From the NCBI RefSeq assembly GCF_900215155.1, contig NZ_LT907980.1, positions 3,162,001-3,226,000 on the forward strand: a stretch of 64,000 bases of DNA, in the 5' to 3' direction. The notes under the pieces were generated by a model. It was given only the letters and a program-made list of their open reading frames with translations, was not told the DNA's origin and did not search any database. Both the position numbers and the translations under genes were made by a program. Positions 1-64,000 of this stretch are shown here, in pieces. This DNA comes from Marinobacter sp. LV10R510-11A. Its GTDB lineage: Bacteria > Pseudomonadota > Gammaproteobacteria > Pseudomonadales > Oleiphilaceae. How positions within the stretch are numbered: position 1 is the first letter of the stretch; every line of letters starts with the position of its first letter.

Positions 1-920
1 TGGGCGGCTTCGGCCCGAGCATCTGGCAACCGGTCGAAGAAGCCTTTAGCAAGTAGGCAGGAATCACCGTGGCAGGCTTTATCTGGGTGTTCGCAGGCAT
101 CCGCCTTGGCCACCAACTCCAACGTGCGCAAAGGCCAAATCTGCGGTGCTTCTTGCGCGGCACGCAGGCGTTCCACGGCGTCCACAGCCAATTGTCGGGC
201 GGTATTGCGGCAAGTGAGATAATAGAGCCGGTCGTGTTCTGCGGCGGGCATGGCCATCAGCGCAGGGAACAGAGTACCGAGGGTTTTACCCAAACCAGTA
301 GGCGCTTCCAGCAGCAGCGTGCCGCCCTTCACCGTATTTTTGTAGACAGTTTCGGCAAGCTGACGCTGGCGGGGACGAAACTGCGGGAATGGAAAGCGCA
401 GGCCAGCAAGGCGAATGTCGCGTTGTTCCCGGTGGTGGGCTTCCTGTTCTGCCCAGAGTCGGTAACGGTCACATAGGGCTTCCACTTCTTGCCACAGCTC
501 ACCCGCGCGGGCAGTTTCAGCGACCGACGTTTCACGTTTTTTGCCGATATCGAAATAAACCAGCGCTAGCTTCAAGGTTTTGCGCTTTTCCTGACGGCAG
601 AGTAGAGCGCCGTAGGCCCGTAACTGAGCCCGATGCAACGCCCGCTGATGGGGCCGGATGCGGGACACATCGCCACGGTGGGTTTTTATTTCATCTAGCA
701 GGCCAGAGTGTGGGTTATACACATCGGCTCGGCCATAAAGCTCTAACCCCATGCATTCTCCAGTAAGTGAATACTCGCTTTTATAGCCGTATCCGCGCTT
801 ACCCTGAAGCGCCTGATGGCCGGCCATACCCTCTTCGGCACTGGGCGCCGGGGTGTAGCGAAAGTCCAAGTCGCCTTCCCGGCCTGCGAACTCGCAAAGG
901 GTTCTCACCGCAACCTTCAC
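1..920 (-). CDS. XPD/DinG-like DNA helicase with N-terminal PD-(D/E)XK-type domain (partial, 3' end off window)
   Basis: Only the first 306 codons are inside the window. The N-terminus has a RecB/Cas4-like nuclease pattern: GRAD (D66), EIK (E77, K79) and a Q99-xxx-Y103 pair. A helicase core follows, with Walker A EAPTGLGKT at about residues 205-213. Cysteines C276, C283 and C288 sit where XPD-family helicases hold a 4Fe-4S cluster. The start is a GTG at 920-918 that overlaps the stop of the upstream VRR-NUC gene in a GTGA, so the two genes are translationally coupled. This fits a pair acting on branched or damaged DNA. The domain calls are from motifs; the exact substrate is not known. Confidence 0.8.
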   Translation of the reverse strand, partial: MKVAVRTLCEFAGREGDLDFRYTPAPSAEEGMAGHQALQGKRGYGYKSEYSLTGECMGLELYGRADVYNPHSGLLDEIKTHRGDVSRIRPHQRALHRAQLRAYGALLCRQEKRKTLKLALVYFDIGKKRETSVAETARAGELWQEVEALCDRYRLWAEQEAHHREQRDIRLAGLRFPFPQFRPRQRQLAETVYKNTVKGGTLLLEAPTGLGKTLGTLFPALMAMPAAEHDRLYYLTCRNTARQLAVDAVERLRAAQEAPQIWPLRTLELVAKADACEHPDKACHGDSCLLAKGFFDRLPDARAEAA

Positions 921-2620
921 GGTGTGGCTCCGCTGTCTTGCCAGCGCAGATAGCACACGCTGGCAGCAATGCCTTGGCGGGCAAAAAAATGCAGCCAACG
1001 GATCTGGTGATCTTGCAGCCGGTCGCCGGGGCCTTTTACTTCGATCATTTCGTAACGGGGCTTATCGCTCGGGTTTTCCGGATAGACGCGTATAAGATCG
1101 GGGAAACCGCTGCGATGTTCGCGGATATTCAAAAGCAAACGTTCGAACAGGATCTGCAAATCGGTCGCGGAAATGCAATCCAGCGCCAGATTCAGCAGCT
1201 CTTCACTCAGCGTCGGCCAGGTCACAAAGGGATTAGTAATGCCCTGTTTGGCGGCGTAAGTATTCAGGATTTTCTGGCGATAACTGCCATCCTGCAACGC
1301 CGCAAAACACCGATCAAACTCGACTTGCCGACGAGTTACAAAATCATCCCGCACAAGATCCGCCGGGCCGGTGTGGAAGGGGTGAAAGAAAGCACCGGGT
1401 ATGGCTTTGAAAATCGTGTGCCAGCACAGCAGCCCGAACAAGCCGGTGATCAGGGTGTTTTCTACATAGAACACTGGGGCTTCGGAGGTGGACAGGTGAT
1501 CCCGAACTACTGTTTCAACAGAGCCACCGGTTTGGGGCAGAATTAGCGTGAGCTCGCGGATCTCTGGGTTCTGTGGTGCTGGCGGAACGGGCTGGCCCAC
1601 TTTTGCCGCCAGTCGCTTCAGAATACGCGTCAAGCCTTGGGCTTCGGCATCGCTTAATTCCTTGTTCTGCCAGCGCGCGGCTATAGCCCATGCCTCCTCA
1701 AAGCGCTTCATCCGTTCCAGCAGTCGCAGGCGTTTCAAACCAGCCTCCCGGTGACCACTGGCGGCGAGTGCATCTAAAGCCAGTTCACGCTCACCCTGTC
1801 GTTCCGCCTGCCGGCCCAATTCCAACAATAGACGATTGCGGCGACTGCTCAGCCAAGGGTTATCTGAGTCATCCGGAACCTCTCTCCAAACTTCTTTAGC
1901 TGGCACGCCGGCATCCAAACTCTCGCGGCAGTGGTGCATGGCCAAGTAGATATCCACCTCGCTGCGCCGGGAAAACGCTCGTGCCTCGGGGGTAAATTCC
2001 ACCGTCTCATAGCGGTGATGGCCCAGCTCCACCAGTACAAAATCTGACCAGCTCTGCCGCAAGTTGCCGAAAAACATCAGGCGGACACGATCGAATAGCG
2101 CCATCGGGATAACCCGCACCACGAATTTTGCATCGCCACCCAGCCAGTCGTTTAGTGTGCGGGCATCGGCGAATATGTACTGCAAAGCTTCGCGCATTCC
2201 GGCCTTAGGCAGATTTTTAGCGAATCCCTCTGCCATTAAAACCGGCGCAAAGGTCGGGCGCAGTTCGGCCAGGGTAAACAAGCGAAAGAGGTCATCCAGA
2301 GTCAGCAGTGGGTCGGCATCCAACCAGTCATCGGAAATCAGCTCGGCCAGTGCGTCAGCTTCAGGGCTTCCCAGCTCTGGATACTTCAACTTGTCAGCGC
2401 GAAACAAATCACCGCTGCGCATTACCATACGGGTCAGCAATGCCCGGGCAGATCGGGGTAACTCTAAGAAATCGTGCAGGCGCGCACGCTCCGGCTCCAG
2501 CAGCAGATCCGCGTGGTGATTGGCTACCCATGCAACTACCGTTTCCATGTTTTGCAGGTAGTACAGGGGGTTTTCAAGATCGGCCGCTGTGGGCCAAAAA
2601 TCTGGAACATGCTTGCTCAT
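917..2620 (-). CDS. FAN1-type VRR-NUC structure-specific nuclease
   Basis: This 567-residue protein is close in length to the Pseudomonas FAN1 homologue, which incises branched DNA and unlinks interstrand crosslinks. The C-terminal VRR-NUC domain is clear: D508 in GFPDLI, then E527 and K529 in IEVKGPGDRL, followed by DHQIRWLHFF. Together these form the PD-(D/E)XK catalytic set. The long helical N-terminal part matches the SAP/TPR architecture of bacterial FAN1 in size. The start is an ATG at 2620-2618 with no strong Shine-Dalgarno. It is the first gene of a two-gene unit with the overlapping helicase gene. Assignment to the FAN1 family is strong; the role in crosslink repair comes from family knowledge. 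Confidence 0.85.
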   Translation of the reverse strand: MSKHVPDFWPTAADLENPLYYLQNMETVVAWVANHHADLLLEPERARLHDFLELPRSARALLTRMVMRSGDLFRADKLKYPELGSPEADALAELISDDWLDADPLLTLDDLFRLFTLAELRPTFAPVLMAEGFAKNLPKAGMREALQYIFADARTLNDWLGGDAKFVVRVIPMALFDRVRLMFFGNLRQSWSDFVLVELGHHRYETVEFTPEARAFSRRSEVDIYLAMHHCRESLDAGVPAKEVWREVPDDSDNPWLSSRRNRLLLELGRQAERQGERELALDALAASGHREAGLKRLRLLERMKRFEEAWAIAARWQNKELSDAEAQGLTRILKRLAAKVGQPVPPAPQNPEIRELTLILPQTGGSVETVVRDHLSTSEAPVFYVENTLITGLFGLLCWHTIFKAIPGAFFHPFHTGPADLVRDDFVTRRQVEFDRCFAALQDGSYRQKILNTYAAKQGITNPFVTWPTLSEELLNLALDCISATDLQILFERLLLNIREHRSGFPDLIRVYPENPSDKPRYEMIEVKGPGDRLQDHQIRWLHFFARQGIAASVCYLRWQDSGATP

Positions 2621-2684
2621 AGAAACACGGCTAGACCTTACTGCAAATGTACGCTTATGTGAGTTCTAACACTGGCGCCTGAAT

Positions 2685-3977
2685 TTACTTTATTTCTTTA
2701 GCTTGATTTAGCACACCCTCCAGAATTGGCTCACTGATACGCGATGGAAACTCGCCTGGCAACAAGGCTTCCACTTTGCTGATAGCGCTAGGTACCTGCT
2801 TAGCGATCTCGCCAAGTAGTTCGCTCGCTCTTTTGCTGGAAAAACCAACTTGATGGGCAGTACTTATGAAATGCTGTGGTTGGATGCGAGCCCAATGATA
2901 GTGGCGTTGTCGACCTTTAACGGACATGGCCATTTTTGCTTGTTGCGGTGCCAGACTGCCTTGCGCCATAAGTGGGTAGGCTGAGATCACATCGTAGAGT
3001 GGTGTCATCCGAAAGGCGGAGCCAGGCTCTATGAAAAGGCTGAAATTTTTTGCATGACCATCAATCGCCGAAAGCAGCCAAAACAGTATCTGCGCTTTGA
3101 AGAAGGTTTCGCGATCCTTGTTCGCTGCCTGTGAGCCAAGAAGGAGCTTCATTCCATCGTGAATTCCTGGACCGCCATCGCTCTCGTACTTGATCGCCGG
3201 AGCCACACCGAGAGCTTGGCAGAAGTCTTCCTGAGGTAATCGCATCAGCCAGGTGGAATCTTTCGACCAGCGTCGATCAAAGCGTTCTACAATCAGAACC
3301 TTCTGACGGCCAAACTGCCCAAGTTCAGCGTTAGCCGTTGGCACCCCAAAGGCTTTCAGGAATTGCAGGCAGAGCCATTCATTCTCACCGCTTTCACGAA
3401 GATCAATATTGCTATGATCCAAGAAGCCGATTGGAAGTTTAAAAATATGACTAGTGGGCGTGCTCCCAGTGGGAAGCTGCCAATGACCCTGATGCCAGAG
3501 CAACGCGGTTTTTTCCTGAGCACCCGCCAGAGAAATACGGAATTCATTTTCCCGCGCCATTCCCAGCGGTGCGTTTTGATAGTTGCCGAGTAGGTGTTCT
3601 ATGGCGGTGGCACCAAGTGATTCTGCTGTCACCGCTCGGATATCCGGCAGCACACAATCCTGAGGGTATAGCTGAATGGCACCAATACAGTCACGACCAA
3701 CGCTTCCAAGTAAGTCAAAGGGATGGCGTGTAGGAGCGCTGAAGCGTGCCTGCATGCGAGATCTTATAGCATCCGAATCCGGCAGCAGGTTATCAAAAAA
3801 ATTAAAAACCAGCGCGCCTCGATAAACCTTTGGAGAAAGCGGCAGTGAAAGAGAAATAGCTCGGGCGCCGGGTTGATTTAACCATGCGGGATAATACTGA
3901 AAGGCCATAGCGCCGGAGTTTTCCAGTGTCAGCTTTCCCACCTCAATGCCGTTCAGGGCCACAATCAAGTCAGGCAT
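2685..3977 (-). CDS. hipA: HipA serine/threonine kinase toxin
   Basis: At 430 residues this is a full-length HipA (E. coli 440). In E. coli HipA phosphorylates glutamyl-tRNA synthetase, stops translation and promotes persistence. All key elements are present: S149 in RISLAGAQEKTAL matches the autophosphorylated Ser150; D306 in DGHAKNFS matches catalytic Asp309; D329 in LYDV matches the metal-binding Asp332. It lies 6 bp after hipB, with the ribosome site formed by the end of hipB. There is no disruption, so the toxin is expected to be active. It is transcribed toward the VRR-NUC gene. Confidence 0.95.
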   Translation of the reverse strand: MPDLIVALNGIEVGKLTLENSGAMAFQYYPAWLNQPGARAISLSLPLSPKVYRGALVFNFFDNLLPDSDAIRSRMQARFSAPTRHPFDLLGSVGRDCIGAIQLYPQDCVLPDIRAVTAESLGATAIEHLLGNYQNAPLGMARENEFRISLAGAQEKTALLWHQGHWQLPTGSTPTSHIFKLPIGFLDHSNIDLRESGENEWLCLQFLKAFGVPTANAELGQFGRQKVLIVERFDRRWSKDSTWLMRLPQEDFCQALGVAPAIKYESDGGPGIHDGMKLLLGSQAANKDRETFFKAQILFWLLSAIDGHAKNFSLFIEPGSAFRMTPLYDVISAYPLMAQGSLAPQQAKMAMSVKGRQRHYHWARIQPQHFISTAHQVGFSSKRASELLGEIAKQVPSAISKVEALLPGEFPSRISEPILEGVLNQAKEIK

Positions 3978-3983
3978 GTATCA

Positions 3984-4232
3984 TCACCATTCTTCGCTCC
4001 AACCGCCTATCGGGTCCGATGCACTGCGTTCCACCACACGCAACTCGAGGTCAAGGGCGGAGAGAAGCTTGAACAGAGTCTCGACTCGGCTTTTCTCCGG
4101 ATGATTCTCAAAACTGGAAACCGTGGCCTGCTTCACACCAACTTTGGCCGCAGTAGACTGTTGGCTAAGATCTTGACGGTGCCTGGCATTTTTTATAGCC
4201 GTGGACAGAGCTTCCGGAGATGTTATTTTCAT
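3984..4232 (-). CDS. hipB: HipB antitoxin / operon repressor
   Basis: This is an 82-residue XRE-type helix-turn-helix protein. The HTH is visible around QQSTAAKVGVKQATVSSFEN, closely matching E. coli HipB (KIGIKQATISNFEN). The C-terminus ends in tryptophan (EEW), as in E. coli HipB, whose terminal Trp docks in HipA. HipB neutralises HipA and represses the operon by binding paired TATCC/GGATA half-sites. Three such sites are present just upstream at 4236-4309. It is the first gene of the hipBA operon, divergent from recC. Confidence 0.93.
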   Translation of the reverse strand: MKITSPEALSTAIKNARHRQDLSQQSTAAKVGVKQATVSSFENHPEKSRVETLFKLLSALDLELRVVERSASDPIGGWSEEW

Positions 4233-4235
4233 GGT

Positions 4236-4309
4236 TATACCCTTTGGCGGATAGTTTAATTATTATACCGTATAGAGGATAAAGTCAACATTATCCTCTA
4301 TAGGGTATA
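4236..4309 (-). promoter_or_regulatory. Three HipB operators at exact 28-bp spacing
   Basis: Three sites have the form TAT(A/C)C-N8-G(G/T)ATA, at 4236-4253, 4264-4281 and 4292-4309. Each differs by one base from the E. coli hip operator TATCC-N8-GGATA. Their centres are exactly 28 bp apart. A perfect 12-bp inverted repeat (4271-4282 and 4291-4302) spans operators 2 and 3. Operator 1 lies 4 bp before the hipB start codon and covers its ribosome site; operator 2 covers the -10 region. Confidence 0.8.
4262..4288 (-). promoter_or_regulatory. Probable hipBA promoter
   Basis: On the minus strand TTGACT (4288-4283) and TATAAT (4267-4262) are separated by 15 bp. Both hexamers are near consensus but the spacer is short. 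Operator 2 overlaps the spacer and the -10 box, as expected for autorepression by HipB. Confidence 0.55.
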
Positions 4310-4375
4310 GGCTGTGTTAGTTAATCCAAAATAGAATTACATACACCCATAAGACTTGGACTGTCCGCTTCTTCG

Positions 4376-4397
4376 ATCACATGCGGTAACCTGTGAT
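4376..4397. repeat. Dyad ATCACA-N10-TGTGAT upstream of recC
   Basis: A 6-bp inverted repeat with a 10-bp centre lies 36 bp before the recC start codon. It may be a regulator site or chance. The half-sites face outward compared with a CRP site (TGTGA-N6-TCACA), so it is not a canonical CRP site. Confidence 0.3.
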
Positions 4398-4433
4398 ATC
4401 AGGAATCGAATCAGAGACTAAACAGGGAAATCC

Positions 4434-7400
4434 ATGCCCCAAAACGCCGCCATCACCCCCGGCTTTCACGCCGTTCATGCCAACCATCTGGAAGACCTGC
4501 GCCGGGCCGTGGTGTTTATATGTCAGCAAAACCCGCTGCCGCCGCTGCAGAGCGAAACCTTTCTGGTGCAGAGCAATGGTATTGCCCAGTGGTTGAAGTT
4601 GGCACTGGCGGAAAAGCGCTCTGAGGATGGCAGTGAAGGCGGGCTGGGCATCGCGGCCGGTATGGATTTCCTGTTTCCGGCGCGGTTTATCTGGCAAGCC
4701 TACCGCGCCGTGCTGCCGGATGGCGAAGTGCCAGAGCAATCCCCCTTTGATAAGCGCCGGCTGGTGTGGCGGCTTTACCGGTTGCTGCCGGAACTGGTGC
4801 AAACGGACGAAGTGTTCAACCCGCTGGCGCGCTTTCTGGAAGGCACCGACACGGATTTGCGGGCGTTCCAGTTGGCGGAGAAAGTGGCGGATCTGTTTGA
4901 TCAGTATCAGGTATTCCGCGCCGACTGGCTGGCGGCCTGGGAACAAGGACGGGATGTGGTGATCAGCACTCGAAACGGTGAAAAACCGATTGAGGAAGAC
5001 ACCCGCTGGCAGCCCATGCTGTGGCGCAAACTGGTGGAAGACACAGGTGCTGAAGCCCACACCAGCCGCTCGCAGATTCATACCCGGTTTATGGCTGAGG
5101 GCCAGCGCATAACCGCGCCCGCTCACCCGAACCGCCTACCTAAGCGCATTGTGGTGTTCGGGGTATCGTCGTTGCCCCGACAGGCGCTGGAAGCGCTTTA
5201 TGTGCTCAGCCGATTCAGCCAGGTGGTGCTGTGTGTTCACAACCCCTCGCAGTTTTACTGGGCCGATATTGTCAGCGACCGAGAACTGCTGAAAGCTGAG
5301 CGCAAGCGCGGTGCCCGTCACCCAACCCTGTCGCAAATTGATGATGCCGACCAATTGCACCAGCACGCCAACCCGTTACTAGCCGCCTGGGGCAAACAAG
5401 GCCGGGATTACATCCGCCTGCTGGATGAGTTCGACAACCCCGACGAATACCGCGCCAGTTTCCAGACGCCGGATCAGAAAATCGACATCTTCTCGGAACA
5501 CGGCACTGGGCAGGCAACTTGTTTGTTACACCAGCTGCAAAATGACATTTATAACCTGACCCCGCTGCAGGAGATTCGCAACGAACAGCGCGAGCTGGAT
5601 CTGACTATGGATCGCTCAGTGGCCTTCCACGATGCCCACAGCCCCCAGCGGGAAGTGGAAATTCTGCACGACCAACTGCTGGCCCGCTTCAACGCTGACT
5701 CCACGCTGCGGCCTCGAGACGTGATGGTGATGGTGCCAGATATCAACGTGTACGCACCCCATATTCAGGCAGTGTTTGGCCGCTATTCGGCGGGGCGCAA
5801 CCGTCACATTCCGTTCACTATTTCCGATCAGGGCCAGCGCAACCACGAACCCGTGCTGATTGCCCTGGAAACGCTGATGTCGTTGCCGCGCAGTCGGTTC
5901 GGGGTGAGTGAGATCATCAGCCTTTTAGAGGTACCCGGCATCCGTGACCGTTTCGAAATTACCGAAGAGGAAATTCCCTTGGCCCGGCGCTGGGTTGAGG
6001 GCGCCAACATCCGCTGGGGTCTGCACGGTGCCCACCGGGAAAGCCTGGAGCTGCCAGCAGATCTGGAGCGCAACACCTGGCAATCCGGTTTACGCTCCAT
6101 GCTGCTCGGTTACGGCATGGGCGACGACGACCCGTGGGCTGGGGTTCAGCCCTATGGCGAAATTGGCGGGCTGCAGGCCAGCCTCGCGGGACGCCTTGGC
6201 GAGTTTGTGTATCGCCTGGAAACTCTGTGGCAGGAACTACAAGAAAGCCGCTCGCCTCAGCAGTGGGAAGAATTGTTCTCCGCCATGCTGGAGCAGTTTT
6301 TCCACAAAGTAGAAAGCCACGACCTGTTGCTGCTGAACCGCTTCCGCCGGCAACTGGAACAATGGCTGGACGACACACTCGCCGCAGGGTTAGATCAGCA
6401 ACCGCTGCCACTGAATATCGTAAAAGACGTGTTGCTGGAAGGCCTGGACGAAGGTGGCCTGAACCAGCGCTTCTTGGCGGGCAAGGTCAACTTCGCCACG
6501 CTGATGCCCATGCGTGCGATTCCCTTCCGCAGTGTGTGCCTGCTGGGCATGAACGATGGCGATTATCCACGTTCGCGGCCGCCGGTAGATTTTGATTTGA
6601 TGGCGCAGGACTATCGCCCCGGCGACCGTTCCCGCCGGGAAGACGACCGTTACCTGTTTCTAGAAGCCATGCTGTCGGCCCGCGAACAGCTTTACATCAG
6701 TTGGGTAGGGCGCAGCATTCGCGACGACTCACCAAGGCCACCGTCGGTTCTGGTGGGCCAGCTGCAGGATCACCTCGACAATCTCTGGCAGGTACCAAAC
6801 CAGCCAGGCGATTCGGTGACAGCCGCGCTAACCACCAGCCATCCACTGCAGCCGTTCAGCCGAGATTATTTCCCTCAAGCCCAACACGCTCGTAGCCTGT
6901 TCACCTACGAGCACGAATGGCGCAGCGCCCATGGCAATGGCGCGGCAGAGTATCAACAAGAAGCATTGCCGTTTCAGCAGCCTGAGGAACCCATCACCCT
7001 CAACGATCTAGCCGGCTTCTTGAAAAAGCCTGTAGATACTTTCTACCAACGCCGGCTGCAGGTGCGCTTTGAGGATGTGGAAGACGACGACACGGATACC
7101 GAAAACTTTGATCTGAACGGCCTCGACCGCTGGCGCTTAGATACCGAACTGGTTGAACAAGGGCTGCTAAAAGCCGGCAGTGAAGAAGAATTACACGAAC
7201 GCCTAGAAAGCACTCTGGACCGTATGGCGCGGCGCGGCGACCTTGGCATGGGTGTAACGGAACACCGGCTGCGCAATGAGCTCTCAGGCCGCCTGCCAGA
7301 TCTGTTCGAGCGGTATCAAGGCGCTCTAGCCGAGTGGCCCGAAGCGATCAGCGAACCTGTGCAGTTTGAACACTACCTGACCAACAGCACGGGTTCTGTG

Positions 7401-7976
7401 GAAGTGCTGGATTTGATCGGCAACCTGCGCCGCAATCCTGAAGGTCAATGTTGTCGGTTGGTCATCGCCGGTTCCAGTTTGCTCAGTGGTAGCGGCAGCA
7501 GTAAAAAACTACGCTACGCCAATCTAATGCGCGACTGGGTGACTCATCTGGCCGGCCAACTGACAGACCAGCCTTTCGAGACCCTGATTCTAGGTAAGGA
7601 AGAAGGCCGCAAAGTCCGTTTTGCACCTCTGGCACGTGAAACTGCAACCAAACACCTAAACGCCATACTGGCTCGCTGGATAGAGGCCAGCACCCGCGCC
7701 TTGCCGCTGCACTGTGAGGCCGGTTTTGCCTGGATTTACAGCTTCTACCAGAGCAAAAAGTTCCTCGGTGACCACGAGCGTGCCATCAGCGACGCCCAAC
7801 AGGCCTACACAACCGCCCTGGAACGCGACACAGGCTACCTGCGAGGCGCTTTCGAGAACGCCGAACGGCTGCTCGAAAGCGGTGAATTCGAAGCGCTTCT
7901 GCACGCACTCTATGTGCCTCTATGGGAAGCCGAGCAGGGCAAATCCGCCGCCGAGCAAATTGAGGGCAAGCTATGA
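4434..7976 (+). CDS. recC: RecBCD enzyme subunit RecC
   Basis: This 1180-residue protein is the expected size for RecC (E. coli 1122). RecC is the non-catalytic subunit that splits the DNA strands and recognises Chi. The N-terminus (FHAVHANHLEDLRRAVV, then ETFLVQSNGIAQWLKLALA) and the segment LLGMNDGDYPRSRPPVDFDLM are typical of RecC. The start ATG at 4434 follows AGGGAAA. The stop overlaps recB by 4 bp (ATGA). With recB and recD it encodes the complete helicase-nuclease for double-strand break repair and degradation of linear foreign DNA. Confidence 0.95.
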   Translation: MPQNAAITPGFHAVHANHLEDLRRAVVFICQQNPLPPLQSETFLVQSNGIAQWLKLALAEKRSEDGSEGGLGIAAGMDFLFPARFIWQAYRAVLPDGEVPEQSPFDKRRLVWRLYRLLPELVQTDEVFNPLARFLEGTDTDLRAFQLAEKVADLFDQYQVFRADWLAAWEQGRDVVISTRNGEKPIEEDTRWQPMLWRKLVEDTGAEAHTSRSQIHTRFMAEGQRITAPAHPNRLPKRIVVFGVSSLPRQALEALYVLSRFSQVVLCVHNPSQFYWADIVSDRELLKAERKRGARHPTLSQIDDADQLHQHANPLLAAWGKQGRDYIRLLDEFDNPDEYRASFQTPDQKIDIFSEHGTGQATCLLHQLQNDIYNLTPLQEIRNEQRELDLTMDRSVAFHDAHSPQREVEILHDQLLARFNADSTLRPRDVMVMVPDINVYAPHIQAVFGRYSAGRNRHIPFTISDQGQRNHEPVLIALETLMSLPRSRFGVSEIISLLEVPGIRDRFEITEEEIPLARRWVEGANIRWGLHGAHRESLELPADLERNTWQSGLRSMLLGYGMGDDDPWAGVQPYGEIGGLQASLAGRLGEFVYRLETLWQELQESRSPQQWEELFSAMLEQFFHKVESHDLLLLNRFRRQLEQWLDDTLAAGLDQQPLPLNIVKDVLLEGLDEGGLNQRFLAGKVNFATLMPMRAIPFRSVCLLGMNDGDYPRSRPPVDFDLMAQDYRPGDRSRREDDRYLFLEAMLSAREQLYISWVGRSIRDDSPRPPSVLVGQLQDHLDNLWQVPNQPGDSVTAALTTSHPLQPFSRDYFPQAQHARSLFTYEHEWRSAHGNGAAEYQQEALPFQQPEEPITLNDLAGFLKKPVDTFYQRRLQVRFEDVEDDDTDTENFDLNGLDRWRLDTELVEQGLLKAGSEEELHERLESTLDRMARRGDLGMGVTEHRLRNELSGRLPDLFERYQGALAEWPEAISEPVQFEHYLTNSTGSVEVLDLIGNLRRNPEGQCCRLVIAGSSLLSGSGSSKKLRYANLMRDWVTHLAGQLTDQPFETLILGKEEGRKVRFAPLARETATKHLNAILARWIEASTRALPLHCEAGFAWIYSFYQSKKFLGDHERAISDAQQAYTTALERDTGYLRGAFENAERLLESGEFEALLHALYVPLWEAEQGKSAAEQIEGKL

Positions 7977-10900
7977 CGGCCATAACAACTGAGCCAGCTG
8001 TGATAAAGGGAAACCCGAATCTTGACCCTCTCACGCTGCCTCTGAACGGCAGCACCCTGATTGAGGCGAGTGCCGGTACCGGCAAAACCTTCACCATTGC
8101 CATTTTGTACGTGCGTTTGGTGCTGGGCCATGGCCAGCCCGAGGGCAGTGCTCTGGCTGCGGGCATGTTGCCGCCAAACTTGCTGGTGGTCACCTTTACC
8201 GACGCTGCCACCAAGGAGCTTCGGGATCGCATTCGCACCCGGCTGACTCAGGCCGCCGAGGTGTTTTCCGATGCCGCCAACGGTATCCAGCCCTCAGCAG
8301 AAACCGCGCTGATTCACCAGCTCCGGGACGACCATTATCCAGACGCAGCAACCTGGCCAGATTGCCGCAAAAAGCTGCTGCTGGCTGCCGAGTGGATGGA
8401 CGAAGCCGCGGTGTCCACCATTCACGCTTGGTGCAACCGAATGCTCACCGAGCATGCCTTCGACAGCGGCAGCCTGTTCCGTCTCAAACTTGAAACCGAC
8501 CAGAGCGATCTGCTGGATGAAGTGGTGCGGGATTACTGGCGAACGTTTATCTATCCGCTGTCACCGGACCTGATGGACGAAGTGGTGGAGCACTGGAAAA
8601 CCCCAGACAGCCTGCGGGCAGCCGTGCGCAACCTGATTGGCGACGCCGATTCTTTCGAAGTAGCTACCGACGATGTGAAACAGGCCATCGAAGTCACTGT
8701 GCAGCGGCGAAGGGAACACGCTAAGGCTCTAAAAGCTCACCCCTGGGCCGACTGGGCGCCCGAAGTCACCGACATGCTGATCGAGCTCAACAAGAGCAAA
8801 CGCCTGCACGGCGGCAGCATGAAGCCAATGATTGCCGCCTGGGACAAACTGCTGGACTGGGCCGCTTCCGATGAGCTCTACCCGGAAGGGCTAGAGAAAG
8901 CCGGCTTCCAGAACCAGACACGGGAAATACTAGCCAGCAAACTTAAAGGCGAGGGAGATGTGCCTCACCATCCGGCCTTTGATGTCATCGAAGAACTGAT
9001 CGCCTTTGCAGAGAACCTGCCTAGCGCTGAGGCCGATATTCTAAAACACGCCACTCGCTGGATTGCGGCGCGGCTGGAATCAGAAAAACAGAAACGCTCA
9101 GAAATGGGCTTTGACGATCTTCTCACGCGCCTAGACGATGCCCTTCATGGCCCCCGTGGCGATCAACTGGCCGCCACCATCCGCCGCCAATTCCCGGTGG
9201 CGCTGATCGACGAATTCCAAGACACAGACCCGGTGCAATATCGTATCTTCAACCGCATTTATCGGGTTGCAGAGAATCACCCGGATACCTGCCTGCTGAT
9301 GATCGGCGATCCGAAACAAGCCATTTACGGCTTCCGCGGCGCCGATATATACACCTATCTGGATGCACGCACAGGGGCCCGCGATCGCACCTGGACCCTG
9401 GGCCGCAACTTCCGTTCGTCCAAGCCCATGGTGAAAGCGGTCAACCGGGTGTTCGAGCATGGCGATCAGAACAGCCCAGAGGGCGCGTTCCTGTTCGGCA
9501 AAGGCGATACCTCACCGCTGCCATTTCAGGGCGTGGAGGCCAATGGCACCAAACGCCTATGGTCGGTGAACGGCGACATTCAGCCCAGCCTTACTCTGTG
9601 GTCACTGGAAAGCGATCAGGAAGACAAAAACGGCAACCGCAAAAGCCTGGCCAAAGGCACCGCAACTACCGAGGTGGCTGAAACCTGTGCCAGCGAAATT
9701 GCACGCATGCTCACCTTGGGCCAGCAAAGTTTGGCGGGTTTTGCTCTTGAAAGTGACCCGGATGACATAGAACCAGTAGAACCCAAAGACATCGCCATTT
9801 TGGTGAACAATCGCAACGAAGCAGCTGCGGTGCGTGATGCTTTGGGCCAAAGGTGCATCAAAAGCGTGTACCTGTCCGACCGGGATTCGGTACTCACCTC
9901 TCAGGAAGCAAGTGAGGTGTTGTGCTGGCTCAAAGCCTTTGCCGAACCCCAGCAGTTGGCTTATGCCCGGGCGGCACTGGCCACGCCCACACTGGGTTTA
10001 CCGTGGAGCTATCTTGACCAGTTGCTCACCGACGAGATGGCACTAGAGCGGGAAATCGAGCGTTTTACGGGCTACCAGAAGCAGTGGCATAGCCAGGGCG
10101 TGCTGCCCATGTTGCGCAGCTTTTTGATGGATTTTGAAGTGCCCGGGCGGTTACTGCAGCGCCCGGACGGCGAGCGCCGACTAACAGACATTCTGCACAT
10201 TGCCGAACTGCTACAGCAGGACAGCCTGCAACTGGATGGCGAACACGCGCTGGTGCATCACTTCACCCAGATTTTGCGGGCGGCAGATGAAGAAGACGAG
10301 CACCGCACCTTGCGCCTGGAAAGCGATGCCGGGCTGGTGAAAGTCATCACTGTGCACAAGTCTAAAGGCCTGGAATACCCGCTGGTGTTCCTGCCTTTTG
10401 GCACCGCGTTTCGCGCGCAGAGTGAAAAACAGTCGTTCGTGCGCTATCACGATGACAACTCACAGTTGATTACAGTATTCGACCCCACCCCCGAAGACGT
10501 CGCCCGGGCAGATAAGGAACGGCTAGGCGAAGACATCCGCAAACTCTACGTGGCCCTTACCCGCGCCCGCTTCGCCACCTGGGTAGGTGTTGCTGAGATT
10601 GAAAACTGGCACCTCAGTGGCTTAGGTTATCTGCTGGGCGGTGAACCTGCGGCACAAAAGCCGCTGAGTGACGCCCTAAACCATCTGGTTAATCGCCACA
10701 CCGAGCTATGTGCCGAAGCGCTACCGGGCGCCACCGACCTACATTATGCGCAGGAGGCGCCCGCTGCACTCGGGCCCGCACTGATCTCAACCCGCGAAGC
10801 CCGGGAAGACTGGTGGATTGCCAGCTACTCCTCTCTGGAATACACCGGGCTCACCGGCACGGGCATTGTGTTTACCAGCGAAGCGGAAGACGCTGAAACC

Positions 10901-11719
10901 CAAAACTTGCGGGAAGAGGGCAGCCACAACAGCGACGAGGAAAGTCTGATTATTCCGCTCAGCCACAGCCAGCATCATTTCCCCAAGGGCGCAGGCCCGG
11001 GTACGTTCCTGCATGATTTGCTGGAGTGGTGCGCGCAGCAGGGGCTGCAACATGTTGTGGATAACCCGTTGCCGCTACGCGAACAGCTCACCCGCCGCTG
11101 CAGCACTCGCGGCTGGAGTGATTGGGCAGACACTCTGGAGCAATGGATACTCGCACTGATCCAACAACCGCTGCCGTTGAGCCGCAGTGGTGACGAAAGC
11201 ACCAACCTGGCCAGCCTAGGTACGCTGCGCCCAGAATTGGAGTTCTGGTTTGAAAGCCGCAACGTCAGCACCCGAGCTATGGACAAGCTGGTCACTCAAT
11301 ACACTCTTAATGGGGCTGACCGGCCGCAAGTCGATGGCGGGCGCTTCAACGGCATGCTGAAAGGCTTCATCGACCTGGTGTTTGAACATAACGGGCAGTA
11401 TTACGTGCTGGACTATAAATCTAATTATCTCGGCGATAACGACAGCGCTTACACAGATCAGGCCATGGGCGAAGCCATTCTGGAGAGGCGCTACGACCTG
11501 CAATACGTTCTCTATCTACTGGCCCTGCATCGCTTGTTGAAAGCACGGCTGCCGGATTATGACTACGACCAGCATATAGGTGGCGCGGTGTACCTGTTTT
11601 TACGCGGCATACATGCGCCGGGTGCCGGGGCGTTTACCGACAAACCGCCCAGAGCATTGATTGAACAACTGGATGCTATGTTTGACGGCAAGGCAGCCCC
11701 CGGGGAGGTGGCGGCATGA
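7973..11719 (+). CDS. recB: RecBCD enzyme subunit RecB (3'-5' helicase and nuclease)
   Basis: The protein has 1248 residues. The UvrD-type helicase domain starts with Walker A EASAGTGKTFT (31-40). VALIDEFQDTDPVQ is the Walker B/motif II, and VHKSKGLEYPLVFLP and LYVALTRAR are later helicase motifs. The C-terminal nuclease has D1134 (GFIDLVFE), D1147 and K1149 (VLDYKSN), matching the single nuclease site of RecBCD. It overlaps recC and recD by 4 bp at each end, so the three subunits are made from one message in fixed order. Confidence 0.96.
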   Translation: MTAITTEPAVIKGNPNLDPLTLPLNGSTLIEASAGTGKTFTIAILYVRLVLGHGQPEGSALAAGMLPPNLLVVTFTDAATKELRDRIRTRLTQAAEVFSDAANGIQPSAETALIHQLRDDHYPDAATWPDCRKKLLLAAEWMDEAAVSTIHAWCNRMLTEHAFDSGSLFRLKLETDQSDLLDEVVRDYWRTFIYPLSPDLMDEVVEHWKTPDSLRAAVRNLIGDADSFEVATDDVKQAIEVTVQRRREHAKALKAHPWADWAPEVTDMLIELNKSKRLHGGSMKPMIAAWDKLLDWAASDELYPEGLEKAGFQNQTREILASKLKGEGDVPHHPAFDVIEELIAFAENLPSAEADILKHATRWIAARLESEKQKRSEMGFDDLLTRLDDALHGPRGDQLAATIRRQFPVALIDEFQDTDPVQYRIFNRIYRVAENHPDTCLLMIGDPKQAIYGFRGADIYTYLDARTGARDRTWTLGRNFRSSKPMVKAVNRVFEHGDQNSPEGAFLFGKGDTSPLPFQGVEANGTKRLWSVNGDIQPSLTLWSLESDQEDKNGNRKSLAKGTATTEVAETCASEIARMLTLGQQSLAGFALESDPDDIEPVEPKDIAILVNNRNEAAAVRDALGQRCIKSVYLSDRDSVLTSQEASEVLCWLKAFAEPQQLAYARAALATPTLGLPWSYLDQLLTDEMALEREIERFTGYQKQWHSQGVLPMLRSFLMDFEVPGRLLQRPDGERRLTDILHIAELLQQDSLQLDGEHALVHHFTQILRAADEEDEHRTLRLESDAGLVKVITVHKSKGLEYPLVFLPFGTAFRAQSEKQSFVRYHDDNSQLITVFDPTPEDVARADKERLGEDIRKLYVALTRARFATWVGVAEIENWHLSGLGYLLGGEPAAQKPLSDALNHLVNRHTELCAEALPGATDLHYAQEAPAALGPALISTREAREDWWIASYSSLEYTGLTGTGIVFTSEAEDAETQNLREEGSHNSDEESLIIPLSHSQHHFPKGAGPGTFLHDLLEWCAQQGLQHVVDNPLPLREQLTRRCSTRGWSDWADTLEQWILALIQQPLPLSRSGDESTNLASLGTLRPELEFWFESRNVSTRAMDKLVTQYTLNGADRPQVDGGRFNGMLKGFIDLVFEHNGQYYVLDYKSNYLGDNDSAYTDQAMGEAILERRYDLQYVLYLLALHRLLKARLPDYDYDQHIGGAVYLFLRGIHAPGAGAFTDKPPRALIEQLDAMFDGKAAPGEVAA

Positions 11720-14007
11720 GCAAAAACCGGAATACCGACAACCAGTTTGCCTTTGATCTGGACGAAGCTCTCGATTCGGACAAGACGGCACCCGTTGCAG
11801 CCGATCATGGCAATACCAGCCTTGCTCTAGCTCGGACAGAAACGGTTCTTGAGCTGCTGGATAATTGGCAACAAGCCGGCTGGATTCGCCCACTGGATGT
11901 GCGCTTTGCGCGGCTGATCCAAGACCTGTCGGAAGAACAGGGCGAAGCACCAAAACCGCTGGTTCTATTACTCGCCGCCCTGACTTCCCATCAGGTGGGC
12001 CGGGGCCACGTGTGCGTGGATCTGGCAACCCTGCTGGCCGATGCGGATACCACTTTATCGTTGCCTCCAGAAGAACCGAACGGAGCCGGTCCTGTTCGAA
12101 ATCGGGACAACACAGCTAGCTCTTCAGCAGGTTCGGCAACCGCTGGCATAGGCCAGATCGGGCCAGGCGATCTCTTGGCCCGAGTGTCTATCCAGGATTG
12201 TCTCGCCGCCATGGGGGCGGCTTTATCGGTAAGTGATGGCTCACACACTACACCATTGGTGTTGAACGGTACCCGCCTGTACTTGCGCCGTTTCTGGCGA
12301 TATGAGCAACAGATTGCCGCCGGCATTCTGCAGCGTTTGGCACAGCCGTCCCCTTTGGCCGATCCGGCCTCACCCGCCGCCAATACTCTGAGCCAAGCGC
12401 TGGATACTCTGTTTAAACCACAGGACTCTGTGGACTATCAAAAGCTGGCTTGCGCGCTGGCAGCCCGCAACCGTTTCGCAGTCATTACCGGCGGTCCCGG
12501 CACTGGCAAAACCACCACCGTGGTAAGCCTACTTGCAGCCTTACAATCTGTTGCGGGCGAATCCACAGAACGAGATGGGCGAAAATACCGTATACGCCTA
12601 GCCGCGCCCACTGGCAAAGCCGCCGCCCGACTGAACGAATCCATTGGTGGCGCCGTCAGCCGCCTGCCACTGGCGCAGCTACCGGGGCAGGTTAGCCTTT
12701 CGGATATTCCCACCAAAGTAACCACCCTGCACCGGCTGCTAGGCAGCCGCCCAGACACCCGAAAATTCCGCCACAACCGCGACAACCCGCTGCTGGTGGA
12801 TATTCTGGTGATCGATGAAGCGTCCATGGTGGACTTGGACTTGATGGCGTCGGTGTTTGATGCCCTGCCCGCCAACGCCCAACTGATCCTGTTAGGCGAC
12901 AAGGACCAGCTGGCCTCGGTGGACGCCGGTGCAGTACTCGGCGAGCTGTGTCAGCGCGCACCAGACGGGCATTATCAACCAGCAACGGTGCAATGGCTGA
13001 AGACCATAACCGGCACTGACATCCCGCTGGCCCTGCAGGATCCCGAAGGCCAGCCGCTAGATCAGGCGGTGGCCATGTTGCGCAAGAGTTATCGCTTTGC
13101 CGAAGGCAGCGGTATTCGCCACCTAGCCGAAGCGGTCAACACCAACACATTAGATGCCAACACCCTGAAGCAAGCCCGTGATGCGGGATTTGAGGATGTA
13201 ATATGGCTAAACGGCCACAACAAAAAACCATCTCTGGAAGGCACTCAAGCACTGATTTGCGGCCATGTGATTAACGGAAGTCCCAACGCATTTCGCAACA
13301 ACGGGGAAGGGCGAATAGATGGCAACGATCAGCCCCTGCCCCCAGCGGTAGGTTACCGCCATTACTTAACCCTGATGCAGAACCACCAGCTAAACGAAAG
13401 CAGCACCACTGAACAAAGGGACGAGTTAGCCTCATCGGTATTGAAAGCCTTCAGCGATTTTCAGGTGCTGTGCGCCCTGCGCCGAGGCCCTTGGGGTGTG
13501 GAGGGCCTGAACGATCTGATCGCCCACCACTTGCTGGCACAACGACTGATTCCACGGGCCGAAGGTTGGTATGCCGGGCGCCCGGTGCTGATTACCGGCA
13601 ACGATTACAATCTGGGGCTGATGAACGGCGACGTAGGCATTACCTTCAGCCTGCCTTGGGGCGCTGAGCTGCAGAACAACGGCAACAACCCTGAATCCGT
13701 GCTACGCGTAGCCTTCCCAGCCAGCGACGGCAGCGGAGACATCCGCTGGATCTCACCCAGCCGGCTGCAGCAGCTGGAAACCGTATACGCCATGACGGTA
13801 CATAAATCCCAGGGCTCAGAGTTCAACCACACCTGCCTGGTGCTACCAGACCGCGTCAGCCCGGTGCTGACACGTGAGCTGGTGTATACCGGCATTACCC
13901 GTGCGAAAAGCTGGTTCAGCCTTATTACGGGCGATGCCAGCGTATTCAGCGACAGCGTAGGCCAGAGAGTGGTGCGGGCTTCTGGGTTGGCTTCGGTGCT
14001 TAGTTAA
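11716..14007 (+). CDS. recD: RecBCD enzyme subunit RecD (5'-3' helicase)
   Basis: At 763 residues it is longer than E. coli RecD (608). Part of the extra length is a low-complexity linker around residues 115-150 (rich in Ser, Ala, Gly). The SF1B helicase core has Walker A ITGGPGTGKTTT at about 257-268, Walker B ILVIDEASMVDLDL, and the C-terminal MTVHKSQGSEF and YTGITRAK motifs. It overlaps recB by 4 bp. Its 3' end overlaps the convergent ABC exporter gene by 4 bp, leaving no room for a terminator between them. Confidence 0.95.
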   Translation: MSKNRNTDNQFAFDLDEALDSDKTAPVAADHGNTSLALARTETVLELLDNWQQAGWIRPLDVRFARLIQDLSEEQGEAPKPLVLLLAALTSHQVGRGHVCVDLATLLADADTTLSLPPEEPNGAGPVRNRDNTASSSAGSATAGIGQIGPGDLLARVSIQDCLAAMGAALSVSDGSHTTPLVLNGTRLYLRRFWRYEQQIAAGILQRLAQPSPLADPASPAANTLSQALDTLFKPQDSVDYQKLACALAARNRFAVITGGPGTGKTTTVVSLLAALQSVAGESTERDGRKYRIRLAAPTGKAAARLNESIGGAVSRLPLAQLPGQVSLSDIPTKVTTLHRLLGSRPDTRKFRHNRDNPLLVDILVIDEASMVDLDLMASVFDALPANAQLILLGDKDQLASVDAGAVLGELCQRAPDGHYQPATVQWLKTITGTDIPLALQDPEGQPLDQAVAMLRKSYRFAEGSGIRHLAEAVNTNTLDANTLKQARDAGFEDVIWLNGHNKKPSLEGTQALICGHVINGSPNAFRNNGEGRIDGNDQPLPPAVGYRHYLTLMQNHQLNESSTTEQRDELASSVLKAFSDFQVLCALRRGPWGVEGLNDLIAHHLLAQRLIPRAEGWYAGRPVLITGNDYNLGLMNGDVGITFSLPWGAELQNNGNNPESVLRVAFPASDGSGDIRWISPSRLQQLETVYAMTVHKSQGSEFNHTCLVLPDRVSPVLTRELVYTGITRAKSWFSLITGDASVFSDSVGQRVVRASGLASVLS

Positions 14008-15809
14008 TCCTGTTCGTCTTCATTGCTGTGCTGTTGCTGCATCCACAGCCGGGAGTAGTAACCATTTTTGGCTAATAGCTCACTATGCCCGCCACTCTCC
14101 ACAATCTGGCCGTGATCCATTACAAGAATCGTATCTGCATCACGCACTGTGGATAAGCGGTGGGCAATAACCAGGGTGGTGCGCTGACGGCTGACTTCGT
14201 TCAAGGCCCCCAAAATAGCCTGTTCGGAAATGGAATCCAGCGACGACGTAGCTTCGTCCAAAATCAACAGCGGCGGGTTTTTCAGCAGCACACGGGCAAT
14301 GGCGACGCGCTGCTTTTCACCGCCAGAGAGCTTCAAGCCGCGCTCACCCACTTTGGTGTCGTAGCCATCCGGCAGGCTGCGGATGAAATCGTCTAGGTGG
14401 GCCTGGCGGGCCGCGTGGTGTACTTCGGCTTCAGTGGCCTCTGGCTTGCCATAAGCTAGGTTGCGGTACAGGGTGTCGTTAAACAGCACGGTGTCTTGCG
14501 GCACCACGCCTATAGCGGCGCGCAGGCTGTCCTGATTAACCTCGCGAATATCTTGGCCATCTATCGTGATACAGCCCTTATCCACATCAAAGAAACGGAA
14601 CAGCAGGCGGGCGAGGGTGGATTTACCTGCGCCGCTGGCACCCACAACGGCGACGGTGTGCCCGGCAGGTATAGAGAAGTCCACATCCTGCAGAATCGAG
14701 CGATCCGCACGGTAGGCAAAATGCACGTTGTGAAAGCCCACCTCGGCTTTATCCACAGCCAGCGCCGGCGCTTCACCAGCGTCTTCGATGGTCGACTTTT
14801 CACCCAGCAAGCCAAACAAGCGCTCTACATTTACCAAAGACTGACGAATTTCCCGGTACACAAAACCCAGAGCACTTAGAGGGATGAAGAGCTGAAGCAG
14901 ATAGGCGTTGATCATGGTGAAATCACCCAACGTAATAGCACCACTGGCCACTTCCCGTACGGCCATCACCATGAGGGTAATCATGGCCGCCCCGATAATC
15001 AGCGCTTGGCCAGAGTTAAGGGCGGCTAGGGACAAGCGGTTTTTCAGGCGCGCCTGCTCCCACCCCGCAAGATCTTGATCGTAAAGGTCGGCTTCAAAGG
15101 TTTCGTTATTGAAGTACTTCACGGTCTCATAATTGAGCAGGCTGTCTATCGCACGGGAGTTGGACTGGTTGTCCCGGGCGTTGGCTTCGCGAACAAACTT
15201 GGTTCGCCACTCAGTAACCACAATGGAAAAAGCTATATACACCACCACGGCGATGAGGATGGCAAACATATAGCTGGCGTTAAAGGCCACCAGCAAAATG
15301 CCCGCCACCATAACGATTTCCAGCAACGTGGGAACAATGTTGAACAAGGTAAAGCGCAGCAGGAAGCTGATGCCTGTGGTGCCCCGTTCGATGTCCCGGG
15401 CCAGCCCCCCGGTTTTGCGATCCAAATGGAACGCCAGTTCACGGTCATGAAGGTGGCGAAACACTCTCAGCGATACCCGACGCATGGCGCGCTCGGCAAC
15501 CCGCGCAAACACGGCATCTCGTAACTCACTGAACAACGTGCTGGTAAACCGCAACACGCCATAGGCGAACACCAGTGCCACGGGAATCCACAGAAGTAGT
15601 TCGCCACCTGCTCGGCCTTGATCTAGATAATCAACAATGTATTTCAGCGCCACAGGGGTTGCGACCGTGGCCAGCTTCGCCAGTATCAGGAAAGCGACAG
15701 ACAAAATCACACGCCCACGAAACTCCGCCAGATAGGGCCAAAGCCCGGCGATCACCTTCCAATTTGGTTTTTGGTTAGCACAGTAGTCATTATCAGCGTA
15801 AGCGCGCAC
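14004..15809 (-). CDS. Atm1/HMT1-type ABC half-exporter
   Basis: This is a membrane domain of six segments fused to an ATPase. Walker A is VGASGAGKSTLARLLFRF, the signature LKLSGGEKQRVAIARVLLK, and Walker B LLILDEATSSLDS. The membrane half (LALKYIVDYLDQG-like start, LLNYETVKYFNNE, NSGQALIIGAAMI) matches the Atm1 family, which exports glutathione-linked metals or sulfur species. The chosen start is GTG at 15809, which has AAGGA 6 nt upstream. A GTG seven codons earlier (15830) is in frame but lacks a ribosome site. It is divergent from the next ABC exporter. Confidence 0.88.
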   Translation of the reverse strand: MRAYADNDYCANQKPNWKVIAGLWPYLAEFRGRVILSVAFLILAKLATVATPVALKYIVDYLDQGRAGGELLLWIPVALVFAYGVLRFTSTLFSELRDAVFARVAERAMRRVSLRVFRHLHDRELAFHLDRKTGGLARDIERGTTGISFLLRFTLFNIVPTLLEIVMVAGILLVAFNASYMFAILIAVVVYIAFSIVVTEWRTKFVREANARDNQSNSRAIDSLLNYETVKYFNNETFEADLYDQDLAGWEQARLKNRLSLAALNSGQALIIGAAMITLMVMAVREVASGAITLGDFTMINAYLLQLFIPLSALGFVYREIRQSLVNVERLFGLLGEKSTIEDAGEAPALAVDKAEVGFHNVHFAYRADRSILQDVDFSIPAGHTVAVVGASGAGKSTLARLLFRFFDVDKGCITIDGQDIREVNQDSLRAAIGVVPQDTVLFNDTLYRNLAYGKPEATEAEVHHAARQAHLDDFIRSLPDGYDTKVGERGLKLSGGEKQRVAIARVLLKNPPLLILDEATSSLDSISEQAILGALNEVSRQRTTLVIAHRLSTVRDADTILVMDHGQIVESGGHSELLAKNGYYSRLWMQQQHSNEDEQD

Positions 15810-15937
15810 GGGGATTCCTTCATTATTCACAGGGGCGACAAGCGTATGATAAGGCTCGTCGGAAGCAGCGTTCGTATAGTTGCTCGAGTTTACAGCACCG
15901 CGGCTCTTTAATTCACCGCGACTTCAGGAGACATACC

Positions 15938-17695
15938 ATTAACACTCGTCAGCGGCAGGCTCTGAAACTGGTCATTGGATTTATTCGCCCCTATCGCAAG
16001 GCCGTGGCCGGTGCTCTGGTCGCGCTGGTTATCACCGCAGGCATCACACTTGGGTTAGGGCAGGGCCTGAAAATTCTAATCGACCAGGGCCTAGCCACCC
16101 AATCCCCGGCCAACCTGGCTCGCGCCGTTGGGTTGTTTTTTATTCTGGTGTTGGGGCTGGCGTTCGGATCCTTTGCACGGTTTTATCTGGTGTCCTGGAT
16201 TGGCGAACGGGTGGTGGCTGATATCCGTAAACAGGTATTCAATCATCTGATTGACCTACACCCGGGATTCTTCGAGCAAAATCGCGCGCTGGAAATTCAG
16301 TCCCGCTTTACGGCTGATACCACGGTTTTGCAATCGGTGATCGGCTCCACAGTATCCATTGCCTTGCGCAACGCGTTGATGCTGGTAGGTGGATTGCTGT
16401 TGTTATTCATCACCAACCCCAAACTGGCTGGAATTATCCTGCTAGGCTTTCCTTTGGTTATCGTACCCATCCTGTTTTTCGGCCGGCGGGTGCGACAGCT
16501 GTCACGGCTCAGCCAGGACAGAGTAGCGGACGTAGGCAGCTACGTAGGAGAAAATCTCACCCAGATAAAAACCGTGCAGGCCTTCAACCACCAGCCCCAT
16601 GACCGGCGCTTTTTTTCAGATGTGTCTGAGCGCGCATTCGACATCGCCCGTGAGCGCATCAAGCAACGCGCCTGGCTGACCACTCTGGCGATTACCCTAG
16701 TGATGGGTGCAATCGGCATCGTGATTTGGATCGGCGGTCTGGATGTTATCCACGGGCGGATTACCCCAGGGGAACTCGCGGCTTTTTTGTTTTACAGCCT
16801 GCTTGTGGGTGTAGCCGCCGGCGCCATCAGTGAAGTGATCGGTGAGCTGCAACGGGCTGCGGGTTCTGCCGCAAGGCTGTTCGAACTGTTACAGACCGAA
16901 CCGGCGTTTAACCGGGCCACCGAAGGGGCAAGCGGTTTCCCCAGTGCCATTGCGGGGGATATTCGCATCCAAGGCCTGACGTTCCACTATCCGGGCCGTA
17001 GCGAATACGCCGCATTGGCTGATGTCTGCCTGCATGTTCGCGCCGGGGAAACACTAGCACTGGTCGGCCCTTCTGGTGCGGGAAAATCTACGCTGTTTGA
17101 TCTGCTATTGCATTTCTATCAACCCGACAGCGGCACCGTCTATATTGACGGCACGGATAGCGCCACAGTGTCCCTGGAGGCGCTGCGTAGCTGCTTTTCA
17201 CTGGTACCCCAGAACCCAGCACTGTTCCACGGCACGGTGGCAGACAATATACGTTACGCGCGGCCAAGCGCCAGCCAGACCGATGTTGAACAGGCCGCCC
17301 GTATCGCCCACGCCCATGAGTTCATCGAAAAACTTCCTGAAGGCTATCTCACCCGCCTGGGAGATGCCGGGCTGGGGCTTTCGGGCGGCCAGAAACAACG
17401 GCTCGCCATTGCCCGCGCGTTGCTGGCCGATGCGCCCATCCTGCTGTTGGATGAAGCCACCAGCGCCCTAGACGCGGAAAGCGAAAGCCTGGTCCAGCAA
17501 GCTATGCCGGCGCTTACCTCTGGCAGAACCACGTTGGTCATTGCCCACAGGCTAGCCACGGTGCGGGATGCTGACCGAATCGCCGTGCTAGACCAGGGCC
17601 GGTTATTGGCGGTGGGCAGTCATGACGAGCTAATACAGACGAACCCGCTATACCAGCGCTTGGCGGCGTTACAATTCCGGGAGCCGCCGGCGTGA
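15938..17695 (+). CDS. MsbA-like ABC half-exporter with apparent ATT start
   Basis: This is a 585-residue transmembrane domain plus ATPase: Walker A VGPSGAGKSTLFDLL, signature LGLSGGQKQRLAIARALL, Walker B ILLLDEATSALDAES. It belongs to the homodimeric ABCB exporters; the substrate is unknown. The family-like N-terminus (NTRQRQALKLVIGFIRPYRKA) begins well before the first GTG (16004). No in-frame ATG, GTG or TTG exists upstream back to the neighbouring gene. ATT at 15938 has AGGAG (15926-15930) 7 nt before it and is the best start. Starting at 16004 would remove the cytoplasmic lead and part of the first membrane helix. Confidence 0.8.
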   Translation: MNTRQRQALKLVIGFIRPYRKAVAGALVALVITAGITLGLGQGLKILIDQGLATQSPANLARAVGLFFILVLGLAFGSFARFYLVSWIGERVVADIRKQVFNHLIDLHPGFFEQNRALEIQSRFTADTTVLQSVIGSTVSIALRNALMLVGGLLLLFITNPKLAGIILLGFPLVIVPILFFGRRVRQLSRLSQDRVADVGSYVGENLTQIKTVQAFNHQPHDRRFFSDVSERAFDIARERIKQRAWLTTLAITLVMGAIGIVIWIGGLDVIHGRITPGELAAFLFYSLLVGVAAGAISEVIGELQRAAGSAARLFELLQTEPAFNRATEGASGFPSAIAGDIRIQGLTFHYPGRSEYAALADVCLHVRAGETLALVGPSGAGKSTLFDLLLHFYQPDSGTVYIDGTDSATVSLEALRSCFSLVPQNPALFHGTVADNIRYARPSASQTDVEQAARIAHAHEFIEKLPEGYLTRLGDAGLGLSGGQKQRLAIARALLADAPILLLDEATSALDAESESLVQQAMPALTSGRTTLVIAHRLATVRDADRIAVLDQGRLLAVGSHDELIQTNPLYQRLAALQFREPPA

Positions 17696-17733
17696 TATTC
17701 ATCCTAGTTAATTTGTGTCATTCAACGGTACTC

Positions 17734-17759
17734 CCTACACTAGTAATTCCTACACTAGT
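17734..17759. repeat. Direct repeat CCTACACTAGT x2 upstream of gabT
   Basis: Two perfect 11-bp copies lie at 17734-17744 and 17749-17759, 15 bp apart, 43 bp before the gabT start. The spacing and position suit a regulator site. No regulator gene is adjacent. Confidence 0.45.
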
Positions 17760-17801
17760 TAACGACACTGTTTTAATCAGACACACAGGGAGAATGGCAA
17801 A

Positions 17802-19079
17802 GTGAGCAATAAAGAATTGCAAGCACTCAAAGAACGCTATGTTGCGGCAGGCGCGGCAAGTCCCAATGAGCAATTTGCTGACCACGCAACCAATTCAGAA
17901 CTGTGGGACGCAGACGGTAAACGCATGATCGATTTTGCCGGCGGCATCGGTGTTCTCAACATCGGCCACCGGCACCCGAAAGTGGTTGAGGCTATCAAGG
18001 CCCAGCTAGATAAACTGATGCACACCTGCCAAACGGTTATGCCCTATGAGGGCTATGTACGCCTCGCGCAGAAGCTAAGTGAAGTAACACCTGTAAAAGG
18101 TCACGCCAAAGTAATGCTGGCCAACTCCGGTGCCGAGGCTCTGGAAAACGCCGTTAAGATTGCTCGGGCTTCGACCGGTCGCACCAACGTAATCTGCTTT
18201 AACGGCGGCTATCACGGCCGCACCTTCATGACTATGGCGATGAATGGCAAGGCGGCGCCTTACCAGACAGACTTCGGCCCCATGCCCGGGTGCGTATTTC
18301 GGGCACCCTATCCCGTGCCTTATCACGGTGTGAGTGAGGAAGAAGCCTTGCGTGGCCTGCATATGACCATGAAGACAGATTCTCCGGCGAACCAGACGGC
18401 AGCCATCGTGCTAGAACCGGTACTGGGCGAGGGTGGTTTTTACGCGGCGCCGACCAGCTTCCTCAAGGCACTGCGGAAAATTTGTGACGACACCGGCATT
18501 CTGCTGATTATTGATGAAGTGCAGAGTGGCTTTGGCCGTACCGGCAAGATGTTTGCCATTGAACACAGTGGTGTTGAGGCAGATATCATCACCATGGCCA
18601 AGAGTATGGCTGATGGCATGCCAATCTCGGCAATTGTCGGAACCGACAAAGTCATGGATTCCTCAGGGCCTAACTCCCTAGGCGGCACCTACACGGGTAG
18701 CCCGACCGCCTGTGCTGCTGCATTGGCTGTGTTCAAAGTGTTCGAAGAAGAAGACATTCTGGGCAAGAGCGTGCGTTTAGGCGAAAAACTGAATGAACGG
18801 TTCACTCAGTGGCAGGAAAAGTTCACCCACGTAGATAACGTTCGCTGCCTTGGGCCCATGGCAGCATTCGAGATGGTTGAAAGCAAAGAAAACCGAAAGC
18901 CAATGCCCGAGCTAACTGCAGCGATTACTAAGAAAGCCAAGGAGAAGGGTCTTATCCTTCTGAGCTGCGGCATGTATGGCAATACGCTACGCTTTCTGAT
19001 GCCCGTAACGATTGAGGATAATATCCTTGAAGAAGGCTTGGCAATTGTTGAAGAGTGCTTGAAAGAAGCCGGCGCCTAA
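17802..19079 (+). CDS. gabT: 4-aminobutyrate aminotransferase (class III, PLP)
   Basis: The 425-residue protein matches GabT: 4-aminobutyrate + 2-oxoglutarate to succinate semialdehyde + glutamate. The PLP lysine is K267 in DIITMAKSMADG. D238 in LLIIDEVQSGFGRTG contacts the pyridine nitrogen. ANSGAEALENAVK binds the phosphate. The start is GTG at 17802 with GGGAGA 8 nt upstream. An ATG at 17794 is out of frame and reads only three codons. It stands alone, with a strong terminator after it. A neighbouring succinate semialdehyde dehydrogenase is absent, so other omega-amino donors are possible. Confidence 0.88.
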   Translation: MSNKELQALKERYVAAGAASPNEQFADHATNSELWDADGKRMIDFAGGIGVLNIGHRHPKVVEAIKAQLDKLMHTCQTVMPYEGYVRLAQKLSEVTPVKGHAKVMLANSGAEALENAVKIARASTGRTNVICFNGGYHGRTFMTMAMNGKAAPYQTDFGPMPGCVFRAPYPVPYHGVSEEEALRGLHMTMKTDSPANQTAAIVLEPVLGEGGFYAAPTSFLKALRKICDDTGILLIIDEVQSGFGRTGKMFAIEHSGVEADIITMAKSMADGMPISAIVGTDKVMDSSGPNSLGGTYTGSPTACAAALAVFKVFEEEDILGKSVRLGEKLNERFTQWQEKFTHVDNVRCLGPMAAFEMVESKENRKPMPELTAAITKKAKEKGLILLSCGMYGNTLRFLMPVTIEDNILEEGLAIVEECLKEAGA

Positions 19080-19107
19080 TATAGTTCCGCAGTGACTTTG
19101 GGTCCCA

Positions 19108-19135
19108 AAACCGAACCTCCGGGTTCGGTTTTTTT
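19108..19135 (+). terminator. Rho-independent terminator of gabT
   Basis: AACCGAAC (19109-19116) and GTTCGGTT (19123-19130) form an 8-bp stem with loop CTCCGG, followed by a run of T. Confidence 0.9.
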
Positions 19136-19186
19136 ATGGGGTTCGTCGTATACTGGCTGTAGTTGTTTCACCAACCAGGCAGAGCC

Positions 19187-19945
19187 ATGACTTCACCGAA
19201 CGCAACGGCTGTACCCGAGCACAAACCCAGGCCCTGGGTTGATCTTCTGGTCAGTATTGTTATTCCATCCGTTATTCTGATGAAATTCAGCGGCGATCAG
19301 CATCTTGGCAGCGTTAATGCCCTGATTCTTGGTTTAGCATTCCCCCTTGGTTGGGGATTGTTCGAGCTGATCCGTTACCACAAGAAGAACTTTATCGCCG
19401 TGCTGGGTCTGGTGAGTGTAGGGCTCACAGGCGGTATTGGATTACTAGAACTGGATGCCGGATGGCTGGCAATAAAAGAAGCGGCCATTCCCGCCATTAT
19501 TGGATTGGCTGTGTTGGCCTCTACCCGCACGAAATACCCTCTGGTTCGCACACTTCTGTACAACCCCAACGTGCTCGATGTGGGAAAAATTCAAAAAACG
19601 TTGGAAGAGAAAAACCAAGTAGAAGAGTTTGAAGAGCGTTTGTTAAAAGCGAGCTACTTTTTTGCCGGCACGTTTCTGTTCTCATCCATCATGAACTACG
19701 TTATTGCCCGTTGGATTGTGGTCAGCCCCTCAGGTACCCAGGCCTTCAATGAAGAGCTTGGCAGGATGACGCTGGTAAGCTACCCAATGATTGCTATACC
19801 TTCCATGATCATGATGATGCTTATCTTCTATTACCTATGGAGAACCATTCGCCGGCTGACGGGGTACACGCTGGAAGAGGTCATGGCGCCACAAATTGCA
19901 GAGAAAGAGAAAGCCAAATCCTCAAACTCTGCTTCTGGAAAATAG
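19187..19945 (+). CDS. VC0807-family integral membrane protein
   Basis: A 252-residue membrane protein with about six hydrophobic segments (for example PWVDLLVSIVIPSVILMKF, ALILGLAFPLGWGLFELI, AIPAIIGLAVLAS, FFAGTFLFSSIMNYVIARW). The pattern RTLLYNPNVLDVGKIQ with SIMNYVIARWIV is typical of the VC0807 family, whose function is not established. ATG at 19187 (MTSPNATAV) is preferred over the in-frame TTG at 19163, because AGGCAGAG precedes it and the extra residues are not membrane-like. It lies between two terminators, so it is a single-gene unit. Confidence 0.7.
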   Translation: MTSPNATAVPEHKPRPWVDLLVSIVIPSVILMKFSGDQHLGSVNALILGLAFPLGWGLFELIRYHKKNFIAVLGLVSVGLTGGIGLLELDAGWLAIKEAAIPAIIGLAVLASTRTKYPLVRTLLYNPNVLDVGKIQKTLEEKNQVEEFEERLLKASYFFAGTFLFSSIMNYVIARWIVVSPSGTQAFNEELGRMTLVSYPMIAIPSMIMMMLIFYYLWRTIRRLTGYTLEEVMAPQIAEKEKAKSSNSASGK

Positions 19946-19981
19946 CGCTTATTCCAATAACATACCCGGTTTTTCGGGAAT

Positions 19982-20022
19982 AAAAAAAGCGGCCAGAGTA
20001 TCACTACTCTGGCCGCTTTTTT
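19982..20022. terminator. Bidirectional terminator between VC0807-family gene and gyrB
   Basis: A perfect 12-bp stem, GCGGCCAGAGTA (19989-20000) and TACTCTGGCCGC (20005-20016), has a TCAC loop. A7 on the left and T6 on the right make it work for both converging genes. Confidence 0.93.
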
Positions 20023-20041
20023 GTTACTTATCTGAGCCTTA

Positions 20042-22492
<2,451 letters not shown>

Positions 22493-22534
22493 TTAAATCC
22501 GCATCTTGCAGGCTGAGGATTTGGTAAGCCGGTT

Positions 22535-23668
22535 TTATTCTTCCTTCAATTTGCCATGTTCCACGTGGAACATTCGGTAATCAGGTATCTGGTTACCCTG
22601 CCACAATGACTCCGGATCGGGATGTTCAATGGAGGTAATGAATACCTGGCAACGTAACTCCTGTAACTTGCGAGCCAGCATCGATCTGTGACTCTCATCC
22701 AGCTCGGCATTAATATCATCAATCAGAAAGCTGACCTGCTTTCCGAGATCATTTAAAACCACGCTCTGGGCAATTTTCATCAGGATAACGAGGGTTTTCT
22801 GTTGGCCGCGGGAAAACGTTTCCACCACCGGTCGTCCCTGAAATCTGATCCTTATGTCCGCTCGGTTAGGCCCATAAAGGGTGTGCCCCATGCGGGCTTC
22901 CTGTTCCCTATGCTGGACAAGTACATCTACCAGCGATTGGCTTGTATCCCACCCGGGATAGAACTCGAGCTTTAGCCCGTCCGTCCAGCTAACGTTCACT
23001 TCGTGAAGCAGGCTGTCGAACGCGCTTTTGAATTGATCAAAAGCAGCTTTTCGGGCTTCGCTTATTCGTTCGCTCAGTGCTGCGTACTGGGCATCCCAGA
23101 TACGCAGCATGGATTCTTCTAGTCTACCATTTCTGAGCGTTTGATTCCGCTGTGATATCACTCTCTGGCACTGTTGCCAGCTTGATGCGAAGGAAGGTTC
23201 CACGTGGAACACTGCCCAATCTAAAAATTGACGTCGCTTCCCAGGCCCACCTGCCACAATATCAAACACGCCAGGATCAATAACCGACACGGGCAGGTGC
23301 ATCGCAAGAGAAGAAAGGCTGCGTACACCTTCACCATCAACCCGCAGCTTGGTTTCTTTCTGACCTACATCCCTTGAGATACCTAACCGGTGCGCAAGAG
23401 AACCTGAAGATTCAGCATTTCGTTCGTCATCAAAGCCGTGATCCAAGCCACCAAACACCGTGAATCGTTGCTGACCATGCTGGACGACCGCTTGATGCCT
23501 GTTTATTCGAAACGATCGACCTAGCCCCAGATAACCAATAGCTTCAAGAACACTGGTCTTCCCGCTGCCGTTGGCACCGTATAACAAATTGAATGAGGGT
23601 GAGAACGACGCCGGTTCGGCGGGTGACAGATTGCGAAAAAACTCGGTATGAAGTTTTACCAGCGCCAT
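22535..23668 (-). CDS. recF: DNA replication/repair protein RecF
   Basis: RecF is an SMC-like ATPase that loads RecA at single-strand gaps. Here Walker A is LLYGANGSGKTSVLEAIGYL, the signature is TFSRGQQKTLVILMKIAQ and Walker B is VSFLIDDINAELDESHR. The start MALVKLHTEFFRNL (ATG at 23668) gives 377 residues and fits the family; a start nine codons earlier is unlikely. Two parS palindromes lie inside the gene and are read as FHVEH and FHVEP in the protein. Unusually, the gene upstream is an aarF-like gene rather than dnaN. Confidence 0.95.
   Translation of the reverse strand: MALVKLHTEFFRNLSPAEPASFSPSFNLLYGANGSGKTSVLEAIGYLGLGRSFRINRHQAVVQHGQQRFTVFGGLDHGFDDERNAESSGSLAHRLGISRDVGQKETKLRVDGEGVRSLSSLAMHLPVSVIDPGVFDIVAGGPGKRRQFLDWAVFHVEPSFASSWQQCQRVISQRNQTLRNGRLEESMLRIWDAQYAALSERISEARKAAFDQFKSAFDSLLHEVNVSWTDGLKLEFYPGWDTSQSLVDVLVQHREQEARMGHTLYGPNRADIRIRFQGRPVVETFSRGQQKTLVILMKIAQSVVLNDLGKQVSFLIDDINAELDESHRSMLARKLQELRCQVFITSIEHPDPESLWQGNQIPDYRMFHVEHGKLKEE
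22557..22572. promoter_or_regulatory. parS: parS centromere site (perfect palindrome)
   Basis: TGTTCCACGTGGAACA is a perfect 16-bp palindrome identical to the ParB-binding parS form of Pseudomonas and relatives. It lies in the 3' end of recF, about 5.5 kb from oriC, in a window that also carries parA and parB. Confidence 0.9.
23196..23211. promoter_or_regulatory. parS: parS centromere site (one mismatch)
   Basis: GGTTCCACGTGGAACA differs from the perfect site at 22557 only in its first base. It is 639 bp from that site, also inside recF. Confidence 0.85.
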
Positions 23669-23793
23669 AGAAAGGACAGCTCGTCGCGGCAGCAAAAGGA
23701 ATGGAACGTATCCACGAAAAAAGGCAGCATCTCACAAGTATAGTGAAATACTGCCCTTAGTGTACAAAACCGAGCAGGTGAAGGCGACCCGCC

Positions 23794-25065
23794 TCAGTGC
23801 AGCATATTCAAACGCTCATCCATAAACACATCCATTTCTGGCGCAAGAATATGCACGTAGCGGTCGAAATACAGGAACTGCTTCAGCAACAGGGCGAACT
23901 CCCTTGGGAAATGTAGCCCGTGGCTTTCGCCCACTTTAACCATGTCCATCAAGATGTTATTCACATCGTCTTCGGCTTGATCCGCTTGATAGGACACTTG
24001 ATCTGGCACCATCTTATCCATTTTTTGATACAACTTACGTAAATCGTCCGCTAGCTGGTCTGCCTGCACGGTACGGTTGGTGATTCCAATACGGATCATG
24101 GCATCCGCCATACCGTCGAAATTACCTACCATCACTGAGGAAATAAAATCGCTAACCGCTTCCCACGTGTCTGGGCGGATTCGACCGACAATTCCGAAAT
24201 CGATAAATCCAATACGCCCATCTTTCAATACCATCAGGTTACCTGCGTGCACATCGGCGTGGAAAAACTCACACTGAGTAAGGCTGGCAAACCAGGTATT
24301 CATCGCGGTGATCAGTGTCCGCTCCGGATCTTTTGCATAACCCCGGATACTTTCGAGGTCCGTTAAAGGCACCCCGTGGAAACGCTCCATGGTAAGTATC
24401 CGACGGGTGCTGGCATGTTCGTAAACCTCGGGAACCGTAGCCTCTTCATTATGAGTGTCGTGGAGAAACTTCCGAAACACCTTGAGGTTGTTCGCCTCCT
24501 TAATGAAGTCGCATTCCTCCATCATGGTGCGCTGGATTTCTTCCACAATCCCGGAGAGCGACGTCCAAGAGAGTTTTGGTGCTAAGGTTTCTAGAATTCG
24601 CGCCGAAAGATACAGGAAGTTCAGATCTGTCAGCAGGATATTTTCAACGCCCGGTTTCTGAACCTTGATCACCACCTCTTCGCCAGTAACCAGGCGAGCA
24701 GCGTGAACCTGTGCAATTGAGGCGGAAGCCAGGGCTATCGGATCAATCTCAGAGAACACTTGATCAATCGGTACATCCAGCTCGTCACGAATAATGCGCT
24801 TGATTACACCAAACGGCAGATTGGGCGTGCGATCCAAGCAGCATTGAAATTCTTCCACGTACTCTTTCGGGAAGAAGGTCGGCGAACTCGCAATGAACTG
24901 CCCAAGTTTGATGTAGGTTGCGCCCAGGGATTCGAACGTCCGGCGTAACAGCCGCGGAGCAGGAGGCCGATCACCCCCAACCCATCTGGCTCCAGTTCGA
25001 CCCAGTACAGAAAGTGTTTGGCCAATTCTGAACGCGCCTTTGATTCCATTCGTTACGGTGCCCAT
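23794..25065 (-). CDS. ABC1/AarF/UbiB-family atypical kinase
   Basis: A 423-residue protein of the ABC1 (ADCK) family. The marks are the KxGQ motif in TYIKLGQFIASSP, ALASASIAQVHAARL, VVIKVQKPG (nucleotide-binding lysine), HADVHAGNLM and GFIDFGIVGR (metal-binding DFG). True UbiB is about 540 residues and ends in membrane helices. This one lacks them, so it is a relative rather than UbiB itself. Family members support ubiquinone synthesis or lipid homeostasis; the role here is unknown. It lies 10 bp after dnaN and before recF, on the same strand, so it is probably co-transcribed with replication genes. Confidence 0.85.
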   Translation of the reverse strand: MGTVTNGIKGAFRIGQTLSVLGRTGARWVGGDRPPAPRLLRRTFESLGATYIKLGQFIASSPTFFPKEYVEEFQCCLDRTPNLPFGVIKRIIRDELDVPIDQVFSEIDPIALASASIAQVHAARLVTGEEVVIKVQKPGVENILLTDLNFLYLSARILETLAPKLSWTSLSGIVEEIQRTMMEECDFIKEANNLKVFRKFLHDTHNEEATVPEVYEHASTRRILTMERFHGVPLTDLESIRGYAKDPERTLITAMNTWFASLTQCEFFHADVHAGNLMVLKDGRIGFIDFGIVGRIRPDTWEAVSDFISSVMVGNFDGMADAMIRIGITNRTVQADQLADDLRKLYQKMDKMVPDQVSYQADQAEDDVNNILMDMVKVGESHGLHFPREFALLLKQFLYFDRYVHILAPEMDVFMDERLNMLH

Positions 25066-25075
25066 CAGTCTTCTC

Positions 25076-26179
25076 CTATAGCCTCATCGGCATAACCACA
25101 TAAAGGCAGCGGTTATCAGTTTGCGATTCAATCAGTGCGCTACTATTCGGATTGGAGAGCGTAATCTTCACCTGCTCATCATCCAGCGCGTTCATTACGT
25201 CAATTAAATAGCCTACATTAAAACCAATCTGTAAGGATTCGCCCTGATAATCCACCGGCAGTGCGTCTTCAGCCTGTTCTTGATCCGGGTTATTAGCAAA
25301 CACCTTGAGTTCATTCGTCGCCAAATTCAGACGAACGCCGCGGATATTTTCATGGGACAAGATGCCAGCCCGCTGCAAGGTATTTTTCAGGGTCGCACGA
25401 TCTGCCAGAACTATCTTGTCGCCGCCGCGTGGAACCACCCGATTGTAATCCGGGAACTTGCCTTCAATAAGCTTGGAAGTGAAGGTGTAGGATCCAACAG
25501 TCGCTCGCAGGTGGCTATCCCCAATAACCAACGTGACCGATGTTTCCACGTCATCCAGCAACCGTGAAAGCTCCAGAACGCCCTTACGGGGGACTATAAC
25601 CTGGCGCGGCTCTGCACAACCGGTATCCAGCTCAACATGAGCCATCGCGAGCCGGTGGCCGTCGGTTGCCACTGTACGTACGTGATCCTTATCCACTTCA
25701 AGCAACAATCCGTTCAAATAATAGCGAACATCTTGCTGAGCCATGGCGAACGCTGTCGCATCAAACATGCGCCTCAGTTCTTTCTGTGGCAGTTCAAGCC
25801 GGAAGCTCTCTGGCTCATCTTCCACATTAGGGAAATGCTCAGCTGGCAACGTGGAAAGCGTGAAATGACTTGCGCCACATCGTATATGCAACCGGTCGCC
25901 TTCAAGCACTAATTCTATTGGCGCTTCATCGCCCAGCGCTCTGCAGATATCTGAAAGCTTCCGGGCTGGTACGGTGATCCGCCCGGGCTGGTCAATATGG
26001 ACAGGTGTCACCCGTCCTACCAGCTCAACTTCCATGTTTGTCCCAGTTAGGGTCAAAGTGTTGTCTTCGGCCACCAGCAGCACATTCGACAGTACCGGCA
26101 TGGTCTGCTTTTTTTCAACGACACCGGCAATGCTTTGCAACGGTGTGAGCAGGGATTCACGGCTGATCGTCAGTTTCAT
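25076..26179 (-). CDS. dnaN: DNA polymerase III beta sliding clamp
   Basis: At 367 residues this is the normal clamp length. It begins MKLTISRESLLTPLQSIAGV and ends CLYVVMPMRL, both diagnostic. The internal segment GMKLTI-like start, LSNVLLVAEDNTLTLTGTNM and ALPVDYQGESLQIGFNVGYL are typical. It lies 40 bp after dnaA, as usual in bacteria. The ring-shaped dimer tethers polymerase III and other partners to DNA. Confidence 0.98.
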   Translation of the reverse strand: MKLTISRESLLTPLQSIAGVVEKKQTMPVLSNVLLVAEDNTLTLTGTNMEVELVGRVTPVHIDQPGRITVPARKLSDICRALGDEAPIELVLEGDRLHIRCGASHFTLSTLPAEHFPNVEDEPESFRLELPQKELRRMFDATAFAMAQQDVRYYLNGLLLEVDKDHVRTVATDGHRLAMAHVELDTGCAEPRQVIVPRKGVLELSRLLDDVETSVTLVIGDSHLRATVGSYTFTSKLIEGKFPDYNRVVPRGGDKIVLADRATLKNTLQRAGILSHENIRGVRLNLATNELKVFANNPDQEQAEDALPVDYQGESLQIGFNVGYLIDVMNALDDEQVKITLSNPNSSALIESQTDNRCLYVVMPMRL

Positions 26180-26219
26180 GTCACTCAGCTTTCTGTTGTT
26201 GGAAGGATGAATGTAGAAT

Positions 26220-27719
26220 TCAGGTGGTTAGTAATCTCATGAAATTCTTATAATCTTCGCGAATGCCAGGATCTGTTTCCTGAAGCTCCACGATTTTCTT
26301 GCACGCATGCAAAACGGTTGTGTGATCGCGGCCACCAAACGCATCGCCGATTTCCGGCAAGCTGTGATTAGTCAGCTCTTTGGAAAGCGACATAGCCACT
26401 TGCCGGGGCCGGGTAATCACGCGGGTACGCCGCTTGGAGTGTAGATCCGCTACCTTAATCTTATAATACTCGGCCACCGTGCGCTGAATGTTATCGATGC
26501 TCACCTGTTTTTCATGCAGAGCGAGCAGATCTTTCAGGCTTTCCCGGATAAACGGTGGCGTAATTTCAGAACCCGTGAAGTGAGCGTTCGCTATCACCAA
26601 GCGGAGTGCGCCTTCAAGTTCCCTCACGTTAGAGCGGATCTTTTGAGCGATAAAAAATGCGGCTTCGCTGCTTAATTTTACATTGGTCTGTTCAGCCTTC
26701 TTCATCAGAATCGCCACTCGCGTTTCCAGCTCCGGCGGCTCAACCATCACTGTTAGCCCCCAACCAAAACGGGACTTCAGGCGCTCCTCCATGTCGATGA
26801 TTTCTTTTGGAAACCGATCACACGTTACGATTACCTGTTGGCCGCCCTCAAGCAACGCGTTAAAGGTGTGAAAAAACTCTTCCTGGGAGCGTTCTTTACG
26901 GGCAAAAAATTGAATATCATCGATCAACAACGCGTCCACGGACCGGTAGTAACGCTTAAATTCACTGATTGCGTTCAGTTGCAGCGCCTTAACCATATCT
27001 GCAACAAACCGTTCCGAACGCAGATACGCAACCTTAGCATTAGGGTTGCGCCGTTCAATCTCATTTCCTATCGCGTGCATCAGGTGAGTTTTACCCAAGC
27101 CGACACCACCGTATAAAAATAGTGGGTTATACGCACCGCCCGGGTTTTCAGCCACCTGCATTGACGCAGCCCTGGCAAGCTGGTTCGACTTACCCTCAAT
27201 AAAGGTATCAAATGTGAAGCCTTCGTTGAGAAAGCTTTGGTGCTTGATGTCACCTTCTACCTGAACCGAACGACGGGGTGTCGCCGATCCATACCCTCTA
27301 TTCTGTCTATTCTGTGCAGCCCGGCTACCGCTCACAGTCGTCGCGATACCTTTCTCCTCTTCGGTAACTCTGCCCCCGGTCTCTTCTTGTACTCGCTGTA
27401 CTGAACCCCGCTGGGCGATTTCTGAGCGCATCACCGGTTCGCTTTCCCGAGGAGCCGATCCAACCTTCATTCCGACCCTTGGAGCCTGCCCACCGTTCAA
27501 ATCTTTGAGAACTTCTTCTATGCGTCGCAGGTACTTCTCATTCACCCAGTCCATCACAAACCGATTGGGTGCGAAGAGCATCAGTTGCCCCTCCCGTTGA
27601 TCAGACTGGAGGGGCCTAAGCCAGGTATTGAACTGTTGTGCGGGAAACTCATCCCGAAGTACTTCAAGGCATTGATGCCACATACTGTTCGGCACGACAG
27701 TCCGCTCCCGATAACTCAT
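26220..27719 (-). CDS. dnaA: Chromosomal replication initiator DnaA
   Basis: The protein has 499 residues. Domain I starts near [21 protein letters not shown] variable linker covers about 75-160. The AAA+ domain has Walker A GGVGLGKT (204-211) and Walker [12 protein letters not shown] (262-272). Domain IV ends with [15 protein letters not shown], which reads DnaA boxes. The annotated ATG (27719) has only a weak GAGA ribosome site. An internal ATG 12 codons later (27683) gives a start closer to Pseudomonas DnaA, so the true start is open. It is transcribed away from oriC. Confidence 0.97.
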
Positions 27720-28264
27720 AAATTTCTCGAACCGAGAGTGCCCGATCCCGAAAGATGACCAAGGATTCTAACCTGCCGGCCCCTCCAGTGAAAGCGAAAA
27801 CACTGAGTCATAAACAGCCTGTGGAAATTAATAGTGTTTCTTATCAATTTGTTAAAGACTTATATACAGCCTTGTGTACAGAAAATTCTTTGTAATAAAT
27901 TATCAACACCCCTGTGTGTGCAACCGCCCCCCAACCCTGTGCGCAACCATGGGGCTTCCAGTGCATAACTAGGCACTTTTCGACAGGCCCAACTTCTCCA
28001 CAATTCGTCCTACGCTTATACACAGGGCTCAGGCATACTTCTACCCAGCTTTATGATTGCTTCAAGATAATGATTTATAAGTCATAAATAGGCTTTTCCA
28101 CAGAAAACAGCCTGTGTAATAACAGTAATAATAGAATCTTTTAAAGAATTATATAAAGACCTATTACTACTGTTATTCTCCGGATCGTCTCGAAATTAGC
28201 CTGCGCTTTGCGAACCTCCCAGGAAGCGTTATCTGGCATCAGCGTAAGCGCGTACCAATAAACA
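27720..28264. other. oriC: Replication origin oriC (dnaA-rpmH intergenic region)
   Basis: No gene fits here. Two perfect TTWTNCACA DnaA boxes are present: TTATACACA (28016-28024) and TTTTCCACA (28094-28102). One-mismatch boxes lie at 27900-27908, 27960-27968 and 27994-28002. The motif ACAGCCT(T)GTG occurs three times (27814, 27866, 28107). An AT-rich stretch at about 28060-28160 would serve as the unwinding element and holds a large inverted repeat. The position between dnaA and rpmH is the standard one for pseudomonads. Confidence 0.9.
28118..28177. repeat. 17-bp inverted repeat in the AT-rich part of oriC
   Basis: AATAACAGTAATAATAG (28118-28134) pairs with CTATTACTACTGTTATT (28161-28177) with one mismatch across a 26-nt AT-rich centre. 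It directly follows a DnaA box. It is not a terminator, because no T tract follows either arm. Confidence 0.75.
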
Positions 28265-28293
28265 TTGAACCTTGGGCAGAATTTGCATAGAAT
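28265..28293 (+). promoter_or_regulatory. rpmH-rnpA promoter
   Basis: TTGAAC (28265-28270) and TAGAAT (28288-28293) are separated by exactly 17 bp, about 75 bp before the rpmH start codon. Confidence 0.75.
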
Positions 28294-28367
28294 GCCGCTC
28301 CTGTTTTGGTTATTAATTTCTCAGCCAACTCCCAAATGTCCAACACACGAATTGTGAGATAGTCACC

Positions 28368-28502
28368 ATGAAAAGAACGTTTCAACCAAGCGTCCTGAAG
28401 CGTAAGCGCGTTCACGGTTTTCGTGCCCGTATGGCAACTGCCAACGGCCGCAAAGTAATTTCCCGTCGTCGTGCCAAAGGCCGTGCACGTCTGTCAGCGT
28501 AA
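28368..28502 (+). CDS. rpmH: 50S ribosomal protein L34 (bL34)
   Basis: A 44-residue, strongly basic protein: it begins [18 protein letters not shown] and ends GRARLSA, the standard L34 sequence. It is too short for common length cut-offs. It lies between oriC and rnpA, as in nearly all proteobacteria. Confidence 0.98.
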
Positions 28503-28517
28503 TCTGTCGTTCGCCTT

Positions 28518-28925
28518 GTGAAGACTTTAAATTTCCCTAAAGCGCATCGTCTTTTGCGACCAGCGGATTACAGCAAAGTCTTCGACGACGTACAGATTAA
28601 GGTTCCGCACCGGAATTTTCTGATTCTGGCTACTCCGAATAACCTCGGACATGCCAGGATTGGTTTAATTTTTGCGAAGAGAAACCTTAAACTTTCTGTA
28701 CAGCGAAACCGGATTAAGCGTCAGGTTCGAGAGACTTTCCGACATCAGCCTGATCTTCCCGGAATGGATATCATCGTTCTCGGGCGCCAAGGACTTGCAG
28801 CGTTGGAAAACCAAGAGGTGAGCCAATCTCTGAATGGTCTCTGGCACCGGCTTACAAAAAAGTATTGTCAGCTATCGCCATCTCAATCAGCAGGAACATC
28901 CCCAGCTGCAGAGGGAACGGGTTAA
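28518..28925 (+). CDS. rnpA: Ribonuclease P protein component
   Basis: A 135-residue basic protein that assists the RNase P RNA in tRNA 5' maturation. The RNR signature is visible in [17 protein letters not shown], and the N-terminus [17 protein letters not shown] is typical. The start is GTG at 28518, 15 bp after rpmH. The stop TAA shares its last base with the yidD start (TAATG), indicating coupled translation. Confidence 0.95.
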
Positions 28926-29218
28926 TGCGCAACTTTCTGCTTCTTCCTATCCGCGTTTATCAGTATGCCCTCAGTCCGTTTATGGCCAGTCATTGCCGAC
29001 ATTATCCAACCTGTTCACAATACGCTGTGGAAGCTATCTCCCATCACGGTTCGCTGAAAGGTCTTTATCTCTCCACTAAACGCCTGTTGAGATGCCACCC
29101 TTGGGCAGAAGGTGGTTATGATCCTGTACCGGGTACCGTACAATCGCGACAGGCAGAAATAGCGTCCTGTAGCCCTCAGGCTGACCATCCCCCAATAACC
29201 ACCCAGGCCAGACAGTAA
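28925..29218 (+). CDS. yidD: Membrane protein insertion efficiency factor YidD
   Basis: A 97-residue protein beginning [19 protein letters not shown]. It carries the family core [20 protein letters not shown] and [14 protein letters not shown]. YidD is usually 70-85 residues; the extra tail after GTVQSRQ is unconserved. An earlier in-frame ATG (28865) would overlap rnpA by 60 bp and is rejected. It precedes yidC by 4 bp, consistent with its role in membrane protein insertion. Confidence 0.93.
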
Positions 29219-29222
29219 CTCT

Positions 29223-30950
29223 ATGGATATTCAACGCATCGTATTATTTGCCGGCCTGGCTATTGTCAGTTATTTGATGGTGCTTGCTTGGAATGATGAT
29301 TATCACCAACCCGTTCCTACTGAGCAGGTAGTAGAGTCTACGCGCGTACAGTCAGATAACAGTTCTGTTGGTTCTGATGCCATGGTGCTTCCAGGCGAAA
29401 CCTCGCAAGGAACCGCCGCCAATACCGGAGCAGACGAAGAATTTACAACTCCCGAAAGTGGCCAAATAGTATCCACCCCGGCGAACTCGAATGTCAGTGT
29501 GAACAACCAATACATCACGGTTCGCACCGATGTCTTGGATCTCGTTATTGATCGAGTAAGCGGCAATTTGGTCAAAGGTTCGCTGATTGATTACGACAAG
29601 TCATTGAATAGCAAAGAATCACTGAGCGTTCTGAATAATACAGAGGATCGGTTTTATGTTCTGGAAAGCGGGCTGATTGGTAAGAACGGCCCTGATAGCG
29701 CCAAGAATGGTGAAGCACCGGTTTACGATACAGACGCTACCAACTACGAATTGACAAAAGGCAACAACGAACTGGCGGTTGATCTGACGCACACCATGGA
29801 AAACGGTGTTCGCATTACTAAGCGCTACCAGTTTACCCGTGACAGTTATGAAATCGGCGTTCGCTACCTAATCGACAACCGTTCCAGCAATAACTGGCAG
29901 GCCAACTTTACGGGTAAGATCGTTCGCGATCAGGCACCGGATCCCACGTCCGGGCCAAGTATGGGTATCAAGGCTTTCCTTGGCCTGGTAACCAGCTCCC
30001 CCGAAGATCCTTATGAAAAATTTGATTTTGGTGATCTGGAAGAAACACGTATCAACCAGACTGTAACCAATGGCTGGATGGCGTTTCTGCAGCACTACTT
30101 CCTTGCAGCCTGGGTACCAGACCGAGACCAACCCGCGCAGTTCCAGACGACTCGTCGCGGCCTGTTGCATGTGATGGGTTTTGTTTACCCGGCAACAACC
30201 GTAGCGCCTGGAGAAACCATAGAAATTGGTGCTCGTGCCTATGTAGGTCCAAAGATTATCGATCGTCTTGAGGGCGTTGCGCCAAACCTCGACCGCACCG
30301 TAGATTTCGGCTGGCTGTTCTTTATTTCGCTGCCATTGTTCATCGTTCTGGAATGGTTCCACAGCATAGTGGGCAACTGGGGTGTATCCATTATTTTGCT
30401 GACGGTGCTAGTTAAAGGCCTGTTCTTTAAGCTTTCCGCCACCAGCTACCGCTCCATGGGGCGCATGCGAGCCGTTGCTCCGCAGCTGGCCAGGTTGAAA
30501 GAGTTGTACGGCGATGATCGCCAACGCATGTCCCAAGAGATGATGGCTCTGTACAAGAAAGAGAAGATTAATCCGCTAGGTGGTTGCTTGCCTATTCTGG
30601 TTCAGATGCCCGTGTTCATCTCCCTATACTGGGTACTGTTCGAGAGTGTTCAGCTGCGCCATGCGCCCTTCATGCTATGGATACACGACCTTTCAGTAAT
30701 GGATCCTTACTTTATTCTGCCGATCCTTATGGGTGCCAGCATGATGCTGCAGATGAGCCTGAACCCGACTCCGCCAGATCCGATGCAAGCTAAAATAATG
30801 AAGCTGATGCCAGTGGTATTCACCATCTTCTTCCTCTGGTTCCCGGCCGGTCTGGTACTGTACTGGTTGGTAAACAACATTCTGTCGATTAGCCAGCAGT
30901 GGTACATTACCCGTAAGATCGAAGCAGAAATGGCCACTAGAAAACACTGA
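29223..30950 (+). CDS. yidC: Membrane protein insertase YidC
   Basis: A 575-residue gram-negative YidC. An N-terminal membrane anchor (MDIQRIVLFAGLAIVSYLMV) is followed by an acidic, Ser/Thr-rich linker and the large periplasmic domain. The conserved membrane core starts near WGVSIILLTVLVKGLFF, with RSMGRMRAVAPQLARLKE in the cytoplasmic loop and GGCLPILVQMPVFISLYW after it. It inserts proteins such as the ATP synthase c and a subunits, whose genes are also in this window. Confidence 0.97.
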   Translation: MDIQRIVLFAGLAIVSYLMVLAWNDDYHQPVPTEQVVESTRVQSDNSSVGSDAMVLPGETSQGTAANTGADEEFTTPESGQIVSTPANSNVSVNNQYITVRTDVLDLVIDRVSGNLVKGSLIDYDKSLNSKESLSVLNNTEDRFYVLESGLIGKNGPDSAKNGEAPVYDTDATNYELTKGNNELAVDLTHTMENGVRITKRYQFTRDSYEIGVRYLIDNRSSNNWQANFTGKIVRDQAPDPTSGPSMGIKAFLGLVTSSPEDPYEKFDFGDLEETRINQTVTNGWMAFLQHYFLAAWVPDRDQPAQFQTTRRGLLHVMGFVYPATTVAPGETIEIGARAYVGPKIIDRLEGVAPNLDRTVDFGWLFFISLPLFIVLEWFHSIVGNWGVSIILLTVLVKGLFFKLSATSYRSMGRMRAVAPQLARLKELYGDDRQRMSQEMMALYKKEKINPLGGCLPILVQMPVFISLYWVLFESVQLRHAPFMLWIHDLSVMDPYFILPILMGASMMLQMSLNPTPPDPMQAKIMKLMPVVFTIFFLWFPAGLVLYWLVNNILSISQQWYITRKIEAEMATRKH

Positions 30951-30973
30951 CCCAGTGGCCGGTTAGGTATTTG

Positions 30974-31000
30974 GTAAAGGCTCCTTAATGGGGCCTTTAC
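30974..31000 (+). terminator. Hairpin after yidC, possible weak terminator
   Basis: GTAAAGGC (30974-30981) and GCCTTTAC (30993-31000) form a perfect 8-bp stem followed only by TATTT. It may attenuate transcription between yidC and mnmE. Confidence 0.5.
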
Positions 31001-31043
31001 TATTTAAGGAATGCAAAAAACTGTTGTGTAAGAGGCACATGTG

Positions 31044-32450
31044 ATGAACCAGCGCCCCGGAACTCTCGACGCTCCTCAAACCCCCCACACTCCCGAAACC
31101 ATCGCGGCCATAGCCACAGCTCCAGGCCAGGCTGGGGTGGGCATTGTTCGGGTATCCGGCCCGCTGGCGAAGATAATTGCTGCTGCAATGCTGGGGTATG
31201 CACCAAAGCCTCGATACGCCCATTACGGCGCCTTTTTAGATCAGCACAAAGAGCTCATTGATGAAGGAATTGGGCTTTTTTTTCCCAACCCCAATTCTTT
31301 TACAGGTGAAGATGTTTTTGAGCTACAGGGCCACGGCGGCACGGTCATTCTGGATTTACTGCTACGGGAAGTCTGTCGTCTTGGAGCGCGCTTGGCACGC
31401 CCCGGTGAGTTCTCAGAGCGGGCCTTTCTCAACGATAAGCTCGACTTGGCTCAGGCCGAAGCCATTGCCGATCTTATTGAAAGCAGCTCGGAACAGGCCG
31501 CACGCTGTGCGGTTCGATCCATGCAGGGCGTGTTTTCACGGCGTATTGAGGCGCTAGTGGTATCTGTAACCCATCTACGTATTTATGTGGAAGCGGCTAT
31601 TGATTTTCCGGAAGAGGAAATCGATTTCCTCGCCGACGGCAAAGTCGCCACCGATCTACAGGCCTTGTTGGAACACCTTCAGGGCATACTAGGTGAAGCT
31701 CAGCAGGGCACCATCCTACGGGATGGTATGAAGGTTGTGATTGCCGGCCGTCCTAATGCTGGTAAATCCAGCCTCCTCAATGCGCTTGCTGGGAGAGAAG
31801 CGGCCATAGTGACCGCCATTGAAGGTACGACCCGGGATGTCCTGCGGGAACATATCCACATCGATGGTATGCCTCTGCATATTATCGACACCGCAGGCCT
31901 GCGTGACAGTGCCGACGAAGTGGAACAAATTGGTATTGCCCGAGCCTGGGACGAAATTCGCCACGCCGATCGCATCCTGCTTATGGTGGATGCCACCACC
32001 ACAGATAAAACCACGCCCAATGAAATCTGGCCAGATTTCATTGATCAGTTGCCTGCGTCAGCCCCGGTTACGGTGATTCGTAACAAAGTTGATCTGAGCG
32101 GAGAAATAGTGGGTCTTTCAGAGTTACCCGCAGAGCACGCGCCGGTGATGCGCCTCGCGGCGAAATCCACTGATGGGCTCGATGTTCTGAGAAATCATCT
32201 GAAGCAGTGCATGGGCTTTGCCAGCACCACCGAAGGCGGCTTTCTGGCTCGCCGCCGGCACCTGGATGCGTTGGAACGCGCCCGGGATTTTATGCTGCAA
32301 GGTCAGGCCCAGTTAGAAGGTTATGGCGCCGGGGAACTGCTCGCTGAAGATCTGCGGGCTGCGCAGGATGCGCTAGGAGAAATTACGGGGCAGATCACTC
32401 CGGATGAATTATTGGGCAAGATCTTCGGATCCTTCTGTATCGGGAAGTGA
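31044..32450 (+). CDS. mnmE: tRNA U34 modification GTPase MnmE
   Basis: MnmE works with MnmG to place the aminomethyl group on wobble U34. The N-terminal folate-binding domain starts [22 protein letters not shown]. The G domain has [14 protein letters not shown] (G1), [16 protein letters not shown] (G3) and NKVDL (G4). The C-terminus ends FGSFCIGK with the essential cysteine. ATG at 31044 has AAGAGG 8 nt upstream; GTG one codon earlier is possible. Its usual neighbour mnmG lies 10.6 kb further right here. Confidence 0.97.
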
Positions 32451-32494
32451 ATCCCTAATCATCATGAATACCACTAGCTTGGTCACATGCTTCC

Positions 32495-32953
32495 TCACAG
32501 GCAACAGGCCTTGAATTTCTTACCACTGCCACAGGGGCAGTGTTCATTGCGCCCGGGTTTCAGGACGCCCTGGTGGGGTTGGCCCTGCAAGTAATACCAG
32601 CGGCCGTCTTCGCGCACAAAATCTGAGTTTTCCTGCAGATAACCCCACCCGGAATCAAGCCGATAAATAGCCTGAAAGTGCACCTGACCGGTGTCGCCAG
32701 TTTCTTTGCTACCAAGTATTCGAAGAGAAACCCAGTTTGGTGAGTCGTCCATATTCAACACTGTTGGCCGGGTGCTGGTGTGCCAGCTGGCGCACAGGTA
32801 ATCCTCCAGCTTCAGCACAAACGCAGTGAAGCGCGAACGCATCAGCGCTTCGGGCGTGGGGGCTTTTTCGCCGGCATGGTAGCGTTGGCAGCAATCCGTG
32901 TAACTGCTCTGGCTGCCACAGGGGCAGTATGGGATAGTAGTTTGCTCAGGCAT
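32495..32953 (-). CDS. YchJ-family protein with two SEC-C zinc motifs
   Basis: A 152-residue UPF0225/YchJ protein. SEC-C metal-binding motifs are at both ends: CPCGSQSSYTDCC near residue 10 and CPCGSGKKFKACC at the C-terminus. Between them is a cystatin/NTF2-like core (ALMRSRFTAFVLKLEDYL). Its biochemical function is not established. It converges on mnmE with no clear terminator in between. Confidence 0.88.
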   Translation of the reverse strand: MPEQTTIPYCPCGSQSSYTDCCQRYHAGEKAPTPEALMRSRFTAFVLKLEDYLCASWHTSTRPTVLNMDDSPNWVSLRILGSKETGDTGQVHFQAIYRLDSGWGYLQENSDFVREDGRWYYLQGQPHQGVLKPGRNEHCPCGSGKKFKACCL

Positions 32954-33032
32954 CGATAGGTGGTGTTTGCGTCAGGGGTTGAAGCTTGCAGTATAACAAC
33001 CGCACTCAGACACAAAAGGATTGATTCAAACC

Positions 33033-33423
33033 ATGTCCACACAACCCAGCACCGTTTCTGTTGTCACCCGGCTAACCGGTTTGTTCTGCCTATTGCTGGT
33101 ATTCAGTGGCTGTAGCACCGTGTATTACAACGCCATGGAAAAGCTCGGTGTTGAAAAGCGCGTCACTGAGGAAAACCAGTAAGCAAAGGCTTGATGAAAC
33201 CCGTGAACTTTATAACAGCCTGATTGCTCGCATGCATCAGGTAGAGACACGCATGGATCCGGTTCTGTTCCTGAAGCACAACCTTAACGCTCAAGCGATT
33301 GGCGCCCTAGAAAACGAACTGGGACAGATTCGCCAAGATGTGGATAGCCTGGTTCGCGATATGGAAGCATCCATTGCAGAATCCGAAGCCTTTATACAAA
33401 GGTTCCGTGAGGGGGCTGTTTAA
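33033..33423 (+). pseudogene. Broken DUF2959 lipoprotein gene (internal deletion and frame change)
   Basis: Frame 1 from ATG 33033 gives a lipoprotein signal (LLLVFSGC lipobox) and YYNAMEKLGVEKR, then stops at TAA 33180-33182 after 49 codons. The C-terminal part continues in another frame to 33423: KQRLDETRELYNSLIARMHQ, then MDPVL joined directly to FLKHNLNAQAIGALENEL. Intact family members are about 215 residues, from memory. Roughly 90 residues between EKR and KQRLDETR are missing, and a shorter gap between DPVL and FLKHN is likely. No single frame restores the protein. Confidence 0.65.
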
Positions 33424-33624
33424 CTTCGGTAAAAGCCAAGTTTGCGCCGGGTTTTAACCTGGCGTGGCGAGTTTATTTATCCCTCATTTTTCAAAATTTT
33501 GCTTTTACATAACGACACACCTTTATACTAAAACTGCATTGGGCTTGAGCTACACTTCAATTTAACATTTTTTTAAATTTTCGAAGCAATTTGCCCCGGA
33601 ACGCCTTTTCAAGGAGCCCTTCCC

Positions 33625-34371
33625 ATGCGTTTAATTTCGTTGTCCGTCTTGATGTTGCTGACATTATTCAATGCATCTCAGATTTTTGCGGCTGATCGGT
33701 TGTATATCTATACCGAAAATTTCCCGCCTTACAATATGAGTACTAATGGGCGTGCGTTTGAACACAGTGCAGACAAGATTGACGGTATTTGTACGGAAAG
33801 AGCGAAAGCGGTTCTGGATCAGTCAGGCTACGACTACAGAATGAAGCTGCGCAATTGGAATTACGGCTATAACCGTGCCCTAAAAAAAGCCAATCACGGT
33901 ATCTTTTGCACCACCTATACGGAGGAGCGGGCGCCCATGTTCAAGTGGGTTGGGCCTCTGGCACAGAACCTGTGGACGATTTTTGCCGCGCAGGGAAGCA
34001 CGATTACGATGGACGCGCTTGAGGATGCAAGAGGCAAAACCATAGGGGGCTATCGCAACGATGTTAGGAGCGAGTACCTGTTAAAACGTGGTTATGAGAT
34101 GTCTGTGATCGAAAGTGATGATCTCAATCCGAAGCGCTTGGCATTGGGCCAAATTGATCTATGGATTGCGGAACGCCTTGGAGGGCCATACCTTGCCTCT
34201 CAGCAGGATGTTGAAGGTTTGATTCCGGTGTTTTCGTTCAACGATGTTGATTTGTATTTGGCCATGAGCCTCGATACCCCCGATGAGGTTATTGAAGGCC
34301 TTAACAAGGCTCTTCAAGCCACCAAGGATAATGGAACCTTTGGTGCAATCGGGACCAAATATGGTCTTTAA
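33625..34371 (+). CDS. Periplasmic solute-binding protein, family 3 type
   Basis: A 248-residue protein with a signal peptide (MRLISLSVLMLLTLFNASQI, cleaved after FA). It has the bilobal SBP_bac_3 pattern: YTENFPPYNM, the segment ending GIFCTTYTEERAPMFKWVGP, and LEDARGKTIGGYRNDV. Such proteins bind amino acids or small polar ligands. No ABC permease or ATPase is adjacent, so it may be an orphan receptor or serve a distant transporter. It stands alone after a 200-bp AT-rich leader. The ligand cannot be told from sequence. Confidence 0.8.
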   Translation: MRLISLSVLMLLTLFNASQIFAADRLYIYTENFPPYNMSTNGRAFEHSADKIDGICTERAKAVLDQSGYDYRMKLRNWNYGYNRALKKANHGIFCTTYTEERAPMFKWVGPLAQNLWTIFAAQGSTITMDALEDARGKTIGGYRNDVRSEYLLKRGYEMSVIESDDLNPKRLALGQIDLWIAERLGGPYLASQQDVEGLIPVFSFNDVDLYLAMSLDTPDEVIEGLNKALQATKDNGTFGAIGTKYGL

Positions 34372-34394
34372 TTGCTGAGAGAGCGGTTAAAAAA

Positions 34395-34419
34395 ATCCCG
34401 GGTAGTTTCTACCCGGGAT
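34395..34419 (-). terminator. Rho-independent terminator of the acyl-CoA dehydrogenase gene
   Basis: ATCCCGGGTAG and CTACCCGGGAT form a perfect 11-bp stem with a TTT loop. Read on the minus strand it is followed by seven T, just after the dehydrogenase stop codon. Confidence 0.9.
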
Positions 34420-34438
34420 AAAAAATCACCGGATATCT

Positions 34439-36259
34439 TTACCCGGTGAAGGCCATGTCATCTGCATGTAGTTGCATTAGGTTTTTACTGGGGCTAAGCA
34501 TAGTGCTGGCATGGGTCTGTGCCCGGGGCAACAGCCGCTCGTAGTAGAATTCCGCAGTGGCCAGCTTGGCTTTATAGAACGCTTCTGATTCATCGCCCCC
34601 GTTATCCAGCCGATCCGCCGCTACCGCTGCTTGGCGTGCCCACATATACGCCATGGTCACGTAACCGCTGTACATCAGGAAATCGTACGAAGCGGAGCTG
34701 ACTAAGTCCCGATCTTTGCGCGCGGCAAGCATGATGCGCACAGTAAGCAGGTTCCATTGGCCGATTAGTTTCAGCAGTTCCAATGCAAATGGGCGTAAAC
34801 GGCTGTCGGTTAGCTGTTTGCGGGCAAAGTTGGCGACCCTGGCCGTAAAATCACGAACCGCGCCACCTTTGGTGGTTAACAGTACTTTGCGGCCAAGCAG
34901 ATCCAGCGCCTGAATACCTGTGGTGCCTTCATAAAGCGTGGCAATGCGTGTGTCGCGGGCAATTTGCTCCATACCGTGTTCACGAATATAACCGTGGCCA
35001 CCAAAAACCTGCATGCCAAGGTTAGCTGCCTCACACCCCAGTTCGGTAAGGAACCCCTTGAGGATGGGGGTCAGGAAGCCGAGCTTGTCGTCGTACTTAT
35101 CTGCTTTTTTTTGGTCCCCTGCTTCATGGGCTTCTACCATGTGGTCGGCTAAACGGCCGGCGTCATAGAGCATGGCTCGACCACCTTCCGCGATGGCTTT
35201 TTGGGTCAGCAGCATGCGACGTACATCGGCGTGGTGAATCAGGCTGTCTGCTACTTCTTCCGGCTCTTTTTTGCCAGAGAGGGCGCGCATGGAACGGCGT
35301 TCCTTTGCGTAGTTTAAAGCCCATTGATAGGACAACTCAGCTGGCCCGACACCCTGAATAGCGGTACCAATCCGTGCTGTGTTCATGAAGGTGAACATGC
35401 ACTCTAAGCCTTTGTTCTGTTCGCCAATCAGATAACCCGTGGCTGCATCAAAGTTCATCACGCAGGTTGCGGAGGCCTTGATGCCCATTTTCTTTTCCAG
35501 GCTGCCACAGGTGACCCCGTTGGCTTCACCTAAGTTGCCGTCTTTGTCGTGCTGTACTTTAGGCACAATAAACAGGCTGATACCGCGGGTGCCTTTGGGC
35601 GCATCCGGTAGGCGAGCCAGCACAATGTGAATAATGTTCTCGGTTAGGTCGTGGTCACCGGAGGAGATAAAAATTTTGGTGCCAGTTACTTTATAACTGC
35701 CATCGGCCTGTGGTTCAGCTTTGGTCTTTACTTGGCCCAGATCGGTGCCGCACTGGGGCTCAGTTAGGCACATGGTACCGGCCCAGCGGCCTTCCGTCAT
35801 GGGTGCGAGATACGTGTCTTTTAGCTCATCAGAACCATGCAGTTGAATGGTATTCATGGCGCCGATGGACAGACCCGGGTACATGGAAAACGACCAGTTG
35901 GCGGTGCCCACCATTTCTTGTTTGAACATGCCCATGGAGGCTGGGAGGCCTTGGCCGCCGTACTCTTCGGGTGCTGACAGACCCTGCCATCCACCCATTA
36001 CAAATTTGTCGTAAGCTTCCTTAAAACCTTTTGGCGTGATGACGACGCCGTCTTTCAGGGTGCAGCCTTCTTCATCACCTGGCTGAAAAAGCGGGCTCAA
36101 TTGCTCTTCGCAGAACTTTGCGCATTCGTTAAGGATGGCATCCACGATATCGGGTGTGGCGTTTTCGCCGCTTTTCAGTGAGGCGTAGTGTTTTGGGTAA
36201 TCAAACACGTCGTTAATCAGAAACTTCATATCACGCAAGGGCGCCTTGTAGACCGGCAT
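34439..36259 (-). CDS. Acyl-CoA dehydrogenase with extended C-terminal domain (DmdC-like architecture)
   Basis: A 606-residue FAD acyl-CoA dehydrogenase: N-terminal helical domain, middle domain with MCLTEPQCGTDLGQVKTKA and KVTGTKIFISSGDHDLTENI, C-terminal domain with QVFGGHGYIREHGMEQIARD, then LYEGTTGIQALDLLGRK. The catalytic Glu is in YEGTTG. A further about 130 residues match the extra domain of the family that includes DmdC (3-methylmercaptopropionyl-CoA dehydrogenase), but the substrate is unproven. Start ATG at 36259 (MPVYKAPLRD) has AGAGGATT upstream; a start eight codons earlier lacks one. It is a single-gene unit with its own terminator. Confidence 0.88.
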   Translation of the reverse strand: MPVYKAPLRDMKFLINDVFDYPKHYASLKSGENATPDIVDAILNECAKFCEEQLSPLFQPGDEEGCTLKDGVVITPKGFKEAYDKFVMGGWQGLSAPEEYGGQGLPASMGMFKQEMVGTANWSFSMYPGLSIGAMNTIQLHGSDELKDTYLAPMTEGRWAGTMCLTEPQCGTDLGQVKTKAEPQADGSYKVTGTKIFISSGDHDLTENIIHIVLARLPDAPKGTRGISLFIVPKVQHDKDGNLGEANGVTCGSLEKKMGIKASATCVMNFDAATGYLIGEQNKGLECMFTFMNTARIGTAIQGVGPAELSYQWALNYAKERRSMRALSGKKEPEEVADSLIHHADVRRMLLTQKAIAEGGRAMLYDAGRLADHMVEAHEAGDQKKADKYDDKLGFLTPILKGFLTELGCEAANLGMQVFGGHGYIREHGMEQIARDTRIATLYEGTTGIQALDLLGRKVLLTTKGGAVRDFTARVANFARKQLTDSRLRPFALELLKLIGQWNLLTVRIMLAARKDRDLVSSASYDFLMYSGYVTMAYMWARQAAVAADRLDNGGDESEAFYKAKLATAEFYYERLLPRAQTHASTMLSPSKNLMQLHADDMAFTG

Positions 36260-36513
36260 AATCAATCCTCTGTATCTGTTCAAAAATCTGTATGCGGGAA
36301 CGATTCACCGCCAAGTTGCCTGCTGTTTTACGGCATTCTGCCCCGGGTTCCATTGACGAAAAGCGCTTATAGCAGTGTCAGCAAAGACAGTCAGTAGGAT
36401 ATGGCGACACCAACCGCTGATCGAATAATCGTCTTCCGGCGTATTCACGTAATAGGACAGAACTGCGAATTTTGGTGGCGCCTAAGAATAATGAGGCCCT
36501 GTGGAGAACCCCT

Positions 36514-37098
36514 ATGGATAGTGTAAAAAACATGCAAAACCTGTGTTCTATGATTCCCAAAGCCGGTCGGAGCTTTATACTCTTGCTGATAGCCGCTTTA
36601 GCGCTGCTGAGTGGCTGTTCCGGGCCAGCACTAACCGACTATGCAGAGCGCGGCCCCAAACTGATCCCGGAGCAGTTTTTCAACGGTGAACTTACCGCCC
36701 GTGGCGTGGTCAAGGGCTTTTCCGGAGAGGTTATCCGCACCTTTGATGCGGATATTTCTGCGTCCTGGGACAGCGCAGGAGTGGGCACTCTAGATGAAGA
36801 GTTCCGCTTTGATGATGGTGAAGTGCAAACCCGTGTTTGGACGTTGACGCCATCAGATACTGCCGACAGTTACCACGCCGATGCGGGTGACGTGGCTGAG
36901 CCGGGAATGTTGCGCTGGAGCGGTAACACCATTCATATGAATTATGTTCTCCAGATCGCCTATGGCGATGGGACCTTGGATGTACGAATGGACGACTGGA
37001 TGTATCTTGTGACACCCGACACTCTCATCAACCAGACCACCATGAGTAAATGGGGAGTTGATGTTGGTGAACTTGTTCTTGTGATACAGAGAAAATAA
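36514..37098 (+). CDS. DUF3833-family lipoprotein
   Basis: A 194-residue protein with a lipoprotein signal peptide ending ALALLSGC. The mature part (AERGPKLIPEQFFNGELTAR, RWSGNTIHMNYVLQIAYGDG, VRMDDWMYLV) matches the DUF3833 family, whose function is unknown. ATG at 36514 follows GGAG 7 nt upstream and gives a somewhat long lead before the hydrophobic stretch. A later ATG at 36550 would give a shorter, more usual signal peptide. It ends 25 bp before the RND adaptor gene and may be co-transcribed with it. Confidence 0.75.
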   Translation: MDSVKNMQNLCSMIPKAGRSFILLLIAALALLSGCSGPALTDYAERGPKLIPEQFFNGELTARGVVKGFSGEVIRTFDADISASWDSAGVGTLDEEFRFDDGEVQTRVWTLTPSDTADSYHADAGDVAEPGMLRWSGNTIHMNYVLQIAYGDGTLDVRMDDWMYLVTPDTLINQTTMSKWGVDVGELVLVIQRK

Positions 37099-37123
37099 CG
37101 CCCGGCGGCGGCCGGTCTGTCTG

Positions 37124-38230
37124 ATGGAATTGTCTATGTGGAAACAATGGCTGATCGGTTTATTGCTGGTCGTATTAGCAGTGGGTGGTGCAGTGGCTTA
37201 TCGCAGCCTGAACGACCCGTCGCAGGATAAAGATACCGCTGAACGGCCGCCAAGCGTGGTAAATACCGTGCTGCCCGTAACCGATACCGTGCGTGATCAG
37301 GTCAGGGCCGTTGGCAGTTTAAATGCCGTGAATGCCGTTGAATTGACCACTGAAACCAGTGGCCGGGTTGTGGATTTTAACCTGAAATCCGGACGCCAGG
37401 TAAAGCAGGGTGACTTGCTTTTGCGGCTTGATGATAGGCAGGCCAGAGCAGATCTTGGCGTGATTGAAGCGCAACTTGCCGATGCTAAGCGCCAGTTCGA
37501 ACGGGCTAGCAGCCTGCGGGATAAAAACAGCATTTCCCAGTCTCTAGTCGATGAATTGCGAACCGCTGTGGAAGTGTCTGAAGCCCAGCGCACAGCCGCT
37601 CAAGTCCGGCTAGAAAATCACCGTATTGAAGCGCCGTTTTCTGGCGTTGCGGGCCTGAGCAACATTAGTATCGGGGCCTACATCACTGCAGGAACAACCA
37701 TAACGACGCTGGACTCCACATCTCGCATGGAACTGAATTTTTCCATTCCCGAGCGCTTTCTTGGCCAGATTAACCCAGGCCAAAGGGTGGAAGGAGGCTC
37801 GCCTGCCTATCCGGAGCAAGTGTTCAATGGTGAATTGGTTGAGCTAGGCACCCGCATTGACGAACTCAGTCGCTCATTGCCGGTCCGTGCCCTGATTGAT
37901 AATGCCGAGGGTAGATTGCGCCCCGGGCAGTTCATGTCCGTCAGCCTGACATTGCGCGAGCGTCAGGCTCTGGTGGTGCCAGAGCAGGCGGTTATGGTTC
38001 GTGGCGATGAGCAGTATGTATTTGTCGCCGAAGACGGTGTTGCCCGGCGCGTCTCAGTTGTTCTTGGTTCGCGCATGCCGGGTCGCGTAGAGATTGCTCG
38101 CGGGCTGACGGCAGAAGACCATGTGGTGGTAACTGGCCAGGATCGACTTAGTAGTGGGGAACGGGTCCGGGTGATCGATGATGAAAACGCGATCCCGGAC
38201 AACCGTTTTACCAGCGCTCTGGAGTCATAA
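37124..38230 (+). CDS. RND efflux periplasmic adaptor (HlyD/MFP family)
   Basis: A 368-residue membrane fusion protein. The N-terminal anchor is WLIGLLLVVLAVGGAVAY. The lipoyl halves are seen in AVELTTETSGRVVDFNLKSG and ENHRIEAPFSGVAGLSNISI, flanking a coiled coil (IEAQLADAKRQFERASSL). A beta-barrel domain follows. It bridges the inner-membrane pump encoded 3 bp downstream to an outer-membrane channel. ATG at 37124 or 37136 could be the start; neither has a good ribosome site. Confidence 0.9.
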   Translation: MELSMWKQWLIGLLLVVLAVGGAVAYRSLNDPSQDKDTAERPPSVVNTVLPVTDTVRDQVRAVGSLNAVNAVELTTETSGRVVDFNLKSGRQVKQGDLLLRLDDRQARADLGVIEAQLADAKRQFERASSLRDKNSISQSLVDELRTAVEVSEAQRTAAQVRLENHRIEAPFSGVAGLSNISIGAYITAGTTITTLDSTSRMELNFSIPERFLGQINPGQRVEGGSPAYPEQVFNGELVELGTRIDELSRSLPVRALIDNAEGRLRPGQFMSVSLTLRERQALVVPEQAVMVRGDEQYVFVAEDGVARRVSVVLGSRMPGRVEIARGLTAEDHVVVTGQDRLSSGERVRVIDDENAIPDNRFTSALES

Positions 38231-38233
38231 GCG

Positions 38234-41200
38234 GTGGTTCTCTCTGATATTTCCATCAAACGCCCGGTCTTTGCCACGGTTCTCAGCTTGCTGATCGTGG
38301 TGTTTGGTCTGGCCGCTCTATTCGGCCTTCCGGTGCGCGAATACCCAGATATCGACCCGCCTGTGGTTTCCATCTCAACCGATTACACGGGTGCTGCCGC
38401 CGAAGTAGTGGATACCCAGATAACGCAGATCATCGAAGGAGCCATCAGTGGTATAGAAGGCATTCGTTCTATCCAATCGTCCACCCGACAGGGCGGGTCT
38501 TATACCAGTATTGAATTTTCGGCCACCCGAAATGTCGACATTGCCGCAAACGATGTGCGCGATGCGATTTCGCGAGTTAGCAATGAGCTGCCGGATGAAG
38601 CCGATCCCCCCGTGGTGAGCAAGGCGGATTCCGATGCTCGCCCAATGATGTGGGTGACCCTGCGCAGCGATATCTGGGACTCCGCCCAGCTAAGCGACTA
38701 CGCCGATCGCGTTTTATCCGATCGGTTAGCGGTCGTGGATGGGGTTGCCGATGTGCGAATTGGTGGCGAGCGCCGCTACGCCATTCGAGTGTGGCTCGAT
38801 CGAGAGCGCCTGGCCGCCCGGGATATCACCGTTTCCGAAGTAGAGGCGGCATTGCAGGCCAATAATGTGGAGTTGCCAGCCGGTTCGGTAGATTCGTCCA
38901 CCCGCAACTTTACGGTACGGGCAAAAGGCCGCCTGACAACCGTTGAAGAATTCCGCGAATTGGTGGTCCGTCGCGATGGCAACCAGTTGCTGCGCCTGGG
39001 AGAGGTTGCCGATGTGCGCATGGGCGTGGAATCCGATATTGGCCGTTTGCGGGCCAACGGCCAAACTGCGATTGGCTTGGGGATTATACGCCAGTCCAAA
39101 GCCAATACCGTTGCGGTATCGGATGCCGTCCGGGCCGAGCTGGAGAAAATCCGGGAAACCTTGCCTCCGGAAATAACGATTACCGAAAGCTACGACGAAT
39201 CTATCTTCATTCGGGCTTCCATTCGCGAGGTGATGATAACTCTGGCGATCGCGGTCTCGCTGGTTATTCTGGTTATATTCCTGTTTCTGCGTTCCTGGCG
39301 TGCCACCCTGATTCCCGCCGTGACCATTCCGGTGGCGGTGATCGGTGCGTTTATCGGCCTCGGTTTTCTGGGCTTTTCCATCAACGTGCTCACTCTACTG
39401 GCAGTGATACTCGCCATCGGACTGGTGGTGGATGATGCCATCGTGATGCTGGAAAACATCCAGCGTCGCATCGATAAAGGTGAACCCCCATTGCTGGCGG
39501 CATACCGTGGTGCAAGGCAAGTCGCTTTTGCGGTGATTGCGACCACCCTGACACTGGTAGCAGTGTTTGTGCCCATTTCGTTTATGGGCGGCAATATAGG
39601 TCGGTTGTTCGCGGAATTTGGCTTCACTCTGGCGGCCGCGGTTGTGGTGTCCAGCCTGGTGGCGCTTACCCTGGCACCCATGCTTTGCTCAAAGTGGCTC
39701 AGGCCCAGCCCTCAAGGCACAGAGGGGCATCGCTTTTGGGCGGCCAGCGAGAAAGTTTTGAACGGCCTCACCAGCGGTTATGAACGCTTGCTGCGATTCT
39801 CCCTGAATCAGGCGGGCCTGGTGCTGGGTACTGGGTTGGTCGGGTTGGTTATTGCTGCCGTGATATACCCGGAACTGCCCCAGGAGCTGGCGCCTACCGA
39901 GGACAGGGGCGTTATTATCATGCCCGCCAGTGCTCCCAAAGGAGCCACCGCCGAATACACCGATCACTATGTTAAGCAGGCAGAACAGAAACTGCTGCCC
40001 TATTTGGAGGATGGAATCGCCAGCCGGATGTTGTCGATTGTTGGCTTTCGGGGCAGAGAAGACAGTGCGTTCATCATTATGGGGCTGGCCCCCTGGGAAG
40101 AGCGAGAGATCAAACAGCAGCAGGTTACCAAGGAAATTCGCGACAGCTTTAACACTATTTCAGGTATTCGCCTGGTCGCGATAAATCCCCCAGGCTTAGG
40201 CCAACGCGGGTTCAGTCAGCCAGTTGAGTTCGTGGTCGCCGGGCCGGATTATGAATCCGTGCAGGCCTGGAGTGACGAACTAGTAGAGCGAGCGAAAGAG
40301 AACCCCAATTTGCTGAACCTGCAAACAGACTTCGAGCTCACCCGGCCGGAACTCAGTATTGCCATTGATCGTGAGCGTGCTGCGGATTTGGACATTACCA
40401 TTCGGGATGTCGGCCTTACCCTGCAAACCATGCTTGCGTCTCGCAAGGTAACCACCTATCTGGAACGTGGCCGAGAATATGACGTGATCATGCAGGCGGA
40501 TGATGCCAGCCGTGCCACGCCATCCGACCTTGGCCAGATTTTCCTGCGCCCAAGAGAAGGCGGCAACCTGATTCCTTTACAGGCATTGGTGTCGATAACG
40601 GAAAAAGGGGCAAACCCCGATCTTCGCCGTATCGACCGCCTGCCTGCCGTGGTAATAAGTGGGTCTCTTGCGGATGGTTACGATCTTGGCTCGGCACTCA
40701 CCTACCTGAACACCCTTGCGGTAGACACACTGCCGCCAGAGGCACGGCTAAGTTATCAAGGGTTGAGCCGGGAATTTCAGGAATCCTCTTCGGCGATTTA
40801 CGTCACCTTCGGGCTGGCGTTTATTATCGTGTTCCTAGTGTTGGCGGCCCAGTTTGAAAGCTGGATTCACCCGTTGATTATCATGCTCCCGGTGCCGCTA
40901 GCCGTAACCGGTGCGTTGCTGGCGCTATGGTGGAGTGGCATCAGCCTGAACATATATAGCCAGATCGGAATTATTATGTTGCTTGGGCTTATGTCGAAAA
41001 ACGGCATATTAATTGTGGAGTTCGCCAACCAGCTTCGAGATGAAGGCTACGCAGTAAAAGACGCTATTCTAGAAGGCGCGTCCTTGCGTTTCCGGCCCGT
41101 GCTGATGACCACTATCTCCACGATCTTTGGTGCGGTGCCCTTAGTAATCGCCACGGGTGCGGGCGCCGAGAGCAGGGCGGCCATCGGTATGGTGATCTTG

Positions 41201-41347
41201 GGCGGGCTGATTTTTGCGACCACACTTACGCTGTTTATCATCCCGGTGCTTTACAATCTGCTTGCCGGATTTGCCAAATCGGCCAACGCGATTGAACATG
41301 AGCTGGAACGCCAGGCGTCGTTGCCCCAGGCCAGCTCGTCAGATTAA
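38234..41347 (+). CDS. RND multidrug efflux permease (HAE1 family)
   Basis: A 1037-residue resistance-nodulation-division pump. It starts SDISIKRPVFATVLSLLIVV, and the proton-relay helix contains LVVDDAIVMLENIQRRID with paired aspartates. The second half repeats the fold (MLLGLMSKNGILIVEFANQL). Start is GTG at 38234, 3 bp after the adaptor, so the two are co-translated. No outer-membrane factor gene lies nearby; a TolC/OprM-type channel elsewhere must complete the pump. The substrate cannot be read from the sequence. Confidence 0.93.
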   Translation: MVLSDISIKRPVFATVLSLLIVVFGLAALFGLPVREYPDIDPPVVSISTDYTGAAAEVVDTQITQIIEGAISGIEGIRSIQSSTRQGGSYTSIEFSATRNVDIAANDVRDAISRVSNELPDEADPPVVSKADSDARPMMWVTLRSDIWDSAQLSDYADRVLSDRLAVVDGVADVRIGGERRYAIRVWLDRERLAARDITVSEVEAALQANNVELPAGSVDSSTRNFTVRAKGRLTTVEEFRELVVRRDGNQLLRLGEVADVRMGVESDIGRLRANGQTAIGLGIIRQSKANTVAVSDAVRAELEKIRETLPPEITITESYDESIFIRASIREVMITLAIAVSLVILVIFLFLRSWRATLIPAVTIPVAVIGAFIGLGFLGFSINVLTLLAVILAIGLVVDDAIVMLENIQRRIDKGEPPLLAAYRGARQVAFAVIATTLTLVAVFVPISFMGGNIGRLFAEFGFTLAAAVVVSSLVALTLAPMLCSKWLRPSPQGTEGHRFWAASEKVLNGLTSGYERLLRFSLNQAGLVLGTGLVGLVIAAVIYPELPQELAPTEDRGVIIMPASAPKGATAEYTDHYVKQAEQKLLPYLEDGIASRMLSIVGFRGREDSAFIIMGLAPWEEREIKQQQVTKEIRDSFNTISGIRLVAINPPGLGQRGFSQPVEFVVAGPDYESVQAWSDELVERAKENPNLLNLQTDFELTRPELSIAIDRERAADLDITIRDVGLTLQTMLASRKVTTYLERGREYDVIMQADDASRATPSDLGQIFLRPREGGNLIPLQALVSITEKGANPDLRRIDRLPAVVISGSLADGYDLGSALTYLNTLAVDTLPPEARLSYQGLSREFQESSSAIYVTFGLAFIIVFLVLAAQFESWIHPLIIMLPVPLAVTGALLALWWSGISLNIYSQIGIIMLLGLMSKNGILIVEFANQLRDEGYAVKDAILEGASLRFRPVLMTTISTIFGAVPLVIATGAGAESRAAIGMVILGGLIFATTLTLFIIPVLYNLLAGFAKSANAIEHELERQASLPQASSSD

Positions 41348-41385
41348 TGAAAGATCTGGCGTAACTCAGCAACCCGGATGTTTTC

Positions 41386-42663
41386 ATGGCCAAGCACAGT
41401 CAGTTCCGTTTACTGGGGCAGCGGCGTTTTTTGCCGTTTTATCTCACCCAGTTTTCCGGGGCGTTCAATGACAATCTCTACAAAAACGCGCTTCTGTTAC
41501 TGATTGCCTACCAGACTAGCGGCCTGTTCGGGCTTTCGGTGAACACGGTGATCAATCTGGCCGCCTTTCTGTTTATTCTGCCGTTTTTCCTGTTTTCGGG
41601 CATTGCCGGGCAGATGGCCGACCGCTATGAGAAAGCCGCGATTATCCGCAAGGTAAAACTGGCCGAGATCGGGATTATGACCTTTGCCTCCTTGGCGCTT
41701 TGGTTTGGCTGGTATGAAGGCTTGCTGGTGCTGCTGTTTTTGATGGGCACCCAGTCCACCTTCTTCGGCCCGGTAAAGTACGCCATTCTGCCGCAGGTGC
41801 TTGGCGATGATGAGTTGGTGGGTGGCAACGGCTTGGTCAGTGTGGGCACTTTTGTGGCTATTCTGCTCGGCACCATCGCAGCAGGCTTGCTAATGGGCCT
41901 TGCGGCGGCAGCAAAGCTTACGGCGGTAGGCGTGCTTGTGATGGCGGTTCTGGGCTATCTGGCGGCGCGGCAGGTACCAGAAACCGGCACAGCCGATACC
42001 GGTCTGGCAGTGCGCTTCCGACCGATTCGTGAAACCTGGCACCTGATGGGTGTGGCTGCTGAACGCAAGCCGGTGCTGTGGGCGATTCTGGCCATTTCCT
42101 GGTTCTGGTTTCTTGGTGCCGCCTATCTCACCCAGTTTCCCAACTTTGCTAACAGTAATTTGCAGGGTGATGAAACCGTGGTCACCCTGCTGCTTTCCAT
42201 GTTTATTGTAGGCATCTCCATCGGATCGATGATGTGCGAGCGCCTTACCCGGCACCGCATCACCCTGGCGCCCGTGCCTTGGGGAGCCCTTGGCCTGAGC
42301 CTGTTTGGCGTGGATTTGTTTTTCGCGGTGCCGGCAAGCCCGGAGCCATCCACTTGGTGGACGCTGGTTACAGATCCAGCTTATATCCGCGTGTTGCTCG
42401 ATCTGGTGGGTATAGGCGTGTGTGGAGGCTTGTTTATTGTTCCACTTTACGCCTTTATTCAGCATGAAACCCCACAGCTTAAACGGGCTCGAATCATTGC
42501 TGCACTGAATGTGATCAATGCTTTGTTTATGGTGGTAAGTGCACTTACAGGAATTATTGTGCTCGGGGTTCTCGAAGTGAGTATTCCTGGGTTCTTCCTA
42601 CTGCTGTCTGTGATCAACGGGCTTTTGCTGATAGCCGCGTGGCGCCTAAGGTGGAGAGCCTAG
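41386..42663 (+). CDS. MFS transporter resembling LplT / lysophospholipid flippase
   Basis: A 425-residue, 12-helix major facilitator. The start FLPFYLTQFSGAFNDNLYKN and the segment LFLMGTQSTFFGPVKYAILP are hallmarks of the LplT group. Its members move lysophospholipids inward and are often fused or adjacent to acyltransferase/acyl-ACP synthetase (Aas) domains. No Aas partner is encoded here, so this is a stand-alone transporter. It lies 38 bp after the RND pump and is followed by a hairpin. Confidence 0.8.
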   Translation: MAKHSQFRLLGQRRFLPFYLTQFSGAFNDNLYKNALLLLIAYQTSGLFGLSVNTVINLAAFLFILPFFLFSGIAGQMADRYEKAAIIRKVKLAEIGIMTFASLALWFGWYEGLLVLLFLMGTQSTFFGPVKYAILPQVLGDDELVGGNGLVSVGTFVAILLGTIAAGLLMGLAAAAKLTAVGVLVMAVLGYLAARQVPETGTADTGLAVRFRPIRETWHLMGVAAERKPVLWAILAISWFWFLGAAYLTQFPNFANSNLQGDETVVTLLLSMFIVGISIGSMMCERLTRHRITLAPVPWGALGLSLFGVDLFFAVPASPEPSTWWTLVTDPAYIRVLLDLVGIGVCGGLFIVPLYAFIQHETPQLKRARIIAALNVINALFMVVSALTGIIVLGVLEVSIPGFFLLLSVINGLLLIAAWRLRWRA

Positions 42664-42671
42664 TCCGAATC

Positions 42672-42791
42672 TGTGGATAATTAGTTGCATAAGCTGCGCA
42701 TAAGCTCTGAGTGGTTTTTTTAAAATTGAATTTAAACAATAAGTTAAGTATCAATAAAGGGCTCCTAATGAGGGCTCTTTTATGTGGATAA
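42672..42791. other. DnaA-box cluster in AT-rich region upstream of mnmG
   Basis: The 361-bp gap 42664-43024 holds no gene. It has two perfect TGTGGATAA DnaA boxes (42672-42680 and 42783-42791), a one-mismatch TGCGCATAA (42695-42703), and an A/T-rich stretch between about 42714 and 42758. In E. coli oriC lies next to mnmG (gidA), so this may be a relic or auxiliary initiator site. Confidence 0.6.
42756..42780 (+). terminator. Probable terminator after the MFS gene
   Basis: AAAGGGCTC (42756-42764) can pair with GGGCTCTTT (42772-42780) over 9 bp including two G-U pairs, with a 7-nt loop and a T-rich end. Confidence 0.5.
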
Positions 42792-43024
42792 CTTTATTGA
42801 AAACTTTTGTGAGAAGAGCCGGGCAAGCCCATGAAAACCCGGTGATTTCGGTTTTCAATAATGCGAAAAACAATGGGGAGGACGGGTTTTCCCCGGTCCA
42901 TGTTGCCCACGTGTTTCTATTCGTAACCGTTTCTGGTTAAAATTTGCACATTCTGACTGCAATTTTGCGAGCGAAACGTTATACTCCCCGCCCTGTTTTT
43001 ATCCCCCGAATTCCGAGGTGAACT

Positions 43025-44911
43025 GTGGATTTTCCAACCCGTTTCGATGTCATTGTCATTGGTGGCGGCCATGCTGGTACCGAAGCCGCATTGGCGGCGG
43101 CGCGTATGGGCTCACAAACCTTACTGCTGACCCACAACATCGAAACGTTGGGCCAGATGTCCTGTAACCCGGCCATCGGGGGCATTGGCAAGAGCCATTT
43201 GGTGAAGGAAATCGACGCCCTTGGCGGTGCCATGGCGCATGCAACAGACTTGGCTGGCATTCAGTTTCGTGTACTCAATAGCCGGAAAGGCCCAGCAGTG
43301 CGGGCGACCCGTGCCCAGGCTGACCGGGTTCTGTACAAGGCAGCTATACGCCACACCCTCGAAAATCAGCCCAACCTCACTCTGTTTCAGCAGGCTGCGG
43401 ACGATCTGATTGTAGAAAACGATCAGGTTACCGGTGTGGTGTCTCAAACCGGCATCCGGTTTAACGCCAAAACCGTGGTACTGACCACTGGTACCTTCCT
43501 TGGTGGCGTTATCCATATTGGTATGCAGCAGCATTCTGGCGGCCGAGCCGGCGATGCGCCTGCCAATGCGTTGGCTCAGCGTTTACGGGAACTGCCTTTT
43601 AACGTAGGCCGGCTGAAAACCGGCACACCGCCGCGTATTGATGCCCGCAGTGTCGATTTCTCGGTGATGCAGGAACAGTGGGGCGACAATCCCGCGCCGG
43701 TCATGTCTTTTGTAGGCAGCCGGGATCAACACCCAGAGCAGGTTTGTTGTTACATAACCCGCACCACTGAGCAAACCCACGATATTATCCGCAGTGGTTT
43801 TGACCGTTCGCCCATGTTTGCCGGTAAAATTGAAGGCATTGGGCCGCGCTATTGTCCGTCTATCGAAGATAAGGTCAGTCGTTTTGCCGACAAGGATTCC
43901 CACCAGATATTTGTGGAGCCCGAAGGCCTGACCACCCATGAGCTTTATCCGAATGGCATTTCCACCAGTTTGCCGTTTGATATCCAGCTTGCGGCGGTGC
44001 GCACGATTCCCGGGTTTGAGAATGCTCATATTACCCGGCCCGGCTATGCCATCGAATACGACTACCTGAACCCGCAGGATCTGCGCCACACCCTAGAAAC
44101 CAAGTTTATTCAGGGTCTTTATTTTGCTGGCCAGATCAACGGCACTACCGGTTATGAAGAAGCCGCTGCCCAAGGTTTGCTGGCGGGCATTAACGCTGCC
44201 CTGCGCTCACAGGATAAGAGCGAATGGTACCCGCGCCGGGATGAAGCCTATCTTGGAGTATTGGTGGACGACCTGATCACCATGGGCACCAGCGAGCCTT
44301 ACCGCATGTTTACCAGCCGAGCGGAGTACCGTCTTATTCTGCGTGAAGACAACGCCGACCTGCGATTGACAGAGACCGGCCGCAAGCTGGGCTTGGTAGA
44401 TGACCAGCGCTGGGAAAAGTTTAGCAATAAGTTTGAGGCGATCACCTCAGAGCGCAGCCGTTTGGAATCCACCCGTATTCACCCTTCAACGGAAGCGGGC
44501 GATCGTGCCAACGGTTTTCTCAAGCAGCCTATGACCCGGGATCACACCTTGGCGGAGCTGCTTCGTCGCCCGGAAGTTGTGTATAGCAATATTGCTGAAA
44601 TAGGTGCCGCCCAAGCGGATGATCCTGTTGTGGCGCAGCAGGTCGAGATTGAAATCAAGTACGAAGGCTACATTTCGCGCCAGAGCGATGAAATTGAGCG
44701 CATGCGCCGGAATGAGAACACCGCGCTGCCCATAGATCTGGATTACGATGTAATTGGCGGCCTGTCCAACGAAATCAGACAAAAACTGAAAGAGGTGCGC
44801 CCCGAGACGGTTGCCCAAGCATCGCGAATTCAGGGTGTTACGCCGGCGGCGATCTCGCAGATTTTGGTGAAGTTGAAAAAGCGCGATCTTCTGCGCAAAC
44901 AGAGCGCCTGA
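43025..44911 (+). CDS. mnmG: tRNA U34 carboxymethylaminomethyl-modifying enzyme MnmG (GidA)
   Basis: A 628-residue FAD protein. The dinucleotide-binding motif is [19 protein letters not shown]. Family blocks include [35 protein letters not shown] and [20 protein letters not shown]. Start is GTG at 43025 with GAGGTGA upstream. With MnmE it forms the complex that modifies wobble uridine. It is followed by rsmG after 8 bp, as in most gammaproteobacteria. Confidence 0.97.
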
Positions 44912-44919
44912 ACACTGCC

Positions 44920-45564
44920 ATGACCCAAACACTCTGGCCACGCCAGCTCCGGGAAGGGCTGGCTGAGATGCAGCTTTCCCTCAGCGAACGTCAGCAACAA
45001 CGGCTGCTGACATTTCTGGCCCTGCTCAATAAGTGGAACCGGGCATACAACCTTACGGCCGTGCGCGACGAGGGAGAAATGGTCTCCCGGCAGTTGCTCG
45101 ATAGCCTCAGCATTTTGCCCTGGGTAACCACGGAACATCTGCTCGATGTGGGTGCAGGCGGCGGGTTACCGGGTATTCCTTTGGCGATAGTACTGCCTGA
45201 ACAGCGCTTCACGCTGTTGGACAGCAACGGCAAGAAAACCCGTTTTCTGCACCAGTGTGTGCTGGAACTTGGCCTAAAAAACGTGGACGTGATCCATGGC
45301 CGTGCCGAAGACTGCAAGCCCGAGCAACCGTTCAGCCAGATCAGCAGCCGGGCGTTTTCCTCGCTGGATACTATGGTGAGTTGGTGTGACACGCTGTTGG
45401 CAAATAAAGGCAGCTTCCTTGCCATGAAAGGCCAGTATCCGGATGATGAGGTGGCTGCCCTTCCTGCTGGCTGGCAGGTATCATCCAGTCATTCCCTTAA
45501 CGTTCCCGGTGCCGGGGGTGAAAGACACCTGCTAGTTGTGGCTCGGACAGAGCAATCCCAGTAG
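44920..45564 (+). CDS. rsmG: 16S rRNA G527 N7-methyltransferase
   Basis: A 214-residue Rossmann-fold methyltransferase. LLDVGAGGGLPGIPLAIVLP is the SAM-binding motif, and FLALLNKWNRAYNLTAVRD is the family N-terminal block. It methylates G527 of 16S rRNA; loss gives low-level streptomycin resistance in other bacteria. It sits in the conserved mnmG-rsmG-parA-parB order. Confidence 0.95.
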   Translation: MTQTLWPRQLREGLAEMQLSLSERQQQRLLTFLALLNKWNRAYNLTAVRDEGEMVSRQLLDSLSILPWVTTEHLLDVGAGGGLPGIPLAIVLPEQRFTLLDSNGKKTRFLHQCVLELGLKNVDVIHGRAEDCKPEQPFSQISSRAFSSLDTMVSWCDTLLANKGSFLAMKGQYPDDEVAALPAGWQVSSSHSLNVPGAGGERHLLVVARTEQSQ

Positions 45565-45587
45565 AGAGCAACTTCAGTAACCCGCAA

Positions 45588-45626
45588 CTGTATTCGGCAG
45601 CTGTATTCAGTAACTGTATTCAGTAA
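45588..45626. repeat. Three tandem 13-bp repeats before parA
   Basis: CTGTATTCGGCAG is followed directly by two copies of CTGTATTCAGTAA (45588-45600, 45601-45613, 45614-45626). The array fills most of the rsmG-parA gap and ends just before the parA ribosome site AAGGAGG. Confidence 0.85.
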
Positions 45627-45642
45627 CAAGGAGGCGACAGAC

Positions 45643-46437
45643 ATGGCGCGCGTGATTGCAGTAACCAATCAAAAAGGCGGTGTGGGAAAAACCACCACCT
45701 GCGTCAATCTTGCCGCCTCACTGGCCGCCACCAAACGCCGGGTTCTGCTGGTGGATATGGACCCCCAGGGCAATGCCACTATGGGCAGTGGTGTGGATAA
45801 AAGCGGGCTGCAACTCTCGGGCTACGATCTGCTAACCAAGCGTGCCACGGCCGCAGAGGTGATCATCGCGGCGGAAGCTTCCGGTTTCGACATTATGCCT
45901 TCCAACGGCGATCTGACCGCAGCCGAAGTGGCGCTGATGAACGAAATTGGGCGGGAGCACCGGCTAAGGCTCGCGCTCAATAGCGTTCGTGATAACTACG
46001 ATTATATTTTGATCGACTGCCCGCCGTCACTCAGCCTGTTAACGGTGAATGCGCTCTCCGCGGCAGACTCGGTGCTTATCCCCATGCAGTGTGAGTACTA
46101 TGCTCTGGAAGGCCTGGCGGCCCTGATGAATACTGTGGAGCAGATCCGAGAGACGGTTAATCCGAGCCTAGAAATGGAGGGTATTCTCAGAACCATGTAC
46201 GACCCTCGGAACAGCCTCACGCTGGATGTGTCTAGTCAGCTTAACGAGTATTTTGGGGATAAAGTCTATCGCGCGGTTATTCCTCGTAACGTACGCTTGG
46301 CCGAAGCACCTAGTTATGGGCTGCCGGCTCTGCAATATGACAAGACATCCAAAGGCGCGATTGCGTACTTGGCGCTGGCCGGAGAAATGGTGCGTCGTCA
46401 TGGGGCAAAAAAGACATCGGCTCAAGTTGCGGTGTAA
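45643..46437 (+). CDS. parA: Chromosome partitioning ATPase ParA (Soj)
   Basis: A 264-residue deviant Walker ATPase starting RVIAVTNQKGGVGKTTTCVN (signature lysine K11). LLVDMDPQGNATMGSG and ILIDCPPSLSLLTVNAL are typical. It binds DNA as an ATP dimer and, with ParB bound at parS, moves sister origins apart. AAGGAGG lies 8 nt before the ATG. It is cotranscribed with parB; parS sites are present in recF, 22 kb to the left. Confidence 0.97.
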   Translation: MARVIAVTNQKGGVGKTTTCVNLAASLAATKRRVLLVDMDPQGNATMGSGVDKSGLQLSGYDLLTKRATAAEVIIAAEASGFDIMPSNGDLTAAEVALMNEIGREHRLRLALNSVRDNYDYILIDCPPSLSLLTVNALSAADSVLIPMQCEYYALEGLAALMNTVEQIRETVNPSLEMEGILRTMYDPRNSLTLDVSSQLNEYFGDKVYRAVIPRNVRLAEAPSYGLPALQYDKTSKGAIAYLALAGEMVRRHGAKKTSAQVAV

Positions 46438-46488
46438 CATACCACCTCTTCTTTTTTTACAAATGCACAACGACTATTAACGGGAAGA

Positions 46489-47376
46489 ATGACTGATACC
46501 ATGGCGGCGAAGAAACGAGGATTGGGCGAGCGTGGGCTGGGAGCCCTGCTGGCCGGTTCCAGGGTTAACCTGGATCAGGAACCGAAAAACCACGACGGTG
46601 AGTTGCGACAGGTTCCCATCGATCTGATCCAGCGCGGCCGCTTTCAGCCACGCCGTGACATGGACCCCGCAGCACTGCAGGAACTGGCCGATTCCATTCG
46701 ACAGCAAGGCGTCATGCAACCGGTTGTTATACGCCCCATTGCTGAAGGCCGCTATGAGCTGATTGCTGGCGAACGTCGCTGGCGCGCCACCCAGATGGCA
46801 GAACTAGACAGCATACCTGCCATTATCCGGGATGTTCCCGACGAAACCGCCATCGCCATGGCGCTTATCGAGAACATTCAGCGTGAAAACCTCAATCCTA
46901 TTGAAGAAGCCTTCGCCCTTCAGCGCCTGCAAGAAGAATTTGGTTTGACTCAAGCGCAGGTGGCTGAGGCTGTGGGTAAATCCCGCACCACCATAACCAA
47001 CCTTTTACGTTTGATTGGCCTAACCGAAGATGTGCGCTTAATGCTTGAGCACGGCGATTTGGAAATGGGCCACGGCCGGGCCATGCTGACACTCTCACCA
47101 GAACAGCAGATGCAAGTGGCGAAACAGGTTGTCGCCAAGTCGTTGTCGGTAAGGCAAACTGAGGCCCTTGTACGTCGGGTTCAGCAGGAGACAGCAAACG
47201 GGAAACCGGCCAAAGCGGGCGCCATCGATCCTAATATCCGCGCCCTGCAAGATGACCTTGCCGAGCGTTTGGGGGCCAAAGTGTCGATTGCTCATGGTCA
47301 GCGAGGCAAAGGCAAACTGGTGATTGAGTACAGCTCACTGGACGAGTTGGACGGAATTTTGGGCCATATCCGTTAA
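46489..47376 (+). CDS. parB: Chromosome partitioning protein ParB (Spo0J, CTP-dependent clamp)
   Basis: A 295-residue ParB. N-terminal MAAKKRGLGERGLGALLAG carries the ParA-contact region. The CTP-binding segment includes YELIAGERRWRATQMAELDS and IENIQRENLNPIEEA. The HTH (LTQAQVAEAVGKSRTTITNL) recognises parS, and the C-terminus dimerises. ATG at 46489 or 46501 could be used. The perfect parS palindrome at 22557 is its expected loading site. Confidence 0.97.
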   Translation: MTDTMAAKKRGLGERGLGALLAGSRVNLDQEPKNHDGELRQVPIDLIQRGRFQPRRDMDPAALQELADSIRQQGVMQPVVIRPIAEGRYELIAGERRWRATQMAELDSIPAIIRDVPDETAIAMALIENIQRENLNPIEEAFALQRLQEEFGLTQAQVAEAVGKSRTTITNLLRLIGLTEDVRLMLEHGDLEMGHGRAMLTLSPEQQMQVAKQVVAKSLSVRQTEALVRRVQQETANGKPAKAGAIDPNIRALQDDLAERLGAKVSIAHGQRGKGKLVIEYSSLDELDGILGHIR

Positions 47377-47524
47377 TTGGAAAATAAAAGTGGCACCTAG
47401 GCCGAAAGGCCAGTAAACACCAGATGTCGTGACCATAACGGACGTTAGCCACAAATTGTGTGATAAATGGCGGGTTCCGATCCCATCCTGATGAAATTTT
47501 GGCCAGCTTTCGTTCAGAGTCTGG

Positions 47525-47553
47525 TTGAACAACAAGTGCTTAAAACATATAAT
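47525..47553 (+). promoter_or_regulatory. atp operon promoter
   Basis: TTGAAC (47525-47530) and a consensus TATAAT (47548-47553) with a 17-bp spacer lie about 30 bp before atpI. Confidence 0.85.
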
Positions 47554-47581
47554 TTCGCGCGATTGGAATGATGGCAGTGAT

Positions 47582-47974
47582 ATGAAATATCGGCAATCTC
47601 GAATCACCCACGTTCCTTTGGCCCGTTGGCTGACCATTGAGTTTACAGGCTTGGTTATTCTCAGTCTGTTGTGGTTGCTACACAGCCCTTTGGCCGGTTA
47701 TTCCGCATTCATCGGCGGTCTTATTTTTATAGTGCCAAATGCCTGGTTCGTGCACAGGGTTTATCGTTACGAAGGCGCCCATCAAATGCGCCTTATGGTA
47801 GGGAATTTGTTTCGGGCGGAATCCACCAAAATCGCCCTGACCGCAGTCTTTTTTGCGGCAGTTTTCACTTTGATGGAGCCGGTACATGTGCCGGCTCTGT
47901 TATTCACTTTTGCTGTGATGGTTGTAACAGGCGGCGCGCTGCGCTGGCTGATACAACCGCAAACACGGCGATGA
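47582..47974 (+). CDS. atpI: ATP synthase accessory protein AtpI
   Basis: A 130-residue membrane protein with four hydrophobic helices (for example FTGLVILSLLWLLHSPLAGY and FIGGLIFIVPNAWFVHRVY). AtpI assists c-ring assembly. The ATG at 47582 is chosen because the longer in-frame start at 47525 would fall on the -35 box of the promoter. It is the first gene of the atp operon. Confidence 0.88.
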   Translation: MKYRQSRITHVPLARWLTIEFTGLVILSLLWLLHSPLAGYSAFIGGLIFIVPNAWFVHRVYRYEGAHQMRLMVGNLFRAESTKIALTAVFFAAVFTLMEPVHVPALLFTFAVMVVTGGALRWLIQPQTRR

Positions 47975-48841
<867 letters not shown>

Positions 48842-48885
48842 TTAACGTTTTAAAAGATTTACCCTTAACTAAATGAAAAAACTGA

Positions 48886-49128
<243 letters not shown>

Positions 49129-49224
49129 CACAGGCTAGAGATGCGGGCGCTGTTCTGATTATCACATCTGAGCGCCCGGTTTTTTGGTTTCCAGCACGCA
49201 ACGAATAGCAAGAGGTATATTGCC

Positions 49225-49695
49225 GTGAATATAAACCTTACGTTAATAGGGCAAGCGATTGCCTTCGCTATTTTCGTCTGGTTCTGCGTGAAATATGTGT
49301 GGCCGCCAATTACGGCTGCCATGGAAGCGCGCCAGAAGAAAATTGCTGATGGTCTTTCTGCTGCTGACCGGGCGTCACTGGATCTTGAGCTTGCTCAGGA
49401 AAAAGCCGCCCAACAAATGCAGAAAGCCAAAGAAGAAGCTGCTGTTCTTATTGATAAGGCCAACAAGCGCGCCGCCCAGATTGTGGAAGCATCCAAAGAC
49501 GATGCCCGCAAAGAAGGTGAAAAGCTCATTGAGCACGCCCGGGCGGAAATTCAACAGGAGCGTGTTCAGGCTCGCGACGCACTTAGGACAGAAGTGGCAG
49601 TACTTGCCATTGCCGGTGCCGAGAAGATTCTGGAAGCCACTGTCGATGCTAAAGCTCACAGCGAGATGCTGGACAAGCTGGCCGCACAACTCTAA
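49225..49695 (+). CDS. atpF: ATP synthase F0 subunit b
   Basis: A 156-residue peripheral-stalk protein. One N-terminal membrane helix ([20 protein letters not shown]) is followed by a long charged coiled coil rich in Ala, Glu and Lys. The start is GTG at 49225 with AGAGGT upstream. It dimerises and links subunit a to delta and alpha. Confidence 0.95.
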
Positions 49696-49706
49696 GCGAG
49701 GGACCC

Positions 49707-50243
49707 ATGGCAGAACTGACTACGTTAGCCCGGCCCTATGCGAAAGCCGTTTTTGATGCCGCTAAAGAGCGAGACGCCGTTGATTCTTGGGATCAGGCAC
49801 TTGCTTTTGTTGGTTTGTTAGCGGCTGACGACGCTGTGAAGAACATTCTGGCCAATCCTGGCCTGTCTGAGCAACGCAAGGCAGAGCTGTTTTTCGATAC
49901 CGCTGAAGAACAGATGCCGGAAGCACTCAGAAACTTCCTGTTGATTCTTGCTGAGAGCAAGCGCCTAGCGCTGTTACCGGAAATTTCAACCCTGTTCACC
50001 TTCTACCGTGCAGAACTTGAGCGCACTGTTAATATGAAGGTCAGCACGGCGTTTGAAATGACCGCCGACGAGCAGCAAAAGCTGGTAGAAGTATTGTCTA
50101 GGAAGCTGGAGCGTAAAGTCGCCCTGGAAACCGCTGTTGATCGCTCGCTGATTGGCGGCGTGGTGGTAAATACCGGCGATATGGTTATTGACGCTTCAGT
50201 CCGTGGCAAGCTGGCAAAAATGGCCAAAGCACTGGGCTCCTGA
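49707..50243 (+). CDS. atpH: ATP synthase F1 subunit delta
   Basis: A 178-residue protein. It begins [20 protein letters not shown] and has the C-terminal block [20 protein letters not shown], both family marks. It joins the peripheral stalk to F1. It lies 11 bp after atpF. Confidence 0.95.
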
Positions 50244-50271
50244 TTTCAGCAAAAGGTTTGAGGACAAAGGC

Positions 50272-51816
50272 ATGCAGCAACTGAATCCATCCGAGATCAG
50301 TGACATCATTAAGAAGAGAATCGAGAAACTCGATATCTCTTCTGAAGCAAAAAACGAAGGCACTATCCTGTCTGTAGCAGACGGTATCGTGCTGATTCAC
50401 GGCCTAGCCGATGTTATGTCTGGCGAAATGATTGAGTTCGCCAACGGCACATTCGGTATGGCGCTGAACCTAGAGCGCGACTCTGTGGGCGCCGTGGTTC
50501 TAGGTGACTACGAAGATCTGGCTGAAGGCCAAAAAGTCCGTTGCACCGGCCGTATTCTAGAAGTACCGGTAGGTCCGGAACTGCTAGGCCGTGTAGTTGA
50601 CGGCCTCGGCAACCCGATCGACGGCAAGGGCGAGCTGGGCACCACCCTGACCGACCCGGTTGAAAAAATAGCCCCAGGTGTTATCGAGCGTCAGTCCGTT
50701 GATGAGCCGGTACAGACGGGTATGAAAGCCATCGATACCATGGTTCCAGTTGGCCGTGGCCAGCGTGAGCTGATCATTGGTGACCGTCAGATCGGTAAGA
50801 CAGCCGTTGCTATCGACGCGATCATCAACCAGAAAGACTCCGGCATTAAGTGTATCTACGTTGCCATCGGCCAGAAGCAGTCTTCGATTGCTGCGGTTGT
50901 GCGCAAGCTGGAAGAGCACGGAGCTATGGAACACACCATAATAGTAGCTGCTGGTGCAGCAGATCCTGCCGCTATGCAGTTTCTGGCGCCGTACTCCGGC
51001 ACCACTATGGGTGAATACTTCCGTGACCGCGGCGAAGACGCTCTGATTGTTTACGATGACCTGTCCAAACAGGCCGTTGCTTATCGTCAGATTTCGCTAT
51101 TGCTGCGTCGTCCACCGGGCCGTGAAGCCTATCCGGGTGACGTATTTTATCTACACTCCCGTCTACTGGAACGGTCTTCCCGTGTAAACGCGGATTACGT
51201 TGAAAAGTTCACCAAAGGTGAAGTGAAAGGCAAGACCGGGTCTCTGACCGCACTGCCAATCATTGAAACCCAGGCTGGTGACGTATCGGCATTCGTACCG
51301 ACCAACGTAATTTCCATTACCGACGGCCAGATCTTCCTCGAAACCAACCTGTTCAACTCCGGTATCCGTCCGGCGATGAACGCCGGTATTTCGGTATCGC
51401 GGGTAGGTGGTGCAGCCCAGACCAAGATCATGAAGAAGTTGGGCGGTAACATCCGTCTGGCACTGGCTCAGTACCGTGAGCTGGCGGCGTTTGCCCAGTT
51501 TGCTTCGGATCTCGACGAATCCACTCGTAAGCAGCTAGAGCACGGTCAGCGCGTAACCGAGTTAATGAAGCAGAACCAGTACAGCCCGATGTCTGTACCT
51601 GAAATGGGTACCGTTTTGTTTGCCGCCAACGAAGGCTTCCTTGATGACGTAGACGTTACCAAGGTGGTTGAGTTTGAAGCTCAGTTGTTGGACTGGATGC
51701 GGGCAGAGCAAAAAGAACTGCTTGAGAAGATCGGTTCCGCAGGCAATTACAACGACGACGTTGCTGCTGGCCTGAAAGCTGCGCTGGAAAAATTCAAGAC
51801 CACTCAAACCTGGTAA
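50272..51816 (+). CDS. atpA: ATP synthase F1 subunit alpha
   Basis: A 514-residue protein starting [20 protein letters not shown]. The P-loop is [15 protein letters not shown], the regulatory-site nucleotide fold is intact, and it ends [16 protein letters not shown] at 50272 has GAGGACAAAGG upstream. A longer in-frame reading from 50188 would overlap atpH and is rejected. Confidence 0.98.
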
Positions 51817-51883
51817 TCCCATCGGCCTGCTGCGGCGGGCCTGTTGGCTCCAATGAGTGTCTAACTTGAAAAGGCAGTGACAT

Positions 51884-54192
<2,309 letters not shown>

Positions 54193-54228
54193 TCTTCTTT
54201 CAATTTCTGACCTAAGAGGCTTAGAGAT

Positions 54229-54651
54229 ATGGCTATGACTGTACATTGCGACGTCGTAAGTGCTGAAAAGAAAATTTACTCAGGTTTGGTAGAGATGCTT
54301 ATCGCTACCGGCACCGAGGGTGAGTTGGGCATTCAGTTAGGCCATGCTCCGTTGCTGTCCGCGCTTAAGCCGGGGGCAGTCCGGATCATCAAACAGGGTG
54401 GCGAAGAGGAAATCCTGTACGTTTCTGGGGGATACCTAGAGGTACAGCCGAATCTTGTGACTCTGATGGCCGACACGGCGGTGCGTGCCAAAGACGTTGA
54501 TGAGGCTGCAGCGTTGCAGGCTCAGAAAGACGCTGAAGCAGCACTGGCGAATAAAAGGGGCGAGTTCGACTATTATCGTGCCGCTGCGGAGCTAGCCGAA
54601 GCGGCCGCTCAGTTGCGTACGTTACAAAAGCTGCGCAAGAACGTTCGATAG
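54229..54651 (+). CDS. atpC: ATP synthase F1 subunit epsilon
   Basis: A 140-residue protein with the N-terminal beta sandwich ([39 protein letters not shown]) and a C-terminal helical hairpin that can inhibit hydrolysis. ATG at 54229 or 54235 may be used. It is the last gene of the operon, followed by a terminator. Confidence 0.95.
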
Positions 54652-54680
54652 AACGGTTTGCCAGAGCTTGTCCTGAAAAA

Positions 54681-54720
54681 GCCGCATCCCGCTACCCAAT
54701 GCGAGGTGCGGTTTTTTTTT
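54681..54720 (+). terminator. Rho-independent terminator of the atp operon
   Basis: GCCGCA (54681-54686) pairs with TGCGGT (54707-54712), extended inward by a second short stem with one mismatch, followed by nine T. Confidence 0.88.
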
Positions 54721-54783
54721 GATTTAGCCTTTATTGATATAACTATCAATACAACCCCGACCACGTAAGGGAGTCGTTGCCCC

Positions 54784-56148
54784 ATGTCACCGTTGCACGT
54801 TGTTATTCTGGCTGCCGGCCAGGGCTCAAGGATGAAATCATCGTTGCCGAAAGTACTGCACAAAGTGGCCGGGCGGCCTATGCTCCATCACGTGATCGAT
54901 ACAGCTCAGACCCTGGGTGCCGAGAAGATTCATGGCGTAATTGGCCATGGTGCGGATCAGGTAAAGGCTTCCACCACCGCCCATAGCGTTAGCTGGGTGA
55001 TGCAGGAACAACAGCTAGGCACCGGTCATGCCGTCGCTCAGACACTGGCGGATTTGCCAGACGATGCCCGGGTGTTGGTGCTGTATGGCGATGTACCTTT
55101 GACTACCGCACACACCCTTCAAGGGCTGGTTGAGGATCTGGACGAGAAAACCCTAGGTCTGCTAACGGTCACTTTAGATAATCCCCAAGGCTACGGCCGT
55201 ATTTTACGTAACCCGGCCGGGCAGGTTACTGCCATCGTTGAGCAGAAAGACGCCAGTGCTGAACAGTTGGCGATTAAAGAAGTGAATACGGGCATTCTCG
55301 CGGTTAGTGCGCGGCATCTAAAAACTTGGTTGCCCCAACTCTCCAGCAGCAACGCCCAAGGCGAGTATTACCTCACCGATATCATCGCCATGGCAGTGCA
55401 AGCAGGCATGGCCGTAAACGTAGCTCAGCCGGGCAACCCGTTTGAAGTGCAGGGTGTGAACAACCGCCTGCAGCTGGCTGAATTGGAGCGCTGGTACCAG
55501 AGCCGAGAAGCAGATCGCCTGATGACGGAAGGCGCCACTTTGGCCGATCCAGCACGGATAGATGTGCGCGGCGAACTCACCATCGGCAACGATGTGTTGA
55601 TTGATGTGAACGTGGTATTTATTGGCAAAGTAACGTTGGGCAGTCATGTGTCCATCGGCCCCGGTTGTGTCATTACCGACGCCAGTATTGCTGATGGTGC
55701 CCAAATTCATGCGCACAGCATAATCGAGCAAACCAGTGTAGGCCCCAATGCCCAAGTGGGGCCCTTTGCGCGCCTGCGCCCAGGTACGCAACTGGCGGCC
55801 AACACCAAGGTGGGTAATTTTGTTGAAACCAAAAAAACCATCGTGGGTGAGGGGAGTAAAATTAACCACCTCAGCTACGTGGGTGATGCTACGCTGGGAG
55901 CCAATGTAAACATTGGTGCGGGCACCATTACCTGCAACTATGATGGTGTAAATAAATACCAAACCGTGTTGGGCGATGGTGTATTTGTCGGCTCAAACAG
56001 CTCTCTGGTCGCGCCTATTACAGTTGCCGCAGGAGCTACCATTGGTGCCGGGTCCACCATCACCAAGAACGTGTCAGAGCATGAGCTGGCCGTGGCCCGG
56101 GGCCGACAGCGCAATGTTGCTGGTTGGCCAAAGCCAGAAAAACACTAA
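54784..56148 (+). CDS. glmU: Bifunctional GlcNAc-1-P uridyltransferase / GlcN-1-P acetyltransferase
   Basis: A 454-residue enzyme making UDP-GlcNAc for cell wall and LPS. The N-terminal pyrophosphorylase has [20 protein letters not shown]. The C-terminal left-handed beta helix shows hexapeptide repeats ([38 protein letters not shown]). It is followed by glmS, which provides its substrate pathway. Confidence 0.97.
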
Positions 56149-56205
56149 ACACGATTTTTCCTCACAAGTTTCACCACGATTTTTATCAAGAACAGGATAA
56201 GTAGC

Positions 56206-58038
56206 ATGTGTGGCATTGTAGGTGCAGTTTCGGAACGGGACGTCCAGGGCATTCTTCTTGAGGGCCTGCGCCGCTTGGAATACCGCGGATACGATTCTGC
56301 CGGTATGGCAGTGTTGGATGGGAAAAGCGCCATTCAGCGTGCGCGGGAAGTGGGCAAAGTAGCAGCGCTGGCCGCTGCCGTAGAAGCCAGCCCGCCTTCC
56401 GGACATTTGGGTATTGCACACACGCGCTGGGCCACCCACGGCGAGCCGTCGCAACTCAACGCCCACCCGCACATGTCTGGCGATCGCTTGGCGATCGTGC
56501 ACAACGGTATTATCGAGAACTATCAGGAACTGCGCGAAGAACTCAAAGCCGACGGCTTTGAGTTTACCTCCCAGACCGACACCGAAGTTGTTGTACACCT
56601 GATTGAAAAGAACTTCCGCGAGCTTGGTAAGCTTTACGATGCGGTGAAGACCTCCGTTACCCGCCTGCGCGGTGCTTACGCACTTGCCGTTGTGCATGCG
56701 GATGAGCCGGACCACATGGTCGTTTGCCGCGAAGGCAGCCCGCTGGTCATCGGTGTAGGCATAGGTGAGAACTTTATCGCCTCCGATCAGCTTGCTCTGT
56801 TGCCTGTGACCGACCGCTTTATGTTTTTGGAAGAAGGCGACCTTGCGGATATTCGCCGGGATAGCATTGAGATTCATGACCGGGAGGGCACGCGGGTTGA
56901 ACGCACTACCAGCCGTTTTGAGCACAGCGCCGACGCGGCTGAAAAAGGTGAGTACCGGCACTTCATGCTCAAAGAGATCCATGAGCAGCCAAAGGTGATC
57001 AAGGCCACCATGGAAGGCCGTGTGACAGATACACGGGTACTGGAGCAAGCTCTTGGTACGGAAGCCGGCGATCTTTTGAAGGATGTCCGCCGTGTACAGA
57101 TTATTGCCTGTGGCACCAGCTACCACGCTGGCATGGTAGCCAGGTACTGGATCGAAGATCTGGCCGGCGTACCCTGTTCCGTGGAAGTCGCCTCCGAGTT
57201 CCGCTATCGCAAGCACGTAATCCAGAACGACACCCTGTTCCTGTGCATTTCCCAGTCTGGTGAAACCGCCGATACTCTGGCTGCACTTCGCCAAGCAAAA
57301 AAAGCCGGATTCCGTGCGGCCCTGGCCGTCTGCAACGTACCGGGTAGCTCGCTAGTGCGGGAATCCGACCTGGTGATCATGACCCAGGCCGGCCCGGAAA
57401 TCGGCGTTGCGTCTACTAAAGCATTCACCACCCAGCTCACAGCACTGCTTATTTTTACTCTGGCATTGGCCCGAAAAAATGGCCTGAGCGAGGAGCGGGA
57501 AACGGAAATTGTTAAGGCGCTTCATTTGGTGCCCGGCCAGGTCAGCGATGTGCTGGCACTGGACGGCGAGATCGCAGAGATGTCTAAGCGGTTCATGGAT
57601 AAAAACCATGCCCTGTTCCTTGGCCGGGGCTCGCAGTTCCCGGTCGCTATGGAAGGTGCCCTGAAGCTGAAAGAAATTTCCTACATTCATGCAGAAGCCT
57701 ATCCTGCGGGTGAGCTCAAGCACGGCCCGCTGGCGCTTGTCGACAGCGAAATGCCGGTGATCACGGTTGCGCCAAATAACAACATGGCTGAGAAGTTGAA
57801 ATCGAACCTGGAAGAAGTCCGTGCCAGGGGCGGCGAGTTGTTTGTGTTTGCGGACCGCGCAGCGGATATTAAACCGGAAGAGGGCATTCATGTGCTGCAG
57901 CTTCCTGAAGTGCACGAAATCACGGCTCCAATTGTGTATACCGTGCCATTACAGATGCTGGCCTACCATGTTGCCGTGCTTAAAGGCACAGATGTTGATC
58001 AGCCTAGAAACTTGGCGAAAAGCGTTACGGTTGAGTAG
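56206..58038 (+). CDS. glmS: Glutamine-fructose-6-phosphate aminotransferase
   Basis: A 610-residue enzyme. The N-terminal glutaminase begins [11 protein letters not shown], with the nucleophile Cys right after Met. Two SIS sugar-isomerase domains follow ([40 protein letters not shown]). It ends [17 protein letters not shown], the conserved segment whose DNA is recognised by TnsD in Tn7 target-site selection. A Tn7-like end begins 27 bp after its stop. No terminator is seen between stop and insertion. Confidence 0.98.
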
Positions 58039-58060
58039 ATCAGTACAGGGATTATCGGTG

Positions 58061-58132
58061 GAAATTGTGGGATCATAATAAAGTCGGTAACTTAATAAAA
58101 TAGTTGGTAACTTTGTAATAAAGCTGGTGACC
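58061..58132 (+). mobile_element. Tn7-like transposon right end (TnsB-type repeats) at attTn7
   Basis: TGTGGG at 58066 is followed by three consecutive units: TAATAAAGTCGGTAACT (58076-58092), TAATAAAATAGTTGGTAACT plus TTG (58093-58115), and TAATAAAGCTGGTGACC (58116-58132). From memory, the Tn7 right end starts TGTGGGCGGACAATAAAGTC with overlapping 22-bp TnsB sites of the same form. The five bases before it (GAAAT, 58061-58065) would be the target duplication, centred 25 bp after the glmS stop as in attTn7. No tnsABCDE genes follow, so the element is deleted or a remnant. Confidence 0.82.
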
Positions 58133-58136
58133 ATTG

Positions 58137-58432
58137 AACGTTGTTGCAACTCGAAGAATCACATGTGGCTGAGATAGCCTTTCCGCTACCAAGTGAGAGT
58201 CACATTGCCTACAGAAATGCCGGAGCTTTCCTGGCTAAGACTCATACGTAGACAGAAAATCTTCGCCGGATAGCCAGCGAAAGTGCTCGCGTTTCACCCC
58301 AGCTGTTGAGGCAAATGGTGCCGCATGAGCCTTGCGGCAGGTCTGACAATGGCAGTGAATTATAGGCATATCCAACGCGCTTAATTCGTAACGGCGTATC
58401 TCACCACACAAACAGCTGCCTTTCATCCCCAC
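58137..58432 (-). pseudogene. GFA/CENP-V family zinc protein, nonsense mutation and 3' truncation
   Basis: Reading from ATG 58432, the first 65 codons give the start of a GFA-domain protein with zinc cysteines (KGSCLCGEI, HCHCQTCRK) and end at TAG 58237-58235 after STYES. The same frame continues after the TAG with PGKLRHFCRQCDSHLVAER and QPHVILRVAT, exactly the next family blocks, including the second cysteine pair. Homology stops near 58137, next to the last Tn7-type repeat. About 40 C-terminal residues are gone. A serine codon has probably become TAG. Confidence 0.8.
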
Positions 58433-58481
58433 GAGAGCACCTCCTCTTTAAAATTTAACACTTAAGCATTTAATCGCCGGA

Positions 58482-58862
58482 TCAGCGAGATGTGAAGGCG
58501 GATTTCGCAGTAGTGATGGCATTCATTGCAGCGGGAATGCCGGCGTACACTGCCACTTGCAGGACGATCTCAACGATTTCATCATGGGAGGCGCCGGTGT
58601 TCAAAGCCGCGCGCATATGAAACTCAAGCTGACCAGGTGCCGTCCCCATCGCCGCAAGCATCGCGACGGTCAGCATCTCACGGGTCTTCAGTGGAATCCC
58701 CTCGCGTGCAACCACGTCGGTGAAAGCGAAACCCAGCAGTATCTCGGCTGCTTCAGAGTGAAAATCATCGAGATTTTTCGCAACGCGCTCAGGAGCTCCC
58801 GACTCAAGGCGTTCAAGCAACGCCAATGCCCGTGTGCGGCGATCGGAGGGGCTGGCGCTCAT
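58482..58862 (-). CDS. Carboxymuconolactone decarboxylase (CMD)-family protein
   Basis: A 126-residue all-helical CMD/AhpD-like protein. The core is [20 protein letters not shown] followed by [20 protein letters not shown] and [14 protein letters not shown]. The CxxC of AhpD is absent, so a peroxidase role is unlikely. The substrate is unknown. Its ATG overlaps the stop of the aldo/keto reductase gene (ATGA), so the two are co-translated. The pair is divergent from a LysR regulator. Confidence 0.85.
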
Positions 58863-59842
58863 GCGTTTACCCCCTTCATGCCTTCCGGGGCGTAGCGTTC
58901 ACCTATCACCGGCAGGCGTGCGGTCGCCGTTTCGAGTTGCTGCTGCTCCTCCGCACTCAGCGTGATCTGCGCGGCAGCCGCATTCTCTTCGAGATAGCGC
59001 AGTTGCTTTGTGCCAGGGATCGGCACGATGTTGGGCCCTTTTGACAAGAGCCAGGCAAGCGAGAGCTGCGCCGGGCTGCAGCCCTTCTGCGTGGCCATTG
59101 CGGCGATCACGTCTGCGATCCGGCGGTTAGTGCCAATCGCTCCTTCGGCAAAACGCGGTAGGCTGGTACGGAAGTCACCATCGCCGAGCTCCGCTGTATC
59201 CTGAAACCGGCCAGTCAGGAACCCGCGGCCGAGTGGCGAATAGGGCACGAAGCCAATATCTAACTCACGACAGGTGGGCAGCACTTCTTGCTCTACGTCG
59301 CGCGTCCAGAGAGAGTACTCGGTCTGCACCGCAGTGATCGGATGAACCGCATGGGCTCGACGCAGCGTCTCAGCGCTGACCTCGCATAGGCCGATGCGTG
59401 CGATCTTACCGGCCTTGACCAACCTCGCAAGCCCATCGATCGTCTCTTCGATCGGCTGCTCGGGGTTGATGCGATGGACGTAATAGAGGTCAATTTGTTC
59501 CACTCCGAGACGACGCAGGGAAGCCTCGCAGGCTTTGCGCGCATAGTCAGCACTGTTTTCCAGACTGCGCCTGTATTCACCGGGATTGCGCACAATACCG
59601 AATTTTGTCGCAATGTGAACCGGCTGCCTATTGTGGGCCAGAAAACGACCAATCAGCTCTTCGTTGTGATGCGGCCCGTACATGTCTGCCGTATCGAAAA
59701 AGTCGACACCAAGTTCGACGGCGCGCGCCAGCACACGCAGCGATTCGCTGTCATCTCTGGGGCCGTAGAACTCGCTCATCCCCATGCAGCCCAATCCGAT
59801 GGCAGATATAGATAGGTTGGTGCCAAGCGTTCGTTTTTTCAT
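58859..59842 (-). CDS. Aldo/keto reductase
   Basis: A 327-residue NADPH-dependent (beta/alpha)8 oxidoreductase. The catalytic tetrad is visible: D and Y in [21 protein letters not shown] in VHIATKFG, H in [11 protein letters not shown]. The C-terminal [16 protein letters not shown] and [17 protein letters not shown] bind cofactor. Start ATG at 59842 ([10 protein letters not shown]) has AAGGAG upstream; a longer reading to 60019 runs into the LysR gene and is rejected. It is likely controlled by the divergent LysR protein 47 bp away. Confidence 0.92.
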
Positions 59843-59889
59843 GATGTGTCTCCTTGAATACCGGAATTGCATCGTGGCACTATCCATAA

Positions 59890-60831
59890 ATGAAAAAAAT
59901 GACCGATTTAGGCAAACAGATTTCCGGACTTGAAAAACAGATGCCGCGAGGTTGGATCTGGGATGACACTCGGGCCTTTCTTGCCGTCGCCCGCCACGGC
60001 ACGCTGAGTGGCGCGGCATCAGAGCTCAATCTGGGGATTGCGACGCTTTCGCGGCGGATCGAGCGGATCGAAAAGGCGTTGAAGCTGCCCCTCTTCGTAC
60101 GCCAACAGTCTGGCTATCAACTGACTGAAGAGGGGACCGGCTTAATCGAGAAGGCCGAAGCTCTGGAGGCTGCTGCGGTGGCTTTCTCCTCTGACGCCTC
60201 GGCCCAAGCGCAGATGGTCGGTAAGGTACGCCTAGCCACGGCCGAGAACCTGGCGACTGGGCTAATCCTTCCGGCACTGCCGGAATTCTGCAGAAAACAC
60301 CCTGATCTCGCGATTGAGCTTGTGACGGATATTACGACTGTTAACCTGCATCGGCGAGATGCGGATCTTGCTTTACGAATGGTTAAACCGGAACGTGGCA
60401 ACGTCACGCTGCGCCGCCTCGGTGTCCTGGGATACGGGCTTTACAGCAGCTCAGACTACGCGGCCCAACGCGAAATTGAGCCCAATTTGGGATGCTATGA
60501 CACGGATGCCTTCATTACTTGGAGCGAAAGGCAGTCGCACCTACCTGCTGCGCAATGGGTCGAGCGAATTCTGCAAGGACGTGAGCCAGTGCTCACTACG
60601 ACCTCGCTCTCAGCTCAGGTTGCGGCGACTAAGGCAGGGCTCGGGCTTGCAGTGTTACCTCATTTCGTCGCCCTAAATGCGGGGCTGATCTGCGTCGCCT
60701 CAGACATAGGCGTCGATCAGCCAATCTACCTGGTAATCCAGTCTGATCTGGCGCAGTCGCGCCGCACGCGTGCAGTGGCTGACTTTCTCATCGATCTGGT
60801 GAGCCGCAACTGCACTCGCCTAAGTGGTTGA
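59890..60831 (+). CDS. LysR-type transcriptional regulator
   Basis: A 313-residue LTTR. The winged HTH is at about residues 27-86 ([40 protein letters not shown]). The effector domain follows ([20 protein letters not shown]). It is divergent from the aldo/keto reductase-CMD pair, the usual position of a regulator relative to its target. ATGs at 59890, 59899 and 59941 are possible; the family N-terminus fits the last as well. Confidence 0.88.
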
Positions 60832-61227
60832 AACTCAGGCTGCGCTCAAATGTTTTTTCGAAAAGAGATTTCAACAGCCCCCTATGCTTAATGATCGGCC
60901 GACCAATCCGCTGAGAGTACTGTTTGTCTCATATTGTAGCCGCGAGTAAATCAGTCACGAAATTCGGATACCTCAAAAATGAACGGGACTCCCAAACCAA
61001 GTTCCGAAGCTTTTAAAGAGATTCCTGAAAAATGGGGGAGGTCACCAGCGCCCTTTCATCATTATGGCTAACGATCAGCTGGAGCTGGAAAGCTGGTTGC
61101 AAATGGGTACGCTTCAGCAGAATTAGATTCAAGAATTAGCCAGCCGAGACACGAACAACTACTTAAGAATAAATTGAAAAAAGCGCATTACCACCCCACA
61201 ATTCAGAACCACATTGAGGGGGACAGG
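60832..61227. other. Gene-free stretch in the island
   Basis: No convincing gene, repeat or promoter was found. Both strands break into frames of about 30-40 codons (for example an ORF from ATG 60979 of 30 residues). The composition is more AT-rich than the flanks. It may be decayed coding sequence, but no family was recognised. Confidence 0.5.
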
Positions 61228-61428
61228 TCAATCCATAATATCTAGTGGTGAGAAGTCGAGTTCAGGCGGCCACTTCACGGTGATCGTGACAGAGCCAGTC
61301 ACGACCTTTTTTGATAGCATGGCGTTATTCCGGCCGGGGGTGACCGAGGTTACAAAAGCAAACAGGGCAAGCGCAAACAACAAATCGATGGACAACGATA
61401 TGGATTTTCTCTGAAAGCGGGAGTGCAC
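61228..61428 (-). pseudogene. LysE-family transporter N-terminal fragment
   Basis: The 66-codon frame contains SIDLLFALALFAFVTSVTPG then RNNAML (61315-61392), the first helix and TPGPNN block of LysE/RhtB exporters. After that the sequence is unrelated, ending LDFSPLDIMD. The remaining about 175 residues of a LysE protein are missing. It lies next to an intact LysE gene from which it differs strongly, so it is not a simple local duplicate. Confidence 0.6.
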
Positions 61429-61507
61429 GCTGCACGCCCTACCGGGATTACGCGGGAAGAAGGTGCGTTATAGTCTCTCGTTTTATGGATGAAATTTTAC
61501 CGGGGCC

Positions 61508-62137
61508 TCAGAACAACGAGCTGAGAAAGCCGATGGCTACCATCGAATAAAAGGCAGCGCAAATCAGCCCGAACGATTTACGGGTACGGGCGAAAAACCG
61601 TTCCGCCGAATGCGCGGAGAAGGCCAGTGCATAAGTGCAAAAAATCACGCCCCCCAAAACCGCACAGCTGGCCACTAGGACAAAACTGGCCCAAATCGGC
61701 GCGCTGGCACTCAGCCCGACAGTGGTCACGGTGAACCAGGTCAAGGTCGCCTTGGGGTTGGTCAAGTGAATGCCCAGCCCTTGCAAATAGAAGCCCAGGT
61801 TGCGCGTCTGTTTTTCCTGCGTGCGTGCCACGATCCCGGCGTTGTGCGCCAGCGCACCGTGGATCGACTTCCAGGCGAGGAAAAACAGATAGCAGGCGCC
61901 CAATATTTTCAACCACACCAGCACCTGCGTGTTGGACATCAACAGCGCCGAGACGCCGGCAGCCGTCATTGCACCCCAGCACAACGACCCGGAAATGACC
62001 CCGGCGGCCAACGCCAGGCCCGGTGTGCGCCCATAATTGAGCGAGGTATTGGCAATCGCCAAGTTGCCTGGCCCCGGGCTGGCGGTGCCGATCACGTAAA
62101 CCCCCAGTGCGGCAGCGAAACTCGAAAACTCAAACAT
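61508..62137 (-). CDS. LysE/RhtB-family amino-acid exporter (copy 1)
   Basis: A 209-residue protein with six hydrophobic helices. The N-terminal ASPGPGNLAI is the LysE family block, here with G for the usual N; GIHLTNPKATLTWFTVTTVG is the NPK block. It exports amino acids or derivatives across the inner membrane. Start ATG at 62137 has GAGAGGG upstream. It is the third gene of a LysE-formyltransferase-LysE series on the minus strand, after a stable hairpin. Confidence 0.85.
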   Translation of the reverse strand: MFEFSSFAAALGVYVIGTASPGPGNLAIANTSLNYGRTPGLALAAGVISGSLCWGAMTAAGVSALLMSNTQVLVWLKILGACYLFFLAWKSIHGALAHNAGIVARTQEKQTRNLGFYLQGLGIHLTNPKATLTWFTVTTVGLSASAPIWASFVLVASCAVLGGVIFCTYALAFSAHSAERFFARTRKSFGLICAAFYSMVAIGFLSSLF

Positions 62138-62177
62138 AGAACCCTCTCATACCCATTGCGTCAGCGCGCACAGTGAA

Positions 62178-62205
62178 CACTTCAAGCCACTGTCGGCTTG
62201 AAGTG
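62178..62205. repeat. Intercistronic hairpin between formyltransferase and LysE genes
   Basis: CACTTCAAGCC (62178-62188) and GGCTTGAAGTG (62195-62205) form a perfect 11-bp stem with loop ACTGTC. No T tract follows on the minus strand, so it is more likely a message-stabilising or processing element than a terminator. Confidence 0.7.
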
Positions 62206-62219
62206 GCTTGCCAAAAAAC

Positions 62220-62825
62220 CTACCTGAAGCAACGATGATCCGGCTCCTCGGCGCGGACCCTTTCCATCCAGGGTTTGAGCTCCGATTGCTTGTACAACCG
62301 CTCGCCCCAGCTCTCTGGTGAGACCGGCAGTGACCGTCCCTGCAGGATATAATCGGTGACCAGATGGATGAACTGCTGCAAGCAATAAGCGCCCACGTGC
62401 AGACGCAACGACGATGCAGTCTCAGCCCGTGCTACGTTAAAGTGCGCCACATCAATAATCTGCCCGCTGTCGACCGAAGGTGCCAAGTGATGGCAGGTTG
62501 AACCGTAGGTTTCATCATTGTAGTAGATCGCGTAGTGCTGGCTGCCCAGACCGCGATACTTGGGCGGCGCCGGATGCAGATTGATCGCACCCTTGTGAGC
62601 ATTCTTGTAAATGCTCTGCGGAAAGATAAAGTCGCCGCGGTAGGAAATGATCCAGTCGCCTTCCCAGTTATCTAGGTGATACGGGTAAGGATCGCCCGGG
62701 TCCCAGCAGAACACCTCCAGGTTGGAGAACACCGTCTTGGCGAATTCGACCCCATGGTCGCACCAGTCCATGGTGCATACCGACAGCAGGACTTTGTCCT
62801 TGCACGGTGCGTTTCTTTGCATCAT
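62220..62825 (-). CDS. Formyltransferase-family protein (formyl-THF-type, small)
   Basis: A 201-residue Formyl_trans_N domain protein. The catalytic set of formyl-tetrahydrofolate-dependent transferases is present: N82 and H84 in AINLHPAPPKYRGLG and D119 in VDSGQIID. It lacks the C-terminal domain of Met-tRNA formyltransferase, so it probably formylates a small amine or hydroxylamine. Start ATG at 62825 has TGGAGAAG upstream. It sits between two LysE exporter genes, which suggests its product or substrate is an amino-acid-like compound that is exported. The acceptor is not known. Confidence 0.8.
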   Translation of the reverse strand: MMQRNAPCKDKVLLSVCTMDWCDHGVEFAKTVFSNLEVFCWDPGDPYPYHLDNWEGDWIISYRGDFIFPQSIYKNAHKGAINLHPAPPKYRGLGSQHYAIYYNDETYGSTCHHLAPSVDSGQIIDVAHFNVARAETASSLRLHVGAYCLQQFIHLVTDYILQGRSLPVSPESWGERLYKQSELKPWMERVRAEEPDHRCFR

Positions 62826-63002
62826 CACTTCTCCAGTTGCAAGGCATTTGGCTGAAATCAATTGCGTACTCTGTTAATCGACTGAAGCTAATGCGCCAGG
62901 ACTTTGACCACCGCTGGTAAACGAGGAAATCACCTGAAAAAATTTTCCCGGAGTTGCTTTCGTCAATCGCACCGGTTGCGTTTTGACAAGTTTTCTGTGG
63001 GT

Positions 63003-63632
63003 TCAAGACCACCATTGCTGAAATGGCAGGCCTCTTAGAACCGGAATCAACGACATCAACAGCACCAGGCTCATGATGATATTGAACGCCTTTAAACACG
63101 ACGGCCGAGTCAGGAAACGTCGCAAATACTGTCCAAAAAATACCCAAACCAATGAACAGGGTGAGCCGAACAAAAAGAACAGCAGAGCAATTAGTAAGAC
63201 CTGCACACGGAAGGGCTCCAAGGGCGAGGTATAGGCCAGTACCGCGCCCACGGCCATCACCCAGGCTTTCGGGTTGACCCACTGAAACAACGCCGCAGCG
63301 GTGAACCCCAATGGCTTGCCCGACGGATCATCCATGTCCACCACGGGGGCGCTGGCTATCCGGTAGGCCAAATACAGCAGGTACACCGCGCCTATCACTT
63401 TCAGTCCGTCCTGCAGCCACGGGTATTGTCGGAAAATTGCCCCCGCGCCCAGCCCGACTGCCACCAACATTAACGGAAAACCGATGTTGATCCCTGCCAA
63501 ATGCCGCATCGTGCGGCCCATCCCGAAATTCGCCCCCGATGACATCAACATCACGTTGTTAGGCCCTGGCGTGACGCATGTGGCGATCACGAACAAAATG
63601 ATCGAGTAGTAATCGAGGTTCTGTATCGTCAT
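63003..63632 (-). CDS. LysE/RhtB-family amino-acid exporter (copy 2)
   Basis: A 209-residue, six-helix exporter with the family blocks TCVTPGPNNVMLMSSGANFG and LFQWVNPKAWVMAVGAVLAY. It is only distantly similar to the LysE protein encoded at 61508. It is the first gene of the minus-strand LysE-formyltransferase-LysE series and is divergent from a MocR/GntR-type regulator gene; that layout is typical for regulator-controlled exporters. Confidence 0.88.
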   Translation of the reverse strand: MTIQNLDYYSIILFVIATCVTPGPNNVMLMSSGANFGMGRTMRHLAGINIGFPLMLVAVGLGAGAIFRQYPWLQDGLKVIGAVYLLYLAYRIASAPVVDMDDPSGKPLGFTAAALFQWVNPKAWVMAVGAVLAYTSPLEPFRVQVLLIALLFFLFGSPCSLVWVFFGQYLRRFLTRPSCLKAFNIIMSLVLLMSLIPVLRGLPFQQWWS

Positions 63633-63791
63633 GCTCCATCGATCAGCGTCAGCGGCGTCAGCGGCGCCAGTTGCGCAGGTGCTAGTGCACAGGCTGTGAG
63701 TTGCAACTGCACAAGCGCAACAGGCTCTCCGTCTCCAGGGACTTGCGGATCTGTATAGGGCATATCATCCCAAGGCACAGATGTGTATTAC

Positions 63792-63898
63792 AGATACAGA
63801 AGTGATGAATTTTTTAGATACAGACGGCCTTTTTTTGTATAAAAATTTCAAAAAAACCCCTATCTGTAGCTTTTCAAGCAACAGACGAGAAGCTACAG
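63792..63898. promoter_or_regulatory. Candidate regulator sites between LysE and MocR-type gene
   Basis: AGATACAGA occurs twice in direct orientation (63792-63800 and 63816-63824), 24 bp apart. Nearer the regulator, CTGTAGCTT (63864-63872) and AAGCTACAG (63890-63898) form a perfect 9-bp inverted repeat. All share a TACAG core. MocR-type regulators bind direct repeats in such divergent gaps. The region is also very AT-rich (63808-63857). Confidence 0.5.
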
Positions 63899-63906
63899 TC
63901 AGAGCT

Positions 63907-64000
63907 ATGACTCTTTATCTGAACCTCGCCGAATTCATCAGCAGCCGCATTGAGCAGGGCCTGTACGGGCCTGGCGAGCGCCTACCCTCTGTACGCGCCC
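63907..64000 (+). CDS. GntR/MocR-type transcriptional regulator (partial, 5' end only)
   Basis: Only the first 31 codons are in the window: MTLYLNLAEFISSRIEQGLY then GPGERLPSVRA. The last block, with the arginine/leucine/proline pattern, is the recognition-helix lead of GntR-type winged HTH domains. The start YLxLAxxI is usual for MocR proteins that carry a C-terminal aminotransferase-like domain. That domain is beyond the edge, so the MocR call is an inference. It is divergent from the LysE series. Confidence 0.7.
   Translation, partial: MTLYLNLAEFISSRIEQGLYGPGERLPSVRA

Follow-up and report, generated by a model that had tools for sequence, protein, structure and literature searches.

A Tn7-family element without tns genes behind glmS in a Marinobacter genome, and tns-less elements with the same ends in the genus

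The window analyzed here, a stretch of 64,000 nucleotides from Marinobacter sp. LV10R510-11A, corresponds to C1:3162001-3226000 of a single-contig 4.44-Mb genome. Toward its end it contains glmS, followed directly by a segment that we designate element B. B outruns the window by 2 kb, and features beyond position 64000 are given in extended window coordinates; G and L numbers denote genomes and loci. A tRNA scan of the window returned none. The features of the locus are as follows.

56206..58038, + strand: glmS, a 610-aa ORF identified by eye; a glmU-like gene lies upstream of it, an arrangement also seen in L056 and L059
58061..58065, no strand: GAAAT, copy 1 of the 5-bp target duplication (copy 2 at 65992-65996, beyond the window)
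58066..64000, + strand: in-window part of element B (full extent 58066-65991, 7,926 bp; genome C1:3220066-3227991)
58066..58149, + strand: right end of B, with the TGTGGGATC terminus and three TnsB-type sites, cores from 58077, 58097 and 58117
58235..58432, - strand: GFA-type (glutathione-dependent formaldehyde-activating) gene, incomplete (PF04828)
58482..58862, - strand: carboxymuconolactone decarboxylase family protein (PF02627)
58859..59842, - strand: aldo/keto reductase, AKR (PF00248)
59890..60831, + strand: LysR-family regulator (PF00126, PF03466)
61508..62137, - strand: LysE-type translocator (PF01810)
62220..62837, - strand: formyltransferase-domain protein (PF00551)
63003..63632, - strand: second LysE-type translocator (PF01810)
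63781..64000, + strand: start of a GntR/MocR-like PLP-type regulator (534-aa ORF ending at 65385, outside the window; family assigned by eye)
65844, 65899 and 65965: sites of the left end of B, which follows the MocR-like cargo gene and has its terminus at 65991
66000-84779: neighbouring second Tn7-family element (genome C1:3228000-3246779), beginning in L012

The terminus of B, TGTGGG, starts at 58066, with 27 bases between it and the glmS stop at 58038, and GAAAT is centred 25 bp from that stop. The 3' end of glmS is what we take to be the attTn7 recognition sequence, its role being carried over from Tn7. Three head-to-tail units occupy 58076-58092, 58093-58112 and 58116-58132, the third of them, TAATAAAGCTGGTGACC, being imperfect; the cores of the corresponding sites start at +12, +32 and +52 of B, an even 20-bp step. 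The right end aligns with the right ends of tns-bearing elements over 84 bp, to 58149, and then diverges, a limit that falls before the tnsA start in those elements. A sequence-only reading of the window had proposed a Tn7-like right end at attTn7, facing glmS, with TGTGGG 27 bp past the stop, three head-to-tail units and GAAAT as the duplicated bases centred 25 bp from the stop. All of this was borne out, the orientation being that of tnsA-bearing elements. The span it gave, 58061..58132, takes in the target duplication (58061-58065), and the element itself starts at 58066. Its description of the element as possibly decayed, with the resemblance hidden by sequence divergence, has to be given up: all six sites and both termini are retained, each site has 0-2 mismatches, and the right end is 85% identical over 85 bp to that of G074.

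The search past 64000 found the inverted left end anticipated by the same reading, with CCCACA and then GAAAT. This end reads ...TTACCAACTTTATTCCGATCCCACA to 65991, followed by the exact second copy of GAAAT, and its core starts lie at +12, +78 and +133. B begins with TGT and finishes with ACA; each of its ends contains three TnsB-type sites, and GAAAT bounds it on either side. The six site positions are the same in B, G045, G026 and G011, and a 172-bp stretch of B's left end matches an end in G097 at 89% identity. Removal of B and one GAAAT leaves GTGGAAATATG, which is identical to the 11 bases to the right of the neighbouring element; the borders of B are thereby fixed, and the genome itself displays the site as it was before insertion. 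By its ends, its 5-bp duplication and its position and orientation at attTn7, B belongs to the Tn7 superfamily. With 7,926 bp and at least seven genes, it is not the short, non-coding element that defines a MITE. The entire element was not found anywhere else.

The cargo of B consists of metabolic and regulatory genes. The stretch 58142-60810 is 85% identical to a block in contig C81 of G011, where the GFA gene is intact; the homology of B's GFA gene to an intact 160-aa copy in L162 ends 105 bp before that gene's stop, at the right-end junction. Pieces of the LysE-formyltransferase-LysE-MocR part are 83-98% identical in G074, G067, G097 and G049. The LysE/MocR cargo of the G074 element is 93-97% identical to that of B and is found roughly 4-6 kb inwards of a GGTAACT right end, which is followed by a tnsA piece with stops; the AKR-LysR parts of G074 and B are about 69-71% identical. 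A plasmid search with the in-window part of B returned 119 records, none covering 80% of it, and the 8 matches listed fall on its left, AKR/LysR side.

B is not an autonomous Tn7-like element encoding TnsA, TnsB, TnsC and TniQ/TnsD, and a Pfam scan of eight of its proteins gave no tns match. Whole-genome Pfam searches for TnsA (PF08722) and TniQ (PF06527) at E 0.001 gave one match each, in the neighbouring element, and a whole-genome search with the G045 TnsB as sole TnsB query returned one protein, the neighbour's TnsB, which is 39% identical. Within reach of those searches, a matching helper is thus absent from the genome. The sequence-only reading had noted the lack of tns genes, which stands for the inside of B; tns genes of another family start about 0.1 kb beyond B, past the window end. 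It had also raised a tnsABC set able to act in trans: a set is present, but its own ends are of other sequence, and no helper in trans was found.

The right end of the neighbouring element, from 66000, reads TGTCAGCGGACA and has three TTTGATAA-type sites. Its genes are ordered tnsA, tnsB, tnsC, cargo and a TniQ-domain protein of 244 aa, after which comes the left end at 84779. The tnsA gene has an in-frame TAA inside the stretch matching the TnsA N-terminal domain, and the TniQ-domain protein, about 10 kb from tnsABC, has no Pfam TnsD match. Ends of the neighbour's family also lie behind glmS in G005, G051, G067, G072, G074, G087, G097 and G112. Since B is located between glmS and the neighbour, B arrived later; the insertion of one element beside another, giving several ends, is described in the available text of PMC8649781. 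In G067, glmS is followed by ATATC and a TTTGATAA-type right end; at a distance of 35 kb come a left end of the same type, ATATC, a T and a GGTAACT right end, so that the order of elements there seems reversed relative to B's genome. As a separate observation, the neighbour, with B removed, is flanked not by 5 bp but by the 11-bp repeat GTGGAAATATG (58058-58065 plus 65997-65999, and 84780-84790). This repeat could have arisen by a cross-over if two independent insertions, with duplications ATATG and GTGGA, had lain 6 bp from each other.

Elements of the same end type that carry tns genes are present in the genus. In six genomes (G045, G026, G011, G046, G006 and G077) a GGTAACT-type end stands 24-25 bases behind the glmS stop and is followed by the tnsA of the family, whole or partial; tnsA is cut by a contig end in G046 and G006 and broken in G077. 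The M. persicus contig NZ_FOSC01000007.1 (G045) has the order tnsA, tnsB, tnsC, tnsD, tnsE. TnsA, TnsC, TnsD and TnsE were assigned there by Pfam, and TnsB, which had no Pfam match, by its match to Tn7 TnsB (7pik, E 5.4e-200). The tnsA-E frames of G026 were identified by eye, and tnsA of G011 and G046 by search. The G026 element spans 65 kb with the duplication ATTAG, and duplications found across contigs are GTCTC in G045, TAGGA in G011 and ATCCT in G046.

One strict right-end pattern, run against named genomes, gave 17 stretches, 14 from Marinobacter and one each from Alcanivorax, Oceanisphaera and a MAG labelled Rhodopirellula; viral contigs scanned with the end pattern gave 0 loci. The Rhodopirellula-labelled contig end (L048, L047) agrees with the M. 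flavimaris element in its end and flank letters and is possibly a mis-binned Marinobacter contig. That the repeats would align with the ends of Tn7-like elements, as the sequence-only reading implied, was confirmed for the tns-bearing Marinobacter elements and for the tnsABCD element on the Acidithiobacillus caldus SM-1 megaplasmid (NC_015851.1), which has right-end GGTAAC sites at +12/+32/+52 and a TnsB 62% identical to that of G045. These sites are absent, however, from the right ends of the Proteus penneri and Shewanella khirikhana plasmid elements, two of the three named plasmid elements examined. Judged by its site motif (0-2 mismatches per site) and by site positions like those of G045, G026 and G011, B appears to be a non-autonomous member of the GGTAACT family. 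Separately, a TGTGGCGTG-type end was observed behind a second glmS-like gene in G074 (L131:6889) and behind glmS in G021 (L125:9664), with no facing partner in the fetched stretches.

B is one of a number of such elements in the genus. Ends of the GGTAACT family were detected in 35 of 124 genus genomes, allowing 3 mismatches, so that chance may account for some single weak matches among the 35; none of the 124 rows had a match to the reversed pattern used as a control. TnsA of either family was detected in 21 of the 124, and 22 of the 35 have no TnsA match. From 44 sequences fetched for holding ends, with flanks playing no part in the selection, we drew 16 nearest facing end pairs at most 30 kb apart. 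Identical 5-bp flanks were found in 12 of these, against about 1 in 1024 per pair expected by chance; since L129 and L130 represent a single insertion shared by two genomes, the 12 exact pairs amount to 11 insertions. The remaining four are inexact, with agreement in four of five letters for L128 and L131 and in two of five for L121 and L127. Excluded from the 16 were the duplicate-id loci L047, L055, L060 and L058, pairs more than 30 kb apart or on two loci (G026, G045, G011, G046, G121), and a 24-kb pair in G074 whose outer end begins TGC. The exact pairs measure 242, 659, 813, 837, 838, 872, 1863, 1977, 2963 (twice, one insertion), 7926 (B) and 21352 bp, and the absence of tns genes from them was judged from frames by eye and the TnsA search, the TnsB search covering B's own genome.

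The elements of 837, 838 and 872 bp (about 0.84 kb), from M. salicampi, M. flavimaris and M. aromaticivorans, are 90-99% alike and have the duplications GTTCG, ACTGC and GCAGA. Their flanks, compared over 400 bp (69 bp for the right flank of L060), do not match, and they occupy three different places. The one copy scanned encodes a Phd/ParE-type toxin-antitoxin pair, and the host genomes (G009, G019, G054) gave no TnsA match. A plasmid search with this element returned 56 records, none covering 80% of it, and the 10 matches listed cover the antitoxin gene only. B's own genome has an 813-bp member at C1:277205-278017 (L003:735-1547), with the duplication TCTAT and a toxin-antitoxin-like pair recognized by eye; an element in G074 with different flanking letters matches it over 736 bp at 96% identity. 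The 21-kb pair in G060, a genome without a TnsA match, encloses insertion-sequence and metabolic genes by eye. These tns-less relatives, with duplications and at differing places, are the main support for the movement of elements with such ends in the absence of their own tns genes.

Two further ends were noted in B's own genome. Near C1:4253075 (L002:540-1540) a single good family end lies beside a MazF/AbrB-like pair (by eye), with CAGGC outside the end and again 1 kb away before TGTGGA, on a side without recognizable sites. At C1:290869-290895 another end (TGTAAGCTC, two sites) lies beside a MazEF-like pair (by eye), and a search of the preceding 20 kb for its 5-bp flank plus TGT gave no partner.

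We consider it highly probable that B (58066-65991) is a complete non-autonomous Tn7-family element that was put into attTn7 by TnsABC and TnsD acting in trans, from a helper that is now absent. TnsA and TnsB of a relative would have bound the ends of B, while TnsD would have bound the end of glmS and recruited TnsC. B would then have been pasted about 25 bp behind the glmS stop and GAAAT doubled by gap repair, along the Tn7 route, and the helper may later have been lost from this genome or may never have settled in it. The point at which the GFA homology stops, at the right-end junction, together with the comparison with G074, makes B look like the deletion product of a larger element, whose tns genes would have been lost through a deletion fusing the right end into the GFA gene. 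Several observations count against this reading: B lies 27 bases behind the stop, compared with 24-25 in the six genomes, about 20 for Tn7 (PMC2918618) and 25 for Tn6171 (PMC8190619); no second location of the complete B was found; G074, with its shared cargo, retains a broken tnsA piece; and four of the 16 facing pairs lack an exact duplication.

The strongest competitor, which we regard as a substantial possibility though one that we do not favour, is that B was a regular autonomous Tn7-like element when it inserted and that a later deletion in place removed tnsABCDE, making it a fossil that never moved in trans. The right-end homology to tns-bearing elements, only 84 bp long and ending before the would-be tnsA start, agrees with this, as does a junction that cuts the GFA gene as a deletion would. 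G074, which shares the LysE/MocR cargo (93-97% identical), keeps a broken tnsA piece by its right end, and this fits decay after insertion as well. Against in-place loss, the genome yielded no matching transposase, yet none of the six sites has been lost, and a small tns-less element whose ends are of this family did move. Furthermore, B and G074 share only about 69-71% identity in their AKR-LysR parts, so the two are not one insertion at different stages. By analogy with the small tns-less relative at several sites, B itself may have been mobile in the tns-less state, and deletion of the tns genes before its insertion appears slightly more likely than deletion after it.

It is very unlikely that B was moved by the neighbour's own TnsABC (66000-84779) rather than by a lost helper. 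The neighbour holds the sole TnsA/B set found in the genome, about 0.1 kb away, but we rejected it as the mover in our main reading: its own end sites are of the TTTGATAA type against the GGTAACT type of B, its TnsB is 39% identical to the TnsB of the GGTAACT family, its tnsA has the in-frame TAA, and its 244-aa TniQ-domain protein lacks a Pfam TnsD match. Finally, we give practically no credence to the repeats, found near the glmS stop in several species, as chance or as a conserved non-mobile feature of the glmS 3' flank such as a regulatory repeat: 164 kb of own-genome sequence contain a single cluster of three sites within 80 bp (at most 3 mismatches per site), and none of ten order-1 Markov simulations of that sequence contains one, which rules out chance; 24 of the 30 glmS loci returned, examined for the empty sites to which the sequence-only reading had pointed, have neither repeat type after glmS, which rules out a conserved flank repeat; a matching inverted end with the duplicated GAAAT lies 7.9 kb away; and such ends also occur elsewhere in genomes.

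Beyond the insertion of B by a lost helper, a broader proposal, on which we are evenly divided, is that the Tn7-type machinery of Marinobacter serves as a shared trans-acting mover of tns-less passengers with exchangeable GGTAACT ends, a satellite system parasitising Tn7 targeting. The passengers would include cassette-like units (0.24-3 kb), several of which hold a single toxin-antitoxin or comparable pair, as well as large blocks such as B (7.9 kb) and the 21-kb unit of G060/G121. TnsD would direct some of them to attTn7, and TnsE or another selector would direct others elsewhere. Because their ends differ, passengers would be able to stack before other Tn7-family elements at attTn7. Such a system, if real, would have an effect comparable to that of an integron.

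B is a natural, end-complete, tns-less Tn7-family element at attTn7. A full-text literature search, thin on subscription journals and covering some sources in part, returned no description of naturally occurring Tn7-family elements that lack tns genes but have their ends intact. In its available text, the large survey of Tn7-like transposons sets boundaries around transposase genes, so that elements without tns genes would escape it (PMC8649781). If tns-less passengers are common, gene flow via attTn7 and other Tn7-type targets exceeds the counts, and "orphan" cargo behind glmS gains a simple origin. Additionally, the tns-less set provides natural end variants for work on end recognition and allows a direct test of the action of TnsABC and TnsD on foreign donors in nature.

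The known systems comparable to B include Tn7 and Tn6171, which carry tnsABCDE at attTn7. Like them, B has TGT/ACA termini, multiple TnsB-type sites per end, of which the outermost lies 12 bp inwards, a 5-bp duplication, a position about 20-25 bp behind glmS and a right end directed towards glmS. According to the available portions of the sources, Tn7 makes a 5-bp duplication and inserts about 20 bp after the stop (PMC2918618), Tn6171 is inserted 25 bp past glmS and has a duplication of 5 bp (PMC8190619), and the outermost site of Tn7-like elements has a median offset of 12 bp (PMC8649781). In contrast to Tn7, B has no tns genes, and its right end has three sites where that of Tn7 has four (PMC8649781). 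The tns-bearing GGTAACT family of Marinobacter shares location and orientation with B, as well as motif and positions at both ends (G045, G026, G011), and tns genes are found only in the former. The A. caldus element shares the positions of the right-end sites, but it is plasmid-borne, tns-bearing and from another host class. For the cyanobacterial CRISPR-associated transposons, mention has been made of relatives that possess the ends but no tns genes. In engineered mini-Tn7, Tn7 ends surround a cargo, the transposase is supplied in trans and attTn7 is the target; mini-Tn7 is a laboratory construct, whereas B is natural. The available text of a MITE review mentions "Tn7" twice, for attTn7 targeting and in a reference title (PMC10969869). 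Prokaryotic MITEs and the tns-less family are alike in being non-autonomous, in having the ends of an autonomous family and in duplicating the target, and the 242-bp member fits the MITE size, whereas B is 7.9 kb long and coding.
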